Shown here piece by piece: positions 1-64,000 of a stretch of 64,000 nucleotides of DNA. The translations under genes and the position numbers were made by a program. The DNA is taken from NCBI GenBank assembly GCA_028287305.1, contig JAQBPX010000027.1, positions 1 to 64,000 of the forward strand, given 5' to 3'. The notes below the pieces were generated by a model, which was given only the letters and a program-made list of their open reading frames with translations, did no database searches and was not told the DNA's origin. Origin of the DNA: Gemmatimonadota bacterium. GTDB lineage: Bacteria > Gemmatimonadota > Gemmatimonadetes > Gemmatimonadales > Gemmatimonadaceae. Every line of letters begins with the position of its first letter. Within the stretch, counting starts at the first letter, position 1.

Positions 1-2
1 CG

Positions 3-1088
3 AATGCCGCCGCGCTCTCGGCCACCTGCGAGGCGCAGCTCGCGCGCGACTCCGCCGCTGCCGCGGCGCGTGCGGCTGCGACGGGCGCACCGGCGCCGAA
101 TCGCTTCGGTGCGCGCGGCGGCGTCAGCATCACCGACACCACCACGCTACGCTGGATCCAGAAGCAGGGCGTGGCGGCGATCCTCCTCGGCGACGCGTCC
201 CATGTCGGCGGCGACATCGGCACCAACAACGGCGCGTCCCGCGTGAAGGGCGCCCCGCAGGTGCCCACCGTCCACGTGTCCATGGAGTCGTACGGGCGCA
301 TCGCGCGCATGCTCGAGAAGCAGGTGCCCGTGTCGCTCGAGCTCAACATGAAGAACAAGTTCTTCCCGGCGAACGCGACCTCGTTCAACGTCATCGGCGA
401 GATCCCGGGCACCGACCCCGCGCTCAAGGATGAAGTGGTGATGATCGGCGCGCACTTCGACTCCTGGCATTCCGGCACGGGCGCCACCGACAACGGCGCC
501 GGCTCCGGCGTGATGCTCGAGGCGATGCGCCTGCTGAAGACGCTCGACCTCCATCCGCGGCGCACGATCCGCATCGCACTCTGGACGGGGGAAGAGCAGG
601 GGCTCCTCGGCTCCGCCGCCTACGTCAGGCAGCACTTCGGCGTGCGCGACACGATCGGCTTCCCTGCCACGGCCGAGCAGAAGAAGCTCGCGGCGTACTT
701 CAACCTGGATAATGGCAGCGGCAAGATCCGCGGCGTCTACCTGCAGGGGCTCGAAGCCAACCGCCCGATCTTCGACGCGTGGATGGGTCCGTTCAAGGAC
801 ATGGGCATGCGGACGCTGACGATCAGCAACACCGGGGGCACCGATCACCTCTCCTATGTCGGCGTGGGCCTCCCGGGCTTCCAGTTCATCCAGGATCCGC
901 TCGACTACGGCAACGTCACGCACCACACCAACCAGGACGTGTACGAGCGGCTGCAGCCGGACGACATGAAGTTCAACGCGGCAGTGGTCGCGAGCTTCGC
1001 TTGGCAGGCGGCGCAGCGCGATGAAAAGCTCCCGCGGCCCGCTGAGCCCGGCGCGCTCCCCGCGACGCGCACCCGAGCGATTCCGTAA
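3..1088 (+). CDS. M28-family zinc aminopeptidase, 5' end outside the window
   Basis: The reading frame is open from the first bases of the window, so the N-terminus is missing; about 361 residues are seen. The catalytic M28 core is clear: AHFDSW supplies the first zinc histidine, TDNGAG the bridging aspartate, GEEQGLLG the catalytic and metal glutamates, YFNLDNG a further acidic ligand, and GGTDHLSY the last histidine. The part before the core (GVAAILLGDASHVGGDIG) looks like a protease-associated (PA) insert, which is common in secreted M28 enzymes. Members are exported or periplasmic exopeptidases acting on peptides. It stands alone; the next gene has its own promoter. Family assignment is firm; the substrate is unknown. 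Confidence 0.9.
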   Translation, partial: NAAALSATCEAQLARDSAAAAARAAATGAPAPNRFGARGGVSITDTTTLRWIQKQGVAAILLGDASHVGGDIGTNNGASRVKGAPQVPTVHVSMESYGRIARMLEKQVPVSLELNMKNKFFPANATSFNVIGEIPGTDPALKDEVVMIGAHFDSWHSGTGATDNGAGSGVMLEAMRLLKTLDLHPRRTIRIALWTGEEQGLLGSAAYVRQHFGVRDTIGFPATAEQKKLAAYFNLDNGSGKIRGVYLQGLEANRPIFDAWMGPFKDMGMRTLTISNTGGTDHLSYVGVGLPGFQFIQDPLDYGNVTHHTNQDVYERLQPDDMKFNAAVVASFAWQAAQRDEKLPRPAEPGALPATRTRAIP

Positions 1089-1108
1089 CGAAAATCATGG
1101 CGAACGGG

Positions 1109-1146
1109 GCCGTAACGTAATGAATTACAACACTTTACGTTACGGC
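1109..1146. promoter_or_regulatory. 12-bp perfect inverted repeat, candidate operator
   Basis: GCCGTAACGTAA at 1109-1120 is repeated in exact inverted form at 1135-1146 with a 14-base spacer. The right arm covers the candidate -35 box of the promoter in front of the L,D-transpeptidase-like gene, which is the position expected for a repressor site. A further CCGTAACG copy lies at the end of the preceding peptidase gene near 1083-1090. No regulator gene is adjacent, so the binding protein is unknown. A transcription-termination hairpin is the alternative, but there is no T-tract. Confidence 0.5.
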
Positions 1147-1162
1147 ACCCATCCGCTATACT
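1134..1162 (+). promoter_or_regulatory. Sigma-70-type promoter for the L,D-transpeptidase-like gene
   Basis: TTTACG at 1134-1139 and TATACT at 1157-1162 are separated by exactly 17 bases. The predicted start of transcription near 1169 gives a leader of about 40 bases that contains the GGAGG at 1198-1202. This is a prediction from consensus matching only. Confidence 0.5.
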
Positions 1163-1208
1163 TCGGGGTACGAGAAAGACGGTCACTCGCCCTTCCCGGA
1201 GGAAACGA

Positions 1209-2063
1209 ATGCGTTCGAATCGCTACGCCATGAACGTGTTCGCGGGCGCGGTCGCCACCCTCGCGGTCGGTTCCCGCCTGGTGCCGGGCCACGCGGAGAG
1301 CGGCCCCGTCCTTCGGTCTGCCGTGGCCTTCGTCAGCGCGCGCTCCGACAGCTCTGCGACGTCGGCCTCCTCGCTCGGCTCCGCGTCTTCGATGAGCTCG
1401 GTCGCCTCGTTCACGTCGCGCGCACTCAGTGCGTTCTCGACCGCGGTTGGCCCGCTCAGCCGTACCAACGCCCTCGAGTCCGCGTTTCGCGGTTACTTCG
1501 CGTTCAAGGCCGCGCACCCGGGCGAGGTGAAGAAGCCGCTCCTCTACTTCGTGGACTACGGCCTCTCCAGCACCACGCCGCGCGGCTACGTCTTCGACAT
1601 GCAGTCGCTGCAGGTTGTCGACGGACCCTTCATGGTGGCGCACGGGCGTGGTTCGTCCACCAGCCAGTACGGCGTGCCCACGCGCTTCTCGAATGCCTCG
1701 GGCAGCAACGCGACGTCGCTCGGCCTCTACGTGGCCGAGGGCACGTACGACTTCCACGGTCACTCGGGCGGTCGCGCCTACAGCTCGGTGGGCATGCGCC
1801 TGCTCGGTGTCTCGACGGGCTTCAACGACAACGCCTTCGATCGTCGCGTCGTCGCGCACGGCGCGCCGTACGTCACCGCCGACAAGGCAGGTCGCAGCGA
1901 AGGTTGTCCGGCCATGGAGCCGGCGCGAGCGGCGCGACTGCTGCCGAAGCTCGCTCAGGGCGGAATGGTGTTCCTGTTCGCGCCGAACGACGAATGGCTC
2001 CAGCGCGATCCCTGGGCTTCGTCCACCTCCGCCGCCAGCCAGTCAGCCTCGAGCGGCGCGTAG
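1209..2063 (+). CDS. Exported murein L,D-transpeptidase catalytic domain protein (PF13645-like)
   Basis: A 284-residue protein with a hydrophobic N-terminal export segment (about residues 8-30), a Ser/Ala-rich spacer of about 70 residues, and a C-terminal catalytic domain. FVDYGLSSTTPRGYVFD, VAHGRGSS and especially SEGCPAM near residue 235 match the YkuD-like family variant in which the cysteine of S-x-G-C-P is the nucleophile. Family members crosslink or remodel peptidoglycan, or attach proteins to it. The start is supported by GGAGGAAACG seven bases or so upstream of the ATG. It is a single-gene unit between a promoter with a palindromic operator and a long downstream palindrome. Whether it makes 3-3 crosslinks or has another wall role cannot be told from sequence. 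Confidence 0.8.
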   Translation: MRSNRYAMNVFAGAVATLAVGSRLVPGHAESGPVLRSAVAFVSARSDSSATSASSLGSASSMSSVASFTSRALSAFSTAVGPLSRTNALESAFRGYFAFKAAHPGEVKKPLLYFVDYGLSSTTPRGYVFDMQSLQVVDGPFMVAHGRGSSTSQYGVPTRFSNASGSNATSLGLYVAEGTYDFHGHSGGRAYSSVGMRLLGVSTGFNDNAFDRRVVAHGAPYVTADKAGRSEGCPAMEPARAARLLPKLAQGGMVFLFAPNDEWLQRDPWASSTSAASQSASSGA

Positions 2064-2140
2064 TATAGGCTGGATCGGCTGAAGGACATCGTACCCGAAT
2101 AAGGGCCGGAAGAACGGGGAAGGTCCGCTGAAGCGCTGAC

Positions 2141-2230
2141 ACGCCGAAGAGCGCCGAAACTGCCGAAAGAGCCTGAAAACCGGGGTTCTCGTTTGTTGGC
2201 AGTTTCGGCTTTTTCGGCGCGTTTCGGCGT
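2141..2230. repeat. Long intergenic palindrome, GCCGAAAC family, copy 1
   Basis: Arms of about 35-40 bases pair with roughly 80% match. The outer ends ACGCCGAA (2141-2148) and TTCGGCGT (2223-2230) are exact, and inner GCCGAAAC-type blocks pair across a loop near 2181-2191. Copy 2 of the same family is at 15031-15111. It lies between two plus-strand genes, so it could act as a terminator, but there is no T-tract after it. Confidence 0.75.
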
Positions 2231-2293
2231 GAAATGATTTCGCAGGTCCCCTGACCGACGCTGGAATCCGGTGCCCCGCCTCAATTGTCGCTA

Positions 2294-2326
2294 TTGACAA
2301 CTATCGCGCGCTAATGCGTATTAGCG
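2294..2326 (+). promoter_or_regulatory. Promoter and LacI-type operator controlling the regulator/receptor pair
   Basis: TTGACA at 2294-2299 is a perfect -35 box. The 18-base palindrome CGCTAATGCGTATTAGCG at 2309-2326 has the size and symmetry of LacI-family operators and covers the -10 region (GTATTA or TATTAG, 2318-2324). The core ATGCGTATTA is repeated at 2334-2343, across the start codon of the regulator. This suggests negative autoregulation. With the -10 placed here, transcription would begin within a few bases of the ATG, so the message may be leaderless. Confidence 0.6.
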
Positions 2327-2333
2327 GCTGCTT

Positions 2334-3359
2334 ATGCGTATTACCTCAGCACGCGTCACGGCCTCAGAGGTCGCTCGGAAGGCGGGGGTCTCCCAGGCCG
2401 CCGTCTCCCTCGTCCTCTCCCGCAACCCCAAGGCGCGGTTCGCCGAGGAGACGCGCGCGCGCATCATCCAGGCTGCCGCCGAGCTCGGCTACCGCCCGAA
2501 TCTCGTCGCCCGCGCCCTCGTCAACCGCCGCTCCTTTGCCCTCGGCGTGCTCGTCCCGGCCTTGGGCGATCCCGTCTACGCGGCCATCGTCAGCGGCGCC
2601 AAGCGGGTCGCCTCGGAAACGGGCTACGCCCTGCTCCTGGCTGAGGCCACCGCCGACGACCACGTCGCCCAGCTCCGGGCCCTGGCCGACCGCCAGATCG
2701 ATGGCGTGATCATCGCCGGCGTCATCGCCGCCTCGCTGCCCGCCGAGGAGCTCGCCGCGCTCAACGTGGTGATCATCAACCAGCCGTCGAATCAGTTCTC
2801 GACCCTGGCCGAGGACTCCATTCGCGCCGGCGCCACTGCCGCTGAACACTTCCTGGGCCTCGGTCATTCGAGGCTCGCGTTCATTGGGCCCGCCTCCGCA
2901 TCGCACGTCTTCCGCCATCGCGAGCGTGGTTACGCGCAGGTCGTCCGCGCCTCGGGCGTCGAACTGCGCAGCGACTACTGGCAGCGCGCCGACGCGAACG
3001 TCGCCGGCGGATTCTCCGCCATGCGCACCCTGCTGGCGCTGCACGAGCGACCCACCGCCGTGTTCTGCGCCAACGACCTCTCTGCCCTCGGTGCACACAA
3101 GGCGTGCACCGCGGCGGGAGTGCAGCTCGGCCACGACATCTCCCTCCTCGGCTGCGACGACATCGAGATCGGGACACTCGTCACGCCCGAGCTGAGCACC
3201 ATCCACACCCCGCTCGGCGAGCTGGGCGCGCGCGCCGTGCGCGACCTGCTCTCGCAGGCAGACATTCCGCGAGTCGTGCCGGCAGCGAAGACGCTGCCCG
3301 TGAAGCTCGTGATCAGAGGCACCACCGGACGACCCGCTGTATCCCCACCTGGCGCGTAG
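2334..3359 (+). CDS. LacI-family transcriptional regulator
   Basis: A 341-residue protein of normal LacI length. The N-terminal helix-turn-helix includes VARKAGVSQAAVSLVLS (about residues 13-29), and the hinge region LGYRPNLVARAL leads into a periplasmic-binding-protein-like effector domain with typical FCANDLSALG and LLGCDDIEIGTLVTP segments. Family members bind a sugar or nucleoside effector and repress transport and catabolic genes. It precedes a TonB-dependent receptor by 34 bases with no promoter visible between them, so both are probably under the palindromic operator at 2309-2326. The ATG at 2334 places the HTH at the expected distance; no Shine-Dalgarno is seen before it. The effector is unknown. 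Confidence 0.92.
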   Translation: MRITSARVTASEVARKAGVSQAAVSLVLSRNPKARFAEETRARIIQAAAELGYRPNLVARALVNRRSFALGVLVPALGDPVYAAIVSGAKRVASETGYALLLAEATADDHVAQLRALADRQIDGVIIAGVIAASLPAEELAALNVVIINQPSNQFSTLAEDSIRAGATAAEHFLGLGHSRLAFIGPASASHVFRHRERGYAQVVRASGVELRSDYWQRADANVAGGFSAMRTLLALHERPTAVFCANDLSALGAHKACTAAGVQLGHDISLLGCDDIEIGTLVTPELSTIHTPLGELGARAVRDLLSQADIPRVVPAAKTLPVKLVIRGTTGRPAVSPPGA

Positions 3360-3393
3360 GCGCCCCGCTGTACCCCTCCACAGGAGACTCACC

Positions 3394-5895
3394 ATGCTGG
3401 GATCAACACTGACTCGCGCGTCGCGCCTGGCGAAGGCGCTCACGACGTCAGCCTTCGCCCTCGCACTGCTTCCCGCCGCGCTGTTCGCCCAGAGTGGGCG
3501 CATCGTCGGCACCGTGAGCGACCCCACGGGCGCACCCGTCGCGGGCGCCCAGGTGCTCGTGCAGGGTACGGCGCTCTCCGGCGCGGCCGGGTCCGATGGC
3601 CGCTTCGTCATCCGCAGCGTGCCGGCCGGCACGTACTCGGTGAAGGCCTACCGCATCGGCTTCCATACGCAGACGCAGACCGGCGTCGCCGTCGCTGCTG
3701 GTGCTGACGCGACCATCAAGCTCACGCTCACGCAGGCGCCCGTGCAGCTCGGCGGCGTCGTGACGTCGGCGTCGCGCCGCGTGGAGAAGATCACCGAAGC
3801 GCCCGCGACCATCACGCACATCGATGACGTGGAGCTCGCGGGTGCCCTCGGCAACTCCTTCGGCAACTCGCTCAAGGACGTCAAGGGAATCGAGTTCATT
3901 CGCGTGGGCGTCATGGGCGCCGCGATCAACGCGCGCGGATTCAACTCGTCGTTCAACAACCGCATGCTGCAGACCGAGGACGGACGCATCTCCGTCCTGG
4001 CCGAGAGCGGCCTGCCGGTTGGTGGCCTGACCACCATCAACAAGCTCGACATCGCGGGCATCGAAGTGCTGGTCGGCCCGGGTGCGGCGCTCTACGGCCC
4101 CGACGCCTCGAATGGCGTGATCACCACGCAGACCAAGGACCCGCGCCAGTTCCCGGGCCTCAGCATGGAGCTCGACGGCGGCTCGCGCAGCTTCCTCGAC
4201 GCGCAGGCCCGTTACGCCGGCGTCACCGGCAACTGGGGCTACAAGATCTCCGGCGAGCGCGTGCAGGCGAACGAGTGGGACAACTCGCTCTACTATCCCG
4301 CGGTCGTCGCCGGAACGCCGGCCCTGGCGGAGAAGGGCGCCGACTGGAAGACGTCTTCCAGCCGCGGCTCTGGCTCGCTCGCGTACTACCTGAACAACGG
4401 CGGTCGCGTGCAGGCCACCGTGGGTGCCAGCCGTCTGAACGGCATCGGCGCGACGAACCTCGGTCGCAACCAGCTGAAGAACTACGACTTTCACGACTAC
4501 CAGCTGCAGTACGTGGGAACGCACTGGTTCGCGCAGAGCTACATGACGAGCTCCAACGGCGGGCAGACCTACCAGCTCAATGCCTTCACGCAGAACACCG
4601 CGCGCTATCCGACGATCACCGCCGATTCGGCGCGCGCCCTCTCCGCGTTCCCGGGCGAAGGCCGCCTGATGGCCGCCGAGCTCCAGAACAACTTCTCGAT
4701 CAGCTCGCTGACGAAGACCGGCATCGGCGCGATCGACAATACGCACATCACGTGGGGCGGCCAGTTACGCCGCGATCGCGTCAGCTCCTACATGCACTGG
4801 CTGAGCGACCGCCGCGACCAGAAGGCGATCCTGCTGGACCAGAAGGGCGTCTATGCGCAGCTCGAGACGCCGCTGACCGAGATGTTCCGCGTGGTGCTGG
4901 CCGGCCGCTACGACAAGCACGAGCGCTACGACGCGCAGTTCTCGCCGAAGGCCGCGCTGATGTTCACGCCGGTCGCCGACCAGACGATTCGCGTGACGTA
5001 CAACAAGGCGTTCAAGTCGCCGACCGTTCTGCAGACGGACTTCTACTTCCCGAACTTCGTGGCGGGCGTCGGCGTCTTCGGCAACCTGGACGGCTTCGAC
5101 ATCAAGAACGCCGCGGGCACGATCACCAAGGCGTATGACCCGATCCGTCCCGAGACCAACGACACCTGGGAGCTCGGTTACAAGGGCGTCGTGGGCCAGC
5201 GCCTGTTCGTGGACGTCACCGGCTACCGGACGCGCTTCCAGCACTTCCTCAGCCCGCTGGCGACGATCGCGGTCCCCGTGCTCGGCACCACCGCGTACAA
5301 TCACAAGACGGGCGCGAAGGTTACGGATGAGGCGGGAGCCAACCAGATCGTGCTCTCGTACTTCAACGTCGGCGAGGGCACCATCCACGGCGTGGATGCA
5401 GGCCTCCGCTTCTTCTTCACCGACAAGATCGCCGCGTCGGGCAACGTCAGCCTGATGTCGGTCGACACCATCAAGGCGCTCGCTACCGACCCGCCGGAAG
5501 CCACGTCGTTCAACAGCCCGAGCTCGCGCATCAACGCCGGCATGGACTTCAACAACGTGGTGCAGAACACCACGGCCGGCTTCACCATGCGCTACGTGCA
5601 CAAGTACAACTTCCGCTCCGGCGTGAACTTCGGGATGATCCCGGCGTTCGGCACGCTCGACCTGAACGGCAGCTATCGCCTCAACCAGAGCGCACGGATC
5701 ATGGTGCAGGCCACCAACCTGTACGCCTGCACCGGCGGCACCTCCTCGGCGCCCGTCACGGGCATCGCGTCCACGGTGCCGGCGATCTACGCGCAGAAGC
5801 AGAGCTGCGGCTTCGGCAAGAAGCACTCGGAGATGCTCAACTCTCCGGAAGTCGGCCCGACCATCCTGGCCGGCCTGCGCTTCGACATGCGCTAG
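3394..5895 (+). CDS. TonB-dependent outer-membrane receptor with carboxypeptidase-regulatory-like domain
   Basis: An 833-residue protein. A signal peptide ends near AALFAQ (about residue 33). It is followed by a carboxypeptidase-regulatory-like beta domain (GRIVGTVSDPTGAPVAGA to about residue 115), a plug domain (VLVGPGAALYGPDASNGVI) and a C-terminal beta-barrel ending in an aromatic-poor FDMR. Such receptors import siderophores, glycans or other large substrates using TonB energy. The gene has a good AGGAG 11-15 bases before ATG. Its position behind a LacI-type regulator makes a carbohydrate or nucleoside substrate more likely than iron; that is inference. No SusD-like partner is present. 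Confidence 0.9.
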   Translation: MLGSTLTRASRLAKALTTSAFALALLPAALFAQSGRIVGTVSDPTGAPVAGAQVLVQGTALSGAAGSDGRFVIRSVPAGTYSVKAYRIGFHTQTQTGVAVAAGADATIKLTLTQAPVQLGGVVTSASRRVEKITEAPATITHIDDVELAGALGNSFGNSLKDVKGIEFIRVGVMGAAINARGFNSSFNNRMLQTEDGRISVLAESGLPVGGLTTINKLDIAGIEVLVGPGAALYGPDASNGVITTQTKDPRQFPGLSMELDGGSRSFLDAQARYAGVTGNWGYKISGERVQANEWDNSLYYPAVVAGTPALAEKGADWKTSSSRGSGSLAYYLNNGGRVQATVGASRLNGIGATNLGRNQLKNYDFHDYQLQYVGTHWFAQSYMTSSNGGQTYQLNAFTQNTARYPTITADSARALSAFPGEGRLMAAELQNNFSISSLTKTGIGAIDNTHITWGGQLRRDRVSSYMHWLSDRRDQKAILLDQKGVYAQLETPLTEMFRVVLAGRYDKHERYDAQFSPKAALMFTPVADQTIRVTYNKAFKSPTVLQTDFYFPNFVAGVGVFGNLDGFDIKNAAGTITKAYDPIRPETNDTWELGYKGVVGQRLFVDVTGYRTRFQHFLSPLATIAVPVLGTTAYNHKTGAKVTDEAGANQIVLSYFNVGEGTIHGVDAGLRFFFTDKIAASGNVSLMSVDTIKALATDPPEATSFNSPSSRINAGMDFNNVVQNTTAGFTMRYVHKYNFRSGVNFGMIPAFGTLDLNGSYRLNQSARIMVQATNLYACTGGTSSAPVTGIASTVPAIYAQKQSCGFGKKHSEMLNSPEVGPTILAGLRFDMR

Positions 5896-6007
5896 GAGAT
5901 TCGGCCCCTTGCCGGCACTCACGCTGGTACAGGATGATGTACGGGTGCGCTCCTCCGGGCCGGTGGCCCGGCGGAGCGACACCTGGGCATCGCCGGCCGG
6001 AGGTTCC

Positions 6008-6562
6008 ATGATGTACACCAGGGGCTCCACCGTGCGCAGCACGATGGACTACATCGCCCACGCGCTCGACGACGTCGAGCGCGCGGGCGTGCTGGCCCGG
6101 CTCACGGCCGAGGACCGGCACGTGATCCAGGAAGTCGACGCGATCGCCGAGGTGCCCTATCGCGTGGTGCTCGCGCTCTGGCGCTCGATCGACACGGCGC
6201 TTGGTACGCGCGACCCGCAGTGGGCCGAGCGGGCTGGCGCCGAGGCGATCGAGGTCACGGGGATGCAGCTCTATCCCGAGCTGATCGCGCGCTCCACGCC
6301 CCTCGAGTGGATCAACCAGTACGTCTCGCTCTTCCAGCTGTATTACCGCCCGGGCGACATGATCAAGGTGGATGAGGGGTCGCACCGAATCACGACGAGG
6401 CTCGTCGGGTTCGATGACCAGGACCCCCTCTTCTGTCGTCGGCTCGTCGGTGGATTCCTCGCAGCCATCCGGCTCGCGCGTGGTCGTGACGTCTCCGTGC
6501 GTCACACCCGCTGCGTGCATGAGGGCGACCCCTTCTGTGAATGGGAGAGCAGCTGGCGCTAG
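6008..6562 (+). CDS. Uncharacterised V4R-like / TIGR02265-like sensor-type protein
   Basis: About 184 residues if translation starts at one of the two adjacent ATG codons at 6008 and 6011, which follow a strong GGAGG at 5999-6003. A longer in-frame TTG start at 5909, also after a GGAG, would give 217 residues. The protein is soluble, with no signal peptide in the short form. The C-terminus HTRCVHEGDPFCEWES resembles the small cysteine-containing end of V4R-type ligand-binding domains, and the body resembles the about 200-residue TIGR02265-type proteins of myxobacteria. I do not recognise a catalytic site. It lies between the receptor and the hydrolase gene on the same strand. Confidence 0.55.
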   Translation: MMYTRGSTVRSTMDYIAHALDDVERAGVLARLTAEDRHVIQEVDAIAEVPYRVVLALWRSIDTALGTRDPQWAERAGAEAIEVTGMQLYPELIARSTPLEWINQYVSLFQLYYRPGDMIKVDEGSHRITTRLVGFDDQDPLFCRRLVGGFLAAIRLARGRDVSVRHTRCVHEGDPFCEWESSWR

Positions 6563-6586
6563 CCGCTGCGCTCCATCGATCCCATC

Positions 6587-7423
6587 ATGCCAACTACCCG
6601 CATCAGGGACATCGACGTCTTCCATGAGGAACATGGAAGCGGCCCCACGCTCCTCTTCATCCACGGGCTCGGCTCGAGCACCGAGGACTGGGAAGCGCAG
6701 GTGCCATTCTTCGCCGATCGCTATCGCGTGGTCACCTATGACGTGCGCGGCCACGGCCGCACCACGAAGCCGCGCGAGAAGTACTCGCTCCAGCAGTTCT
6801 CCGACGACGCGGCCGCGCTGGTCGAGCAGCTGGGCGACGCGCCGGTGCACGTCGTGGGGCTCTCCATGGGCGGCATGATCGCCTTCCAGCTCGCGGCCGA
6901 TCGCCCGGACCTGGTCCGCACGCTGACCGTCGTCAACAGCGGCCCCGAGATGGTGCTGCGCACCTTCGCGCAGAAGTTCGCGATCTTCCAGCGCCGCTGG
7001 ATCGTGCAGATGATGGGGCTCCGGAAGTGGGGTGCGGTCCTCGCGGATCGGCTGCTGCCGGGTGACGAGTTTGTCGCCCTGCGCGGCAAGATCGTCGAGC
7101 GCTGGGCGCGCAACGACAAGCGCTCGTACCTGCGAGCCCTGCGTGCGCTGGTGGGCTGGACGGTCACGGCCAGGTTGCCGGCGATCACGCAGCCCACGCT
7201 CATCCTCACGGCCGACATGGACTACACGCCCATCCCGTGGAAGCAGCACTACACCAGCCTCATCCCCGGCGCGCGCCTGGTCATCATCCCGAACACCCGC
7301 CACTTCCTGCCTCTCGAGCGTCCGGAGCTGTTCAACCGCGCGCTCGACGAGTTCCTCACTGCGACCGCCGCCATCCCTTCGGCGACCGTCACAACCGGTG
7401 CCCGGGCCGGAGTCGCCAGGTGA
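6587..7423 (+). CDS. Alpha/beta-fold hydrolase
   Basis: A 278-residue single-domain hydrolase. The oxyanion-hole region FIHGLGSSTEDWE, the nucleophile elbow GLSMGG, the acid in LTADMDYTP and the histidine in NTRHFLPLERPE make a complete Ser-Asp-His triad. Its stop codon overlaps the GTG start of the acyl-CoA ligase gene, so the two are probably translationally coupled. In this context it may release a carboxylic acid from an ester or lactone for activation by the ligase; this is inference. Confidence 0.88.
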   Translation: MPTTRIRDIDVFHEEHGSGPTLLFIHGLGSSTEDWEAQVPFFADRYRVVTYDVRGHGRTTKPREKYSLQQFSDDAAALVEQLGDAPVHVVGLSMGGMIAFQLAADRPDLVRTLTVVNSGPEMVLRTFAQKFAIFQRRWIVQMMGLRKWGAVLADRLLPGDEFVALRGKIVERWARNDKRSYLRALRALVGWTVTARLPAITQPTLILTADMDYTPIPWKQHYTSLIPGARLVIIPNTRHFLPLERPELFNRALDEFLTATAAIPSATVTTGARAGVAR

Positions 7424-8955
7424 ACATCGGCACGCTGGTGCCGCGGCACGCGCGCTATCGCGGCGATGCCACGGCAGTGGTGTGTGGCGACGAGCGGCTG
7501 ACCTGGCGCGACCTCGCGACGCGGGTGAACCGCGTGGCGAACGTATTCCAGTCGCTCGGGCTCGTGAAGGGCGACGCCGTCGCCATCGCGACGCCGAACG
7601 CGGTCGAGCTGCTCGAGATCTACTGGGGGCTCGCGCAGGCGGGCCTCGTGAGCGTGCCGCTCAGTCCATTGCTGCGCGGGTCGGCGCTGTCGGTGCTGCT
7701 GAACGACGCCGACGTCAAGGCGATCATCACGTCGGCAGATGTCGCCGGCGAAGTGGAGAAGGTCCGGTCCGAGTTGCCCTTGCTGCCCCCGCACAGGCAC
7801 CTGGTCCTCGGTGGCTCGGTTCCGGGTCTCCGCAGCTATGCGGATGCGGTCGCGGCGGCGAGTAGTGACGCGCCGCCAGCTGTGGACATCGCTGGAAGCG
7901 ACGTGTACAACATCGTCTACAGCAGTGGCACCACCGGCACGCCGAAGGGGATCGTGCACACGCACGACATTCGCGCGGGTTACTGCACGCTCTTCGCGAA
8001 CGCCTGGCGGATGACGCCGGAGAGCGTGGTGATCCACGCCGGCTCGCTCGTGTTCAACGGCGCGTTCCTCACCCTGATGCCCGCGCTGTTCCTCGGCTGC
8101 AAGTACGTGCTGCAGTGCCACTTCGACGCCGCGGAGTTCATCGCGAACGTGGAGCGCGAGCAGGTCACGCACGTGTTCATGGTGCCCTCGCAGATCGTGG
8201 CCGTGCTCAACTCGCCGGCGTTCTCGCGCGAGCGCCTGGCGTCGCTGCAGATGCTCGGCTCCGTGGGCGCGCCGCTGCACGCGGAGCACAAGGCGCGGCT
8301 CACGTCGCAGCTGCCGGGAATCTTCCACGAGCTGTACGGGCTCACCGAGGGCGTGATGACCATCCTGGATCGCGACCAGGTATCGGCCAAGGGCGACTCG
8401 GTCGGCTGCGCGCCGCCGTTCATGGAAGTGAAGGTGTGCGACGAGCAGGGAGTGGAGCAGCCGGCCGGCGAGGTGGGTGAGATCGTGGGCCGAGGCCCGC
8501 TGCTGATGCCCGGCTACCACAAGCGTCCCGACCTCACCGCGCACGCCATTCGCGATGGCTGGATGTACACCGGCGACATGGGCTTCATGGATGCCGATGG
8601 ATTCCTCCACCTGGTGGACCGCAAGAAGGACCTGATCATCTCCGGCGGCGTGAACGTCTACCCGCGCGACATCGAGGAGGTGCTGGTGACGCACCCTGCC
8701 GTGCTCGAGGCGGCCGTCTTCGGCGTGCCCGACGAGAAGTGGGGCGAGACGCCGCTCGGTGCCGTGGTGCTCAAGTCGGGAGTCGCGGCGACCTCCGGGG
8801 AGCTCAAGGCCTTCGTGAATGCGCGCGTGGGCGCGCGCTACCAGCAGGTGCGTGACGTCGCCATACTATCCGCTTTCCCGCGCAACGCGGCGGGCAAGGT
8901 GCTCAAGCGCGAGATGCGCGCGGAGTACTGGGAAGGGAAGGCGGTCAAAATCTGA
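7420..8955 (+). CDS. AMP-forming acyl-CoA ligase (class I adenylate-forming enzyme)
   Basis: 511 residues from a GTG overlapping the previous stop (GTGA). The signature motifs are intact: VYSSGTTGTPKGIVHTH (P-loop-like A3 motif), YGLTEG (A5), YTGDMGFMDADGFLHLVDR (A7 and hinge) and the catalytic lysine in PRNAAGKVLKREMR near the C-terminus. The enzyme should activate a carboxylic acid to acyl-AMP and then acyl-CoA. Length and motifs fit fatty-acid or aromatic-acid CoA ligases; the chain specificity cannot be read. Its stop codon is the first triplet of a six-copy heptamer repeat. Confidence 0.9.
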   Translation: MNIGTLVPRHARYRGDATAVVCGDERLTWRDLATRVNRVANVFQSLGLVKGDAVAIATPNAVELLEIYWGLAQAGLVSVPLSPLLRGSALSVLLNDADVKAIITSADVAGEVEKVRSELPLLPPHRHLVLGGSVPGLRSYADAVAAASSDAPPAVDIAGSDVYNIVYSSGTTGTPKGIVHTHDIRAGYCTLFANAWRMTPESVVIHAGSLVFNGAFLTLMPALFLGCKYVLQCHFDAAEFIANVEREQVTHVFMVPSQIVAVLNSPAFSRERLASLQMLGSVGAPLHAEHKARLTSQLPGIFHELYGLTEGVMTILDRDQVSAKGDSVGCAPPFMEVKVCDEQGVEQPAGEVGEIVGRGPLLMPGYHKRPDLTAHAIRDGWMYTGDMGFMDADGFLHLVDRKKDLIISGGVNVYPRDIEEVLVTHPAVLEAAVFGVPDEKWGETPLGAVVLKSGVAATSGELKAFVNARVGARYQQVRDVAILSAFPRNAAGKVLKREMRAEYWEGKAVKI

Positions 8956-8994
8956 GTACTGAGTACTGAGTACTGAGTACTGAGTACTGAGTAC
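8953..8994. repeat. Six tandem copies of the heptamer TGAGTAC
   Basis: Six perfect head-to-tail copies of TGAGTAC. The first TGA is the stop codon of the acyl-CoA ligase gene. Each unit junction contains the palindrome AGTACT. The array ends 25 bases before the next ATG. A seven-base period means copy-number change would move any read-through frame. Confidence 0.95.
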
Positions 8995-9018
8995 TACTCC
9001 TACCGTTTCAATTTTCTT

Positions 9019-9849
9019 ATGTCAAAACTGAAGGGGAAGGTCGCGCTCGTTACGGGCGCCGGCCGCGGCATAGGGCAGGCCATCGCCGTCAAGCTGGCGA
9101 GCGAGGGTGCGCGCGTCGTGATCAACGACATGGACGACGCGCCCGCGAATGAAACGGCCGCACTGGTGCGAGCGGCGGGTGGTGAGGCCGCGCTCTGCGT
9201 GGGCAGCGTGACCGACGCCGGCTTCGGCGATCGCTTCGTGAAGGTGGCGCTCGACGAGTTCCAGGGGCTCGACATCATCGTCAACAACGCCGGCTTCACC
9301 TGGGACAGCGTGATCCAGAAGATGACCGACGAGCAGTTCGCGGCGGTGCTCGACGTGCACGTCACCGCGCCCTTCCGGATCCTGCGCGCGGCCGCGGAGC
9401 CGATTCGCGCGCTCGCCAAGGAAGAGGCGGCCGCGGGCAGGGAAGTCTTTCGCAAGGTCGTGAACATCTCGAGCGTCAGCGGACTCGGTGGCAACCCGGG
9501 CCAGGTGAACTACGCGGCGGGCAAGGCCGCGGTGGTGGGGATGACCAAGACGCTGGCGAAGGAGTGGGGTCGCTACAAGGTGAACGTCAACTGCGTCGCC
9601 TTCGGCTTCATCCGCACCCGCATGACGCAGGCGCTCTCCGCCGACAACGCGCCAGTCGCCGTGGCTGGCCGCGAGATCAAGTATGGAGTGCAACCGGCCC
9701 TCATCGAGGCGCTCGAGACGCAGCAGATCCCGCTCGGCCGCATGGGCACCGCGGAGGAAGCCGCCGACGGCGTCTACCTCTTCTGCTCGCCCGAGTCGAA
9801 CTACATCTCGGGGCAGGTGATCACGGTCGGCGGCGGCATCACCTTCTAG
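9019..9849 (+). CDS. Short-chain dehydrogenase/reductase, 3-oxoacyl-ACP reductase-like
   Basis: 276 residues with the classical SDR fold: TGAGRGIG cofactor motif at about residues 12-19, NNAG, catalytic serine in NISSVSG, and YxxxK as YAAGK. The ending ISGQVITVGGGITF is typical of FabG-like enzymes. It probably oxidises or reduces a hydroxyacyl/ketoacyl group with NAD(P). Neighbouring ligase and hydrolase genes suggest a small acyl-degradation or modification pathway. An insertion before the serine (EEAAAGREVFRK) makes it longer than the usual 245-250 residues. Confidence 0.9.
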   Translation: MSKLKGKVALVTGAGRGIGQAIAVKLASEGARVVINDMDDAPANETAALVRAAGGEAALCVGSVTDAGFGDRFVKVALDEFQGLDIIVNNAGFTWDSVIQKMTDEQFAAVLDVHVTAPFRILRAAAEPIRALAKEEAAAGREVFRKVVNISSVSGLGGNPGQVNYAAGKAAVVGMTKTLAKEWGRYKVNVNCVAFGFIRTRMTQALSADNAPVAVAGREIKYGVQPALIEALETQQIPLGRMGTAEEAADGVYLFCSPESNYISGQVITVGGGITF

Positions 9850-9863
9850 CGCGCAATGCACAC

Positions 9864-10316
9864 ATGACACATCGCTTCGGCCTCGCGCTCGTCGTGATAT
9901 CGATGATCGCAGTGGGGCTCGCGTACCTGCTCGCTTTCGCCGCCCCCGGCCTTACCGGCTCGCTGGGCGCGTGGTGCATGATCTTCGGCATCGCGGGCGC
10001 CGTGGTGGGGCTCATGATGCTCGGCGCGAGTCGCGACGATCGCTCGCTGCGCCCGCTGCTGCTCCCCCTCGCCTTCACCTTCGCCGTGCTGATGCTCGGC
10101 TTCGGGATGGGGCTCGTGCTGCCCGCGGCTGGTGCCGCCGAGCGACTGCTGTTCGGCCTGCCATTGCGTGCAGCCATCATCGTGTACGGCATCGGGTTGC
10201 TGCCGATCCTCGTGCTGCCATTTGCCTACGCGCGCACCTTCGACGCACTCACGCTGAGTGACGAGGACCTGGCGCGCGTGCGCGCCGCGGCCGCGCAGCT
10301 GAAGGGAACCGCATGA
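9864..10316 (+). CDS. Small integral membrane protein paired with a sodium:solute symporter
   Basis: 150 residues with about four hydrophobic helices (roughly residues 5-27, 33-53, 66-88 and 98-120) and a charged cytosolic tail ending LSDEDLARVRAAAAQLKGTA. No family is recognised. Its stop overlaps the start of the symporter gene (ATGA), so the two are coupled. Small accessory subunits next to symporters of this class are known (for example DUF485 and DUF4212 proteins), but this one is longer and not obviously related. An accessory-subunit role is inference. Confidence 0.65.
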   Translation: MTHRFGLALVVISMIAVGLAYLLAFAAPGLTGSLGAWCMIFGIAGAVVGLMMLGASRDDRSLRPLLLPLAFTFAVLMLGFGMGLVLPAAGAAERLLFGLPLRAAIIVYGIGLLPILVLPFAYARTFDALTLSDEDLARVRAAAAQLKGTA

Positions 10317-11824
10317 CGCTCTTCCCCCTGCTCGAGGCGTCGGCGCTGCCGCCGCTCACGCAGCCGGTGATCGTGGGAGTGGCGCTCGTGTACTTCGCGA
10401 TCGTCGCGGCGATCGGCGTGTGGGCCACGCGGCGCACGAAGAACGCGAGCGACTTCTTCGTGGCGGGCGAGGGGATCGGGCTCTGGACGCTGGCGATTGC
10501 GTCGATGGCGTCCACCATCTCCGGCTTCGCCTTCATCGGCGGCCCGGGGCTCGTGTACAGCATCGGCATCGGCGCGCTCTTTCTCGTGCTGCCGGCAGCG
10601 ATCACGAATACCATGGGGTGCTGGGTGCTGGCGAAGCGCCTGCGGTTGCTGGGCGAGATTCGCGGCCTGATCACGATCCCCGACGCCATCGGCGTGCGCT
10701 ACAGGTCGCGCTTCGGCCAGGGCATCTCCGCCGTGTCGATCGTGGTGGCGACCATCGGCTACACGGCGACGAACGTGCTCGCCCTCGGCCTGGTGATCAC
10801 CGCGGTGTTCGGCGTCGGGCGCGTGCCCGGCATCTGGATCGGATCGGCGATCATCCTCTCGTACAGCGCGTCGGGCGGCATCCTGGCCGGCGTGTACACC
10901 GACCTCTTCGAGGGCGCGGTGAAGGCGGTGGCGAGCGTGCTCGTGTTCGCGTACGTGCTGATGGTGGGCGGCGGCATGGGTGGCATCTCGCAGAGCATCA
11001 TGGCCGTGGATCCCAGCTACCTGGGTCCGTGGGGCAAGATCGGCCCCATGGCCGCGCTCTCGTTCTTCTTCGTGTTCGGCATCGGCTCGCTGGGGCAGCC
11101 GCACGTGGTCCACAAGTTCTACATGCTGCGCGACCCCCGCCGGCTCAAGTGGCTGCCGCTGATCGTGAGCTGCTCGCTGATCGTCTCGCTGCTGCTCTAC
11201 TTCGGCGTGGGGATCGCCATGCGCGCGCTCGTCGCGGGGGGTCGCATTCCCGCGCTCGCGAGTCCGGATGACGCGACGCCCACCTTCCTGCTGCACTTCA
11301 CGCCCATCGCACTGGCGGCGCTCGTGTTCTCCGGCGTGGCCGCGGCGATCATGAGCACCGTGAACTCGTTCCTCAGCATCGGCGCCGCCGCGCTCACGCA
11401 CGACATCCCCGTCGCCTTCGGCCGTCGCGTGAAGGACGAGCTCCTGGTGGGGCGCCTCACCACCGTGGTCATCGCGGTGCTGGCGGCGCTCGTCGCGCAG
11501 GGCAGCGGCGCGCTCGTCGCCTTCCTCGGCATTTTCGGCTGGGGGCTGTTCGCGTCGACGCTCGTTCCGTCGCTCGCAATCGGCCTGAACTGGAAGGGCG
11601 CCACGCGCGCCGGCGCCGTGGGCTCGATCGTCACGGGCCTGGTGTGCACCCTGCTCTTCGAGACGCTCGCCTACATGAAGGCCTACAAGCTCCCCGCGGG
11701 AGTCACGGCGTCAGGACTGTCGCTCGTGATGAGCTTCCTGGTGTTCTTCGCCCTCTCGTGGCTCACGCGGGCAACCGCCGAGTCCACGCTCGACCCCGAT
11801 ATCCGGGCGGTGATGGAGGCGTAG
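10313..11824 (+). CDS. Sodium:solute symporter (SSS family)
   Basis: 503 residues, almost entirely hydrophobic, with about 13 membrane helices. ATRRTKNASDFFVAGEGIG after the first helix and SASGGILAGVYTDLFEGAVK are characteristic SSS segments. GVAAAIMSTVNSFLSIGAAALTHD is the conserved TM8 region that forms part of the sodium site. It imports a solute with sodium; the neighbours suggest a carboxylate. ATGA overlap with the preceding small membrane protein. Confidence 0.9.
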   Translation: MTLFPLLEASALPPLTQPVIVGVALVYFAIVAAIGVWATRRTKNASDFFVAGEGIGLWTLAIASMASTISGFAFIGGPGLVYSIGIGALFLVLPAAITNTMGCWVLAKRLRLLGEIRGLITIPDAIGVRYRSRFGQGISAVSIVVATIGYTATNVLALGLVITAVFGVGRVPGIWIGSAIILSYSASGGILAGVYTDLFEGAVKAVASVLVFAYVLMVGGGMGGISQSIMAVDPSYLGPWGKIGPMAALSFFFVFGIGSLGQPHVVHKFYMLRDPRRLKWLPLIVSCSLIVSLLLYFGVGIAMRALVAGGRIPALASPDDATPTFLLHFTPIALAALVFSGVAAAIMSTVNSFLSIGAAALTHDIPVAFGRRVKDELLVGRLTTVVIAVLAALVAQGSGALVAFLGIFGWGLFASTLVPSLAIGLNWKGATRAGAVGSIVTGLVCTLLFETLAYMKAYKLPAGVTASGLSLVMSFLVFFALSWLTRATAESTLDPDIRAVMEA

Positions 11825-11833
11825 AGTTCTGGC

Positions 11834-12033
11834 GCGCCGGCGCCGGTTCCTCGGATTCACGCGGACGAACTGAAGCGGAAGTTCGCGGAGACAGCAACTG
11901 CAGGGCACTTTTTGCCTGCAACAACGCCACGAGTTGTGCCGCGCCTGCAGTTTTCAGGCAGGTGCTGTTGCAGTATCCGCGCAGGTCTCCGCCCTTCAGT
12001 CCGTGCAGTTATCCGAGGAACCGGCCCCGGCGC
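11834..12033. repeat. 200-bp imperfect palindrome filling a convergent intergenic space
   Basis: The outer arms 11834-11856 and 12011-12033 pair over 23 bases with a single mismatch. Further inner blocks pair in register (CGGAC/GTCCG, ACTGAAG/CTTCAGT, CGGAGAC/GTCTCCG, TTGCCTG/CAGGCA) around a centre near 11930. It spans nearly all of the space between the symporter (plus) and thioesterase (minus) stop codons. It is a likely two-way transcription barrier or a repeat element. Confidence 0.8.
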
Positions 12034-12036
12034 GAT

Positions 12037-12450
12037 TCAGTCCTCCGGCCACCGCGGCAGCATGTCGCGCCACCCCTCGGGGACCTTCACTGCCTTGCCG
12101 TCCCGGCCGATCGCCACGAACACGATCATCGCCTCGGCCACCTTGAGGTCGCCGCCGACCTTGCGCACGTCCTGGCGCACCACGTAGCTGGTGTTGCCGA
12201 CCTCGACGAGCCCTGACCGGATCCGCAGGTCCTCTCCCGGCAGCGACTGCGCGAAGTAGTCGATCTGGACGTGCCGCACCACGCTGAACACCGGCTGCTG
12301 GCTCCAGTTCTGGACGTCCACCTCGGGCTCGAGCAGGGCCCAGCGCGCTCGCTCCAGGAAGTTGAGCATCGTCGCGTGGTTCAGGTGCCCGAGCATGTCG
12401 CAATCGGTCGGGTAGATGTGGAAGACGATCTCGGGCAGCGCGTTCGGCAT
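12037..12450 (-). CDS. Acyl-CoA thioesterase, 4HBT hotdog family
   Basis: 137 residues from the ATG at 12450; a longer frame upstream has no support and would run to the start of the divergent gene. The hotdog signature YPTDCDMLGHLNHATMLNFLERAR contains the catalytic aspartate and the helix typical of YbgC/4HBT enzymes. The protein should hydrolyse an acyl-CoA thioester in the cytosol. It converges on the acyl-ligase/symporter cluster and may serve the same metabolism. Confidence 0.85.
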   Translation of the reverse strand: MPNALPEIVFHIYPTDCDMLGHLNHATMLNFLERARWALLEPEVDVQNWSQQPVFSVVRHVQIDYFAQSLPGEDLRIRSGLVEVGNTSYVVRQDVRKVGGDLKVAEAMIVFVAIGRDGKAVKVPEGWRDMLPRWPED

Positions 12451-12548
12451 GGGCAAGGGGGTGAAGTGCGGGAAAGGTGGCGCTACATTCACCCCTTCGG
12501 CACCCCCGCCGCGCAATCGCCCCCGCTCGCTTCCCCTCGACCCGACCA

Positions 12549-13235
12549 ATGCGACTGCTCCTGATCGAGGACGACCGGCAGAGCGCGCGCCTGATCCGCC
12601 AGCTCTTCGTGGAGGACGGCGACCTGCTCGACGTCGCCGACACGGCCGAGGACGGGCGCGTGCTCGCGCGGCTGAATGACTACGACGCGGTGATCCTCGA
12701 CCTCAGCCTGCCCGACGGGAGCGGCATCGAGATCCTGCGGGAGCTGCGCCGCGAGGGTCGCCCCACGCCCGTGCTCGTCCTCACCGGTCGTGGCGCCGCC
12801 GGCGACATGGTGAGCGTGCTCGACTCCGGCGCCGACGACTACGTGGTGAAGCCGGTGCAGAACGACGTGCTCAAGGCGCGCGTGCGCGCGCTGGTGCGGC
12901 GAGGTGGCGCGCGCCGCTCGGAGACGCTGCAGGTCGGCACGCTCGCCCTCAACCTCCTCACGCATCGCGCCTTCGTGCAGACGGTCGAGATTCCGCTCAC
13001 GCCGCGCGAGTTCGGGTTGCTGCGCGAGCTGATGCTCCGCGCCGGCGAGGCGATCAGCCGCACCGAGCTGCTCGAGCGCGTGTGGGACATGCACTTCGAC
13101 CCGGGCAGCAACGTGGTGGACGCGAACGTCGCGCGCCTGCGTCGCAAGCTCGAGCGCCATTCATCGAGCCCCGAGATCGAGACGGTGCGTGGCGTCGGCT
13201 TTCGCATGAAGGGAGAGAGCACCACGGTCGGATAG
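12549..13235 (+). CDS. OmpR/PhoB-type response regulator, no adjacent kinase
   Basis: 228 residues. Receiver domain: acidic pocket IEDD, phospho-acceptor aspartate in VILDLSLPDGSG, switch threonine in VLTGRG and lysine in VVKPVQ. C-terminal winged helix from about residue 130 with LTPREFGLLRELM and the recognition region NVVDANVARLRRKLE. It should bind DNA when phosphorylated. No histidine kinase flanks it, so it is an orphan in this window. The ATG at 12549 begins directly at the receiver domain. Confidence 0.93.
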   Translation: MRLLLIEDDRQSARLIRQLFVEDGDLLDVADTAEDGRVLARLNDYDAVILDLSLPDGSGIEILRELRREGRPTPVLVLTGRGAAGDMVSVLDSGADDYVVKPVQNDVLKARVRALVRRGGARRSETLQVGTLALNLLTHRAFVQTVEIPLTPREFGLLRELMLRAGEAISRTELLERVWDMHFDPGSNVVDANVARLRRKLERHSSSPEIETVRGVGFRMKGESTTVG

Positions 13236-13248
13236 CAGGGGACGGGGC

Positions 13249-14550
13249 ATGACTCCTGCCCATGCCGGCCCCATGCGTTTCGTGATCGCCACCCAGCACT
13301 ACGCCGGCCTTGGCTTCGCCATGCGCCTCCAGGACGAGGGGCATGAAGTCCTCTTCGCCGTTCGCGGCATCGAGGACCGCCGCCAGGAGGAGCGCCATGC
13401 GCTCGTCGCCAATGGCATCGTCCCCAAGCGCCCGATCGCCCACGTCATGCAGGATCGCGAGCAGCTGCGCGACGCGTACTGGATCTGGGACGAGAACCAC
13501 AGCGCGGACGAGAACGAGCTGTTGCGGGCCGAGGGCTTTCGCGTATTCGGCGGTGGCCGCTATGCCGACACCATGGAGCACGACCGCGACGCATGCCTCC
13601 GCTTCGTGAACGAGTACGGCCTCAAGCCGCCGCCGTCGTTCGCGTTCACCGATGCGCAGTCGGCGCTCGCGTTCACCGAGGAGCACGCCGACACCGCCTA
13701 CGTCTACAAGCCCGACCACGGCGAGACGTACGAGACGTGGCTCCCGCAATCGGCGGTGGCCGCGGAGGCGAACCGCGAGTTGCGACAGCACCTCCGCACG
13801 CTCACGAACGAGAGCGCGTTCGTGCTGCAGGAGCGCAAGGATGGTATCGAGACGAACGTCGAGGTGTGGTTCGTGGAGGGCGAGCCCGTGTTCGCGTGGA
13901 TGTGCATCGAGGCCAAGAAGAAGCTCGTGGGGGACCTCGGCGACCTGGTGGGGTGCGCCTTCGACTTTGCGTTCGTGGTGCCGGTGGAGTGCCGCGCGGT
14001 GCAGGAGAGCGTGGGCCGGCTGTTCCCGGCGTATCGCGAGATGAAGTACACCGGCTTCGGCGACGCAAACTTCATCGCGGCGCGCGACGGGATCTGGTTC
14101 TTCGAAAAGTGCGAGCGCTTCGGCTACAATGCGCACCCGAACCTGTTCTGGAACCTCAATCGCGCACCGCTCGGCGAGACGCTCGCCGCGTTCGCGGAGA
14201 AGCGGGTGGTCCCGGACTTCGCGCCCGGCTTCGGGGCCACGGTCTCGCTCTACATGGACCATCCGCAGCCCGGGAAGGCGGTGCAGTTTCCGGACGCGCT
14301 CTGCAAGGACCTGTATTTCAATGACGTCTACAAGGATGGCGACGCCGTCCTGACCGCCGGCTATTTCGACTGGGTGGTGATCGCCTGCGGCTACGGCTAC
14401 ACCATCCCGACCGCGTGGGAAGAGGCGATCCGCAAGGCGTGGCAGGTGAAGTTCCCCGGCCGCTCCTTCCGCACCGACGGCGCCGGCACCGACTACCCCA
14501 CCTCGCCCCTGCGCAGGTACGAAGCGCTGCAGGCTATGGGGTATCTCTAG
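13249..14550 (+). CDS. PurD-like ATP-grasp protein of unknown substrate
   Basis: 433 residues from 13249, or 425 from an internal ATG at 13273 (MRFVIATQHYAGLG), which looks like the true Rossmann-type N-terminus. Features resembling phosphoribosylamine-glycine ligase are: AYVYKPDH (ATP-binding lysine), FVLQERKDGIETNVEVWFVEGEP, and FFEKCERFGYNAHP in the place of the metal-binding E/N motif. The PurD aspects are diverged and no other purine gene is near. It may ligate an amine and a carboxylate outside purine synthesis. Its 3' end overlaps the convergent GxxExxY gene by 17 bases. Confidence 0.65.
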   Translation: MTPAHAGPMRFVIATQHYAGLGFAMRLQDEGHEVLFAVRGIEDRRQEERHALVANGIVPKRPIAHVMQDREQLRDAYWIWDENHSADENELLRAEGFRVFGGGRYADTMEHDRDACLRFVNEYGLKPPPSFAFTDAQSALAFTEEHADTAYVYKPDHGETYETWLPQSAVAAEANRELRQHLRTLTNESAFVLQERKDGIETNVEVWFVEGEPVFAWMCIEAKKKLVGDLGDLVGCAFDFAFVVPVECRAVQESVGRLFPAYREMKYTGFGDANFIAARDGIWFFEKCERFGYNAHPNLFWNLNRAPLGETLAAFAEKRVVPDFAPGFGATVSLYMDHPQPGKAVQFPDALCKDLYFNDVYKDGDAVLTAGYFDWVVIACGYGYTIPTAWEEAIRKAWQVKFPGRSFRTDGAGTDYPTSPLRRYEALQAMGYL

Positions 14551-14935
14551 GTGGCAGTGCGTTAGAGACAACCGACCGATAGAACTTCGGAGCGGGTCCG
14601 AAGTGGAGCAGCATCGCCACCTCGAGCCTGGTTGCCCTCAGGTAGCTGAGGACCTGCCGGTGCGCGACCGAAGGGAGCCGTTCCGTAGACTTCACCTCGA
14701 TGATGACCGTTCCATCGACCACGAAGTCGAGTCGCTGCGTAGCGATCTCGAGTCCCTTGTAGAGCACTGGTACGCTTACCTCTCGCGCTACATGTCGGCC
14801 CATTGCTCGAAGCTCGCTTTCGAGTGCCTTCCCATACACCTGCTCGAGAAAGCCGTAGTCCAGGCGATTGTACACCTCGAAGAACGCCTTGCGGACATCG
14901 CCTGTGACGTCCTCGAGCAGCAGGCCAGTGGGCAT
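14534..14935 (-). CDS. GxxExxY family protein
   Basis: 133 residues from the ATG at 14935 (a longer start at 14995 is possible but adds 20 atypical residues). The family motif is exact: GFLEQVY. Later LDFVVDGTVIIEVKSTERL shows the D...ExK pattern of PD-(D/E)XK nuclease-like folds. The family is widespread, often in scattered single copies, and its function is not established. Overlap at the 3' end with the ATP-grasp gene is convergent. Confidence 0.85.
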   Translation of the reverse strand: MPTGLLLEDVTGDVRKAFFEVYNRLDYGFLEQVYGKALESELRAMGRHVAREVSVPVLYKGLEIATQRLDFVVDGTVIIEVKSTERLPSVAHRQVLSYLRATRLEVAMLLHFGPAPKFYRSVVSNALPPRDTP

Positions 14936-15030
14936 ACTGCATCTTGTTGCGTGACCGGACGCATCGAGCAACCCAATTCGTGCGCTAGCGACCATTTGAT
15001 CTCATCCTCAGCAGGAAGAGCACAGATCGG

Positions 15031-15111
15031 GCACGCCGAAAGGCGCTGAAAAAGCCGAAACGAGCCGCACTGCGTGGCAGTTTCGGCTGTTTCGTGGCTG
15101 CTTCGGCGTGC
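15031..15111. repeat. Long intergenic palindrome, GCCGAAAC family, copy 2
   Basis: GCACGCCGAA (15031-15040) pairs exactly with TTCGGCGTGC (15102-15111). Inner AGCCGAAAC and GTTTCGGCT also pair. The end motif CACGCCGAA and the inner GCCGAAAC blocks match copy 1 at 2141-2230. Here it lies between divergent genes, so a pure terminator role is less likely. Confidence 0.75.
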
Positions 15112-15284
15112 ACAATCCTGTGGGACCAGCCCACGCGGTATGCCCTGAAAATGGTGCTGGGATCTGTAGCAGAAAGTGGACAATGCGCCTAGCGCCACGA
15201 ACGTATCCCGTTGCGCGACAACATGTTGCGATTGGGCTCGCGCCCTGCCTTATGGGTGCCCGTAAACCCCACTCGGAGCCTCCC

Positions 15285-15923
15285 ATGATTGCTCGCTCTC
15301 TTCGACTCAGCGCGCTCGCGCTTGCTTCCATTGCCAGTCTCGCCGGCGCGCAGTCCCGTACGCCCGAGACCGGCCCCACCATCGAGTTCACCCCGTACGC
15401 CGGCTACATCGTGAACGGCAGCGTGCTCGACGGACCCCTCGGCACCTCGATCACCAACGCCAACGGCCCCGTCTACGGCGCCCAGGCCGGCTTCCGCGTG
15501 TCGCCCACGCTGTCCCTCTATGCCAACGCCGCTCGCAGCAGCTCCGACATCCAGGTCGGCGTGCCCTTCCTCGGCGGCGTGAGCGTCGGGACGTCCGACA
15601 TGCTGCTCTACGACGCCGGCGTCCAGCTCAACCTCGGGCGATCCACCGGCGGCGTCGCCCCGCTGTCGCCCTTCATCCAGCTCGGCGCCGGTGGCATGCA
15701 CTACGACATCAAGGCCTCCGTCCTCACCACGAAGGCCACCAATGCCGCGTTCAACGCCGGCATCGGGGCGGACATGGCCGTGGCGAAGGGCGTCGGCCTC
15801 CAGGTGATGCTCAAGGACTACGTGGGCAAGTTCGACTTCAAGGAAGCCACCCAGCTCTTCAACATCCAGGGGAACACCGCGCAGCACTTCGCGCTCAGCG
15901 CGGGGCTTCGCTTCACCTTCTAG
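15285..15923 (+). CDS. Outer-membrane beta-barrel protein, small OmpA/OmpW-like
   Basis: 212 residues. The ATG at 15285 follows a GGAG and opens a clean signal peptide (MIARSLRLSALALASIASLAGA, cleaved before QSRTP). The mature part alternates polar and hydrophobic residues and ends SAGLRFTF, a terminal phenylalanine typical of outer-membrane barrels. The size suggests 8 strands. Function is unknown. An upstream extension of the frame to 15108 crosses low-quality coding sequence and is not used. Confidence 0.75.
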   Translation: MIARSLRLSALALASIASLAGAQSRTPETGPTIEFTPYAGYIVNGSVLDGPLGTSITNANGPVYGAQAGFRVSPTLSLYANAARSSSDIQVGVPFLGGVSVGTSDMLLYDAGVQLNLGRSTGGVAPLSPFIQLGAGGMHYDIKASVLTTKATNAAFNAGIGADMAVAKGVGLQVMLKDYVGKFDFKEATQLFNIQGNTAQHFALSAGLRFTF

Positions 15924-15966
15924 CGCACCGCGTACCAGCCCGCCGCGCCCACTACCGCGGCGGATA

Positions 15967-16006
15967 CGGCCCGGTCATCTTGCTCTCACGCACGATGGCC
16001 GGGCCG
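15967..16006. terminator. Stem-loop after the outer-membrane protein gene
   Basis: CGGCCCGGTCAT at 15967-15978 pairs with ATGGCCGGGCCG at 15995-16006 with one mismatch, leaving a 16-base loop. It begins 44 bases after the stop codon. There is no strong T-run, so it may stabilise the 3' end rather than terminate on its own. Confidence 0.4.
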
Positions 16007-16044
16007 CTTGCAGCGCCCGCCGGAAATCCCCTCCCCACCGCACG

Positions 16045-16533
16045 ATGACGAAGTCGAAGTCGAAGTCGACCGCAGGCGCGGACGCCGCCGATGTCCGCAC
16101 TCCCATCGAGGAAGTGCGCAGCCTCGCGGATGCCCTCTACCGCTCGGCCCAGGAGTGCTGCCGCCAGCACGACCGCCTCGCCCGCCTGATCGCGCGCGCC
16201 GGCGACCAGCCCGATGAGGCCGACATCCAGGCCAGCTGCCACGCGTGCGACGGGGCACTCCGTGAGCTCGTGGCGCGCTATGAGGCCGCCGCCGCAAGCG
16301 TGCGCCCCGACAAGGACGCGCCGTGGTGGCGCCCCGCCAACGCGCTCTGGCTCGCCAGCCGCGACTACCTGCGGCATCACGAGGGCTGCGACGCCCTCAC
16401 GCGCCGCATGTCGCAGCACGACGCGCAGCGGCTCACCAACCTGCACACCGAGTACGAGCTGGAAGCCTCCGCGCTCCTCGGCCTGCGTCATGCGTCGGAC
16501 GCCTACAGCAAGGCGAGACCGGACGTCCACTAA
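16045..16533 (+). CDS. Hypothetical protein, alpha-helical
   Basis: 162 residues, predicted mostly helical, with a Lys/Ser-rich N-terminus and regularly spaced cysteines and histidines (ECCRQHD, SCHACDGA). No family recognised and no signal peptide. The pattern could be a four-helix bundle, possibly metal-binding, but the cysteine pairs are not arranged as a classical zinc finger. It is 18 bases upstream of the SET-domain gene and probably in the same transcript. Coding potential is good, with consistent third-position GC. Confidence 0.6.
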   Translation: MTKSKSKSTAGADAADVRTPIEEVRSLADALYRSAQECCRQHDRLARLIARAGDQPDEADIQASCHACDGALRELVARYEAAAASVRPDKDAPWWRPANALWLASRDYLRHHEGCDALTRRMSQHDAQRLTNLHTEYELEASALLGLRHASDAYSKARPDVH

Positions 16534-16551
16534 AACCTCCGACCATACATC

Positions 16552-17112
16552 GTGAAGCATCACGCGCAGGCCCGGCACGCCACCACCGCACCGGTGGTGA
16601 AGTCCTCCCCACGCACCAACGAGCACCTCTTCGAGATCCGCGGCTCCGACATCCAGGGCAAGGGCGCCTTTGCGCTCGTGGACATCCCGAAGGGCACCCG
16701 CCTCATCGAGTACACCGGCGAGAAGATCTCCAACGCCGAGTCCGATCGCCGCTACGACGACGACACCATGACGCGGCACCACACCTTCCTCTTCACGCTC
16801 AGCAGCCGCACCATCGTGGACGGCGCGGTGGGCGGGAACGACTCCATCTACATCAACCACTCGTGCGAGCCCAACAGCGAGTCGGTGATCGTGCGCGGCC
16901 GCATCTGGATCGAGACGACCAGGAAGGTCAAGGCGGGCGAGGAGATCGTCTACGATTACCAGTACGAGGACTACGACGACTACACGATGACGGACTACCT
17001 CTTCTATGCGTGCCGCTGCGGCAGCAGGAAGTGCCGTGGGACCATCGTCAAGGTGCCGCCGCGCAAGCGCATCAAGCCGAAGCGCGCCGCGGCGAAGAAG
17101 AAGAAGTCCTGA
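16552..17112 (+). CDS. SET-domain protein lysine methyltransferase
   Basis: 186 residues from a GTG start. SET landmarks are complete: GKGAFALVDIPKGTRLIEYTGE, the S-adenosylmethionine-binding NHSCEPN (about residues 103-109), EEIVYDYQYE, and a post-SET cluster CRCGSRKC of the C-x-C-x4-C type. Together with the cysteine in NHSC this can form the zinc site seen in eukaryotic-type post-SET enzymes. The tail is strongly basic (RKRIKPKRAAAKKKKS). It should transfer methyl groups to lysine of a protein; the target is unknown. Confidence 0.88.
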   Translation: MKHHAQARHATTAPVVKSSPRTNEHLFEIRGSDIQGKGAFALVDIPKGTRLIEYTGEKISNAESDRRYDDDTMTRHHTFLFTLSSRTIVDGAVGGNDSIYINHSCEPNSESVIVRGRIWIETTRKVKAGEEIVYDYQYEDYDDYTMTDYLFYACRCGSRKCRGTIVKVPPRKRIKPKRAAAKKKKS

Positions 17113-17119
17113 GCGCATC

Positions 17120-17992
17120 ATGACCACCGTTCCCGCGTCACTGCGCGAGCTGCTTGCCGGCGTGGTGGACTACGCCGGCCTCTTTCCCCCCGCGCTGCTG
17201 CCCATGGCAGACGCGGTGCGGGAGTACGCGGAACAGCGCCACGGCGCCGACTCCTGGGCGCTTGCGCGATTCGTGGTTCCCGCGGTGCGCCTCGAGGAGC
17301 TCGGCGCTGCGGCGGGCGAGCCGGCCCCCAGCTGGCGCGTGAGCGCGCTCATCACCGATGCGGATCGCGAGATCCCGCTCGTGGAGCGCTTCAACCAGAG
17401 GCACGCCGCGCACATCATCGCCGACACCCTCGAGGTGAAGCTCTCCACGCCCGTCGCCATCCGCTCGCTCGCTGGTCCGCTGGGCGAGTACGAGAGCTAC
17501 GTCGAGGTGCCCGTGGCCGATGACCCCGCGGAGCTCATCGAGGCGATTGCCGACGCGGGGCTCATGGCGAAGATCCGGACTGGTGGATTGAGCGCGGACG
17601 CCTTCCCAACAGCCGCGCAGGTCGCGCGATTCATCGAGCGCTGCGTGGAGTTCGACGTCTCCTTCAAGGCGACGGCCGGGCTCCATCACCCGCTGCGCGG
17701 CGAGTACCCGCTCACGTACGCGCCCGACGCGATGAGCGGCACGATGTTCGGCTTCATGAACGTGTTCCTCGCCGCGGCCCTCCTGCGAGACGGCGGCAGC
17801 ATGGAAGCGGCCACGCGCCTGCTCGAGGAGCGTGACGCGAAATCCATCGTCATCACCGACGACGCCATCACCTGGCGCGGCCACGAATTCCCCGTGGACT
17901 CGCTGCAGGAGGCGCGCATCCAGGTCACCGGATTCGGCTCGTGCTCCTTCCGCGAGCCGCTGCAGGACCTCCGCTCGCTCGGCCTGCTCTGA
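17120..17992 (+). CDS. Unknown protein coupled to fumarylacetoacetase, TIM-barrel-like
   Basis: 290 residues from the ATG at 17120; an upstream extension overlaps the SET gene and is not used. The N-terminus DYAGLFPPALLPMADAVREYA and later KIRTGG, FKATAGLHHPLRGEYPLTY and SIVITDDAITWRGHEF resemble beta-alpha units of a TIM barrel with conserved Lys and His residues at strand ends, as in aldolase-type enzymes. The family is not one I can name. Its TGA shares a base with the ATG of fahA, implying coupled translation and a linked function. Confidence 0.7.
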   Translation: MTTVPASLRELLAGVVDYAGLFPPALLPMADAVREYAEQRHGADSWALARFVVPAVRLEELGAAAGEPAPSWRVSALITDADREIPLVERFNQRHAAHIIADTLEVKLSTPVAIRSLAGPLGEYESYVEVPVADDPAELIEAIADAGLMAKIRTGGLSADAFPTAAQVARFIERCVEFDVSFKATAGLHHPLRGEYPLTYAPDAMSGTMFGFMNVFLAAALLRDGGSMEAATRLLEERDAKSIVITDDAITWRGHEFPVDSLQEARIQVTGFGSCSFREPLQDLRSLGLL

Positions 17993-19311
17993 TGCGCAAC
18001 GACACTCACCACGCGTCGCTTCGCTCGTGGGTGCCGGGCAGCGACGCGGGCGACTTCCCCATTCAGAACCTGCCCTTCGGCGTGTTCCGCGTGGGCGATG
18101 GCACGCCGCGCGTGGCCGTCGCGATTGGCGACTCGATCGTGGACGTCGCCGCCGCGCTCGACGCCGGCCTCTTCCCGAACGATGCGCGTGAGGCGGCCGC
18201 CGCCTGCGACGAACCGGAGCTCAACTCGCTGATGGCGCTCGGGCCCGCGCCGTTGTCTGCGCTGAGGCGCGCGCTCGTGGAGCTGCTGCGCGACGACAGC
18301 GAGCTGCTCGCGAAGAATCGCGAGGCGTGCATGTCGGCGCTGGTGCCGATGTCGAGCGCCACGATGCTGATGCCGGCGGAAGTCGGGGACTACACCGACT
18401 TCTACGCGTCCGTGCATCACGCCACGAACGTGGGCAGCATGTTCCGCCCGGACAATCCGCTGCTGCCCAACTACAAGTGGGTGCCGATCGGGTATCACGG
18501 CCGCGCCAGCTCGCTGGTGCCGAGTGGCTCACCAGTGCCGCGTCCCATGGGCCAGTCGAAGGACGATGCCGCTGCCGCTCCCACCTTCGGCCCCACGGTG
18601 CGACTCGACTACGAGCTCGAGGTCGGGATCTTCGTGGGCGCGGGCAACGCGCTCGGCCAGGCGATCGGCATCGAGCGCGCGGAGGAGCATGTGTTCGGGC
18701 TGTGCCTGGTGAACGACTGGTCCGCTCGCGACGTGCAGGCGTGGGAGTACCAGCCCCTCGGACCGTTCCTCGCGAAGAACTTCGCGACCTCCGTGTCGCC
18801 GTGGGTCGTCACCATGGAAGCGCTCGCGCCATTTCGCGCGCCGGCGTTCGCGCGCGCCGAGGGTGATCCCGCGCCGCTGCCGTACCTCGCGAGCGAGCGC
18901 GACCAGCGCAGCGGCGGCGTGGACATCTCGCTCGAGGTGCTGCTCGTCACGCAGCAGATGCGCGGGCGTGGCGACGAGCCCTTTCGCGTGAGCAAGGGGA
19001 GCTTCACGTCGATGTACTGGACCGTGGCGCAGCTGCTCACGCACCACGCGAGCAATGGGTGCAACATGCGTCCCGGCGACCTGCTTGCGAGTGGCACCGT
19101 GAGCGGCGAGGCGAAGGAGTCGCGCGGCTGCCTGCTCGAGCGCACCTGGCGAGGCAGCGAGCCGCTGTCGCTGCCGAATGGCGAGTCGCGCCGGTTCCTG
19201 GAGGATGGCGACGAGGTGATCATCCGCGGCTGGTGCGAGCGCGAGGGCGCCGTGCGCATCGGCTTCGGTGAGTGTCGCGGCATCGTCACGCCCGCGCGCG
19301 CAGGGCAGTGA
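17992..19311 (+). CDS. fahA: Fumarylacetoacetase
   Basis: 439 residues, the usual length. It hydrolyses fumarylacetoacetate to fumarate and acetoacetate in the last step of tyrosine/homogentisate breakdown. FAH landmarks: DYTDFYASVHHATNVG with the metal/catalytic histidine, NYKWVPIGYHGRASS, DYELEVGIFVG, NDWSARDVQAWEYQPLGPFLAKNF and SGTVSGEAKESRGCLLE. The enzyme uses Ca/Mg. No other homogentisate pathway gene is in the window. The start overlaps the upstream gene by one base; its stop overlaps the GTG of the cupin gene. Confidence 0.95.
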   Translation: MRNDTHHASLRSWVPGSDAGDFPIQNLPFGVFRVGDGTPRVAVAIGDSIVDVAAALDAGLFPNDAREAAAACDEPELNSLMALGPAPLSALRRALVELLRDDSELLAKNREACMSALVPMSSATMLMPAEVGDYTDFYASVHHATNVGSMFRPDNPLLPNYKWVPIGYHGRASSLVPSGSPVPRPMGQSKDDAAAAPTFGPTVRLDYELEVGIFVGAGNALGQAIGIERAEEHVFGLCLVNDWSARDVQAWEYQPLGPFLAKNFATSVSPWVVTMEALAPFRAPAFARAEGDPAPLPYLASERDQRSGGVDISLEVLLVTQQMRGRGDEPFRVSKGSFTSMYWTVAQLLTHHASNGCNMRPGDLLASGTVSGEAKESRGCLLERTWRGSEPLSLPNGESRRFLEDGDEVIIRGWCEREGAVRIGFGECRGIVTPARAGQ

Positions 19312-19649
19312 AGATCGTGCAGCTCGGCGCGATCAGCGACGAGCCGGTGTCACACAATGCAGCGATCGCCAAGCGCGTGTTGCTGCGCAAGGGTGAGGCG
19401 GGCGCGGTGACGCAGTTCGCGCAGTCACGATTCGCTCCCGGCGAGGTGGCGCCCGCTCACTCCCATCCCGACATGCACGAGGTGTTCTTCGTGCAGTCGG
19501 GGCAGGGAACCGCGGTGGTGGATGGCGTGTCGCACGAGCTCGTGCGCGGGACCTGCATCACCTTCGCGCCGGGCGAGGTGCACGAGATCTCGAACGACGG
19601 TGAGGCAGAGCTGGTGCTGTTGTACTTCGGTGTGGCGAGCGGCGCGTGA
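19308..19649 (+). CDS. Small single-domain cupin protein
   Basis: 113 residues from a GTG that overlaps the fahA stop. Cupin motif 1 is HSHPDMHEVFFVQSGQG (metal ligands H, H, E) and motif 2 is around GEVHEISND. Such stand-alone cupins are often isomerases, dioxygenase-like or sensor proteins. Coupling to fahA points to tyrosine catabolism, but the reaction is unknown. Its 3' end meets the repeat pair at 19661. Confidence 0.82.
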   Translation: MKIVQLGAISDEPVSHNAAIAKRVLLRKGEAGAVTQFAQSRFAPGEVAPAHSHPDMHEVFFVQSGQGTAVVDGVSHELVRGTCITFAPGEVHEISNDGEAELVLLYFGVASGA

Positions 19650-19660
19650 TGCCCCGTGCG

Positions 19661-19725
19661 GTCGTCCTGAGCGCAGCGAGGGACCTGCCCCGAGGAGTCG
19701 TCCTGAGCGCAGCGAGGGACCTGCC
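19661..19725. repeat. Two 29-bp direct copies of a dispersed-type repeat (CCTGAGCGCAGCGAGGGACC core)
   Basis: Identical 29-base copies at 19661-19689 and 19697-19725, period 36. The core CCTGAGCGCAGCGAGGGACC resembles the short intergenic repeats commonly scattered through genomes of Gemmatimonadota and other phyla. The second copy ends just before the TTG start chosen for the DUF4403 gene, and its GAGGG lies at ribosome-binding distance. Confidence 0.85.
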
Positions 19726-19726
19726 G

Positions 19727-21115
19727 TTGCAGTTCCGCACCTTTGCGCTGTTCGCGTGCGCGCTGCTCGTCACTGCCTGCGCCGGCCAGCTCAACGTCCC
19801 GGTGCCCGCCGTATCCACGGCCGCGGCACCTCCGCCGCCGCTCGAGGCGGCGACCATCGCGATCCCGGTCACGATCGCGATGTCCACGCTGCGGCAGCAG
19901 GTGGAGGCGCAGTTCCCGGTCACCGACTCGCTCGATCGCGCGCGGTGCGCGTCGCTGGGCGGCGTGGTCTGTCACCAGTACGTCTATCGCCGCGACTCGC
20001 TCGACCTCTCGCTGCGCGCCGATCGCCTGGTGTTCTTCACCGCACTGCGCTATCGCGCGCGCGTTGCGCTGCCGGGCGTCGGCGGCCTCGCGAGCTGCGG
20101 CTACGCGCCCGACCCGATGCGGCGCGCCGAGGTGCGGATGTCCACCACGCTCTTCTGGCGCGCCGACTGGAAGCTCGGCTCGCGCGACACGCGACTGGGC
20201 GCGCAGCTGCTCGACCCCTGTGAGGTCACGGTGCTGCGCGTGGATGCGGCGCCCGTGATGAAGCACATGCTCGACAGCCAGCTCGCGCAGGTGCGACGCC
20301 AGCTCGACTCGTTGCTGCCGGCCGTCGCCGACCTCAAGCCGAGCGCAGACTCGCTCTGGCGCGCCATGCAGGCGCCGATCCCGCTCGACTCCGCGGGAGC
20401 CGCATGGCTGCTCATGTCACCAGAGCGAGTATCTCTTTCTCCCATCGAAGGGCGCGGGCAAGTGATGTCGAGCGCCGTGGTCCTCATCGCGCGGCCGCGC
20501 GTGGTGGTCGGCGCGAAGCCCGTGGTCACGCTGCGCCCGCTGCCGGCGCTCACGCTCACCGCGGGCGAGCGAGGCATTCACGTGCCGGTGCAGATCGAGC
20601 TTCCCTTCGCCGACCTGAGCGCGCGCGTCACGCAGCTCATGAGCGGGGAGGTGGCGGGGAAGGGGATCACCGTGCACGACGTCAAGCTCTGGGGCGTGGG
20701 CGACACCGCCGTGGTGCGCGTGGAGGTGAGCGGAACGGTGAGCGGCGCCTTTTACCTGGTGGGAAAGGTTGCCTACGATTCCGGCGCGCGCACGCTGGAC
20801 ATCCAGGACCTGCGCTACACGCTGGCGAGCGACAATGCGATGTCGCGGATCAAGGCGTCGCTCGGCGCCATCCGCATCAAGCGCGCGCTGAACGAGGCGA
20901 CGGGACACGGCCGCCTGCAGATTGGCAACCAGCTCGACTCGCTGCGCTCGCAGCTGAGCCTCCAGATGAACCGCCCGCTCGCGCCGGGCGTCGCGCTCTC
21001 CGGACAGATGAACGACATCCGCATCCTGGGGCTCTACACCACGGCGAGCGCGTTCGTGCTCCGGGTGGTGCTTGATGGAGAGGCGATGCTGGGAGTGCAG
21101 CCGCCTGTGCGGTGA
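19727..21115 (+). CDS. DUF4403-family lipoprotein
   Basis: 462 residues from TTG at 19727. This start gives a clean lipoprotein signal (LFACALLVTAC with cysteine at about residue 18). A longer frame to 19646 would translate the repeat pair into VVLSAARDLP twice and push the signal peptide inside, so it is less likely. The body is beta-rich with repeated LRADRLVF, VPVQIELPFADLSARV and ARTLDIQDLRYTL patterns resembling lipid-transfer/SRPBCC-like or BPI-like tandem domains reported for DUF4403. It is probably anchored to a membrane facing the periplasm. Function not established. Confidence 0.75.
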   Translation: MQFRTFALFACALLVTACAGQLNVPVPAVSTAAAPPPPLEAATIAIPVTIAMSTLRQQVEAQFPVTDSLDRARCASLGGVVCHQYVYRRDSLDLSLRADRLVFFTALRYRARVALPGVGGLASCGYAPDPMRRAEVRMSTTLFWRADWKLGSRDTRLGAQLLDPCEVTVLRVDAAPVMKHMLDSQLAQVRRQLDSLLPAVADLKPSADSLWRAMQAPIPLDSAGAAWLLMSPERVSLSPIEGRGQVMSSAVVLIARPRVVVGAKPVVTLRPLPALTLTAGERGIHVPVQIELPFADLSARVTQLMSGEVAGKGITVHDVKLWGVGDTAVVRVEVSGTVSGAFYLVGKVAYDSGARTLDIQDLRYTLASDNAMSRIKASLGAIRIKRALNEATGHGRLQIGNQLDSLRSQLSLQMNRPLAPGVALSGQMNDIRILGLYTTASAFVLRVVLDGEAMLGVQPPVR

Positions 21116-21130
21116 GCCCGTAGGCAGGAA

Positions 21131-21284
21131 CACTGAAACTGCCTCAAAGGCAACTGACTTGAGCCACGGGTTTCACGGGCGCCTGCTACGCATGCGCAAC
21201 ACTGCGATCACATGTCAGTGTCAGCCGCGCAGCGGCTCAGTGCAACCCGTGGCTCAAGGCTGTTGCTGTTTGGTTGTTTCAGTG
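21131..21284. repeat. 154-bp imperfect palindrome between convergent genes
   Basis: CACTGAAAC at 21131-21139 pairs with GTTTCAGTG at 21276-21284. A perfect 15-base block at 21158-21172 (CTTGAGCCACGGGTT) pairs with 21244-21258. The centre (about 21195-21215) has additional small palindromes. It fills the gap between DUF4403 (plus) and LysM (minus) stop codons. Confidence 0.8.
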
Positions 21285-21310
21285 GCGGCGCACGGCAAAT
21301 CATCGCCAGC

Positions 21311-22105
21311 CTACCCCTCCGGCTTCACCATCAGCTTCTGACCCACCCGGATCTTGTCGTTCGGCAGCTGGTTGAGCGCGCGGATCCGCTCGGCGGTCGT
21401 GTTGTAGCGCGTCGCGATCATGGACATCGCCTCGCCGCGCTGCACCACGTGGAACCTTGGCTGCTTCGACTCGGCCAACGCCGCGCTCTCGGCCGACGCC
21501 GCGGCGGCGCGGACCTGCTTCTGTCGCAGCCCCTCGGCCAGGAGCTTCTGGTGCCGGCCCTCGTACGAGAGCGCGAGCAGGTCGCCCTTGCTCCAGTCAT
21601 CGCTCGCCACGCCGAGCGTGAGGTCCTCGTCAGGGGCATGCACCTCGAGCGCCCGGGACAGCATGAAGAAGGTCCGGCCGCGCGTGAGCTGCACGAGCGT
21701 GTCGATCGGGAAGTCGCGCTGCTCGAAGACGGGCGGCACGTCGGTGGACCCGGTGAGGTCGCGCGGCTGGAGCCCCAGGTAGAGCAGGCGGCGGTCGGTG
21801 AGCACCAGGAGGCCGCGCGTCGCCCTGAAGTAGTCGATGGCGCTGCGCTGGAAAACGGGCACTGCCCGGAAGACCTTCTCCCCCGGCTGCAGGGCGTTCA
21901 TGCGCAGTTCGCGCTCGGCGATGGCGACCGAGTCGCGCGGTGACTTCCTCACCGTGTGGAGCAGGAGCTGGGCGATCACGATGCCGAGCACCAGGATCAC
22001 CGTGAGGAGGACGTAGCGTCGCGGGCCCCCCACTCCCCTGGCGCGACGCCGGCGGCGCGGTATGGGGCGGTGAAATGATTGCTCGACGGAAGCTTCTGGA
22101 TCCAT
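21311..22105 (-). CDS. Membrane-anchored LysM-domain protein
   Basis: 264 residues from ATG at 22105. An Arg-rich cytosolic N-terminus (RRRRRARGVGGPRR) is followed by one membrane helix (YVLLTVILVLGIVIAQLLLH, about residues 31-50), a middle region with PH-like features (VFRAVPVFQRSAIDYFRATRGLLVLTD), and a C-terminal LysM (FHVVQRGEAMSMIATRYNTT ... IRVGQKLMVKPEG). LysM binds peptidoglycan glycan chains. The protein probably sits in the inner membrane with LysM in the periplasm. It diverges from a lytic transglycosylase gene, consistent with cell-wall work. Confidence 0.8.
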   Translation of the reverse strand: MDPEASVEQSFHRPIPRRRRRARGVGGPRRYVLLTVILVLGIVIAQLLLHTVRKSPRDSVAIAERELRMNALQPGEKVFRAVPVFQRSAIDYFRATRGLLVLTDRRLLYLGLQPRDLTGSTDVPPVFEQRDFPIDTLVQLTRGRTFFMLSRALEVHAPDEDLTLGVASDDWSKGDLLALSYEGRHQKLLAEGLRQKQVRAAAASAESAALAESKQPRFHVVQRGEAMSMIATRYNTTAERIRALNQLPNDKIRVGQKLMVKPEG

Positions 22106-22216
22106 CAGGATTGTGACCTTACAGGGGGAGAATGCCGGCTGGTGGGGTATAGGGAAGAAGGATGCCGCGCTCCGCGACTGTTGCGCGGGTGAGGAATCCC
22201 GACTATCGTTGTCGAG

Positions 22217-22246
22217 TTGGCCTAACCCATTGCGGCACAACAATAT
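22217..22246 (+). promoter_or_regulatory. Candidate promoter for the lytic transglycosylase gene
   Basis: TTGGCC at 22217-22222 and CAATAT at 22241-22246 with an 18-base spacer, in a locally AT-richer stretch. The predicted leader is about 50 bases. Weak consensus match. Confidence 0.3.
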
Positions 22247-22303
22247 GGATGAGCTGGCTTCCACAGCCGCCGCCTACGCAATGGCTCTCGCAGTCCCCGC
22301 CGA

Positions 22304-23068
22304 ATGCCCCGTCGTTCACCCGCATCGCTCGCCCGCCAGGCGGTGATGGCCATCGCAGCCGGTCTCGTGGTGCTCTTCGCCGCGACCGAGACGCGACCGG
22401 TCTTCATCTCCCAGACGCCGATTGCCCAGCGCCTGCTCAAGCGAGCGCCGGTCGATTCGACGTTCGCGCGCGCGCCGTGGCTGCGGTCACCGGCGGTATG
22501 GGCCCTCAGCACCCCGCAGTTCCTGAAGGATCGTGAGGCGTTCGCGCACGACCTGCTGAAGACCGGTCGCATGGACCAGCAGCGCGCCAGCGAGCTGGCC
22601 GACGTCGCCGTGCGTGAGGCCTACAAGCGCAAGGTGCCCCCCGCGCTGGTGCTCGGCGTGATGCTGGTGGAGAACGATGCCTTCAAGACGAACGCGAAGT
22701 CGCGCGTGGGCGCCGTGGGGCTCATGCAGGTGCACCCGCGCCCGTGGCGCCCGGCGCTGTCGCAGATCTTCGGCAGCGACGTGAAGACCGACTCGGTGAA
22801 CCTCAAGTACGGCATCTACATCCTCGGCCACCTGGCGAAGAAGGCCGCCGATGAAGCGGACGCCGAGCGTGGCTGGCGGGGCGCGCTGCTGCGCTACAAC
22901 GGCTGCTCGGAGGGGACGAACACCCCCGACTGCCACCACTATCCCGAGTGGGTCAAGCGTCGCGTGGAGCGGCAGGCCAAGTCGCTCTGCGGCGGCCGCA
23001 GCTTCGGTGAGTGCGTGGCGACGCCGCTCTGGATCGCGAAGCGCCCGGACAACGGATCGGGCGACTAG
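22304..23068 (+). CDS. Lytic transglycosylase, SLT/GEWL domain
   Basis: 254 residues. An N-terminal membrane or signal segment (AVMAIAAGLVVLFAATETRP) precedes a catalytic domain: VPPALVLGVMLVENDAFKTNAKS with the catalytic glutamate, then VGAVGLMQVHPRPW and the AALLRYNGC-like RGALLRYNGCSEG. Enzymes of this fold cleave the glycan strand of peptidoglycan, leaving 1,6-anhydro ends. Two cysteines near the C-terminus (SLCGGRSFGECV) may form a disulphide. It diverges from the LysM gene. Confidence 0.88.
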   Translation: MPRRSPASLARQAVMAIAAGLVVLFAATETRPVFISQTPIAQRLLKRAPVDSTFARAPWLRSPAVWALSTPQFLKDREAFAHDLLKTGRMDQQRASELADVAVREAYKRKVPPALVLGVMLVENDAFKTNAKSRVGAVGLMQVHPRPWRPALSQIFGSDVKTDSVNLKYGIYILGHLAKKAADEADAERGWRGALLRYNGCSEGTNTPDCHHYPEWVKRRVERQAKSLCGGRSFGECVATPLWIAKRPDNGSGD

Positions 23069-23101
23069 CGCTGGCCGCCGTTGCTGTACAGGGAAACGAA
23101 G

Positions 23102-23133
23102 AGGGCCCGGCGAACGCCGGGCCCTTCCGTTTT
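23102..23133. terminator. Strong bidirectional-type terminator hairpin
   Basis: AGGGCCCGGCG at 23102-23112 and CGCCGGGCCCT at 23115-23125 form an 11-base stem followed by TTCCGTTTT. It lies between the convergent transglycosylase and exported-protein genes. The T-run favours termination on the plus strand. Confidence 0.8.
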
Positions 23134-23168
23134 ACCCAAAGCCCAAAGCCCAAGGCCCAAAGCCCGCC
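23134..23168. repeat. Degenerate heptamer array of GCCCAAA
   Basis: Five consecutive seven-base units: ACCCAAA, GCCCAAA, GCCCAAG, GCCCAAA, GCCCGCC. The array begins right after the terminator T-run and ends at the base before the stop codon of the minus-strand gene at 23169. Confidence 0.85.
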
Positions 23169-23966
23169 TTACTTGACCTTCTCGACCTTGCCCGTCTGCT
23201 TCTGCGTCACGGCGACTTCCATCCCGTTGGCAGCGATGACGACCTTGATCTTGGTGTCGTCGTCGTTGGTGCCGCCCAGGTAGGTGCCAGCCTGCGAGAC
23301 GACGAAGACGCCGGTGCCCGTGGACGCTGCCTCGAGCGTCATCGCGCCTGCCTGGCCTTCGCCGCTGCCGGTCATGGTGGTGTTGGAGGCCACGTTCACC
23401 TTCCAGCCCTTCTCACCGTTCACGGTCGTGTCGCCGACCACGGTCATCGTCGCGATGCGCTTGCGATCGCCGGCGATGCCCATCTGCTTGAACTTCGACG
23501 CGAGCGTGTCCGTCCACGTGGTGCCGGCCTTGAGGTTCGCCGGGATGCTCGGGATGAACGACGCGAGCTCGATCGCCATCTGCTCGGCCGACTCCTCGGT
23601 GAGCGCCGACTTCATGCCGTACGACTTGCCGTTCACGGACATCGCGCCGGTGAACTTCGAGCCGATCATCTTCTCCATGCCCGGGGTGGGGCCCTGCGGT
23701 CCCTGCATGGTGATGCTGTCCATCGTGACGTCGACGGCGAGCGAGTCGCCGGCCTTCTTCACGAGGGCGACCGTCATGCGCTGCATGCCGGTGACGTCGT
23801 ATTCCTGCTTCTGTCCCATCACTTCCTGCGCGCCATGCGTGGAGGAGGTGATGCGGTACTGGGAGGTACCGGGGGCATAGTGGAATCCCTGCGCACCGAG
23901 CGCGGCTGCGGACAGCGGCAGCGCGGCGGCGAGGGCGAGGAGGCGGCGGGTGGGGAAAGAGTTCAT
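23169..23966 (-). CDS. Exported protein of unknown function (DUF6263-like)
   Basis: 265 residues with a signal peptide MNSFPTRRLLALAAALPLSAAALGA cleaved before QGFHY. The mature protein is rich in Thr, Ser, Gly and Met, with short beta strands (RMTVALVKKAGDSLAVDVTMDSITM, ATMTVVGDTTVNGEKGWKVNV). This resembles DUF6263-type periplasmic proteins. No catalytic motif is visible. Probably periplasmic or surface-exposed; function unknown. Confidence 0.65.
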   Translation of the reverse strand: MNSFPTRRLLALAAALPLSAAALGAQGFHYAPGTSQYRITSSTHGAQEVMGQKQEYDVTGMQRMTVALVKKAGDSLAVDVTMDSITMQGPQGPTPGMEKMIGSKFTGAMSVNGKSYGMKSALTEESAEQMAIELASFIPSIPANLKAGTTWTDTLASKFKQMGIAGDRKRIATMTVVGDTTVNGEKGWKVNVASNTTMTGSGEGQAGAMTLEAASTGTGVFVVSQAGTYLGGTNDDDTKIKVVIAANGMEVAVTQKQTGKVEKVK

Positions 23967-24077
23967 CGAGTCTCCAGGGAAGTCGGGCGGGCCGGCACTC
24001 GGCGCGCGCTCGATGATTATACGCCCGAAGGGGCCACAAGGTTACCTTGCCGCGTCCGCTTCCTACCTGAACTTTAC

Positions 24078-24602
24078 ATGACTCCAGACTCCCCGCGTTC
24101 CCCCTTGGTCGTCATCGAGCGCCTGCACCCCGACGCGCTGGTCCCGAAGCGCGCCACCGCCGACTCCGCGGGCCACGACCTGGCGGCCTGCCTGCACGGC
24201 GACGTGCTGCGGGCGGTGCGCGAGGGCGACGCACTGGAGCTCCCGGTGATCCGGGAGGCCGAGGGGTGCTGGGTGATGCTCCCCCCGCACACCCGGGCGC
24301 TGGTGCCGCTGGGGTTCAAGGCCCGGTTGCCGCGTGGCTACGAGGCGCAGGTGAGGCCCCGGAGCGGGACGTCCTTCAGGAAGGGGCTCACGATCCCGAA
24401 CTCACCGGGCACCATCGACGCCGACTATCCCGACGAGTGGATGGTGATCGTGGGGAATCCCGGCGACGTCCCGCTGCGTATCGACCATGGAGAGCGCATC
24501 GCGCAGATGGTGCTGCAGCGGTACGAGGTGCTTCCATTCGAGGAGGGGTCGGTGTCGAGGTCCACGGAGCGGTCCGGCGGGTTCGGGAGCACGGGATCGT
24601 GA
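24078..24602 (+). CDS. dut: dUTP diphosphatase
   Basis: 174 residues. All five trimeric dUTPase motifs are present: SAGHDLAA, RPRSGTSFRKGL, GTIDADYPDEWMV, ERIAQMVL and the C-terminal RSGGFGSTG that closes over the active site. It converts dUTP to dUMP, protecting DNA from uracil. It is longer than the usual 150 residues because of an insertion of about 25 residues after motif 1 (REGDALELPVIREAEGCW). The ATG at 24078 starts just before the domain; the stop overlaps the next gene. Confidence 0.95.
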   Translation: MTPDSPRSPLVVIERLHPDALVPKRATADSAGHDLAACLHGDVLRAVREGDALELPVIREAEGCWVMLPPHTRALVPLGFKARLPRGYEAQVRPRSGTSFRKGLTIPNSPGTIDADYPDEWMVIVGNPGDVPLRIDHGERIAQMVLQRYEVLPFEEGSVSRSTERSGGFGSTGS

Positions 24603-25372
24603 CTCCCGTCAAGGCTGACGAGGGTTACTGGTCAGTCAGCCGATCGCCGCGCTACAGCTACGCCCTGGCGCTGCCACTGCTGCTGGCCTACGAGGGGCTG
24701 GCGGCCTTGCTGTCCGGGAACGCCGGCGGCGTGCGCAATGGGGCCGACGTCCTGATCAAGCAGGCGCTCTACTCGCTCGCTGGGGGTCAGGGCAGCCTGG
24801 CCATCATGATGGGCGTGGTCCTGCTCTTCGTGTGGCTGGCGATCCGCGACCGGCGGCGGAGCGGGCAGCCGTTGCGCGCGAGCGTGTTCGTCCGGATGCT
24901 TGGGGAGTCGGCGGTGCTGGCCGCGCTGTTCGGGCTGGTGGTGGGGGTGGCGACGTCGAAGCTGCTGCACGCGGTCGGGGCCCTCTCGATCGTCCAGGCC
25001 GCGCCGGGCAGGGCACCGGCGGCGGCGACGATGGACCTCCCGACGCGGGTCATGCTCTCGCTTGGAGCGGGGCTCTACGAGGAGCTCCTCTTCCGGGTGG
25101 TGCTCGTCACCGGCCTGGCCTGGGCCTCGCGGGTGGTGCTCGGATTGGGCCGCGGGTCGAGCGGTGCCGTGGCAGTGGTCGTGAGCGCCCTGGTGTTCTC
25201 GGCGTTCCATTATGTGGGGCCGATGGGCGACGCCTTCACCCTCCAGTCGTTCGTGTTCCGGGCGATCGCCGGGGTCCTGTTCAGCGCCCTGTTCCTGCTG
25301 CGCGGCTTCGGGATCACCGCCTGGGCGCACGCGGTGTACGACGTGGCGATCCTGGTGATCGTGGGGCAGTAA
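24599..25372 (+). CDS. CPBP-family intramembrane glutamic protease
   Basis: 257 residues from a GTG overlapping the dut stop. Several membrane helices. The CPBP motifs are EELLFRVVL (the EExxxR motif, about residue 162), FSAFHYVG and HAVYD. These are the residues of the Abi/Rce1-type intramembrane protease family. Substrates may include prenylated or signal peptides; unknown here. Coupling with dut is likely only positional. Confidence 0.88.
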   Translation: MTPVKADEGYWSVSRSPRYSYALALPLLLAYEGLAALLSGNAGGVRNGADVLIKQALYSLAGGQGSLAIMMGVVLLFVWLAIRDRRRSGQPLRASVFVRMLGESAVLAALFGLVVGVATSKLLHAVGALSIVQAAPGRAPAAATMDLPTRVMLSLGAGLYEELLFRVVLVTGLAWASRVVLGLGRGSSGAVAVVVSALVFSAFHYVGPMGDAFTLQSFVFRAIAGVLFSALFLLRGFGITAWAHAVYDVAILVIVGQ

Positions 25373-25531
25373 GGTGGCGAGCTGCGCCTTGGGCAGGGCC
25401 TTTGTAAGAAATGTGATGTCATACTAACTGGCTATTCTGTAGTAACTTGCGATACACGTGATGAAGTACTTGAACACGAGCGATTTCAACACGGCTGGTA
25501 GCGGTCGTCTCCTCCACAAGGCACTCGAATC

Positions 25532-26011
25532 ATGGCCAGATCCCTGTCTGCTCCCGGTGCGGTGATCCAGGAATGGTGGCGCCGGCTGTCTCCGCTGCCC
25601 GGCGGCAAGACCCTCTTCAGCATCGCCGTCGGCCGTATGGCTCCGTACACCGGGAGCATTGGCGCACGCGTCGAGGAGTTCGGCGGAGGCTACGCCAGGT
25701 GGACCATGAGGGACCGAAAGAAGGTCCGGAACCACCTCAATTCGGTCCATGCCGTTGCCTTGGTCAACCTGGCTGAGGTCGCCAGCGGGACGGCGATGAT
25801 GAGCGGAATGCCAGCCGGCGTGCGGGGAATCGTGACCGGCCTTTCCATGGAATACCTGAAGAAGGCGAGGGGGACACTGACTGCCGACTGTCGCTGCCAG
25901 GTGCCGGTCGTCACTTCTGAAATGGACTTTCCGCTGGTCGCGGAGATCCGGAACTCCGCCGGGGAGATGGTCGCCCGCGCCACCATCCAGTGGCGGCTGG
26001 CTCCCGCGTGA
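25532..26011 (+). CDS. DUF4442 hotdog-fold protein, putative thioesterase
   Basis: 159 residues. [22 protein letters not shown] is the typical DUF4442 hotdog helix with the N-x-x-x-S-x-H-A pattern, and the rest ([38 protein letters not shown]) is the closing beta-sheet. Likely acyl-CoA thioesterase. It shares a GTGA overlap with a nitronate monooxygenase-like gene. The 159 bases upstream are AT-richer than the surroundings and probably hold the promoter, though no box pair is convincing. Confidence 0.8.
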
Positions 26012-27000
26012 GCCCATCGAGCCTGCTCCAGACCCCCCTCGCCACCGCCCTTGGGATCGAGGTCCCGCTCATTTGCGGGGCCATGTACCCATGCTCGAAC
26101 CCCGAGCTGGTGGCTGCTGTTTCGGAGGCCGGGGCCATCGGCGTGCTCCAGCCGATCTCCCTGACCTACGTCCACGGCCACGAGTATCGCGCCGGGATCC
26201 GGCGCATCCGCGAGCTCACCAGCCGACCCATCGGGATGAATGCGCTCATCGAGCAGAGCTCGAAGATCTACCGGGAGCGGATGGAGCAATGGATCGATAT
26301 CTCCCTCGAGGAAGGCGTGAGGTTCTTCGTCACGTCGCTCGGTAACCCTCGCTGGGTGGTGGACAGGGTTATGCCGATGGGCGGCGTCGTCTATCACGAC
26401 GTGACCGAGCTCAAATGGGCGCAGAAGGGTGTGGACGGCGGCGTCCATGGCCTGATCGCCGTGAATCGCCGCGCCGGGGGGCATGCGGGGGGAAAGGGTG
26501 CCGCGCAGTTGCTCGAGGAACTCGGCGGCCTCGGCGTGCCCCTGGTCTGTGCGGGCGGGATCGGGGCGCCCTCGGAGTTCGTGGAGGCGCTGCGCATGGG
26601 ATACGCTGGCGCGCAGCTGGGAACCCGCTTCATCGCCACCACCGAGTGCACCGCCAGCGAGGGGTACAAGCAGGCGATCGTCAGCTCGGGCGAGGACGAC
26701 ATCGTGCTCACGGAGCGCCTTACGGGCGTGCCGGTGGCGGTGATCCGGAACGAGTACATCGATCGCCTGGGCACCCGAGCCGGTCCGGTGGCGCGCTGGA
26801 TGCTGCGAGGGCGCCGCACCAAGCACTGGATGCGGACCATCTACGCGCTCCAGTCGCTCCGGCGCCTGAAGAAGAGCCTTCACGATGAATCCGCGAAGGG
26901 GGACTACTGGCAGGCCGGCCGCAGCGTCTCGGGAATTCACTCGGTGATCCCCGCGGGGCAGGTGGTGCAGGAGTTTCGGGAGGCCGTGCTGCAGGCGTAG
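26008..27000 (+). CDS. Nitronate monooxygenase / 2-nitropropane dioxygenase-like FMN enzyme
   Basis: 330 residues from GTG. TIM-barrel FMN enzyme: [30 protein letters not shown] at the N-terminus, [13 protein letters not shown] with the catalytic-position histidine, and [34 protein letters not shown] (phosphate-binding). Homologues oxidise nitronates or reduce enoyl-acyl carriers (FabK-like). The neighbouring thioesterase-like gene makes an acyl substrate plausible. Exact activity uncertain. Confidence 0.85.
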
Positions 27001-27053
27001 GGGCGACTGCGGGCGCGGGGGGCACGGCCTCAGCCTTGCACCCGCGACGCGTC

Positions 27054-28364
27054 ATGATCTTCTGGACTGTCGTCGCGCTCCTGGTGTTCCTTCCCGTCGC
27101 CGGGCTCGCGCTCGTCGGCTTCCGGTTCCTCACCCGCGGCACCCCGGTGCATCGCGTCAGCGGCTCCTCACGCACCGCGGAGCCGCCCAGCGTGGAGAGC
27201 GAGGAGTTTCCGGCGAACTTCGAGCTGCACACCAAGGCGGGGTTCTCGCACGGGAACGACGCCACGGTGCTCACCTGCGGCAACGAGACGTATCCCGCCC
27301 TCTGGGCAGCGCTGCAGGGCGCGAAGCGCTCGATCACCATGCAGATGTACTACTGCGCGCCCGGCGTGGTCGCCGACCGGTGCAAGGCGATCCTCGTGGA
27401 GCGCGCGCGCGCGGGCGTGAAGGTGCTCTTCCTCCGCGATGCGTTCGGCGCCGCGAAGCTCGCCGGCGCCTACGAGGACGAGCTCACGGCGGCAGGCGTG
27501 GAGGTCGCTGCCTTCCGGCCGGTGAAGTGGTGGGCCCTGGACAAGGCCTACACGCGCGCACACATCCGCGTGGTGGTGGTGGACGGCTCCGTGGGGTTCA
27601 CCGGCGGCTTCGGGCTCGACGACAAGTGGCTGGGCGACGGCATGCACGAGGACCAGTGGCGCGACACCACGGTGCGCTTCACCGGTCCCTCGGTGGCGCA
27701 ACTGCAGGCGACCTTCGCGAGCGGATGGGCCGAGGCCACGGGCAACCTGATCACCGGCGACGCGTGGTTCCACGAGGCGGAATCGCCCGCCGAACAGGAA
27801 GCCGACGAGGAGGGAATGCTCGCGGCGCTGCTGCACGCAGCGCCCACCGTCGGCTCGACTGCGGCCGAGCGCTTCATGGCGCTCTCGATCGCCTGCTCGT
27901 GTCGCGAGCTGTTCATCACGAATGCCTACTTCGTTCCGGACGACGACTTCTGCGCCTTCCTGGAGCACGCGGCGGATCGCGGCGTGGACGTGCGCATCCT
28001 GGTGACGAACGAGATGAACGACGTGAAGAGCACGGTGTACGGCGCGCGCAGCGTCTATGAACGGCTGCTGCGGAAGAAGGTGCGCATCTTCGAGTACGAG
28101 CCGGCCATGAACCACGCGAAGACGATCGTTGCCGACGACCTCTGGTGCGCGATCGGCACGCTCAACTTCGACAACCGCTCGATGGCCTTCAACGACGAGA
28201 CGATGTTCGTGTCGCTGGACCGCGGGCTTGCCAAGCGCATGCGGGCGATCTTCATGGCAGACCTGGAGCGCTCGCGCGAGGTGACGCTCGAGGCTCACCT
28301 GCGGCGCGGGATTCGGAGCAAGGTGCTGGAGTACGTCGTGCGGAAGCTGGAGCGGGTCCTGTGA
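27054..28364 (+). CDS. Phospholipase D-like / cardiolipin synthase family protein
   Basis: 436 residues from ATG at 27054; a TTG at 27036 is an alternative, and neither has a clear Shine-Dalgarno. One N-terminal membrane helix (FWTVVALLVFLPVAGLALVG) is followed by two phospholipase-D domains. The second HKD motif is standard (HAKTIVAD), but the first reads HIRVVVVD, with Arg in place of Lys. The rest of the fold is normal (FTGGFGLDDKW, IGTLNFDNRS). Likely membrane phospholipid transfer, with activity to be questioned because of the substitution. Confidence 0.82.
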   Translation: MIFWTVVALLVFLPVAGLALVGFRFLTRGTPVHRVSGSSRTAEPPSVESEEFPANFELHTKAGFSHGNDATVLTCGNETYPALWAALQGAKRSITMQMYYCAPGVVADRCKAILVERARAGVKVLFLRDAFGAAKLAGAYEDELTAAGVEVAAFRPVKWWALDKAYTRAHIRVVVVDGSVGFTGGFGLDDKWLGDGMHEDQWRDTTVRFTGPSVAQLQATFASGWAEATGNLITGDAWFHEAESPAEQEADEEGMLAALLHAAPTVGSTAAERFMALSIACSCRELFITNAYFVPDDDFCAFLEHAADRGVDVRILVTNEMNDVKSTVYGARSVYERLLRKKVRIFEYEPAMNHAKTIVADDLWCAIGTLNFDNRSMAFNDETMFVSLDRGLAKRMRAIFMADLERSREVTLEAHLRRGIRSKVLEYVVRKLERVL

Positions 28365-28383
28365 TGGCATTGACGCAGTGAAT

Positions 28384-28470
28384 CAGTGATGCAGTGGTGC
28401 AGGAAAAGCGGAAGGGCACACCGGACTCAGTCCGGTGTGCCCTTCCTGCATCACTGCATCACTGCACTAC
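28384..28470. repeat. Long palindrome / terminator between convergent genes
   Basis: A perfect inner stem, 28410-28425 with 28431-28446 (GGAAGGGCACACCGGA), is flanked by outer arms of TCAGTGATGCAGTGGTGCAGGA type that also pair with one mismatch. The inner hairpin alone would be a strong bidirectional terminator, although no T-run follows. Confidence 0.8.
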
Positions 28471-28478
28471 TGCCTCAC

Positions 28479-29738
28479 TTACGGAGCCGGCAGCAGCGGC
28501 AGCGAGGTGCCGTAGGTGCGATTGATCACGCCCACCAGTTCGTTCGCGACCAGGACGTGCGCCGCGTTGGAGGGATGCACGCCGTCGTTCGAGATCCACT
28601 TGCCGAATGGGTTCGTCGGCAGCGCGAAGTTCGGGAACGCCGGGATGCCGCCGGAGGCACGCAGCCCGGCGAACGTCGGATTGATGTCCTCGTAGCCGAA
28701 CCCGAGCTCACTCGCCAGCTTCGCGATGAAGTTGTTGTAGCCGGAAATGAGGTTGGCCGCCGCGACCTGCTCCGTGGCGTCGAGCACGTACTTCTCGCCG
28801 GAGAGCGGGTTGAGGGGATCGTTTCCCTTCACGCAGTGAATGACGCCACCGGCGCTGCGGCTCGCAGCATCGGAGGCGATCAGCACGTTGATCAGCGACG
28901 CATTGCCCGGGGCCGACAGGCAGTCGGCGGCGGGGGAGATCACGACGGGAGCGCCGGCGGCGCCTGAAGCCACCTGGGAAAGCGCGCCGACCACGGCCGG
29001 GCTCTGGAGCAGCGCCGCCGAGAAGAGCAGCGGCAGGTTGCGCGCATCGGCCACGCCGATCAGCACTCCCTTGAGGTCAGGTGCCCCCGCGCGGAGCTGG
29101 CTCATCATCGCGTTGTAGTTCGTCTCGAACGTCGCCTGTGACGTCGCGAGCGACGGCAGCCCGCCGAGGATCGGCTGCAGCGCGTCGTTGTTGCCGATCC
29201 AGATGGTGGCGAAGGTCGGGTCGAGCTCCAGCGCCTTCTGGACCTGCGTCTTGCCGCCGAGGAACAGCGTCGTCAGGATGTTCGACGCGCTGGTGGTCGA
29301 CGCGGTCGGATCGGCCGAGGCGGCGCCCGGCACGGCGACGTTGTTCAGCAGGTCCACCGCGGTGGTCGCGTTGCGGAGGTTGCAGGTGGCATTCCGCGTC
29401 GGGTTGGACGTGGGCGAGCTGCCGCCGACGCCGACCTGCGTGAGGAAGTTCGTGAGCGGCGGCTTGCAGCCCGGCGCCACGAGCGACGGATACGCGAAGC
29501 GCGTATTCATCTGGCCCGCGAGCAGCACCGCGTACGAGCGGCGCTGCGTCGAGTCGTTGATGCCGTCGGACTGGAATCCGGCGGTGATGCTGTTCCCGAG
29601 CGCCACATAGCGGCGGAACAGCTCCCCGCCGGATGAAAGCGTCGGGGCATTGACGTTGTTGACCTGGTCGCAAGCGAACACGGCGCCGAGAACGGCGACG
29701 GCAGCAGTGGCGCGAGCGATGAGCTTGAGGCGCGACAT
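28479..29738 (-). CDS. SGNH/GDSL hydrolase lipoprotein
   Basis: 419 residues. The N-terminus AVAVLGAVFACDQ has a lipobox-like cysteine at about residue 23. Active-site blocks: ALGNSITAG (block I serine, in the less usual GNS form), GNND (block III) and NDGVHPSNAAH with the catalytic Asp and His. The enzyme should be an esterase or lipase at the outer membrane. It is downstream of a FadL gene in the same transcript (26 bases between), suggesting that it releases fatty acids that FadL imports. Confidence 0.85.
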   Translation of the reverse strand: MSRLKLIARATAAVAVLGAVFACDQVNNVNAPTLSSGGELFRRYVALGNSITAGFQSDGINDSTQRRSYAVLLAGQMNTRFAYPSLVAPGCKPPLTNFLTQVGVGGSSPTSNPTRNATCNLRNATTAVDLLNNVAVPGAASADPTASTTSASNILTTLFLGGKTQVQKALELDPTFATIWIGNNDALQPILGGLPSLATSQATFETNYNAMMSQLRAGAPDLKGVLIGVADARNLPLLFSAALLQSPAVVGALSQVASGAAGAPVVISPAADCLSAPGNASLINVLIASDAASRSAGGVIHCVKGNDPLNPLSGEKYVLDATEQVAAANLISGYNNFIAKLASELGFGYEDINPTFAGLRASGGIPAFPNFALPTNPFGKWISNDGVHPSNAAHVLVANELVGVINRTYGTSLPLLPAP

Positions 29739-29764
29739 CTATTGATCTCTCCGGTTCGCGGTCG

Positions 29765-31150
29765 TTAGTAGCTGCTCTTGAGGCTCAGCGAGAAGACGTT
29801 CGCGCCAAGACGATACACGCCACCGTTGAGCTGGTCGGCGGTCTGCGTGCGGACCGATCGGTCCTCGATCCGGCCACGCTTGCCGCCGGTGCGGACGTTC
29901 GCATATGCGAGGTCCAGGGTGACGCCATGCCAGGTGGGCAGCGCGCCGCCGAAGTTGAAGTACGAGCGATCCTGCTCCGGAAGGAGCGCCGAGACCGACA
30001 CGTCCGGCGCAGCGCTCGCCACCGCGGCGAAGCCGGCGCGGGCCTTCCAGCCGGCCTTCCACGAGCGCTCGAGCCCAAGGCGGATCGACGAGGAGTTCTG
30101 GTAGTCCTCGAACAGCGACTGGTTGAGCGACGTGTGCTCGAAGTTCAGGTCGATCTGCTTGAACTTGCGATAGCCGACCCACGCATAGTCGAAGGAGACC
30201 AGGAGGTTGGGCTTGTACTTGTAGCCGAAGCCGAGCTGGAACTGGTCGGGGTGCACGATCCGCGTGCTCACCGACTGCGACGACAGCAGGGCGCCGCTCG
30301 CGAACTGCGGGGCGACGAGCGCGTCCACCGGCGTGCCGGCGGGCAGGCTGAGCGGGTTGCCCGCGGCGAGCGTGAGGCCCGTGGCGGTCGGCGTGAAGTT
30401 CGCCGTGGCGCCCGAGTAGTCGAAGATCATCTTCGACAGGTAGCGCGCGCCCATGGTCCACTGCTCACTGAGCTTGCCGAACACGCCCACGTTGAAGCCG
30501 ACCGTGGTGCCCGTTCCCTTGAGCTCCGCCTGGCCGAACTCGGTCCGGCGCGCGATGCCCAGCTGCTTGAAGCTCACCGTCGCACTGGCCTGCTGCTCGG
30601 AGAGGTCCAGGCTCTTGATCAGGTCCACGCTCGAGTGGCCGAAGGTCGGGCCGCCGCCGATGGACCACTTGCTGTTGACGCGGAAGCTCACGTTCGGCTG
30701 CACGTAGAACGTCTTGAGCTCCGCCTTCATCGCCGTGAAGCGGCCGGCGAAGTCGGGCTTCCACTGCGAGGTGAGGCCGTACGGCACGTACAGGCCGGCC
30801 CCGAAGGCCATGCGACCCGCGGTGTTGTAGTTGAGGAAGATGTGCGGGACGATCGCCTGCGGGATGTCCGCATAGTCGCGCGAGAGCACGGAGTCGCGAG
30901 TGAACGAGCCCGTCACGTTGATCGCGGCGGCGCCGGCGAGGAGCGAGAAGCCCTTGGCCCCCTCGTTCGTGGCGGCGGGGTTCCAATAGATGCTGGACGC
31001 GTCCTGGCAGGGCGCGCCTGTCACGGCAAAGCCTCGTCCGACGGCGCAGGTGCCGATCTCGTTCAGGCCGAACGCCTGTGCATGCGCCACGACCGGCGTG
31101 GCGAGTGCGGCGAGGACCAGGCAAAACCGTGAAGCACGGTAAACCTTCAT
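29765..31150 (-). CDS. OmpP1/FadL/TodX-family outer-membrane transporter
   Basis: 461 residues from ATG at 31150, preceded by GGAGGAAGGAA. Signal peptide cleaved after VVAHA. The N-terminal hatch region carries AFGLNEIGTCAVGRGFAVTGAPCQDASSIYWNPAA, the classic FadL start. The C-terminus ends FSLSLKSSY, a terminal aromatic of barrels. It should import long-chain fatty acids or other hydrophobic compounds. The frame stays open far upstream through the antisense of malate synthase, but only this start has a signal peptide and ribosome-binding site. Confidence 0.9.
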   Translation of the reverse strand: MKVYRASRFCLVLAALATPVVAHAQAFGLNEIGTCAVGRGFAVTGAPCQDASSIYWNPAATNEGAKGFSLLAGAAAINVTGSFTRDSVLSRDYADIPQAIVPHIFLNYNTAGRMAFGAGLYVPYGLTSQWKPDFAGRFTAMKAELKTFYVQPNVSFRVNSKWSIGGGPTFGHSSVDLIKSLDLSEQQASATVSFKQLGIARRTEFGQAELKGTGTTVGFNVGVFGKLSEQWTMGARYLSKMIFDYSGATANFTPTATGLTLAAGNPLSLPAGTPVDALVAPQFASGALLSSQSVSTRIVHPDQFQLGFGYKYKPNLLVSFDYAWVGYRKFKQIDLNFEHTSLNQSLFEDYQNSSSIRLGLERSWKAGWKARAGFAAVASAAPDVSVSALLPEQDRSYFNFGGALPTWHGVTLDLAYANVRTGGKRGRIEDRSVRTQTADQLNGGVYRLGANVFSLSLKSSY

Positions 31151-31402
31151 TTCCTTCCTCCGGTGGGGTATCCCGATCGCGCCGTTCACGCGACCGTTTT
31201 CGGGAGCGCGGCGGCGACGCAGGTGGGTGTTTGCGTCGAGCCGGCGCGTCGGCGGGCTGGCAGCGGAAAGTCGTCCTGTACGGACGCGCGTAATATAGGG
31301 TCGGTACCCCCATCTGTCGCCAGTAAGCTTCTGGCACGGCTCTCGCCGCCTGCCGGCTGACCGGACCACCCAAACCATCCCGCCCGAGCGGGGGAGAACG
31401 AC

Positions 31403-33014
31403 ATGGCCACCTCGGCTTCCACGGCAGCACCTGCGGTCACCGGGGGGACCACCGCGGAATCGGCTCGCGTCCTCACCCCCGCGGCCCTCGAATTCGTGGG
31501 GCTGCTGGAGCGCCGCTTCGGGGAACGACGACGCGACCTCCTGCGCGCGCGCGCCGAGCGTCGCGAGCGCATCGCCGCGGGGGAGGCGCTCGACTTCCCG
31601 GCGGAGACGGCCGCGCAGCGGGCCTCCGAGTGGCGGGTGGCGCCTGCGTCGCCCGGCCTGGACGACCGCCGCGTGGAGATCACCGGACCGGCCGAGCGGA
31701 AGATGATGATCAACGCGCTGAACTCGGGCGCGCGCGTCTTCATGGCCGACCTGGAGGACGCGCTCTCGCCCACCTGGAAGAACGTGGTGGACGGGCAGGG
31801 GGACCTGATGGATGCCGTCCGTCGCACGATCAGCCTGGAGACGCCGGAGAAGCGCTACGTACTCAACGAGCGCACGGCCACGCTCGTGGTGCGGCCGAGA
31901 GGCTGGCACCTGGAGGAGTCGCATGTGTCGCTGGATGGGCGGCCGGTGTCGGCGAGCCTCTTCGACTTCGGGTTGTACTTCTTCCACAACGCGGCGGAAC
32001 TGGTCGCGCGGGGCAGCGGTCCGTATTTCTACCTGCCCAAGATGGAGAGCCGCCACGAGGCTCGGCTGTGGAACGACGTGTTCGTGTTCGCCCAGGAGCA
32101 GCTGGGGATCCCGCGCGGGACGATTCGCGCCACGGTGCTGATCGAGACCATCCTCGCGGCATTCGAGATGGACGAGATCCTGTTCGAGCTGAAGGAGCAC
32201 GCGGCGGGACTGAACGCCGGCCGCTGGGACTACCTGTTCAGCGCGATCAAGACCTTCCGCGACCGTCCGGACATGATCCTGCCGGATCGCGCGCAGCTCA
32301 CGATGGCCGTGCCGTTCATGCGCGCCTACGCGCGGCTGCTGGTGGACACCTGCCATCGGCGCGGCGCGCATGCCATCGGCGGGATGGCCGCATTCATCCC
32401 CAGCCGGAAGGACGCCGAGGTGAACGCGCGGGCCATGGCCAAGGTGCGGGAGGACAAGGACCGCGAGTCCGGCGACGGATTCGACGGCACCTGGGTGGCG
32501 CACCCCGACCTGGTGCCGGTGGCGCAGGAGGTCTTCGACCGGGTGCTGGGCGAGCGCCCGAACCAGAAGGAGAAGCGCACGGGCGTGGCAGTGAAGGCCG
32601 CGGAGCTCGTGGTGCTGCGGGTGGACGGGGGATCGGTGTCGCTGGAGGGCGTGCGGACGAACATCGACGTTGCCCTCCGCTACGTCGAGGCGTGGCTGCG
32701 CGGCCAGGGCGCGGTGGCCATCCACAACCTGATGGAGGACGCCGCCACGGCCGAGATCTCACGGTCCCAGCTCTGGCAGTGGGTGCAGCACGGCGCGCCC
32801 CTTTCCGGCGGCGGCACGATGAGTGCGAATGTGTACCGGGAAGTGCGCGACCGGGAACAGGCGGCCCTCGTGCAGGCGAGTGCCCCCGGATCGCGCGTTC
32901 ACGATGCGGCCGCACTGCTCGACCAGCTGGTCCTGGGCGACTTTCAGGATTTCCTGACGGTGCCGGGCTACCGGATGCTCGACGGCGCGCACGCGACAGA
33001 TGCCGGGGGAAGCC

Positions 33015-33022
<8 letters not shown>
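31403..33022 (+). CDS. aceB: Malate synthase A
   Basis: 539 residues, the usual AceB length. Condenses glyoxylate and acetyl-CoA to malate in the glyoxylate shunt. Signature stretches: [68 protein letters not shown] and [12 protein letters not shown]. The start at 31403 follows GGGGGAGAACG. The 252 bases between it and the divergent fadL gene contain TAATATAGG near 31291, a possible -10 element whose direction is not clear. Overlaps aceA by 8 bases. Confidence 0.96.
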
Positions 33023-34397
<1,375 letters not shown>

Positions 34398-34400
34398 GGC

Positions 34401-34660
34401 TACAACAACAGCCACCAGCAACAGCAACAGCAAGTGCAACAGCTTTCGCCGCGGACGACCGCGGACGACCGCGGACGACCACAACTGCTACGACATTAGC
34501 CGCTGACCGGCGCGAACCAGCGCCGAACACGAACAGACACAGTGAGATTTTTTCCTTGCTGTTTTCTGCGCTAGTCCGCGCTAGTCCGCGGCGAAAAGCT
34601 GTTGCTGTTGCTTTCGATCTTGTCCGCGGTCGTCCGCGGCTAATGCCGTTGCAGTGCGCC
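34401..34660. repeat. Composite palindrome with two different 10-bp tandem arrays
   Basis: AACAGCTTTCGCCGCGGAC (ending 34457) pairs with GTCCGCGGCGAAAAGCTGTT (starting 34584), and both are extended by AACAGC/GTTGCT triplet-like runs. The left arm contains three perfect GCGGACGACC units (34451-34480). The right arm contains two perfect CTAGTCCGCG units (34571-34590). A second pair, ATTAGCCGC (34495-34503) with GCGGCTAAT (34636-34644), encloses the right side. Sits between the convergent aceA and metalloprotease stop codons. Confidence 0.8.
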
Positions 34661-34670
34661 GCGACCAGGG

Positions 34671-37559
34671 CTACGGCGTCACTCGCGTATGCAGGTACAC
34701 CCGCGTCGCGGCCGGCACTGATCCGCCCAGCACGCGCGCCAGCCCGGCTCGCAGCTCGAGCCCCGGCACGCCGGCCAGCGGGAAGCGGCCCTGGAAGATG
34801 TTCGTCTCCATGCCCACCACGCGCACCCACTGGTCGTAGCGCGCGCCGCGTCGCGTGACGCTCACACCCTCGGCGAAGGGCGCGAACGAGCGGTTCGGCA
34901 GCGACGCGCGCCAGGCCAGCAGGTCGCGCCCCACGAGCGATCCGGTGGGCAGCGCCGGCAGGTCGTAGCGCTGTGCCATCAGCAGCGCCTCGCCGAGGAT
35001 CGGGTCGGGTCCACCGGCGGTCATCGCCGCAAATCCGGTCGAGTCGCGCGAGCTGCCGAGCGTGAATTCCGCCTCGAAGGGAAGTGCGCGCACACCCGTG
35101 ACCGACACTCCCACGCGCGCGCGACCGAGCCGCGATCGCGCATCGTCGAGCCCCGTTGCCGCGAGCAGCTGCGCGTCGCCCACGGCGCCCCAGCCATCCC
35201 CGCTCCAGCGCATCACGCCGCTCGCCTGCGCCGCGAGCGGCACCGTGGTGCGCGTGTCGTGCGCCGCCGTGTGCAGGTTGCGCGCGCCGCCCACGAGGTC
35301 CAGGAACAGCGTGCTCGCATCGGTGGCTCGCCGCAGCTGCACGCGCGCCGACAGCTCGCGCAAGTCCGCGTCCACCGACGAGTTGCGCCGGCGGCGCTGG
35401 TTCCATCCCGTCGCGCGCAACGTGACCGGCGCGCGCAGGCCCCGCCATGTCGCGCCGAGCCCCACGCCGCGCTCGATGCCGTCGTTGCCACCGATCGCGG
35501 TGGCGAGCAGCGCGAGCCGGCCCACGGGATCCACGTTCGAGAGGTTGATCGCGAGGCCCGCCCCATCGGGGCCGGCGGTGGTGCCCGGCACCACGCGTGA
35601 CACGCGCGGCCCGATACCGTACGTGCGCTCCGACAATCGCGCTCCGCGCGGCACCGTGTCCGGCAGGCCGGCGTCGCGCGCTCCGACGTGCACCCTGGTC
35701 ACGAACGACTCCACGCCCGGGCCGGCGAGCTCGGGGTGCGGCACGCTGTCGCGCGGCAGCATGCGGCGCAGGTCGTAGCCTGCGCTGTGCAGCGAGAGGA
35801 ACCAGATCGCACCGCGCGCATCCGTCGCGCTGCCGACTGCCGCCCCGGTCACGCGCGAAAGCGGGCGCACGCTGCCATCGGCCAGGCTGATGCGCTCCAG
35901 GTTCGCGATCGCGCCGCGCTCCGAGGTGGCGACGAGCGCGCTGTCGCCAGGGAGAAAGTCGGCGTCGAAGCGATTGAAGCCGTCCGCGGGATCCGCCATG
36001 CGCACGGCACCGGTCGCAGCATCCACCACCGCGATGCGCCAGCGATCGGTGACGTGCACCGAGACGGCGATGGTGCGCCCGTCGCGCGCGAATCTCGGGC
36101 GGTGGAAGGAGGTGACGGGCGAGCCGCGCAGCAGCGTGCGCACCGCGCCGTCGCCCAGCTCTACCATCACGAGGTCGCACCATCCGTGCACGCACTGCGT
36201 GGCCACCGCGTGCACGCCGTCGGGCGCCGGGTCGGCATCGCGGAGCGCGCCGCCGATCGTCAGGCGATGCGTGGAGCGCAGCCGCCAGTTCCATTCCCAG
36301 AGGTCGGGGCGGTAGCTGCCGTCGCGCTGCAGCGTGAGGCGCGAGAGCAGCAGGCGGTCGCCGTCGCTGAAGAAGCGCGGCTGCTCGAAGGGAAGGCCGT
36401 CGCGCGCGACCAGCGTCGCCAGTGACTTGTGCGGCCGTGGATAGGGAGAGCTGAACAGCACGTCCTCGGGATCCTGCACCAGCGACTTGAGCCGCGCGCG
36501 CGTGAGGGCGGTGTCCTCTACCGTGCGGGCGCTGTCCCAGAGCACCACGCGCGTGAGCCTGCCCACGCTGCGCACCACCAGGGCGACGCGTGCGCCATCG
36601 CGCGACACGGCCGGGTCGCCGGTGGCCCACGCCAGTCGCGCCTCGAGCTCGCCGGGTTGCGCGCCCTGCTGCGCGAGCGCGCGCTCGACGTCCACCGCGT
36701 CGTGCGTGAGATGCGTGACGAACTTCTGGTACAGCGTGGCGGGGTGCGCGCCGAACATCCCGCTGAACGCGGACACGAAGTCGCGGTCCTCGCGCGCGCT
36801 CAGCCGGCGCCAGAGCATGCGCAGCTTGTTCGAGTCGGGGGGCGCGCCGCCGAGCCAGGGCGCGGTGGGCACGGAGTCCGCCAGCCACTCGAGATATGCG
36901 GATCCCACCAGGTAGGCGAAGTCTCCCCCGTTGAAGGTGCTCGCGCCGTTCAGCGACTCATACGTCGGCAGCCTTCCCTCGAGCGCCCACTGGCGCAGCA
37001 GCGCCGACCGCCACGCGTTGCGCGGTCGCCCGCTGCCGCTGACCATGCCCTCGATGTGCGTGGCATACCCCTCGATCACCCAGCGGGGCGACTTGTACGA
37101 GAGGGGGCCGAGTGGCACGGGCGACCACGACCAGAATCGCGCGACGGCCGCGTTGCGCGACGGACGCATGAGGTGCGCGAGGTGCGCGATCTCGTGCGAT
37201 GCGAGCATCTGGTCCCAGCGCGGATAGTTGCCGATGTCCTCGCGCGGCGAGGGCGGCGTGGGCCAGAAGGTGATCACCGGCCGGTCGAGGAAGGGCAGCG
37301 CCATTCCATTCGACGTGTTGTAGGGATCGTCGACCACGACCTGCACGCGATGCGGGATGCGATACCCGATCACGCCCTCCACGGCGTCGGCGACGCCGTC
37401 GATGCGCTCGGCCAGCGCCTGGGTCCACTCCGCATGCTCGGGGGCGTGGTGCAACGAGAAGCGCCGCGTATCGATGGTTTGCCATCGCTGCGCGGCGCGT
37501 GCCGGGACCTGCGCGTTCAGTCGTGGAGCGGCGAGGAGCAGGGCCGCTCCCACGACCAT
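34671..37559 (-). CDS. Exported MA-clan metalloprotease with beta-propeller-like and barrel-like regions
   Basis: 962 residues from ATG at 37559; the frame is open far upstream but this start gives the signal peptide (MVVGAALLLAAPRLNA). Zinc site: HEIAH at residues 122-126 and WVIEGYATH with glutamate 163, as in gluzincins. Residues about 280-650 contain blade-like repeats (DPAVSRDGARVALVV, PRFFSDGDRLLLSRL, PRFARDGRTIAVSVHV, DADFLPGDSALVATS) resembling a TolB/WD propeller. The last 300 residues look like outer-membrane beta strands. It is probably a surface or outer-membrane protease. Domain order is inferred from pattern only. Confidence 0.8.
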   Translation of the reverse strand: MVVGAALLLAAPRLNAQVPARAAQRWQTIDTRRFSLHHAPEHAEWTQALAERIDGVADAVEGVIGYRIPHRVQVVVDDPYNTSNGMALPFLDRPVITFWPTPPSPREDIGNYPRWDQMLASHEIAHLAHLMRPSRNAAVARFWSWSPVPLGPLSYKSPRWVIEGYATHIEGMVSGSGRPRNAWRSALLRQWALEGRLPTYESLNGASTFNGGDFAYLVGSAYLEWLADSVPTAPWLGGAPPDSNKLRMLWRRLSAREDRDFVSAFSGMFGAHPATLYQKFVTHLTHDAVDVERALAQQGAQPGELEARLAWATGDPAVSRDGARVALVVRSVGRLTRVVLWDSARTVEDTALTRARLKSLVQDPEDVLFSSPYPRPHKSLATLVARDGLPFEQPRFFSDGDRLLLSRLTLQRDGSYRPDLWEWNWRLRSTHRLTIGGALRDADPAPDGVHAVATQCVHGWCDLVMVELGDGAVRTLLRGSPVTSFHRPRFARDGRTIAVSVHVTDRWRIAVVDAATGAVRMADPADGFNRFDADFLPGDSALVATSERGAIANLERISLADGSVRPLSRVTGAAVGSATDARGAIWFLSLHSAGYDLRRMLPRDSVPHPELAGPGVESFVTRVHVGARDAGLPDTVPRGARLSERTYGIGPRVSRVVPGTTAGPDGAGLAINLSNVDPVGRLALLATAIGGNDGIERGVGLGATWRGLRAPVTLRATGWNQRRRRNSSVDADLRELSARVQLRRATDASTLFLDLVGGARNLHTAAHDTRTTVPLAAQASGVMRWSGDGWGAVGDAQLLAATGLDDARSRLGRARVGVSVTGVRALPFEAEFTLGSSRDSTGFAAMTAGGPDPILGEALLMAQRYDLPALPTGSLVGRDLLAWRASLPNRSFAPFAEGVSVTRRGARYDQWVRVVGMETNIFQGRFPLAGVPGLELRAGLARVLGGSVPAATRVYLHTRVTP

Positions 37560-37570
37560 CGTGCGGATGA

Positions 37571-37747
37571 TCAGCGGCGCTCGGGGGCCTTCCGCGACTT
37601 CAGCGCATCCTGCAACCAGGTGGCCGGGATGATGAACAGCGGCGTGAGGAAGAACCCGAGCAGCGAGTTCAGCCAGACGAGCGCGATATAGAAGCAGCAC
37701 AGGCCGATGCTGACCCAGATGACGCCGAGCGGACCGGAGGTGTTCAC
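37571..37747 (-). CDS. Small two-helix membrane protein
   Basis: 58 residues from a GTG at 37747 with CAGGAG about 7-12 bases upstream. Two hydrophobic helices (GVIWVSIGLCCFYIALVWL and LLGFFLTPLFIIPATWL) and a basic tail KSRKAPERR. A longer ATG frame to 37819 lacks a ribosome-binding site. It is 11 bases upstream of the metalloprotease gene and surely in the same transcript; it might assist export or anchoring. No family recognised. Confidence 0.6.
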   Translation of the reverse strand: MNTSGPLGVIWVSIGLCCFYIALVWLNSLLGFFLTPLFIIPATWLQDALKSRKAPERR

Positions 37748-37859
37748 GCGGAGCTCCTGATGCAGGATGATGACGTGGCAGGAAAGTACCCACGGGAAGC
37801 TCCGGCTTCCAGAGGGCACGGGGCTGCGCGAGGGCGGCGCGCGCGGGTAGCTTCAACAG

Positions 37860-38846
37860 GTGGCCGAGCACGAGCGCGTCTTGGTGCAGGATACGGTCCG
37901 CACGGTGGAGCTCGCCGTGGGGGATGCGCTGGAGCGCGCGGGGCGCGTGGTGCTGGCCGTCTCGGGGGGGCTGGACTCGATGGTGCTGCTCGCCGTTGCC
38001 GCTCGCGTCGCCCGGGATCGCGTGGCGGGGGTGGCCACCTTCGACCACGGCACGGGAGCGCACGCTCGGCGCGCCGCCGCCCACGTCGCCGAGAGCTCGG
38101 CCACCCTCGGGTTTCCCTGCTGGAGCGGAGGCGCCACCGCCTTGCCCGAGTCGGAGGAGGGATGGCGCGCGGCGCGCTGGGAGTTCCTTCACGGCGTGGC
38201 ACGGCAGGCCTCGGCCACGATCGCCACGGCGCACACCCTCGACGACCAGCTGGAGACCGTCCTCCACCGTGTGCTGCGCGGCTCCGGCACCCGCGGTCTG
38301 GCCGGGTTGCTGGCGTCCGGTGGCCCTGTGCGTCCCCTCCTGGGGATGCGTCGCGCGATGGTAGCGCAGGTTGCGCGGGCGCTCGGCGTGGCGCACCTGG
38401 AGGATCCGTCGAACGGGAGCCTGCGCTTCTTCCGGAATCGTATCCGGCACGAGATCCTGCCGGCGCTCCGAAGTGCGGATGCGGCGATCGACGAGCGGCT
38501 GCTGGGCGTGGCGCGCCGCGCGGCCGGCTGGCGCGCGGAGGTCGAGGCCCTGGCCGGATCGATGGGGGTCAGCGATTCGAAAGGAGGCGACCTGTGCGTT
38601 GCCACCCGCGAAATGACCGGGTATTCTCGGGAGGCGCTGGGCGTGCTGTGGCCCGCGCTCGCGGCCCGCGGCGGGGCGGTGCTCGACCGTCGCGGAACCG
38701 TTCGCCTCACGGAGTTTACTATTAAGGGACGCCCGGGGCAGTGCATCCAGCTGTCCGGCGGGTGGGAAGTACGACGCGAGCGCGAGGGATTCGCGCTCCG
38801 CCGATCGAGTGCAGTTCGCCGCAGCAACGCGGCACCCGCGCCGTGA
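37860..38846 (+). CDS. tilS: tRNA(Ile)-lysidine synthase
   Basis: 328 residues from GTG. N-type ATP-pyrophosphatase with PP-loop SGGLDSM near residue 35, TFDHGTGAHA, and IATAHTLDDQLETVLHRVLRGSGTRGLAG typical of TilS. It modifies C34 of the AUA-reading tRNA-Ile with lysine. The C-terminal substrate-binding part is short (LTEFTIKGRPGQCIQLSGGWEVRRE). In front of hpt and ftsH, the conserved tilS-hpt-ftsH order seen in many bacteria. Confidence 0.92.
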   Translation: MAEHERVLVQDTVRTVELAVGDALERAGRVVLAVSGGLDSMVLLAVAARVARDRVAGVATFDHGTGAHARRAAAHVAESSATLGFPCWSGGATALPESEEGWRAARWEFLHGVARQASATIATAHTLDDQLETVLHRVLRGSGTRGLAGLLASGGPVRPLLGMRRAMVAQVARALGVAHLEDPSNGSLRFFRNRIRHEILPALRSADAAIDERLLGVARRAAGWRAEVEALAGSMGVSDSKGGDLCVATREMTGYSREALGVLWPALAARGGAVLDRRGTVRLTEFTIKGRPGQCIQLSGGWEVRREREGFALRRSSAVRRSNAAPAP

Positions 38847-38903
38847 GGCTGCACGGCTCCGTATTCGCGCCAATTGTCCTCAACGGCAGACGATCCGCGG
38901 TTG

Positions 38904-39425
38904 ATGGGACGCGAGGTCAAGCGGGTGTCGTTCGACGCCCCGACCATTGCGACCCGTGTCCGTGAGCTGGGCCGGGAGATCACGACGTCCTACCCGGACG
39001 GCGAGCTCCTGGTGCTGGGCCTCCTCAAGGGAAGCTTCATCTTCCTGAGCGACCTCGTGCGCGAGATCGAGCGCCCGCTGCAGGTCGACTTCCTGGTCGC
39101 GAGCAGCTACGGCGACGCGATGGAATCCAGCGGGCTCGTTCGGCTGCTGTACGATCCCGAGACGGAGCTGGAAGGGAAGCACATCCTGCTCGTGGAGGAC
39201 ATCGTCGATTCCGGGCGCACGCTCAACCGACTGATGGAACTGCTACAGGCACGGAATCCGCGATCACTCGAGATCTGTGCCCTGCTCCACAAGCACATCG
39301 CCACCGAGTTGCAGCACCCCGTGAAGTTCGTGGGATTCGATGCCCCGCACGAATTCCTTGTCGGATACGGACTGGATCACGCCGAGAACTTCCGGCACGT
39401 CCCCTACATCGCGAGCCTGCAGTAG
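38904..39425 (+). CDS. hpt: Hypoxanthine phosphoribosyltransferase
   Basis: 173 residues from ATG at 38904; TTG at 38874 would add ten residues and neither site has a clear Shine-Dalgarno. PRPP-binding motif LLVEDIVDSGRTL is exact. LLKGSFIFLSDLVREI and DFLVASSYGD are the other purine-PRTase elements. Salvages hypoxanthine/guanine. Ends one base before the ATG of ftsH. Confidence 0.94.
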   Translation: MGREVKRVSFDAPTIATRVRELGREITTSYPDGELLVLGLLKGSFIFLSDLVREIERPLQVDFLVASSYGDAMESSGLVRLLYDPETELEGKHILLVEDIVDSGRTLNRLMELLQARNPRSLEICALLHKHIATELQHPVKFVGFDAPHEFLVGYGLDHAENFRHVPYIASLQ

Positions 39426-41426
39426 ATGCCAGGACCAACGCCTCCGCCCAACAAGAACAACAACAACAACAAGAAGGATCTGCAGTGGGGAAAGCTCAGC
39501 AAGACGCTTTCCTTCTGGATCCTCATCCTGCTCATTCCCGTCGCGCTGCTGCAGCTCTCCGGCGCGCGCAACGAGCCCGCGCCGCAGATCGACTATACGC
39601 AGTATCGCGAGGAGCTGGCGCGCGACAACATCTCGAAGGTGACCATCTCGGCCGGCAAGTACATGGTGGGCGACTTCCGCCAGGGCGTGCCGATCGAGGG
39701 GAAGCAGGCGAAGCGCTTCACGACGCACCTCGCCGCGGAGAACTCGGAGTCCGAGGTCGCGGCGCTGTCGGCGAAGAACGTGCGCATCACCGCCGAGGAC
39801 GCGCGCCCATCGGCCATGACCTGGGTGATCCAGTTCCTGCCCTGGCTGCTGATCATCGGCTTCTACCTGTTCCTCTTCCGGCAGATGCAGCAGGGAGGCG
39901 CGAAGGCGTTCTCCTTCGGCAAGTCGAAGGCGAAGCTCCTCACGGGCGACACGCCCAAGGTGACCTTCGCCGACGTGGCGGGCGCCGATGAGGCCAAGCA
40001 GGAGCTGCAGGAGATCATCGAGTTCCTGAAGGACCCGCAGAAGTACACGAAGCTCGGTGGGCGGCTGCCCAAGGGCTGCCTGCTCGTGGGTCCGCCGGGC
40101 ACCGGCAAGACGCTGCTGGCGCGCGCCGTGGCGGGTGAGGCCGGGCGTCCCTTCTTCTCGATGTCGGGCTCCGACTTCGTGGAGATGTTCGTGGGCGTCG
40201 GCGCGAGCCGCGTGCGCGACCTCTTCGAGCAGGGCAAGGCGCACGCGCCCTGCATCATCTTCATCGACGAGATCGACGCGGTCGGGCGCCATCGCGGCGC
40301 CGGATTGGGCGGCGGTCACGACGAGCGCGAGCAGACGCTCAACCAGCTGCTGGTGGAGATGGACGGCTTCGAGTCGAACGAGGGCGTGATCCTGATCGCT
40401 GCCACGAACCGCCCCGACGTGCTGGATCCCGCGCTGCTGCGCCCGGGCCGCTTCGACCGCCAGATCGTGGTGGACGCGCCGGACCTCCGTGGCCGAGAGG
40501 GCATCCTCAAGGTGCACGTGCGCAACAAGCCGATGGCCGACGACGTGAACATCACCACGCTCGCGCGCGGCACCCCCGGGATGTCCGGCGCCGACCTGGC
40601 GAACATGGTGAACGAGGCGGCGCTGCTCGCGGTGCGCCGTAACCACGACAAGATCTTCATGGCCGACCTCGAGGACGCCAAGGACAAGGTGATGCTCGGC
40701 GCCGAGCGGAAGAGCATGGTGATGAAGGACGAGGAGCGTCGCCTCACCGCGTATCACGAGGCGGGCCACGCGATCTGCAACATCATGATCAAGGGCAACG
40801 ATCCGCTGCATAAGGTCACGATCGTGCCGCGCGGCCGCGCGCTGGGCCTGGCGTTCACGCTGCCGGAAGACGACCGCGTGTCCACCACGCGCGAGCAGCT
40901 GAAGGCAGTGCTGGTGCGGATGTATGGGGGCCGCGTGGCGGAGGAAGTGGTGTTCGGCCGTGAGCAGGTGACGACCGGCGCCTCGAGCGACATCCAGAAG
41001 GCAACGGGGCTCGCACGTCGCTACGTGTCGCAGTGGGGACTGTCCGATGAGATCGGCCCGATCCTCGTGGGCGACAACGAGCAGGACGTCTTCCTCGGCC
41101 GCGACATCCAGCGCCACCGTGAGGTGAGCGAGCGGACCGCGCAGCTGGTGGACTCGGAAGTGAAGCGCGTGATCGACGAGGCGTACCAGCGCGCCACCAC
41201 GGTGCTCACCGAGAACCTGGACCTGCTGCACCGGGTCGCGGCCGCGCTCCTCGAGCGCGAGACGCTCACCGGTGAGGACGTGAAGGCGATTGCCCGTGGG
41301 GAAACGCTGCCGCCGCGCAGCGAACTGCCCCCGCCGCTCCCGCCGCTCTCGGCCAAGCCGATCCCGGTGGCCGAGCCGCGCCGCAACCCGGGGTTGCTCG
41401 GCGGTCCCGAGCCCTCGCCGGCATGA
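39426..41426 (+). CDS. ftsH: ATP-dependent zinc metalloprotease FtsH
   Basis: 666 residues. Two membrane helices ([15 protein letters not shown] and [19 protein letters not shown]) flank a periplasmic domain. AAA+ module: Walker A GPPGTGKT at about residue 222, Walker [12 protein letters not shown], second region of homology with [21 protein letters not shown]. Zinc site HEAGH at about residue 444. Degrades membrane and regulatory proteins. The N-terminus carries an Asn/Lys run ([12 protein letters not shown]) before the first helix, and the C-terminus is Pro-rich. Confidence 0.97.
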
Positions 41427-41444
41427 CGGATTGCGCGTGATCGC

Positions 41445-42293
41445 GTGACTCAGCAAGCGTGGCGGATCCGGGGCGGCGAGCTTGTGCTCGACCGCCCCGT
41501 GATCCTTGGAATACTCAACGTCACCCCCGACAGCTTCAGCGACGGGGGTGACGCGTTTTCGCCCGCGGCCTGGATGGCCCGCGCCGAGGCGCTGGTGGCG
41601 GGCGGCGCCGACGTCATCGACGTTGGAGGCGAGTCCACGCGACCTGGCGCCTCGCCGGTGTTCCACGAGGAGGAGCTCGCGCGCGTGGTGCCGGTGGTGG
41701 CGGCGATACGCGAGCGCTGGCCCGCAGTGGCGGTGTCCATCGACACCGTGAAGGGTGAGGTGGCGAGTGCGGCGATCGCCGCGGGCGCGCACATCGTGAA
41801 TGACGTTTCGGGCTTTCGCCTCGACCCGGCGATGGGCGACATTTGCGCGGCGACGGGCGTCGGCGTGGTGCTCATGCACTCGCGTGGATCGGTGGGTGAC
41901 ATGGCGAGCCATGCGCACGCCGAGTACGAGGACGTGGTGATGGATGTGCGGCGCGAGCTGGCCGAGCGCGTGCGCGAGGCGCGCGAGGCGGGTGTGCGTG
42001 AGGATGCGATCGTGGTGGATCCTGGACTCGGCTTCGGCAAGCGCCGCGCACACTCGGTGTCGCTGATCGCCGCGGCGGGCTCGCTGTCCCACCGGCCGGT
42101 GCTGGTCGGCGCGAGCCGCAAGCGCTTCATCGGGGAGATCACTGGCGTGACGGACGCATGGCGGCGCGATGCCGGGAGCGTGGGTGCGCACGTCGCGGCG
42201 CTCGCGGCGGGCGCGCGCCTGTTCCGCGTGCATGACGTGGCCATGCACCGGCACGCGCTCGACGTGGCGTGGGAGGTCCTGTGCAGGCGATGA
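41445..42293 (+). CDS. folP: Dihydropteroate synthase
   Basis: 282 residues from GTG. GILNVTPDSFSDGG, DVGGESTRPGA, SIDTVKGEVA, NDVSGF, DPGLGFGKR and GASRKRFIG are the pterin- and pABA-binding loops of DHPS. Folate synthesis enzyme and sulfonamide target. Followed by cdaA with overlapping stop/start. Confidence 0.96.
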   Translation: MTQQAWRIRGGELVLDRPVILGILNVTPDSFSDGGDAFSPAAWMARAEALVAGGADVIDVGGESTRPGASPVFHEEELARVVPVVAAIRERWPAVAVSIDTVKGEVASAAIAAGAHIVNDVSGFRLDPAMGDICAATGVGVVLMHSRGSVGDMASHAHAEYEDVVMDVRRELAERVREAREAGVREDAIVVDPGLGFGKRRAHSVSLIAAAGSLSHRPVLVGASRKRFIGEITGVTDAWRRDAGSVGAHVAALAAGARLFRVHDVAMHRHALDVAWEVLCRR

Positions 42294-43084
42294 ACCCCTT
42301 CGAGCAGTTTCGGCTCCTGCATCCCGGCTGGCGCGACGCGCTGGAAGTGGCCGTCGTGTCGTTCGTGCTGTATCGCGTGCTGCTCGTGTTCCAGCGCACG
42401 CGCGCCGTGCAGATGTTCACGGGCATCGTGGTGCTGATCGTGGTGTACGCGGTGGCGTGGGTGCTCAAGCTCGCCATGCTCACCTACCTGCTCGGCCTCG
42501 TGTTCACCTATGGCGCGTTCGCGCTGCTGATCGTCTTCCAGCCGGAGCTGCGCGCGGCGCTCGCGCAACTCGGGCGCTCGCCGATGTCGGCGCTCTTCCA
42601 TCGCATGGGCGACTCCGAAGTGGCCGAGCAGGTGGCCGACGCGGTGGAGCGACTGAGCCGCTCGGGCATCGGCGCGATCATCGCGGTGGAGCGCGAGATC
42701 CCGCTGGATGACTATGTGCACTCGGGCACCACCATGCAGGCGAAGGTCTCGGCCGACCTGCTGGCGACGATCTTCACGCCGTACTCGCCGCTGCACGATG
42801 GCGCCGTGATCATTCGCGACGACACGCTGATCGGCGCGGGCGCGATCCTGCCGCTCTCGCAGGCCACGCTCGACGATCGCTCGCTCGGCACGCGCCATCG
42901 CGCGGCGCTCGGCCTGAGCGAGGAGACGGACGCGCTGGTGGTGGTGGTGAGCGAGGAGTCGTCGAGCATCGCGCTCGCGTCGCACGGGCGGCTGTATCGC
43001 AACCTGGAGCCGGCGCAGCTTCGCGAGCTGCTCGCGGGGCGCGTGGTGCTGGACGACTCGAGCGATGCCATTGCCCGGCGCTGA
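42290..43084 (+). CDS. cdaA: Diadenylate cyclase (c-di-AMP synthase)
   Basis: 264 residues from ATG overlapping the folP stop (ATGA); GTG at 42281, closer to the GGAGG at 42272-42276, is an alternative. Three N-terminal membrane helices, then the DAC domain with SPLHDGAVII (DGA motif) and GTRHRAALG (RHR motif). It makes cyclic di-AMP from two ATP. The folP-cdaA pairing is known in several phyla. Its end overlaps the DUF2723 gene by 20 bases. Confidence 0.95.
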   Translation: MNPFEQFRLLHPGWRDALEVAVVSFVLYRVLLVFQRTRAVQMFTGIVVLIVVYAVAWVLKLAMLTYLLGLVFTYGAFALLIVFQPELRAALAQLGRSPMSALFHRMGDSEVAEQVADAVERLSRSGIGAIIAVEREIPLDDYVHSGTTMQAKVSADLLATIFTPYSPLHDGAVIIRDDTLIGAGAILPLSQATLDDRSLGTRHRAALGLSEETDALVVVVSEESSSIALASHGRLYRNLEPAQLRELLAGRVVLDDSSDAIARR

Positions 43085-45062
43085 CGGAGCGAGCGTGGCG
43101 CCGCGCGATCGCGGCCCCGCGCAGGCGGCGCTGGTCGTGGCGTTGCTGCTCGGCGCGACCTACGCCGCGACGCTGGCGCCCGGCGTCACCTTCTGGGACT
43201 CGGGTGAGTTCATCGCGGCCAGCCGCACGCTAGGCATCCCGCACCCGCCGGGCACTCCGCTCTTCGTGCTGTTGCTTGCGGCGTGGGCGCGCCTGCTCGG
43301 CTTCCTCCCGTGGGCGCTGGCCACGAACGCGTTCTCCGCCGCGTGCACCGTGATGGCGATGTCGGTGCTCGCCGCGATGCTCACCCGCGCGACCGGTGAC
43401 AGGCTGGCCGGGATCGCCGGCGCGACCTGCGCGGGCACCATGACGTCGGTGTGGCTGAACGCGACCGAGACGGAGGTGTATGCGGCGTCGCTGGCGCTCT
43501 CGGTATTGATCCTGTGGAGCGCGGACCGCGCCGGGCGGAACGACGACGATCGCGCGCTGGTGCTCGCGTCGTATCTCGTGGCGCTGGCCGTGCCGCTGCA
43601 CCTCAGCGCGCTGGTGGTGGTGCCGTCGGCGGTAGTGCTGGCGTCACGGCGCGACGATGGATGGCGATGGCGCCCGGCTGCGCTGCTCGGTGGCGCATTC
43701 GTGCTGTCGCTCGGCATCGCCAGGTTGTCGCTGCCGATCGTGATTGCCGGGGCGGTGATGGTCGTGGTCGCACGCCGGAAGGCGGCGCGCGTGCCGATCG
43801 ATGCGCTGCTGTCGTGCGCCATCGCCGCGAGTGCACTGCTGATCATGCTCGTGCGGGCGCGACACGATCCGGCCGTGAACCAGGGAAATCCCGCGACGTG
43901 GAGCGCGCTGCTCGACGTGATCGGGCGCCGGCAGTACGACGTGGCGCACCTCTGGCCGCGACAGGCGCCGGCCTGGCTGCAGCTTGGCAACGTGTTGCAG
44001 TACGCGGACTGGCAGGTGGCACTGGCGCTGGCGCCCACCGTGATCCCGAGCGTGGCGCGCGTGGCGGTGACGGTCGCGTTCATGCTGGTTGGCGTGTATG
44101 GCGCGTTCGTCCATCGGCAGGCAGACCGCGGCACGTTCATCGCGATCGCGTCGCTGCTCGCCTGCGGCACGCTCGGCGTGGCCGCGTACCTCAACCTGAA
44201 GGCGGGCGCGAGCTATGGCTGGGGGGTGCTTCCGGAGTCCGCGCCCCACGAGGCTCGCGACCGGGACTATTTCTTCGTGCTCGGCTTCGTGGCGTGGGGG
44301 CTGTGGATCGGGATGGGGCTGGTGGCGTTCGGGCGGCGCCACGTGCAGTGGCCAGCGGCGGGGCTGCTGCTGGCCGCGGTCCCGGCGATCCTCAACTGGC
44401 GGGCGATCGACCGGACGCACCGGCCCGAGGCGGACCTTCCGGTGGAGGCGGCGCGCCTGATGCTCAACGAGCCGGCGCCGCGCGCGGTGCTGTTCGTTGG
44501 CGGCGACAACGACAGCTACCCCCTCTGGTATGCGCAGGCGGTGCTGGGGATCAGGACCGACGTGATCACGGTGACCATCCCGCTGCTGGGCGCCCGCTGG
44601 TACCGGGAGGAGCTCGAGCGCCGCTATCGCCTGTTCCGGCCCGGCGAGGCCGCCCAGGCGATGGGAGTGCTGGACGCCGCCCGCCGGGTGGCGACGCAGG
44701 CCGTGAAGGAGCATCGGACCTTCTACGCGACGGTGCTGGTCGACCGGAAGGATCGTAACCAGATCGCACGTGATTGGGAGGTTAGTGGAATGACCTTCCG
44801 CGGTGCCTGGAGCATGGCGAGCGACAGCGCAGCGGGGTGGCTGCGCGCGCCGGACCGGCACGCCCCGCTGGATGTGGAGCGCCTGACGGTGGAGAAAAGC
44901 GGCCAGCGAGCGGCCCAGGTGCTGGGACAGTTGCGGCTGCGCAACTCGCTCGACCCCACGAGCCGCTACTTTGCGACGCTGCTGCGGTGCCCGGGCCGTG
45001 CGATCGTCCTCGCTGCCGGGCCCCCGCCCGATTCACTTGATTCGACCTGTAACTTCCGGTAA
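43065..45062 (+). CDS. DUF2723 multi-pass membrane protein, glycosyltransferase-like (GT-C)
   Basis: 665 residues. TLAPGVTFWDSGEFIAAS and LGIPHPPGTPLFVLLL near the N-terminus are the DUF2723 signature with acidic residues at the first external loop, as in GT-C mannosyltransferases. About 11-12 membrane helices and a C-terminal soluble portion with VLFVGGDNDSYPLWYAQ. It probably glycosylates a periplasmic or surface product. Starts inside the end of cdaA. Confidence 0.88.
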   Translation: MPLPGADGASVAPRDRGPAQAALVVALLLGATYAATLAPGVTFWDSGEFIAASRTLGIPHPPGTPLFVLLLAAWARLLGFLPWALATNAFSAACTVMAMSVLAAMLTRATGDRLAGIAGATCAGTMTSVWLNATETEVYAASLALSVLILWSADRAGRNDDDRALVLASYLVALAVPLHLSALVVVPSAVVLASRRDDGWRWRPAALLGGAFVLSLGIARLSLPIVIAGAVMVVVARRKAARVPIDALLSCAIAASALLIMLVRARHDPAVNQGNPATWSALLDVIGRRQYDVAHLWPRQAPAWLQLGNVLQYADWQVALALAPTVIPSVARVAVTVAFMLVGVYGAFVHRQADRGTFIAIASLLACGTLGVAAYLNLKAGASYGWGVLPESAPHEARDRDYFFVLGFVAWGLWIGMGLVAFGRRHVQWPAAGLLLAAVPAILNWRAIDRTHRPEADLPVEAARLMLNEPAPRAVLFVGGDNDSYPLWYAQAVLGIRTDVITVTIPLLGARWYREELERRYRLFRPGEAAQAMGVLDAARRVATQAVKEHRTFYATVLVDRKDRNQIARDWEVSGMTFRGAWSMASDSAAGWLRAPDRHAPLDVERLTVEKSGQRAAQVLGQLRLRNSLDPTSRYFATLLRCPGRAIVLAAGPPPDSLDSTCNFR

Positions 45063-45073
45063 ATTGGCGCGTT

Positions 45074-45754
45074 ATGCCGTTTCAGGACCTGCCCGATCGG
45101 CTGTCTGAAATCCAGGAGCGGATTCGCGCGGCTGCGTCTCGCGGCTTCGGGCAGCAGGTCACCCTGGTGGCGGTCACCAAGACGTACGGCCCCGACGCCG
45201 TAGAGGCCGCCTGGGCAGCCGGAATCCGCGATGTTGGGGAGAACCGGGTGCAGGAGGCGCTGCCCAAGCGCCAGGCGACGTCAGTGCCGGTGAACTGGCA
45301 CCTGATCGGCCACCTGCAACGGAACAAGGTCAAGGCGCTCGATCACTTCGAGTTGCTGCAGTCGCTCGACAGCCTTCGGCTGGCCGAGGCCGTACACGCC
45401 CACGGAATCGAGCGTGCGCGGGCGATGGAGTCGCTGGTGCAGGTGAACGTGTCGGGAGAGGGATCGAAGGGCGGGTTCTCCCCTGGGGAGCTCGAGTCGT
45501 GTGCCGGCCGGCTGGCTGCCATGCCCGGGCTGGTGGTGCGCGGCGTGATGACGATGGCGCCCCTCGGGGCGAGCGAAACGGAGTTGCGGCGGGTGTTCGC
45601 CGGTGCGCGCGCAGTGCGGGATTCGCTGCGCTCGGCCGGACTGCCTGCCGCCGACCTGTCGATGGGCATGTCCAGCGACTACGAGGTCGCGGTGGAGGAG
45701 GGAGCCACCTGCGTCCGTCTCGGTACGATCCTCTTCGGAGCGAGGGCCGCATGA
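45074..45754 (+). CDS. YggS/PROSC-type pyridoxal-phosphate homeostasis protein
   Basis: 226 residues, standard size. PLP lysine in LVAVTKTYG (about residue 36), GENRVQE, WHLIGHLQRNK, and the C-terminal phosphate-binding region SMGMSSDYEVAVEEGATCVRLGTILFG. Binds PLP but has no known enzymatic reaction; balances vitamin B6. Directly precedes divIVA, as in many bacteria. ATGA overlap with it. Confidence 0.94.
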   Translation: MPFQDLPDRLSEIQERIRAAASRGFGQQVTLVAVTKTYGPDAVEAAWAAGIRDVGENRVQEALPKRQATSVPVNWHLIGHLQRNKVKALDHFELLQSLDSLRLAEAVHAHGIERARAMESLVQVNVSGEGSKGGFSPGELESCAGRLAAMPGLVVRGVMTMAPLGASETELRRVFAGARAVRDSLRSAGLPAADLSMGMSSDYEVAVEEGATCVRLGTILFGARAA

Positions 45755-46263
45755 TCGACGAAACCTTCCACCTCACGCCACTCGACGTACGTCGCTACGA
45801 GTTCGGCCGCAGCCTGCGCGGCTACGATCCCGAGCGCGTGGAGCAGTTCCGCGAGCAGGTGGCCGAGGAGTTCGAGCGCCTTACGCGCCTCAACGCGGAG
45901 CTCGAGCAGAAGGCGCGCGGCTTCCACGAGCAGCTGCGCGCGTTCCGCGAGCGCGACAAGGCGCTGAACGAGGCGCTCGTGAGCGCGCAGCAGCTGCGCC
46001 AGGAGATCCGCGAGCAGTCCGAGCGCGAGGCGGAGCTGATCGTGCGCGAGGCGCAGCTGCAGGGCGACCAGCAGCTCGAGATGGCGCGCGCCGAGATCCG
46101 CCGCGCCGAGCACGAGATCGAGGCGCTGGAGCGCTCGCGGCGCAGCTACCTGTCGCAGATGCGCGTGTTCGTCGAGCGGCAGCTCGCCGAGATCGAGGCG
46201 TCGGAGCAGGCGCGCACGCTGCCCGGCTCGAGCTCGCGCGCGGAGTCCAGGGTACACGAATGA
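45751..46263 (+). CDS. DivIVA-domain coiled-coil protein
   Basis: 170 residues. LTPLDVRRYEFGRSLRGYDPERVEQFREQV is the N-terminal DivIVA membrane-curvature-sensing region. The rest is a long coiled coil. DivIVA-type proteins mark poles or septa and recruit partners. Lies between yggS and a purine nucleoside phosphorylase gene, with overlaps on both sides. Noteworthy in a genome that also has MglA polarity genes nearby. Confidence 0.9.
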   Translation: MIDETFHLTPLDVRRYEFGRSLRGYDPERVEQFREQVAEEFERLTRLNAELEQKARGFHEQLRAFRERDKALNEALVSAQQLRQEIREQSEREAELIVREAQLQGDQQLEMARAEIRRAEHEIEALERSRRSYLSQMRVFVERQLAEIEASEQARTLPGSSSRAESRVHE

Positions 46264-47123
46264 GCGCGTCCGCAGCGCCCACGGCGCCGCGGACCGACGG
46301 GCCGCTCCACTCGGTGGAGCGCATCGAGCGCGCCGTGCGGGCGGTGCGCGAGCGCTTCGCGGTCACGCCACGCGTCGCCATCGTGCTCGGCACCGGGCTC
46401 GGGCGGCTGGCGCAGGAGATCGACGTCGAGACGGCGATCGACTACCGCGACATCCCCGACTTCCCGCTGTCCACGGTGGAGTCGCACGCCGGCCGCCTGT
46501 TGTGCGGCACGCTCGGCGGCCACGCCGTGATCGCGATGCAGGGCCGCTTCCACCGCTACGAGGGATACTCGCTGCAGCAGGTGACCTTCCCGGTTCGCGT
46601 GCTGCGCGCGCTCGGCGCGGATACGCTGTTCGTCTCGAACGCGTGCGGCGGCATGCGCCCGGACTGGGCACCCGGTGACCTGATGCTCATCGAGGACCAC
46701 CTCAACCTGCTCGGCGACAACCCGCTCATCGGCGCGAATGACGATCGCCTCGGCGCGCGATTCCCGGACATGTCGGAGCCGTATGACGGCGAGCTGCGCG
46801 CGCTGGCGCACGCGGTGGCGAGCTCGCTGCGCATCCCGTTGCGCGAGGGCGTGTATGCCGCGGTGGCCGGCCCGAACCTGGAGACGCGCGCCGAGTACGC
46901 GATGCTGCGCCGGCTCGGCGCGGACGTGGTGGGGATGTCCACCGTGCCGGAAGTGATCGTCGCCGTGCACGCCGGCATGCGCGTGCTCGGCCTGTCCATC
47001 ATCACCGACGCATGCATTCCCGAGACGCTCGAGCCGGCCTCCCTCGAGCAGATCATCGCCGTGGCGAACCGCGCCGAGCCGCAGCTCACCGCGCTCGTGC
47101 GCGGCGTGCTCGAGCGACTCTGA
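46260..47123 (+). CDS. Purine nucleoside phosphorylase (trimeric)
   Basis: 287 residues. VAIVLGTGLGRLAQEI, ESHAGRLLCGTLGGHAVIAMQGRFHRYEGY, SNACGGMRPDWAPGDLMLIEDHLN, AGPNLETRAEY and DVVGMSTVPEVIVA are the phosphate- and purine-binding motifs of the PNP/MTAP family. Cleaves inosine/guanosine to base and ribose 1-phosphate, feeding hpt. Start overlaps the divIVA stop. Confidence 0.93.
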   Translation: MSASAAPTAPRTDGPLHSVERIERAVRAVRERFAVTPRVAIVLGTGLGRLAQEIDVETAIDYRDIPDFPLSTVESHAGRLLCGTLGGHAVIAMQGRFHRYEGYSLQQVTFPVRVLRALGADTLFVSNACGGMRPDWAPGDLMLIEDHLNLLGDNPLIGANDDRLGARFPDMSEPYDGELRALAHAVASSLRIPLREGVYAAVAGPNLETRAEYAMLRRLGADVVGMSTVPEVIVAVHAGMRVLGLSIITDACIPETLEPASLEQIIAVANRAEPQLTALVRGVLERL

Positions 47124-47160
47124 CTCCGCAACGACTGAACTCCGCACCAGTGCCGATCGC

Positions 47161-50100
47161 GTGACCCACTTCACACTGCTTCCCACTGACCGGCCGGCCG
47201 ATGCGCTGGAGCTCGAGATGCTCGAGCGCTGGCGCAGCGAGCGCCTGTTCGAGCGCACGCTGGCCGCGCGCGAGGGTGCGCCGAGCTACGTGTTCTTCGA
47301 GGGCCCGCCCACCGCGAACGGCCGGCCGGGCATCCATCACGTGTTCGCGCGCACGCTCAAGGACCTCTTCTGCCGCCACCGCGCGATGAAGGGATTCCGC
47401 GTGGACCGCAAGGCCGGGTGGGACACGCACGGGCTGCCCGTGGAGATCGAGGTCGAGAAGCAGCTGGGCATCAGCGGCAAGCAGCAGATCGAGGAGCTCG
47501 GCGTGGCCGAGTTCAACCGGCTGTCGCGCGAGAGCGTGTTCAAGTATCGCGGCGACTGGGAGCGGCTGTCGGAGCGCATCGGCTACTGGCTGGACTACGA
47601 GCACCCCTACGTCACGTACACCAACGACTACGTGGAGAGCGTGTGGTGGGCGTTGAAGACGTTGCACGACAAGGACCTGCTCTATCGCGGGCACAAGATC
47701 CTGCCGTACTGCCCGCGCTGCGGCACGGCGCTGTCGAGCCATGAGGTTGCGCAGGGGTATGAGGACGTCGCGGATCCCAGCGTGTACGTCGCGCTCGACC
47801 TGGTGCAGGCCGGCGGCGCGGAGGTGCCGGAGTCGGCGGTGAAGGCGGGACGCACGCTGCGCCGCATCCTGGTGTGGACCACCACGCCCTGGACGCTCGT
47901 GTCGAACGTGGCGCTCGCGGTGAATCCGGAGCTCGAGTACGTGGAGCTGCGGAGGAAGGACATGAAGGATGATCGCACGATCATCCTCGTGGAGACGCGC
48001 GTGAAGGCCGTGCTCGGCGACGACTTCGAGTCGCGCTGGGAGCGCGTGGGGTCGCTCACCGGCGCGGAGATGGTGGGCTGGCGCTACGCGCGGCCCTTCG
48101 ACTGGATCGCGTATCCGGACGGGAAGGAGCACGAGGTGATCGTGGGCGAGAAGTTCGTGCTCGCCGACGACGGTAGTGGCGTGGTGCACATGGCGCCGGC
48201 GTTCGGCGCGGACGACTACCAGGCGGGGCTGCGGCACAACCTGGCGTTCCTGCAGCCGGTCGGCGCGCGCGGCGAGTTTCCCGACGACCTGCCGCTCGTG
48301 GGCGGGATGTTCGTGAAGCAGGCGGACCCGCTGCTGATCGAGGAGCTCAAGCGTCGCGACGTGCTGTGGAAGGCGGGCACGATCACGCATCCATACCCGC
48401 ACTGCTGGCGCTGCGGCACGCCGCTGCTCTACTACGCGCGCACCAGTTGGTTCATCCGCACCTCGAGCTACAAGGACGAGATGCTCGCGCGCAACGCGCG
48501 CATGAACTGGAACCCGCCCGAGGTGGGCGAGGGGCGCTTCGGCGAGTGGCTCAAGAACAACATCGACTGGGCGATCTCGCGCGACCGCTTCTGGGGTACG
48601 CCGCTGCCGGTGTGGGTGTGCGAGCAGGAGAAGACGCACGTCACCGCGGTGGGAAGCTTCGACGAGCTCGCGCAGCGCACGGGGCGCGCGCTGCCCGGTG
48701 ACTTCGACCCGCACAAGCCGCAGATCGATGCGTACGAGTGGGAGTGCACCGTGGCGAACTGCACGGGGCGCATGCGTCGCACGCCCGAGGTGATCGACAC
48801 CTGGTTCGACTCGGGCTCCATGCCCTTCGCGCAGTGGCACTACCCGTTCGAGAACGCGGAGCAGTTCGCCGCGCAGTATCCTGCGGACTTCATCGCCGAG
48901 GGCGTGGACCAGACGCGCGGGTGGTTCTACTCGCTGCTGGCGATCGCGACGGGGCTGGGCGACGCGTTGCCGAACAACGGGAGCGACACGGCGGCGCCGT
49001 ATCGCTCCGTGGTGGTGAACGACCTGGTGCTCGATGCGGCGGGACAGAAGATGTCCAAGAGCAAGGGGAACACGGTGGACCCCTGGGAAGTGATCGAGCG
49101 GCACGGCGTGGATGCGGTGCGGCTGTTCCTCTGTGCGTCGAGCGCGGTGTGGGTGCCGCGCAAGTTCGACGAGCGGCTGATTCGCGAGCAGGCCGTGCGC
49201 GCGCTGCTCACGCTCAAGAACGTGTACAGCGGGATCTTCGCGCAGTACGCGAACTTCGGGTGGACGCCGGGGGCGGACGATCCTGCGCCGGCGGAGCGCC
49301 CGCTGCTGGATCGCTGGATGCTCGCGCGGCTCGCGACGGTGACGCAGCGCGCGGACGCGGCGCTCACCGGTTACGATGCGACCGCCGCGGCGCGCCTGCT
49401 GCTCGACTTCTTCGACGACGACGTGGCCAACTGGTACGTGCGGCTGTCACGGTCGCGCTTCTACGAGATGGAGACTGCGGACAATCGCGCGGCGTTCGCC
49501 ACGCTGCATGAAGTGCTCGTGACGTACTGCCGCCTGCTCGCGCCCTTCGCGCCGTTCATCACGGACTGGCTCCATCGCGAGCTCACCGGCGACTCGGTGC
49601 ACCTGGCGAGCTATGCGATGCTCACGTCGCAGCCCGTGCCCGAGGCGGGTGCGCTGGAGACGGCCATGGAAGCGATCCGGACGCTCTCGACGCTCGGGCG
49701 CGCGGCGCGCGAACAGGCGAAGATCAAGGTGCGGCAGCCGCTGTCGCGGCTGCTGTGCGTGGCGCCGGGCGCCAGCGAGGCGCTGCTGCGCGACCTGGCC
49801 CCGCTGCTCGCCGCGGAGCTCAACGTGAAGCAGGTGGACTTCGCGACCAGCGGCGATGCCCTCGTCACGCTCGAGGCGAAGCCCAACTTCCGGGCGCTCG
49901 GCAAGAAGTTCGGGAAGCTCACGCCGCAGGCGGCGGCGGCGGTGGAGTCGTATGCCAGCGAGCACCTGCGAACCTTCGAGCACGGGGACGCGTTGATGCT
50001 CACGGTGGAGGGCGTCACGCACGCACTGGACGCGGAGGACTTCACCATCATCCGCCGCGCGGCCACCGAGCTGGTGGTGGAGGAGCACGGCGGCTTCTTC

Positions 50101-50403
50101 GCCGCGCTGGACCCGGAGGTCACGCCCGAGCTGCGGCAGGAGGGGTTGGCACGTGAGCTCATCAGCCGGGTACAGCGTATGCGAAAGGAGGCCGGGCTGG
50201 CGGTGAGCGACCGGATCGTGCTGACCGTGGTGGGGGGTGACGAGGTTCGAAGGATGGTGGACCATCACGGCCCGTGGATCGCGAGCGAGGTGCTGGCCTC
50301 AGGGCTCAGCTTCGCGGACGACCCGGATGGCAGGTACCACGCGGCGCAGGACGCGGATCTGGATGGGATCCCCGCCCGCATCGCCATTACGAGGAACGAC
50401 TGA
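47161..50403 (+). CDS. ileS: Isoleucyl-tRNA synthetase, type 2, with swapped GXHH signature
   Basis: 1080 residues from GTG; the length and C-terminal region (RQEGLARELISRVQRMRKEAGL) fit the longer type 2 (eukaryote-like) IleRS. KMSKSKGN at about residue 630 is standard. The first class I signature, usually HXGH, is G-I-H-H at residues 57-60 (TANGRPGIHH). Such a swapped signature has been described for some type 2 IleRS and linked to very high mupirocin resistance. Editing-domain features (WTTTPWTLVSN) are present. It appears to be the only IleRS in the window. Confidence 0.95.
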   Translation: MTHFTLLPTDRPADALELEMLERWRSERLFERTLAAREGAPSYVFFEGPPTANGRPGIHHVFARTLKDLFCRHRAMKGFRVDRKAGWDTHGLPVEIEVEKQLGISGKQQIEELGVAEFNRLSRESVFKYRGDWERLSERIGYWLDYEHPYVTYTNDYVESVWWALKTLHDKDLLYRGHKILPYCPRCGTALSSHEVAQGYEDVADPSVYVALDLVQAGGAEVPESAVKAGRTLRRILVWTTTPWTLVSNVALAVNPELEYVELRRKDMKDDRTIILVETRVKAVLGDDFESRWERVGSLTGAEMVGWRYARPFDWIAYPDGKEHEVIVGEKFVLADDGSGVVHMAPAFGADDYQAGLRHNLAFLQPVGARGEFPDDLPLVGGMFVKQADPLLIEELKRRDVLWKAGTITHPYPHCWRCGTPLLYYARTSWFIRTSSYKDEMLARNARMNWNPPEVGEGRFGEWLKNNIDWAISRDRFWGTPLPVWVCEQEKTHVTAVGSFDELAQRTGRALPGDFDPHKPQIDAYEWECTVANCTGRMRRTPEVIDTWFDSGSMPFAQWHYPFENAEQFAAQYPADFIAEGVDQTRGWFYSLLAIATGLGDALPNNGSDTAAPYRSVVVNDLVLDAAGQKMSKSKGNTVDPWEVIERHGVDAVRLFLCASSAVWVPRKFDERLIREQAVRALLTLKNVYSGIFAQYANFGWTPGADDPAPAERPLLDRWMLARLATVTQRADAALTGYDATAAARLLLDFFDDDVANWYVRLSRSRFYEMETADNRAAFATLHEVLVTYCRLLAPFAPFITDWLHRELTGDSVHLASYAMLTSQPVPEAGALETAMEAIRTLSTLGRAAREQAKIKVRQPLSRLLCVAPGASEALLRDLAPLLAAELNVKQVDFATSGDALVTLEAKPNFRALGKKFGKLTPQAAAAVESYASEHLRTFEHGDALMLTVEGVTHALDAEDFTIIRRAATELVVEEHGGFFAALDPEVTPELRQEGLARELISRVQRMRKEAGLAVSDRIVLTVVGGDEVRRMVDHHGPWIASEVLASGLSFADDPDGRYHAAQDADLDGIPARIAITRND

Positions 50404-50832
50404 ATGCCGACGACCAATGCCAATGCCGGCAGCGGCAAGAAGCCAAAGCCGATGCCCAAGAAGCAGCTTCAGCACTTCGAGAAGCGGCTGATGGAGGAGC
50501 GCAGGCGCGTGCTGAAGGAGCTCACGCACCATGACGAGCTGTTCAGTACCAGCCAGCAGGCCTCCGATGGCGACTTGAGCACGTATTCCTTCCACATGGC
50601 GGACCAGGGCACCGATGCCATGGAACGCGAGAAGGCGTTCCTGATGGCGTCCAAGGAAGGGCGCTTCCTCTGGCACATCGACCAGGCGCTTCGCCGGCTC
50701 TACAAGAGCCCGGAGACGTTCGGCAAGTGCCACAGCTGCGGCGAGGACATCGCCTTCGAGCGCCTCGATGCGCTTCCCCATGCCCGCTACTGCATCGATT
50801 GCAAGCAGCGCGAGGAAGATGCAAAGAAGTAA
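50404..50832 (+). CDS. DksA/TraR-family zinc-finger protein
   Basis: 142 residues, starting immediately after the ileS stop. Coiled-coil (HFEKRLMEERRRVLKELTHHDELF) and C-terminal zinc finger CHSCGEDI ... ARYCIDC, with both CxxC pairs intact. The tip region lacks the classical DxxDxA acid pair of DksA (DLSTYSFHMADQGTD is present instead). It may bind RNA polymerase through the secondary channel. Overlaps lspA by 14 bases. Confidence 0.88.
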   Translation: MPTTNANAGSGKKPKPMPKKQLQHFEKRLMEERRRVLKELTHHDELFSTSQQASDGDLSTYSFHMADQGTDAMEREKAFLMASKEGRFLWHIDQALRRLYKSPETFGKCHSCGEDIAFERLDALPHARYCIDCKQREEDAKK

Positions 50833-51346
50833 GCCCCTCCGCTTCTGGCCGGTGCTGGTCGTAGTCGTGGCGATGGATGCACTGACCAAGTCGTTCGCCG
50901 AACACCTGCTGGTGCCGCAGCGCATCCCGCATGACGTGCTCGGCGACTGGCTGCGCTTCACGCTGGTCTACAATCCCGGCGCGGCGTTCGGCTTCAACGT
51001 GGGCGACTACTCGCGCCAGGTCTTCACCGTGCTCACGCTGGGCGCGCTGGCGATCCTGGCGCGGCTGTACCTGGGCACGCGCGACGACGAGCGCATGCGC
51101 GTGCTGGCGCTGGCGCTGGTGGTCGGCGGCGCCGTGGGGAACCTCGTCGACCGCATCCGCTCCCCGATGGGCGTGGTGGACTTCATCGACTTCGGGTTCG
51201 GCGACCATCGCTGGCCCACGTTCAACGTCGCCGACGTCGCGGTGAGCATGGGCGCGGTGTGCCTGGCGTGGGTGCTGTGGGAGGAGGACAGGGCGACCGA
51301 GGCGACCGAGGAATCGCCACTTAGGGCGGAGGCCCCGGCCCCTTAG
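50819..51346 (+). CDS. lspA: Lipoprotein signal peptidase, first of two tandem copies
   Basis: 175 residues from ATG at 50819. Four membrane helices. YNPGAAFG, GNLVDRIRSPMGVVDFIDF with the first catalytic aspartate and FNVADVAVSMG with the second are intact. Removes signal peptides from prolipoproteins after lipidation. The overlapping start and the paralogue 9 bases downstream suggest one transcript. Confidence 0.93.
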   Translation: MQRSKPLRFWPVLVVVVAMDALTKSFAEHLLVPQRIPHDVLGDWLRFTLVYNPGAAFGFNVGDYSRQVFTVLTLGALAILARLYLGTRDDERMRVLALALVVGGAVGNLVDRIRSPMGVVDFIDFGFGDHRWPTFNVADVAVSMGAVCLAWVLWEEDRATEATEESPLRAEAPAP

Positions 51347-51355
51347 CTTTCGGGG

Positions 51356-51910
51356 ATGCCCCCCCGCTCTCCCAACGGCCGCGTGTTCTGGTCCGCCGCC
51401 GCCCTCATCGTGGCCCTCGACCTGTGGTCGAAGTGGCTGGCCGTCAGCCGGCTCACGCTGCACATCCCGCGCGCGGTGATGGGCGAATGGGTCCGGTTCA
51501 CGCTCGCCTACAATCCGGGCGCCGCGTTCAGCATGTCGCTCGGCCCGTGGTCGCGCGTCGTCTTCGGGGCGTTCGCGTCCATCGCGCTGGTGGTGCTCTG
51601 GCGGCTCGAGCGGGGCACCGGTCCTGGCGAGGGAATGAAGGCGCTGGCGCTCGGCCTGGCGTGGGGCGGCGCGGCCGGCAACCTGATCGACCGGTTCAAG
51701 TCGCCGCAGGGCGTGGTGGACTTCATCGACGTGGGCACCACGAGCTGGCGCTTCTGGACCTTCAACGTCGCCGACTCCGCCGTGACCGTGGGCGCAGTGC
51801 TGCTCGGCCTGGTGCTGCTCGAGGAGGACCGTCGCCTGTCACAGGCGAAGAAGCTCGCGGAGTCGTCGCAACATGACGCGCGCGACACGCCCGACGCGGC
51901 CCGCGAGTGA
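51356..51910 (+). CDS. lspA: Lipoprotein signal peptidase, second tandem copy
   Basis: 184 residues. Same motifs as the first copy: YNPGAAFS, GNLIDRFKSPQGVVDFIDV and FNVADSAVTVG, with both catalytic aspartates kept. The sequence otherwise differs clearly, so the pair is an old duplication or two specialised enzymes. Start codon ATG, 9 bases after the first copy. Stop overlaps rluD. Confidence 0.93.
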   Translation: MPPRSPNGRVFWSAAALIVALDLWSKWLAVSRLTLHIPRAVMGEWVRFTLAYNPGAAFSMSLGPWSRVVFGAFASIALVVLWRLERGTGPGEGMKALALGLAWGGAAGNLIDRFKSPQGVVDFIDVGTTSWRFWTFNVADSAVTVGAVLLGLVLLEEDRRLSQAKKLAESSQHDARDTPDAARE

Positions 51911-52935
51911 CCGCCGACCTGGATGACGCGACGCTGGTGGAACCCGACGACGAGGGTGGCGATGGGCTGACGCACGTCATCGCGGCCAGCGGCGACGGCC
52001 AGCGACTCGACCTGCTCGTCTCGACCTCGCTCGACATCAGCCGCAACAACGCCGCGACGCTCATCGCGAACGGCAACGTGCTGGTGCAGGGGAAGCGCGA
52101 GAAGGCGTCGTACAAGGCGCGCGCCGGCGAGGAAGTGGTGGTCACGCTGCCGCCGCCCGCCGCGCACGAAGTGATCGCCGAGCAGATCCCGCTCGACATC
52201 GTGTTCGAGGATGACGACCTGCTGGTGGTGAACAAGCCGGCGGGCATGGTGGTGCATCCCGCGCCGGGGAACTGGACGGGGACGCTCGTGAACGCGCTCA
52301 AGGGGCGGGGCGGCCCGCTGGCCACCACGAGCGAGGGGCGCGAGGGAATCGTGCATCGCCTCGACAAGGAGACGAGTGGGCTGCTGATCGTGGCGAAGAG
52401 CGATCGCGCGCATCGCGTGCTCGGCGCGGCGATCGCCGACCGTCGCATCACGCGGCGCTACGCGGCGCTCACCTGGGGCCACGTGACCGAGGATCGCTTC
52501 ACGATCGAGAAGCCGATCGCGCGGGACCCGCGAGACCGGAAGCGGATGGCGGTCGTCGCTACCGGGCGGGCGGCGCGCACGGACTTCACGCGCCTCGCGC
52601 GCCTGGACCCGGCCGACCTGCTGCGCGCGCACCTGCACACGGGACGGACGCACCAGATTCGCGTGCACCTCTCGAGCGTGGGGCACCCGGTGGTGGGAGA
52701 CGATACGTATGGTGGCGGGGGCGGACGGAAGCTGGTGGGGCTGCCGCCGCGGCGGCACTTTCTCCACGCGGCCTGGCTCAAGTTCAGGCACCCAGTGTCG
52801 GGGGCGGAGCTCGACCTGCGCTCGCCGCTGCCGCCGGAGCTGCATCGCGGGCTGACCGTGATGCTCGGACCGGACGCCCCGGCGGAGGGGGTGGACCTGC
52901 TGGAGCACTTCGGATTCTATGATCTCGAGGATTGA
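51907..52935 (+). CDS. rluD: RluD-family 23S rRNA pseudouridine synthase
   Basis: 342 residues from GTG overlapping the lspA stop. N-terminal S4 domain (QRLDLLVSTSLDISRNNAATLIANGNVLV), then the catalytic motif HRLDKETSGLL with the nucleophilic aspartate, and LHTGRTHQIRVHLSSVGHPVVGD. Modifies uridines in helix 69 region of 23S rRNA in model species. Its end overlaps cheW by 17 bases, so the Che array is directly fused to the housekeeping run. Confidence 0.94.
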   Translation: MTADLDDATLVEPDDEGGDGLTHVIAASGDGQRLDLLVSTSLDISRNNAATLIANGNVLVQGKREKASYKARAGEEVVVTLPPPAAHEVIAEQIPLDIVFEDDDLLVVNKPAGMVVHPAPGNWTGTLVNALKGRGGPLATTSEGREGIVHRLDKETSGLLIVAKSDRAHRVLGAAIADRRITRRYAALTWGHVTEDRFTIEKPIARDPRDRKRMAVVATGRAARTDFTRLARLDPADLLRAHLHTGRTHQIRVHLSSVGHPVVGDDTYGGGGGRKLVGLPPRRHFLHAAWLKFRHPVSGAELDLRSPLPPELHRGLTVMLGPDAPAEGVDLLEHFGFYDLED

Positions 52936-53377
52936 GCCCAGCACCATCGGCGACCATTCGCCGACCGGTCCCGAGGAGCGCACGCTGCTCTTCCGGGCTG
53001 GGGAGCGGGTGTACGGGTGCGAGATCAGCGTGGTGAAGGAGATCATCCCGTGGCGCCGCCCGACCCGGATTCCGGGGTCACCGGAGTGGGTTCAGGGGAT
53101 CATTAACCTTCGTGGAACGATTTTGACGGTTTTCGACCTCGGCCAAAGGATTACGCCGTCGCGGCCGCAGGCCCGCGACGGCTCCATCGTGATGATGGAG
53201 GTGGGGACACGCTGCGTGGGGATCGCGGTGGATGCGGTGATGGACGTGCGGCAGCTGGTGCCCGAACGGGCGGATGCCCAGGGGGAGGGGGGGCTGGTGC
53301 GGGGCGTGGGACATCTCGACCGGACGGTCGTCATACTGATTGACGTCCGGGCGCTGGTGAGCGACGTCCTGCTTTAA
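52919..53377 (+). CDS. cheW: CheW-like adaptor
   Basis: 152 residues. CheW fold: LLFRAGERVYGCEISVVKEIIPWRRPTRIPGSPEWVQGIINLRGTILTVFDL and later VMDVRQLVPER. The NLRG motif is intact. Normally links receptors to CheA. First gene of the signalling array, starting inside rluD. Confidence 0.94.
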   Translation: MISRIEPSTIGDHSPTGPEERTLLFRAGERVYGCEISVVKEIIPWRRPTRIPGSPEWVQGIINLRGTILTVFDLGQRITPSRPQARDGSIVMMEVGTRCVGIAVDAVMDVRQLVPERADAQGEGGLVRGVGHLDRTVVILIDVRALVSDVLL

Positions 53378-53395
53378 CGATTCCAGGGGGATTTC

Positions 53396-53758
53396 TTGAG
53401 CCACACGGTACTGATCTGCGACGACGCCATCTTCATGCGAACGATGGTCGGGGACATCCTCACGCAGGCGGGTTTCGAGATCGTCGGTGAAGCGGAGACG
53501 GGGCTGCAGGCCGTCGAGAAGTACAAGCTCCTCCGCCCGGACCTCGTGACGATGGACATCGTGATGCCCGACATGGGCGGCATCGATGCCGTTCGCGAGA
53601 TCACGAAGTTCGACCCGCAGGCGCGCGTGCTGATGTGCAGCGCGATGGGCCAGCAGGCGCTCGTGGTCGAGGCGATCCAGGCGGGAGCCAAGGACTTCGT
53701 CGTCAAGCCGTTCCAGCCGAGCCGCGTATTGGAGGCCGTGCAGCGGGTCCTCGGCTAG
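53396..53758 (+). CDS. cheY: CheY-like single-domain response regulator
   Basis: 120 residues from TTG, with GGGGGAT before it. Acidic pair CDD, phospho-aspartate in VTMDIVMPDMGG, switch MCSAMGQ and lysine VVKPF. A stand-alone receiver. It is between cheW and cheA; target (motor, MglA system or AAA+ protein) unknown. Confidence 0.95.
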   Translation: MSHTVLICDDAIFMRTMVGDILTQAGFEIVGEAETGLQAVEKYKLLRPDLVTMDIVMPDMGGIDAVREITKFDPQARVLMCSAMGQQALVVEAIQAGAKDFVVKPFQPSRVLEAVQRVLG

Positions 53759-53763
53759 GACGC

Positions 53764-55785
53764 GTGGACACTTCCCAGTACGCTGAGCTCTTCCTCACGG
53801 AGAGCCGCGAGCACGTCTCGTCCATCAACCACTGGCTGCTCGAGCTCGAGCGGGGCACGGGTGGCGACGAGCCGGTGAGCGCGGTGTTCCGCGCGGTGCA
53901 CACGATCAAGGGCATGAGCGCGACGATGGGCTATGCCCTGGTGGCGGAGCTCTCGCACGAGATCGAGTCCATGCTCGATCGGGTGCGCGCGGGAAGCCTG
54001 GTGATCGACGCGAACGTGATGGACCTGCTCTTTCGCGGCGCCGACGTGCTCGAGCGCGCGATCGAGGCGGCCGTGGCGGGGAAGGAGCGCGACATCTCCG
54101 CCGACGAGCTGCTGGCGGCGCTGCGAACCGCGGCGCTGGTGAAGCAGGCGCCGCGCGCCTCCGCGCCGCTCCTCGTGGCCACGCCGGCGACCACGTCTGC
54201 CGATGGCGAGGCGTGGACGGTGGCGGCGCCGATCGGGGCGGGACTGCTCGTGCGCATCCGCCTCGCGAAGGAGACTCCGCTGCGCGGGGTGCGTGCCTTC
54301 CTCGTGGTGCAGGCGGCGAAGCGGCTCGGCGAGGTGACCGCCACGGAGCCCACGCTTTCCGCGCTGCAGGGCGACGACTTCGCCCATGACTTCGCGCTGC
54401 GCCTGGTGACCAGCGCGCCGATCGCGGAGATCGAGGGGCTGCTGAAGGGCGCCGGGGACGTGGTGGCGGTGCACGTGGGCGAGGACGCCTCCTCGCTCGG
54501 CAACTCCTCCGCCATCGCGCTGCCGCAGCTGGGTGCCGCGAACTCCGCCGACGCGGCGATGCGCACGTCGGGCTTCCTCACGGCGGCCGAGGTCGGCAAG
54601 GCTGAGCAGCAGGCCGCGGATGACCCGGCGCTCCGGCAGCAGCGTCACGTTCGCATCGACCTGCGGCGCCTGGATGCGCTGATGAACCTGATCGGCGAGC
54701 TGGTAATCGCGCGCGGCCGGCTGCAGTCCATCGCGGGCACCCTGGGCGATGCGCCGCTGCAGGAGACCATGACGCTGGCGAGCCGGCTGATCGGCGACCT
54801 GCGGGACGAGATCATGTCGAGCCGCATGGTGCCGGTCTGGCAGGTGTTCGACCGCTTTCCGCGCCTGGTGCGCGATGCGGCGCGGTCGCTGGGCAAGCAG
54901 GTGGATTTCACGATCGAGGGCAAGGAGATCGAGCTCGATCGCTCCATGCTGGACGAGATCGGTGAGCCCATCGTGCACCTGCTGCGCAACGCGGTGGACC
55001 ACGGCATCGAGGGCCCGGAGGCGCGCGCCGCGACCGGGAAGCCGGCTGCGGGGCGCCTGCGACTGTCGGCGCTGCGCGACCGCTCCGCCGTGGTGATTCG
55101 CGTGAGTGACGATGGCAAGGGAATCGACCGCCAGCGGGTGCTCACGAAGGCGAAGGCAAGCGGGCTCGTGGATGCCACGCGCACCGACCTCACGGACGAG
55201 GAGCTGGTGCGGCTGATCTCGCGCTCGGGATTTTCGACCGCCGACGCGGTCACCGGGATCTCCGGGCGCGGCGTGGGCGTGGACGCGGTGTTCTCGCGCG
55301 TGCGCTCGCTCGGCGGCGCGGTGGACATCAAGACCAGCCCCGGGCAGGGCACCACCGTCACCATGCGCCTCCCCCTCACGCTGGCCATCCTGCGCGCCCT
55401 CCTCGCGCAGGTGGACGACGAGATCTACGCGATACCGCTTACGCACGTGAGCGAGACGGTGGAGCTTCATGCGGACGTGCAGCGCACGCTGAAGGGCCGC
55501 GAGGTCCTCCTGCTGCGCGACGACGTGCTGCCGCTGCTCCGGCTGCGCACGCTGGTCGGGCTTCCGCCGCAGCCGGTGGACAGCGAGCGACTGGAGCAGG
55601 TGGTGATCGTGGAAGTGGCCGACCGCCGCGCCGGGCTGGTGGTGGACGACCTGATCGGGCAGCAGGAAATCGTGGTGAAGCAGTATGACGCGGTGCGCGA
55701 TGCGGCCTCCGTGTTCAGCGGTGCGACGATTCTCGGCGACGGCAACCCGGCGCTGATCCTCGACGTGAGCAGCCTACCTACCTGA
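53764..55785 (+). CDS. cheA: CheA histidine kinase
   Basis: 673 residues from GTG at 53764. HPt domain with the phosphorylated histidine in RAVHTIKGMSATMG (H46). A diverged P2-like region follows at about residues 135-270. Dimerisation and kinase domain: RRLDALMNLIGELVIARGRL, N-box LLRNAVDHGIE, G1 DDGKGID, G2 GRGVGVDAVF, GQGTTVTMRLP. C-terminal CheW-like domain. Complete for signalling. No CheB or CheR follows. Confidence 0.96.
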   Translation: MDTSQYAELFLTESREHVSSINHWLLELERGTGGDEPVSAVFRAVHTIKGMSATMGYALVAELSHEIESMLDRVRAGSLVIDANVMDLLFRGADVLERAIEAAVAGKERDISADELLAALRTAALVKQAPRASAPLLVATPATTSADGEAWTVAAPIGAGLLVRIRLAKETPLRGVRAFLVVQAAKRLGEVTATEPTLSALQGDDFAHDFALRLVTSAPIAEIEGLLKGAGDVVAVHVGEDASSLGNSSAIALPQLGAANSADAAMRTSGFLTAAEVGKAEQQAADDPALRQQRHVRIDLRRLDALMNLIGELVIARGRLQSIAGTLGDAPLQETMTLASRLIGDLRDEIMSSRMVPVWQVFDRFPRLVRDAARSLGKQVDFTIEGKEIELDRSMLDEIGEPIVHLLRNAVDHGIEGPEARAATGKPAAGRLRLSALRDRSAVVIRVSDDGKGIDRQRVLTKAKASGLVDATRTDLTDEELVRLISRSGFSTADAVTGISGRGVGVDAVFSRVRSLGGAVDIKTSPGQGTTVTMRLPLTLAILRALLAQVDDEIYAIPLTHVSETVELHADVQRTLKGREVLLLRDDVLPLLRLRTLVGLPPQPVDSERLEQVVIVEVADRRAGLVVDDLIGQQEIVVKQYDAVRDAASVFSGATILGDGNPALILDVSSLPT

Positions 55786-55796
55786 CGGAGTTAGAC

Positions 55797-56417
55797 ATGG
55801 ACGACATTCGCGCCCTCAAGCCGAACCAGCTCGACGCACTGCGCGAGGTGGCCAACATCGGCGCCGGGCACGCGGCTACGGCGCTTTCGCAGATGATCGG
55901 CGGCACGATCATGATCAGCGTGCCCCGCATCAATGTGCAGGCGCTGGAGGACGTCTCGCCGATGGTGGCGAGTCCCGAGGAGCCGGTGGCCGCAGTGCTG
56001 CTGCACATGTTCGGCGACCTGACGGGGCGCACGCTGCTCGTGTTCCCGCGCGACTCCGCCATCCGGCTGGCCGAGATGATGCTGCGGCGGCCGCAGGGAA
56101 GCTCGAAGGAGCTCGGCGAACTGGAACAGTCGGCGATCAAGGAGGCGGGCAACATCCTGAGCAGCGCATACATGAATGCGCTGTCCGACTTCATGGGGAT
56201 GATGCTGCTGCCGTCGCCGCCGAGCCTCGCCATCGATATGTCAGCCGCCGTGTTGTCCTCTGCCTATCTGCAGTTCACCTCCGACCGGGACTTCGTGTTC
56301 TGCGTGGAGAGTGAGTTCATCCTGCAGGAATCCGAGGAGCGGTTGCGCGGCCTGTTCCTGCTGCTGCCGGACCCGGAGTCGCTGCAGGCCATGCTGCGCG
56401 CCGTCCGGGTTTCCTGA
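55797..56417 (+). CDS. cheC: CheC-family CheY-P phosphatase
   Basis: 206 residues. Two phosphatase active-site repeats, LREVANIGAGHAATAL and IKEAGNILSSAYMNAL, each with the E-x-x-N pattern. Dephosphorylates CheY-P in other species. No CheD partner is visible. Start supported by GGAG about 10 bases upstream. Confidence 0.94.
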   Translation: MDDIRALKPNQLDALREVANIGAGHAATALSQMIGGTIMISVPRINVQALEDVSPMVASPEEPVAAVLLHMFGDLTGRTLLVFPRDSAIRLAEMMLRRPQGSSKELGELEQSAIKEAGNILSSAYMNALSDFMGMMLLPSPPSLAIDMSAAVLSSAYLQFTSDRDFVFCVESEFILQESEERLRGLFLLLPDPESLQAMLRAVRVS

Positions 56418-56426
56418 TCGACCACG

Positions 56427-59162
56427 ATGTCGGCATCGCTCGGTTCCGAGCGGGACCGTGAGGTCCTGCGCTCCTTCGCCCGACGGATCGATCCGTCGGA
56501 CGCCGGGGCGCACAACAACCTGGGCGTCCTCTATTACAACAAGGGGCTGCACGAGGAGGCGGTCGCCGCGTTCATGCGCGCGCTCGAGCTCGACCCGCGC
56601 ATGCAGGTCGCGCAGCGCAACCTCGAGATCGCCTACTTCAACACCGGCTACTACGATCGCCGCGTGGCCGAGCTGCGGGAGCGGATCCGCGCGCATCCCG
56701 CCGATCGCGACACGCGCTGGGAGCTGGCGCGCACCTACGCGCTGCTCGAGCAGCGGCCGCAGGCCATCGAGGAGTTCCAGGCGCTGCTCCGCTATCACCC
56801 GCACGACATCGCGTCGCTCGTGCAGCTGGGGCTCGCGGAAAAGGCGGAGGGCAACGTGGAGGGAGCCACGCGCTGGCTCCAGCAGGCGATGTCGCTCGAT
56901 CCCGAGAGCTCGCTGGTGCACTTCTACGTGGGCGAGATCGCCTACAACCGCGGCCTGAACGACGAGGCGCTGACCGCGCTCGAGCGCGCGCTGGCGCTGA
57001 ACCCCGACAACCACGACGCGCTCTACCTGATGGGATTCGTGCTCGGCGACATGGGCCGCCACGAGCAGGCGCGCGACGTGACCAAGCGCGCGATGAAGCT
57101 CAACCCGGCGCTGTCGCGCGCGCAGGCGAACCTCTCGATCGACCAGAACAAGCCGGAGAAGTACGAGGCGCTCACGGCGAGCCGCACCGACCGCCGTTCC
57201 TCGCAGCAGCAGATGGAGGTGAGCGGCGACGGGCAGCTGGCGCGCTACAACCTGGGCCTCGCCTTCCGCCAGAAGGGCTACTACGTGGAGGCGCTCCGCG
57301 AGTACCTGCTGGCGCTCGACCGCGGCGAGGATCGCGACCTGGTGCTGCAGGCCATGGCCGAGGTGCACCTGCTGCGCCGCGCGCTGCCCGCGGCGCGCGA
57401 GCTGTACGACCAGCTGCTGGAGCGGCGCCCGGACAGCCCCAAGCTCTGGAACGAGCGCGGCGTGGTGCTGCACCAGGAAGGGCGCATCGTGGATGCCATC
57501 GAGAGCTACGGGCGCGCGGTCGCGAGTGAGGGCGCGTATGCCCTGGCGCACAACAACCTGGCCGTCGCGCGCTACCACGTGGGTGACGCGGAGGGCGCGC
57601 TCGACGCGTTCCGTCGCGCGCTCGAGGCGCGCCCCAGCTTTTCCAAGGCGCGCCTGAACCTCGCGCTGCTGCTCTACCAGGCGAAGCGCCTGCCGCTCGC
57701 CATCGAGGCCTATCGCCAGGTGCTCGCGAGCGAGGCCGAGCACCCGGTGGCGTGGAATGGCGTGGGAGTGGTGCTCGCCGACATGCGCCAGTTCGAGGAT
57801 GCGCGCAACGCCTTCGCGCGCGCCATCCAGGCGCGCCCCGCATACGCCGAGGCGCACTACAACCTGAGCTTCACCCTGTCGAACCTCGGCGACTTCGAGG
57901 GCGCGCTGCGCGAGACCAAGCAGGCGCTGGAGCTCGACCCGTACTACGTGGCGCAGAAGTTCGAGCTCGCGATCGACCTCGAGTACGAGGATCCGGACCT
58001 CTCCATCCAGCCGGACCTCGAGGGCACGAAGCGCGTGGACGAGAACGTGCCGGACTTCTCGTTCAACGCGGAGACGCTCGACGCGCTGTTCGCCACGCTC
58101 GCGCCGGCCCCAGCCCCGGCGCCCGCGGCGATGCCGAGTGGCGAGGCCGACCCGTATGCCACGGCGCGCGACTTCCTGACTGCCGGGCTCTTCGACCGGG
58201 CGTCCGCCGAAGTGAAACGGCTGCTCGCGCGCGGCGCCTCGAAGGGCGAGGGCTATGCGCTGCTCGGCGATGCATTCGCGAAGCAGGGACTGCATGGCGA
58301 GGCGCTCGAGCGCTACCGCGAGGCGCGTCGTGAGCAGAACGACCTGGTGCCGGCGATGATGGGCGAGGCATGGTCGCTGCTCCGCCTGGGCAACGCTGCG
58401 GAAGCACGGCTCGTGGCCGAGGCGCTGCTGGGCCGCCAGTCGCAGGACATCGAGGTGCTGATGCTCGCGGCCGCCACGCGCGCCGAGGCCGGGGATCCGG
58501 CCGCGGCCCTCGCGACGCTCGACGTCGCGCGCCGCGTCGCGCCGATGCGCGCCGACGTGCACCAGCAGATCGGCGAGATCGCGCGCTCGGTGGGTGACCT
58601 CGAGGGCGCGATGGGCGCCTATCGTCATGCGCTGCAGCTCGACGGCGGATTCGCGGTGGTGCGCTATCGCCTGGCCACGCTGCACCTGGACAAGCAGCAG
58701 CCGCGCGAGGCGGAGGTGGAGCTGCTCGCGGCACTCGATGCGGTGCCGACGTACGCCGAGGCCACCCTGGCGCTGGCGCGCCTGCGCCGGGAGCACGGTC
58801 GCGCGGAGGAGGCGCTGCCACTGCTGATCGAGCTGCTGCAGCGCGATCCCTATCACTTCGACGCGCTCATCGCGCTCGGCGAGACGCTGCTGGCCCTGGG
58901 TCGCAGGCAGGATGCCATCACCGCGTTCACGCGCGTGCTGCGCTTCGACCCGGAGCACGTGGGCGCGCTGTTCCACGAGGGGCTGCTGCTCTCGGAGCAG
59001 CACCGGTTCGCCGAGGCGACCGCGCGCTGGCAGAAGGTGATCGACCTGGCGTCGTCGGGCGACTACGCGCGGCGCGCGCGACGCGAGATGCGCACGGCGA
59101 CGGACCTGCAGAAGGTGTTCGGCGTGCGGCCGCAGCGGGCAATGCTCGTCCAGGAGCCCTGA
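56427..59162 (+). CDS. Large TPR scaffold protein
   Basis: 911 residues of TPR-type helical repeats (for example AHNNLGVLYYNKGLHEEAV, LVHFYVGEIAYNRGLNDEA, ARYNLGLAFRQKGYYVEAL). A first array covers about residues 25-520. A short acidic part and a Pro/Ala linker (LAPAPAPAPAAMPSGEADPY, about 555-575) follow, then a second array to about 890. No enzymatic domain or membrane segment. It should be a protein-protein interaction platform. Located directly after cheC and before other TPR proteins of the array. Confidence 0.85.
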   Translation: MSASLGSERDREVLRSFARRIDPSDAGAHNNLGVLYYNKGLHEEAVAAFMRALELDPRMQVAQRNLEIAYFNTGYYDRRVAELRERIRAHPADRDTRWELARTYALLEQRPQAIEEFQALLRYHPHDIASLVQLGLAEKAEGNVEGATRWLQQAMSLDPESSLVHFYVGEIAYNRGLNDEALTALERALALNPDNHDALYLMGFVLGDMGRHEQARDVTKRAMKLNPALSRAQANLSIDQNKPEKYEALTASRTDRRSSQQQMEVSGDGQLARYNLGLAFRQKGYYVEALREYLLALDRGEDRDLVLQAMAEVHLLRRALPAARELYDQLLERRPDSPKLWNERGVVLHQEGRIVDAIESYGRAVASEGAYALAHNNLAVARYHVGDAEGALDAFRRALEARPSFSKARLNLALLLYQAKRLPLAIEAYRQVLASEAEHPVAWNGVGVVLADMRQFEDARNAFARAIQARPAYAEAHYNLSFTLSNLGDFEGALRETKQALELDPYYVAQKFELAIDLEYEDPDLSIQPDLEGTKRVDENVPDFSFNAETLDALFATLAPAPAPAPAAMPSGEADPYATARDFLTAGLFDRASAEVKRLLARGASKGEGYALLGDAFAKQGLHGEALERYREARREQNDLVPAMMGEAWSLLRLGNAAEARLVAEALLGRQSQDIEVLMLAAATRAEAGDPAAALATLDVARRVAPMRADVHQQIGEIARSVGDLEGAMGAYRHALQLDGGFAVVRYRLATLHLDKQQPREAEVELLAALDAVPTYAEATLALARLRREHGRAEEALPLLIELLQRDPYHFDALIALGETLLALGRRQDAITAFTRVLRFDPEHVGALFHEGLLLSEQHRFAEATARWQKVIDLASSGDYARRARREMRTATDLQKVFGVRPQRAMLVQEP

Positions 59163-59165
59163 GCC

Positions 59166-60302
59166 ATGGCGATCGAGGGACCGCTTCGCGAGCTCGGCAT
59201 CCACGACGTGTTCCAGCTGCTCGACCTGAGCCGGAAGACGGGGACGCTGCGCGTGAGCTCCGAGCTGCGCGACGACGCTGGCGTGGTGCACTTCGAGTCG
59301 GGGCGCGTGGTGCACGCCAGCATTCGCAGCAAGCCGGCGGGCATCGCGGAGACGCTGCGCACCGCGGGCAAGCTGAGCGAGGAGGACGTGGCACGGGTGA
59401 AGGCCGCGCAGCAGGAGCGCGGCGGGGAAGTGGCGGACCTGCTGGTGGAGCTGGGCGCGCTCACGCAGCGGGAGCTCGAGCGGCAGCTTCGCCTGCAGAT
59501 CGAGGGCGTGGTGTTCGAGCTGATGTCGTGGAGCGAGGGCTTCTTCTCCTTCGAGGAGGGGAGCATCGCGGACCTGCCGCGCGACGCGCGCATCAAGGTG
59601 TCCACCGAATCGCTGCTCATGGAGGGCGCGCGCCGCATCGACGAGTGGTCGCGCATCGCGGACAAGGTGCCGAGCCTCGGCGTGATCCCGTCGCTGGCGC
59701 CGGTGAGCGACGATCACGAGACACAGCTCGACCTGCTGCCGCACGAGTGGGAGGTGCTGACGATGATCGATGCGCAGCGCGACCTGCGCGCGATCTCCGC
59801 CGCGCTCGGGCGCGGGGAATTCGAGATCGCGAAGGTGGCGTACGGGCTCGTGACGACCGGGGTCATCACGCTGCGCCAGCCGGAGCGCGCCAGCGCCTCG
59901 CTCGCGGCGCCGGACGCGGCGCAGGTGCACGTGGCCGCAGGCGCCTACGCACTCGAGGAAGGCAACGCCGAGGAGGCGCTGGGCCTCGCGCGCAAGGCGC
60001 TGGCGCGCGACGCGGAGCGCACGGATGCGCGCCTGCTGGCGGCGCGTGCGCTGTCGAGGCTCGGTCGCACCGGTGAAGCGGTGGACGAGTTGCGGCGGGC
60101 CGTGCGCACCGACCCGATCACGCCCGAGGTGCACCTCGAGCTTGGCTTCTCCGCAATTCGCGTGGGCGACTTCGCCACCGCGCGCGGGAGCCTGGAGCAC
60201 TTCCTGCGCATTGCGCCCTCATCCATGGAAGCGCCGCGAGTGGAGGCGACGCTCGAGGCGGTCGCCCGCCTGGCGCACCTGCTGGAGGCGCACGGTGGCT
60301 GA
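59166..60302 (+). CDS. DUF4388 (PatA-like) protein with C-terminal TPRs
   Basis: 378 residues. N-terminal DUF4388 (IEGPLRELGIHDVFQLLDLSRKTGTLRV, residues about 3-115), a domain also found in PatA-type regulators and myxobacterial gliding proteins. A middle helical segment follows, with TPR-like repeats at about 250-370 (AYALEEGNAEEALGLARKAL, LGFSAIRVGDFATARGSLE). Unknown biochemical role; likely couples to the GTPase or AAA+ partners. Overlaps the next gene by 8 bases. Confidence 0.85.
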   Translation: MAIEGPLRELGIHDVFQLLDLSRKTGTLRVSSELRDDAGVVHFESGRVVHASIRSKPAGIAETLRTAGKLSEEDVARVKAAQQERGGEVADLLVELGALTQRELERQLRLQIEGVVFELMSWSEGFFSFEEGSIADLPRDARIKVSTESLLMEGARRIDEWSRIADKVPSLGVIPSLAPVSDDHETQLDLLPHEWEVLTMIDAQRDLRAISAALGRGEFEIAKVAYGLVTTGVITLRQPERASASLAAPDAAQVHVAAGAYALEEGNAEEALGLARKALARDAERTDARLLAARALSRLGRTGEAVDELRRAVRTDPITPEVHLELGFSAIRVGDFATARGSLEHFLRIAPSSMEAPRVEATLEAVARLAHLLEAHGG

Positions 60303-61110
60303 CGACATCACGCGCTGGAGTGACGAGCTGGCCCGCGACCCGGCGAACCTCGTCTTCCTCATGCTCGGGGAGGCGCTGCGCAAGCAGAACCAGCTCGGCG
60401 TGGCGCACCGCGTGGCGGTGAAGGGACTCGAGCGCCATCCGCACCATGCCGACGCGCATGACCTGCTTGCGCGCATCCTCGTGGACCTCGGTGACTTCGA
60501 CCAGGCGTTCGACGAGTGGGACATGACCCTCCGCCTCGCGCCCGGACACGTGGGCGCGCTGAAGGGAATGGGCTTCGTGCGCTTCAAGCAGGGCCGCCTG
60601 CCCGAGGCCGAGGAATACCTCCGCCGCGCCTCGGGTGATGCGACCATGCCGGACGTCGGCGCGTCGCAGGCCTTGAGGACGGTCCGGCAATCCGGCGCCT
60701 TCGTCGCGCCCGTGCCCGCGCCCGTGCCGGTTCCCGAGGAGGAGCCCGCGACGCTCTTCGCGCGCGTGCTGACCGGCGCCGGACAGACCGCGCTCCTCAT
60801 GGATGCGAGCGGGCTGGTGATGGCCGGCAGCTACCTGCTCGCGGATGGCAGCGACGTCGCGAGCGAGGTGGGCGCGGCGCTGAGCGGCGTGTCCGACGAG
60901 GCCGATCGCGCTACGCGCCACCTCAACCTGGGCGAGTGGACGGCGATCCTGGTGGAGACGGAGGCCGCGGTAATCGCGATGGCCCCCGCCGCCGAGGATG
61001 GCCTCCTGCTCCTGGCGGCCTCGCGCGCCACGCCTCTTGGCCTGCTCAAGCGGCTCCTGGGGCGCTGCCGGGACACGGCGAGGGAATGGATGGAGGGCCG
61101 CCCCTCATGA
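60295..61110 (+). CDS. TPR-roadblock fusion protein
   Basis: 271 residues from GTG inside the end of the previous gene. N-terminal TPR-like half (ARDPANLVFLMLGEALRKQN, AHDLLARILVDLGDFDQAF), Pro/Val linker (APVPAPVPVPEEEP, about 138-150), then a roadblock/LC7 domain (LMDASGLVMAGSYLLADGSD ... LNLGEWTAILVETEAAVIAMAP). Roadblock domains dimerise and bind Ras-like GTPases such as MglA. The fusion could bridge the TPR scaffold to the GTPase. Confidence 0.82.
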   Translation: MADDITRWSDELARDPANLVFLMLGEALRKQNQLGVAHRVAVKGLERHPHHADAHDLLARILVDLGDFDQAFDEWDMTLRLAPGHVGALKGMGFVRFKQGRLPEAEEYLRRASGDATMPDVGASQALRTVRQSGAFVAPVPAPVPVPEEEPATLFARVLTGAGQTALLMDASGLVMAGSYLLADGSDVASEVGAALSGVSDEADRATRHLNLGEWTAILVETEAAVIAMAPAAEDGLLLLAASRATPLGLLKRLLGRCRDTAREWMEGRPS

Positions 61111-61469
61111 CCGGGCCGCGCACCCCGACGCCCTTCGGCAGCCTGCTCGACACGCTCACGCGCCAGCGCGGCGTGAAGGCCGGCATGGTCGTGAGCGAGA
61201 GCGACGGCATCATCATCGACTCCAACATGCAGATCGGCGTGCACGGGGATCGGGTCGCCGCGCTGGCTGCGTCGCTGTATCGCAAGGCCCGGATGTCGGC
61301 GACCGCCGCTGGGCTGGGCACCGCGACCTTCTTCCAGCTGGAAGCGGAACGGGGCCGCCTCTGCGCCGCGGGACGCAATGACCTGGTGGTGGTGGTGGTC
61401 ACCGAGGCGCAGGCGAACGTGGGGCTCATCCGGATGGAGCTGCTGCGCGCGGCGGAGGGCTTCGCATGA
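61107..61469 (+). CDS. Roadblock/LC7-domain protein
   Basis: 120 residues; single roadblock domain (GVKAGMVVSESDGIIIDSNMQIGVHGDRVAALAASL ... AERGRLCAAGRNDLVVVVVTEAQANVGLIRMEL). Candidate GTPase-activating partner of MglA, equivalent to MglB. ATGA overlap with both neighbours. Confidence 0.88.
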   Translation: MTGPRTPTPFGSLLDTLTRQRGVKAGMVVSESDGIIIDSNMQIGVHGDRVAALAASLYRKARMSATAAGLGTATFFQLEAERGRLCAAGRNDLVVVVVTEAQANVGLIRMELLRAAEGFA

Positions 61470-61939
61470 TCACGCGCGTGGTGGAGGGGTGGGTCGAGGA
61501 GCCCCTCAAGCGCTTCGTGGACGACGCGCGCGTGGTCCTGGCGCTCATGCTGCACCCCAGCGGGCAGGTGATGGCGCAGCACGGCTTCGCGCGGGCGATG
61601 GACGTGATGTCGGCCTGCGCGCTGGCCGCGGCGATTCATGCCTCGGCATCCGAGCTGGGGCGCCAGCTGGACGGGAAGCCGTTCAGCGGCATCCACCAGG
61701 CTGGAAAGGACCGCCAACTTTTCCTGGCGGAAGCGGAAACGGCGCAGGGGTCGTACATTTTCGTGACGGTGTTCGACGCGGAAAGCTCCCTGGGCCTGGT
61801 CAGGCTCTATTTCGAGGAGCTTCGCGCCGGCCTCGCCTCCGCCGCACCCGCCCTGGAAGAATCGTCCGAGCCCATCCTCGCCGAGCATTTCGAGAGCGAG
61901 CTGAATCGCAACCTGGCTGCCCTGTTCGGGAGAGCATGA
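61466..61939 (+). CDS. Roadblock-like protein with C-terminal extension
   Basis: 157 residues. Roadblock-like core (ALMLHPSGQVMAQHGFARAMDVMSACALAAAIHASASELGRQL ... SYIFVTVFDAESSLGLVRLYFEEL) and an acidic helical tail (LEESSEPILAEHFESELNRNLAALFGRA). It immediately precedes and overlaps mglA. The order roadblock then MglA is the same as mglB-mglA in myxobacteria, so this may be the functional MglB; its sequence is more diverged than the previous one. Confidence 0.78.
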   Translation: MITRVVEGWVEEPLKRFVDDARVVLALMLHPSGQVMAQHGFARAMDVMSACALAAAIHASASELGRQLDGKPFSGIHQAGKDRQLFLAEAETAQGSYIFVTVFDAESSLGLVRLYFEELRAGLASAAPALEESSEPILAEHFESELNRNLAALFGRA

Positions 61940-62535
61940 GTCTCGTCAACTACGCCACACGCGAGATCACCTGCAAGATCGTCTATTACGGACCGGGCCG
62001 GTCCGGCAAGACGACCAACCTGCACTACATCTATGGACAGGTGCCGGAGGATCGAAAGGGCAAGATGGTGTCGCTCGCGACGCAGACCGACCGCACGCTC
62101 TTCTTCGACTTCCTGCCGCTCGACCTGGGCTCGATCTCCGGCTTCACCACCAAGTTCCAGCTCTACACCGTGCCGGGGCAGGTCTACTACCAGACCACGC
62201 GCAAGCTCGTGCTGCAGGGCGCGGACGGCGTGGTCTTCGTGGCCGACAGCCAGGCGCGCCAGCTCGACGAGAACATCGAGAGCTTCCAGGACCTGCACGC
62301 GAACCTCGCCGACCAGGGCGTGGATGCGCGCGCGATCCCGCTCGTGATCCAGTACAACAAGCAGGACCTGCCGAAGGACCTCATCCTCGGTGAGCCCGAG
62401 CTGCGCGACGCGATCAACTTCCGCGGCGTGCCCGACTTCAGCGCCGACGCGCTGCATGGTCCCGGCGTGTTCGAGACCCTGCGCGGCATCTCCGAACTGG
62501 TCCTCAAGCGACTCAGCACGCCGGGGGCGAAGTAG
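61936..62535 (+). CDS. mglA: MglA-family small GTPase
   Basis: 199 residues. G1 GPGRSGKTT (G21 at the same position as in Myxococcus MglA), R53 in QTDRTLFFDFLPLDLG, Q82 in TVPGQVYY and NKQD (G4). These are the MglA-specific P-loop, arginine finger and catalytic glutamine. MglA-GTP marks the leading cell pole in gliding and twitching bacteria. Here it stands behind three roadblock proteins and in front of the double AAA+ gene. Confidence 0.95.
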   Translation: MSLVNYATREITCKIVYYGPGRSGKTTNLHYIYGQVPEDRKGKMVSLATQTDRTLFFDFLPLDLGSISGFTTKFQLYTVPGQVYYQTTRKLVLQGADGVVFVADSQARQLDENIESFQDLHANLADQGVDARAIPLVIQYNKQDLPKDLILGEPELRDAINFRGVPDFSADALHGPGVFETLRGISELVLKRLSTPGAK

Positions 62536-62537
62536 TC

Positions 62538-64000
62538 GTGCAGGTCGATGCCCGGCACCGCTTCGACAACTTCATCGTGGGCTCGGCCAACCGCCTGGCG
62601 GTCGCCGCGGCGCGCGCGGTCGCGGAGTCGCCCGGCAGCACGTACAACCCGCTCTTCGTCTACAGCAGCTCGGGGCTCGGCAAGACGCACCTGATGGGCG
62701 CGATCGGCAACCTGGTGCAGCAGCGCTCGCGCGAGGCCGTGATCGAGTACGTGACGCTCGACGACTTCGTGGAGCAGCTGCACGCGGCCGTGGCGGCGGG
62801 GGAGAGCGAGCGCTTCAAGCAGCGCTACCAGCGCATCGACCTGTTGATGGTGGACGACGTCCAGTTCCTCACGGGCCGGCGCGAGACGCAGTCCGAGATG
62901 CTGCGCCTGCTCAACGCCATGCAGGGCTCGGGCAACCAGATCGTGATGGCGAGCGACCGGCCGCCGTCCGACATTTCGGACGTGGACGAGCGCCTGATCA
63001 CGCGGCTGTCGGGCGGGCTGATCGTGGACATCGCGTCGCCGGACTTCGAGACGCGCGTGGCCATCCTGCGCGCCAAGAGCGACGAGCGCGGCATCCGCTT
63101 CCGCCCCGGCGTGATCGAGGAGCTCGGGCGCCTGGAGTTCACCAACGTCCGCGAGCTGCAGGGCGCCCTCAACCGCCTCATCGCGTTCCAGACGCTGGGC
63201 GGCGACCAGCTGCAGGCGGAAGACGTGCACACCGTGCTCGGCGACCTTCCCGAGGCGCAGCGTGCCTCGGCGGGAGGAGCGAAGCCCGCGGCGCTGGCTG
63301 GCGCGCCGGGCGGCCCGCTCGACTTCCAGAGCTTCCTCTCCGACATCGCCACCGCGGTCACCACGCACGTGGAGAGCTGGAAGCTGCGCGTCGCGGAAGC
63401 GATCGCGTACTGGAACGGCGAGGGCTACCGCACGGGCGCGCTCGACCGGCTGCTCGAGGAGACCACGCAGCCGCCACACTACGAGGCGGTGCTGCGCGGG
63501 TACGCGGCATTCGTCGAGCGATTGAAGGCGCTCGAGAGCCAGGCCACCGGCATCGACTCGGCGCTCGGCGCGAACGAGGCGTTCCGCGACCCCGAGCGGC
63601 TGCAGGAGGCGGAGGCGGTGGTGCAGCGCGCGTTGAGCGGCGCCACCCCGCCACCGGGCCCGTCGAGTGCATTCACGCGCGCCGGCTACGAAGTGGGACA
63701 CAGCAACCAGCTGGCGGTGCGAGCGGCCGACGCCGTGGTGGAGACTCCCGGGCAGAAGTACAACCCGCTGTTCGTGCACGGCCCGAGCGGCGTGGGCAAG
63801 ACGCACCTGCTCCATGCGCTGGCGAATGAGCTCGTGCGCGCGCTCGGCGGCAACGTGGTGGTGGCCTGCGTGGGCGCGCAGCAGTTCATGGACGAATTGA
63901 TCGCGGCCATCCAGGAAGACACCGTGGATCGCTGGCGCCAGCGCTATCGCCGCATCGAGGGGCTGGTGATCGACGACATCCAGTTCGTCGCGAGCAAGGA
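62538..64000 (+). CDS. Tandem DnaA-type AAA+ ATPase, 3' end outside the window
   Basis: Open from GTG at 62538 (2 bases after the mglA stop) to the window edge; 487 residues seen. First module: FDNFIVGSANRL, Walker A SSSGLGKT (43-50), Walker B LLMVDDVQF (D106-D107), sensor-1 region NQIVMASDRPP, DnaA box-VII-like ERLITRLSGG (R156) and sensor-2 NVRELQGALNRL (R205). A helical linker of about 140 residues follows. A second module begins near residue 378: YEVGHSNQL, Walker A GPSGVGKT (415-422), Walker B LVIDDIQF. DnaA domain I is absent; whether a DNA-binding domain IV ends the protein cannot be seen. It resembles DnaA/Hda ATPases but is duplicated. Confidence 0.9.
   Translation, partial: MQVDARHRFDNFIVGSANRLAVAAARAVAESPGSTYNPLFVYSSSGLGKTHLMGAIGNLVQQRSREAVIEYVTLDDFVEQLHAAVAAGESERFKQRYQRIDLLMVDDVQFLTGRRETQSEMLRLLNAMQGSGNQIVMASDRPPSDISDVDERLITRLSGGLIVDIASPDFETRVAILRAKSDERGIRFRPGVIEELGRLEFTNVRELQGALNRLIAFQTLGGDQLQAEDVHTVLGDLPEAQRASAGGAKPAALAGAPGGPLDFQSFLSDIATAVTTHVESWKLRVAEAIAYWNGEGYRTGALDRLLEETTQPPHYEAVLRGYAAFVERLKALESQATGIDSALGANEAFRDPERLQEAEAVVQRALSGATPPPGPSSAFTRAGYEVGHSNQLAVRAADAVVETPGQKYNPLFVHGPSGVGKTHLLHALANELVRALGGNVVVACVGAQQFMDELIAAIQEDTVDRWRQRYRRIEGLVIDDIQFVASK

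Follow-up and report, generated by a model that had tools for sequence, protein, structure and literature searches.

Why should a gene directly behind mglA, in a run of chemotaxis, TPR and roadblock genes, encode two ATPase modules of the DnaA type, when the DnaA ATPase is known so far for the start of replication and its control? The question arose from an earlier note on the 64,000-nucleotide stretch of DNA analysed here (the window), which had read the gene as one polypeptide with two DnaA-type AAA+ modules and without the N-terminal DnaA domain, and had suggested that it might form a self-contained DnaA-like dimer or filament used for polar positioning, or might couple DNA state to polarity. 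We find that many soil Gemmatimonadota carry such a tandem DnaA ATPase, without the DNA-box-binding part, inside a chemotaxis and cell-polarity operon, and we ask here what its partners and constraints say about its role.

The description of the polypeptide proved right. The gene has a GTG start at 62538, two bases past the end of mglA at 62535; its reading frame is still open at the end of the window (64000) and continues on the contig to a stop at 64,493, encoding 651 amino acids in an unbroken frame with no frameshift between the modules. Two DnaA domain-III AAA+ modules, M1 and M2, flank a helical domain of about 115 amino acids, Pfam Bac_DnaA matches each half on its own, and the protein begins at the AAA+ domain. 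The genes and segments concerned are the following.

52919..53377, + strand: CheW (assigned by its translation and its conserved place in the cluster, not by a family scan)
53396..53758, + strand: CheY (assigned by its translation and its conserved place in the cluster, not by a family scan)
53770..55785, + strand: CheA, start approximate (assigned by its translation and its conserved place in the cluster, not by a family scan)
55797..56417, + strand: CheC-like protein (family scan)
56427..59162, + strand: 911-aa TPR protein (family scan)
59166..60302, + strand: PATAN (DUF4388) and TPR protein, upstream copy (Pfam DUF4388, 1.9e-29)
60298..61110, + strand: TPR and roadblock protein (family scan)
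61107..61469, + strand: roadblock/LC7 protein, MglB-like (Pfam Robl_LC7)
61466..61939, + strand: conserved 157-aa protein (Robl2), directly before mglA (no Pfam match)
61936..62535, + strand: mglA, Ras-like GTPase (Arf and Gtr1_RagA matches; neighbours and relatives)
62538..64000, on to contig 64,493, + strand: tandem DnaA-type AAA+ gene (open reading frame, 651 aa)
62538..63245, + strand: AAA+ module M1, residues 1-236 (Pfam Bac_DnaA, 2e-55; motif table)
63303..63653, + strand: helical linker, residues 256-372 (AF2 model)
63654..64000, + strand: first half of AAA+ module M2 (Pfam Bac_DnaA, 1.9e-53, full protein)
contig 64,495-66,111: next gene, PATAN-TPR protein DUF4388b (Pfam DUF4388 and MshEN motifs)

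Walker A, Walker B, arginine finger and sensor 2 are all present in both modules. In M1 they lie at K49, D106/D107, R156 and R205; the window itself covers K421 (Walker A), I455 (initiator-specific motif, ISM) and D479/D480 (Walker B) of M2, and the box VII and sensor-2 arginines of this module (RLRSRF, SVREI), together with a conserved C-terminal tail, are encoded past its end. The AF2 model of the protein (pLDDT 85) has B. subtilis DnaA domain III (8bv3) as its best fold match, with a TM score of 0.95 by target length, and the modelled modules are 34-40% identical to solved DnaA domain III; its pTM of 0.46 leaves the arrangement of M1 relative to M2 unreliable. Dozens of relatives carry an intact long frame with this layout; the gene is therefore neither a chance frame nor an assembly fusion, and a frameshift or joining of two genes was excluded on that ground. 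Rfam gave no match within the window.

The earlier note had placed the gene at the end of the Che/TPR/roadblock array, and this did not hold: on its 3' side follow the PATAN-TPR gene and then cheR, cheD and cheB, which were identified by their translations and conserved places in the cluster; beyond these come genes for an AAA ATPase, a pair of CheW-like proteins, a TPR protein and a peptidase. MglA, roadblock proteins and the Che core stand in conserved order, as in a polarity-type cluster, and the Che/TPR/roadblock/MglA gene order is conserved through most of the bacterial order. The downstream ATPase is of the AAA_22 (ExeA-like) type, lies at about 68,495-69,280 of the contig between cheB and the two cheW-like genes, and has a tblastn match in only a few relatives.

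The tandem proteins of Gemmatimonadota form a family that is both ancient and conserved. A profile of the linker detects 176 of 298 genomes of the phylum, the full-length protein is present in most of 40 near relatives at 44-72% identity, and the order M1, linker, M2 and tail is found in 65 of 91 non-redundant loci. Named relatives belong to Gemmatimonadaceae or Gemmatimonadota at large; a scan of contigs with the full protein returned the complete architecture only in Gemmatimonadota, along with four plain DnaA-type matches in other phyla, and no copy of the linker was found on plasmids. In a tree of the modules with DnaA, Hda and DnaC, M2 forms one clade with support of 100/100, separate from DnaA and from M1, M1 is placed less securely with respect to DnaA, and E. 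coli Hda and DnaC fall on very long branches outside both modules.

How closely is this family bound to MglA? A survey of neighbourhoods in Gemmatimonadota showed that in 50 of 67 loci mglA directly precedes it, frequently at a distance of only a few bases, and that mglA lies farther upstream in two further loci (family f6). The MglA of the cluster is moreover a distinct copy, better conserved than a second MglA paralogue. Both points speak for a tandem protein that is primarily a direct effector or regulator of the adjacent MglA, for instance a GEF or GAP helper. Against this view, mglA is missing from the locus in family f5, which has the tandem form, and in G003, G047, G049 and G076, all of which keep the PATAN-TPR neighbour; the f5 genomes tested yielded MglA-like genes solely at other sites in the genome. 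We therefore regard a primarily MglA-directed role as unlikely, and an obligate MglA partner as the defining link was rejected for the same absences. What survives of the proposed tie to mglA is a widely conserved adjacency that does not define the family. The second paralogue in the genome under study lies outside the cluster (L179, G000:C12:311365-311820) and is about 60% identical; most tested genomes without a cluster mglA still carry an MglA of this second type.

Judged by gene neighbourhood, the tightest partner of the tandem gene is the PATAN-TPR gene, and not MglA. DUF4388b starts at, or close past, the stop of the tandem slot in 64 of 65 evaluable loci (contig ends truncate two others, L154 and L186); at L171, the one exception, the frame is interrupted behind the linker and DUF4388b lies farther along. 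Stop and start often overlap (TGATGG), and this neighbour is kept even in loci without mglA or che genes. The protein encoded by DUF4388b carries two 24-residue motifs of the form RLGxxL...Q, RIGDTLMKHGVITAEQVQAAIDQQ and RLGTLLVELGFITQNQLREYVQVQ, which are separated by a short spacer of six residues, as is characteristic of MshEN; the pattern is that of the solved MshEN structure with c-di-GMP, whose spacer has five residues (PMC5013675). The NCBIfam model of an MshE-related c-di-GMP domain (NF053729) scores 51.6 bits on the protein against a cut-off of 38, and both motifs are present in 52 of 64 DUF4388b proteins. DUF4388b is thus a putative c-di-GMP receptor of the MshEN type. The motifs are inserted in the PATAN domain, a region that Pfam labels only as DUF4388.

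The slot before DUF4388b is not always filled by two ATPases. The linker is modelled by AF2 with a pLDDT of about 90-97 over its core, has no clear match in the PDB (no Foldseek match had an E value below 5, and a second structure comparison gave Z values of at most 4.1, too low to be informative) and is specific to this family of tandem proteins. Relatives hold in the same position M1 with linker and tail (G016 and families f9 and f6, the module being degenerate in f6), a degenerate M1 with linker and tail (G015), M1 and tail with the linker gone (G076), linker and tail alone (G014), or stubs of 67-73 amino acids (G004, G006, G007, G047, whose start is uncertain, G049 and G081). The stubs retain an EFxxF helix, which corresponds by position and sequence to the first helix of the linker, and the tail ...WPxxxxRxIEExR; a profile of the tail gives one strong match per positive genome (E 1e-16 to 6.5e-5), the next best being at about 0.05. 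In the tree of the downstream proteins the reduced forms of family f1 nest inside the full-length family and several separate reductions are needed, which indicates repeated loss of the ATPases from a protein that retained its ends. The ATPases are dispensable, their slot being occupied in relatives by one module, by the linker only or by a stub of about 70 residues. Because the slot persists without both modules, polar positioning by a duplicated ATPase, as the earlier note had it, is not the core function.

Several minor observations belong to these reduced forms. In the single-module loci of G016:C26 and G015:C2 (L065, L066) the remaining module is degenerate at box VII. Stubs stand before DUF4388b at L181 (G049), L174 and L184 (G004, G081) and L183 (G047), and the two that were scanned, from G004 and G007, gave no Pfam match, so that such genes are easily overlooked in annotation. 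The MshEN insert is lost in five of six stub loci compared, the G007 locus retaining it. An independent co-loss of ATPases and insert was considered and rejected: the tree places the loss of the insert in a single event, with G007 as an exception, so the co-loss is not independent evidence and serves as a lead only.

Such repeated reduction to a stub raises the question of whether the AAA+ modules are near-neutral cargo, in a slot that would matter only as a short peptide or through translational coupling to the PATAN-TPR gene. The overlap of stop and start agrees with this, as does a GAGGAG before the next start: the codons of the final EE of the tail are GAGGAG and can double as the Shine-Dalgarno sequence of DUF4388b. 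As this stretch may be a ribosome-binding site, conservation of the final tail residues is confounded as evidence on the protein. The tail W and P are conserved, with P codons that vary synonymously, and these positions are better evidence for protein function than the terminal EE; they argue against a purely translational role. The modules themselves appear to be under selection, with a complete catalytic set in at least one of them and the arginine finger of M2 each kept in 66 of 67 proteins. Taking both sides together, we hold it rather improbable that the ATPases are mere passengers.

Examination of the motifs across the 67 two-module proteins, which are related sequences and not independent events, shows how the two modules differ. 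With a complete set defined as the Walker A lysine, Walker B DD/DE, both box VII arginines and the sensor-2 arginine, both modules are complete in 36 of the 67, only M1 in 21, only M2 in nine, and neither in one (L185, the sole two-module protein without any intact module). All 21 proteins whose M2 ATP site is broken retain the arginine finger of this module (R285 in E. coli, R264 in B. subtilis), and in family f5, where M2 has neither Walker A nor Walker B, both box VII arginines are kept in 7 of 7. At the base-capture residue of DnaA (B. subtilis I190, E. coli V211) M2 has V or I in 64 of 67 proteins and M1 in 0 of 67, and R202 is kept in M2 in 69 of 69. By their motif content, then, the two modules have specialised, M1 retaining the ATPase motifs and M2 the arginine finger and the residue for contact with ssDNA. 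Genus g12 reverses the pattern of the other lineages, M1 being without arginine finger and sensor 2 and M2 complete (broken M1 at L063, L101, L102, L104, L106, L107 and L109). The specialisation of the modules fits the idea of a self-contained pair, one that is asymmetric.

The residues kept in M2 bear on whether the pair binds ssDNA or origin DNA, or interferes with DnaA in the manner of Hda, and so links the state of the chromosome to polarity. Residues I190/V211 and R202 are tied in DnaA to nucleobase capture, in which adjacent ISMs jointly capture the bases, and ISM residues serve protein contacts as well (PMC10721633). The conservation of both positions in M2 is what one would expect of DNA contact; capture needs adjacent ISMs, though, and the I190 residue is gone from M1 in all 67 proteins. 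Domain IV is absent, every segment of the protein is net acidic, the neighbourhood consists entirely of signalling genes, and the cut-offs of the Hda, DnaC and DnaI models are not reached (TIGR03420, the Hda equivalog, 171.8 bits against 194.8; PRK07952, PRK08939 and IS21_help_AAA, of the DnaC/DnaI/IstB type, far under theirs). With M1 lacking the I190 residue and with acidic segments throughout, DNA contact through M2 is rated low; a coupling of DNA state to polarity found no direct support beyond the retained contact residue, and we consider it improbable.

That the protein is simply a second replication initiator, as its score of 519 bits with the DnaA equivalog TIGR00362 (cut-off 343.9) might suggest, is hardly credible, given that this score exceeds the cut-off despite the missing domain IV because those of two domains add up, that neither Bac_DnaA_N (domain I) nor Bac_DnaA_C (domain IV) matches any segment at E 0.1, that the modules form lineages of their own in the tree, and that the canonical dnaA stands beside dnaN on another contig of the same genome, which holds exactly three Bac_DnaA domains in all, whereas the tandem gene sits in the Che/MglA operon without a neighbourhood of the dnaA-dnaN type. 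A second dnaA was accordingly ruled out. A tryptophan after the RF motif, tried as a marker against DnaA, was dropped; there is a glycine at this position in Aquifex DnaA too.

The reading that we prefer is that of an asymmetric DnaA-type AAA+ ATP switch mounted on an adaptor that docks on the PATAN-MshEN-TPR protein, within a Che/MglA pathway that probably acts on type IV pili, and to this model as a whole we would give an even chance. We infer the docking, ATPase activity and output of the protein along the following lines. The EFxxF helix and the tail would dock on the co-translated PATAN-TPR protein; the arginine finger of M2 would complete the ATP site of M1, either in the same chain or between chains joined head to tail in an oligomer; and binding and hydrolysis of ATP would switch the shape or assembly of the adaptor. 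This switch would tune the response of the PATAN-MshEN-TPR protein to signals from c-di-GMP, Che and MglA-GTP, through which that protein would set the activity or the pole of type IV pili. In lineages without the ATPases the stub would stay as an unregulated adaptor.

As for the output, the genome under study has a PilB above the cut-off of TIGR02538 and no flagellin was found in it. In Myxococcus, MglA and the TPR protein SgmX localise PilB (PMC11580455), and in cyanobacteria there is a connection between PATAN regulators and PilB1 (PMC7690835). Type IV pili are, from a PilB without flagellin and from these precedents, the most likely output by analogy; PilB-like ATPases occur in genomes both with and without the tandem gene, and the pilus is for this reason a guess.

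Placing this protein among known systems requires comparing both its ATPases and its pathway. With DnaA domain III it shares the AAA+ fold, the motifs and the arginine finger, and in M2 the ISM contact residues; it differs in having two modules that have diverged in motif content, an additional helical domain and tail, no domains I and IV, and a gene in a Che/MglA/PATAN operon. Hda, DnaC, DnaI and IstB are likewise DnaA-type AAA+ proteins without domain IV, but they stand alone and belong to other operons, and their equivalog cut-offs exclude the tandem protein. The Frz/MglA-MglB/SgmX system of Myxococcus xanthus also brings together Che-like proteins, MglA, roadblock proteins and TPR effectors; no DnaA-type AAA+ component of it is described in the literature searched, and the Gemmatimonadota cluster adds the PATAN-MshEN-TPR proteins. 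Cyanobacterial PixE, PixG and LsiR likewise place a PATAN domain in a chemotaxis-like pathway of type IV pili, and PixE is reported to bind PilB1 (PMC7690835); there PATAN is joined to CheY, whereas here it is fused to TPRs, holds an MshEN-like insert and is paired with a DnaA-type AAA+ protein.

The literature searched, which was limited to freely accessible papers, describes neither a tandem DnaA-type protein nor a DnaA-type protein beside mglA or in a Che/MglA cluster, in agreement with the view of the earlier note that no described pathway joins a duplicated DnaA-like ATPase to MglA. The parts belong to kinds already described; what is new, to our knowledge, is how they are combined and how labour is divided. 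If the model is correct, the ATPase of DnaA has been captured by a polarity and chemosensory pathway and split into two complementary halves, and this would be the first non-replicative signalling role of a DnaA-type module that we know of. The broader proposal, that the pair, with one half for ATP binding and one supplying the arginine finger, was recruited from replication as an ATP-driven switch on a surface-motility pathway of c-di-GMP, chemosensory and MglA components, we put forward tentatively, as possible. The family forms a natural series, from two predicted working ATPases to none within one operon slot, and this makes the contribution of the ATPase directly testable. A further observation concerns annotation: as a protein without domain IV that passes the DnaA equivalog cut-off, the tandem protein will likely be named replication initiator DnaA by automatic procedures.
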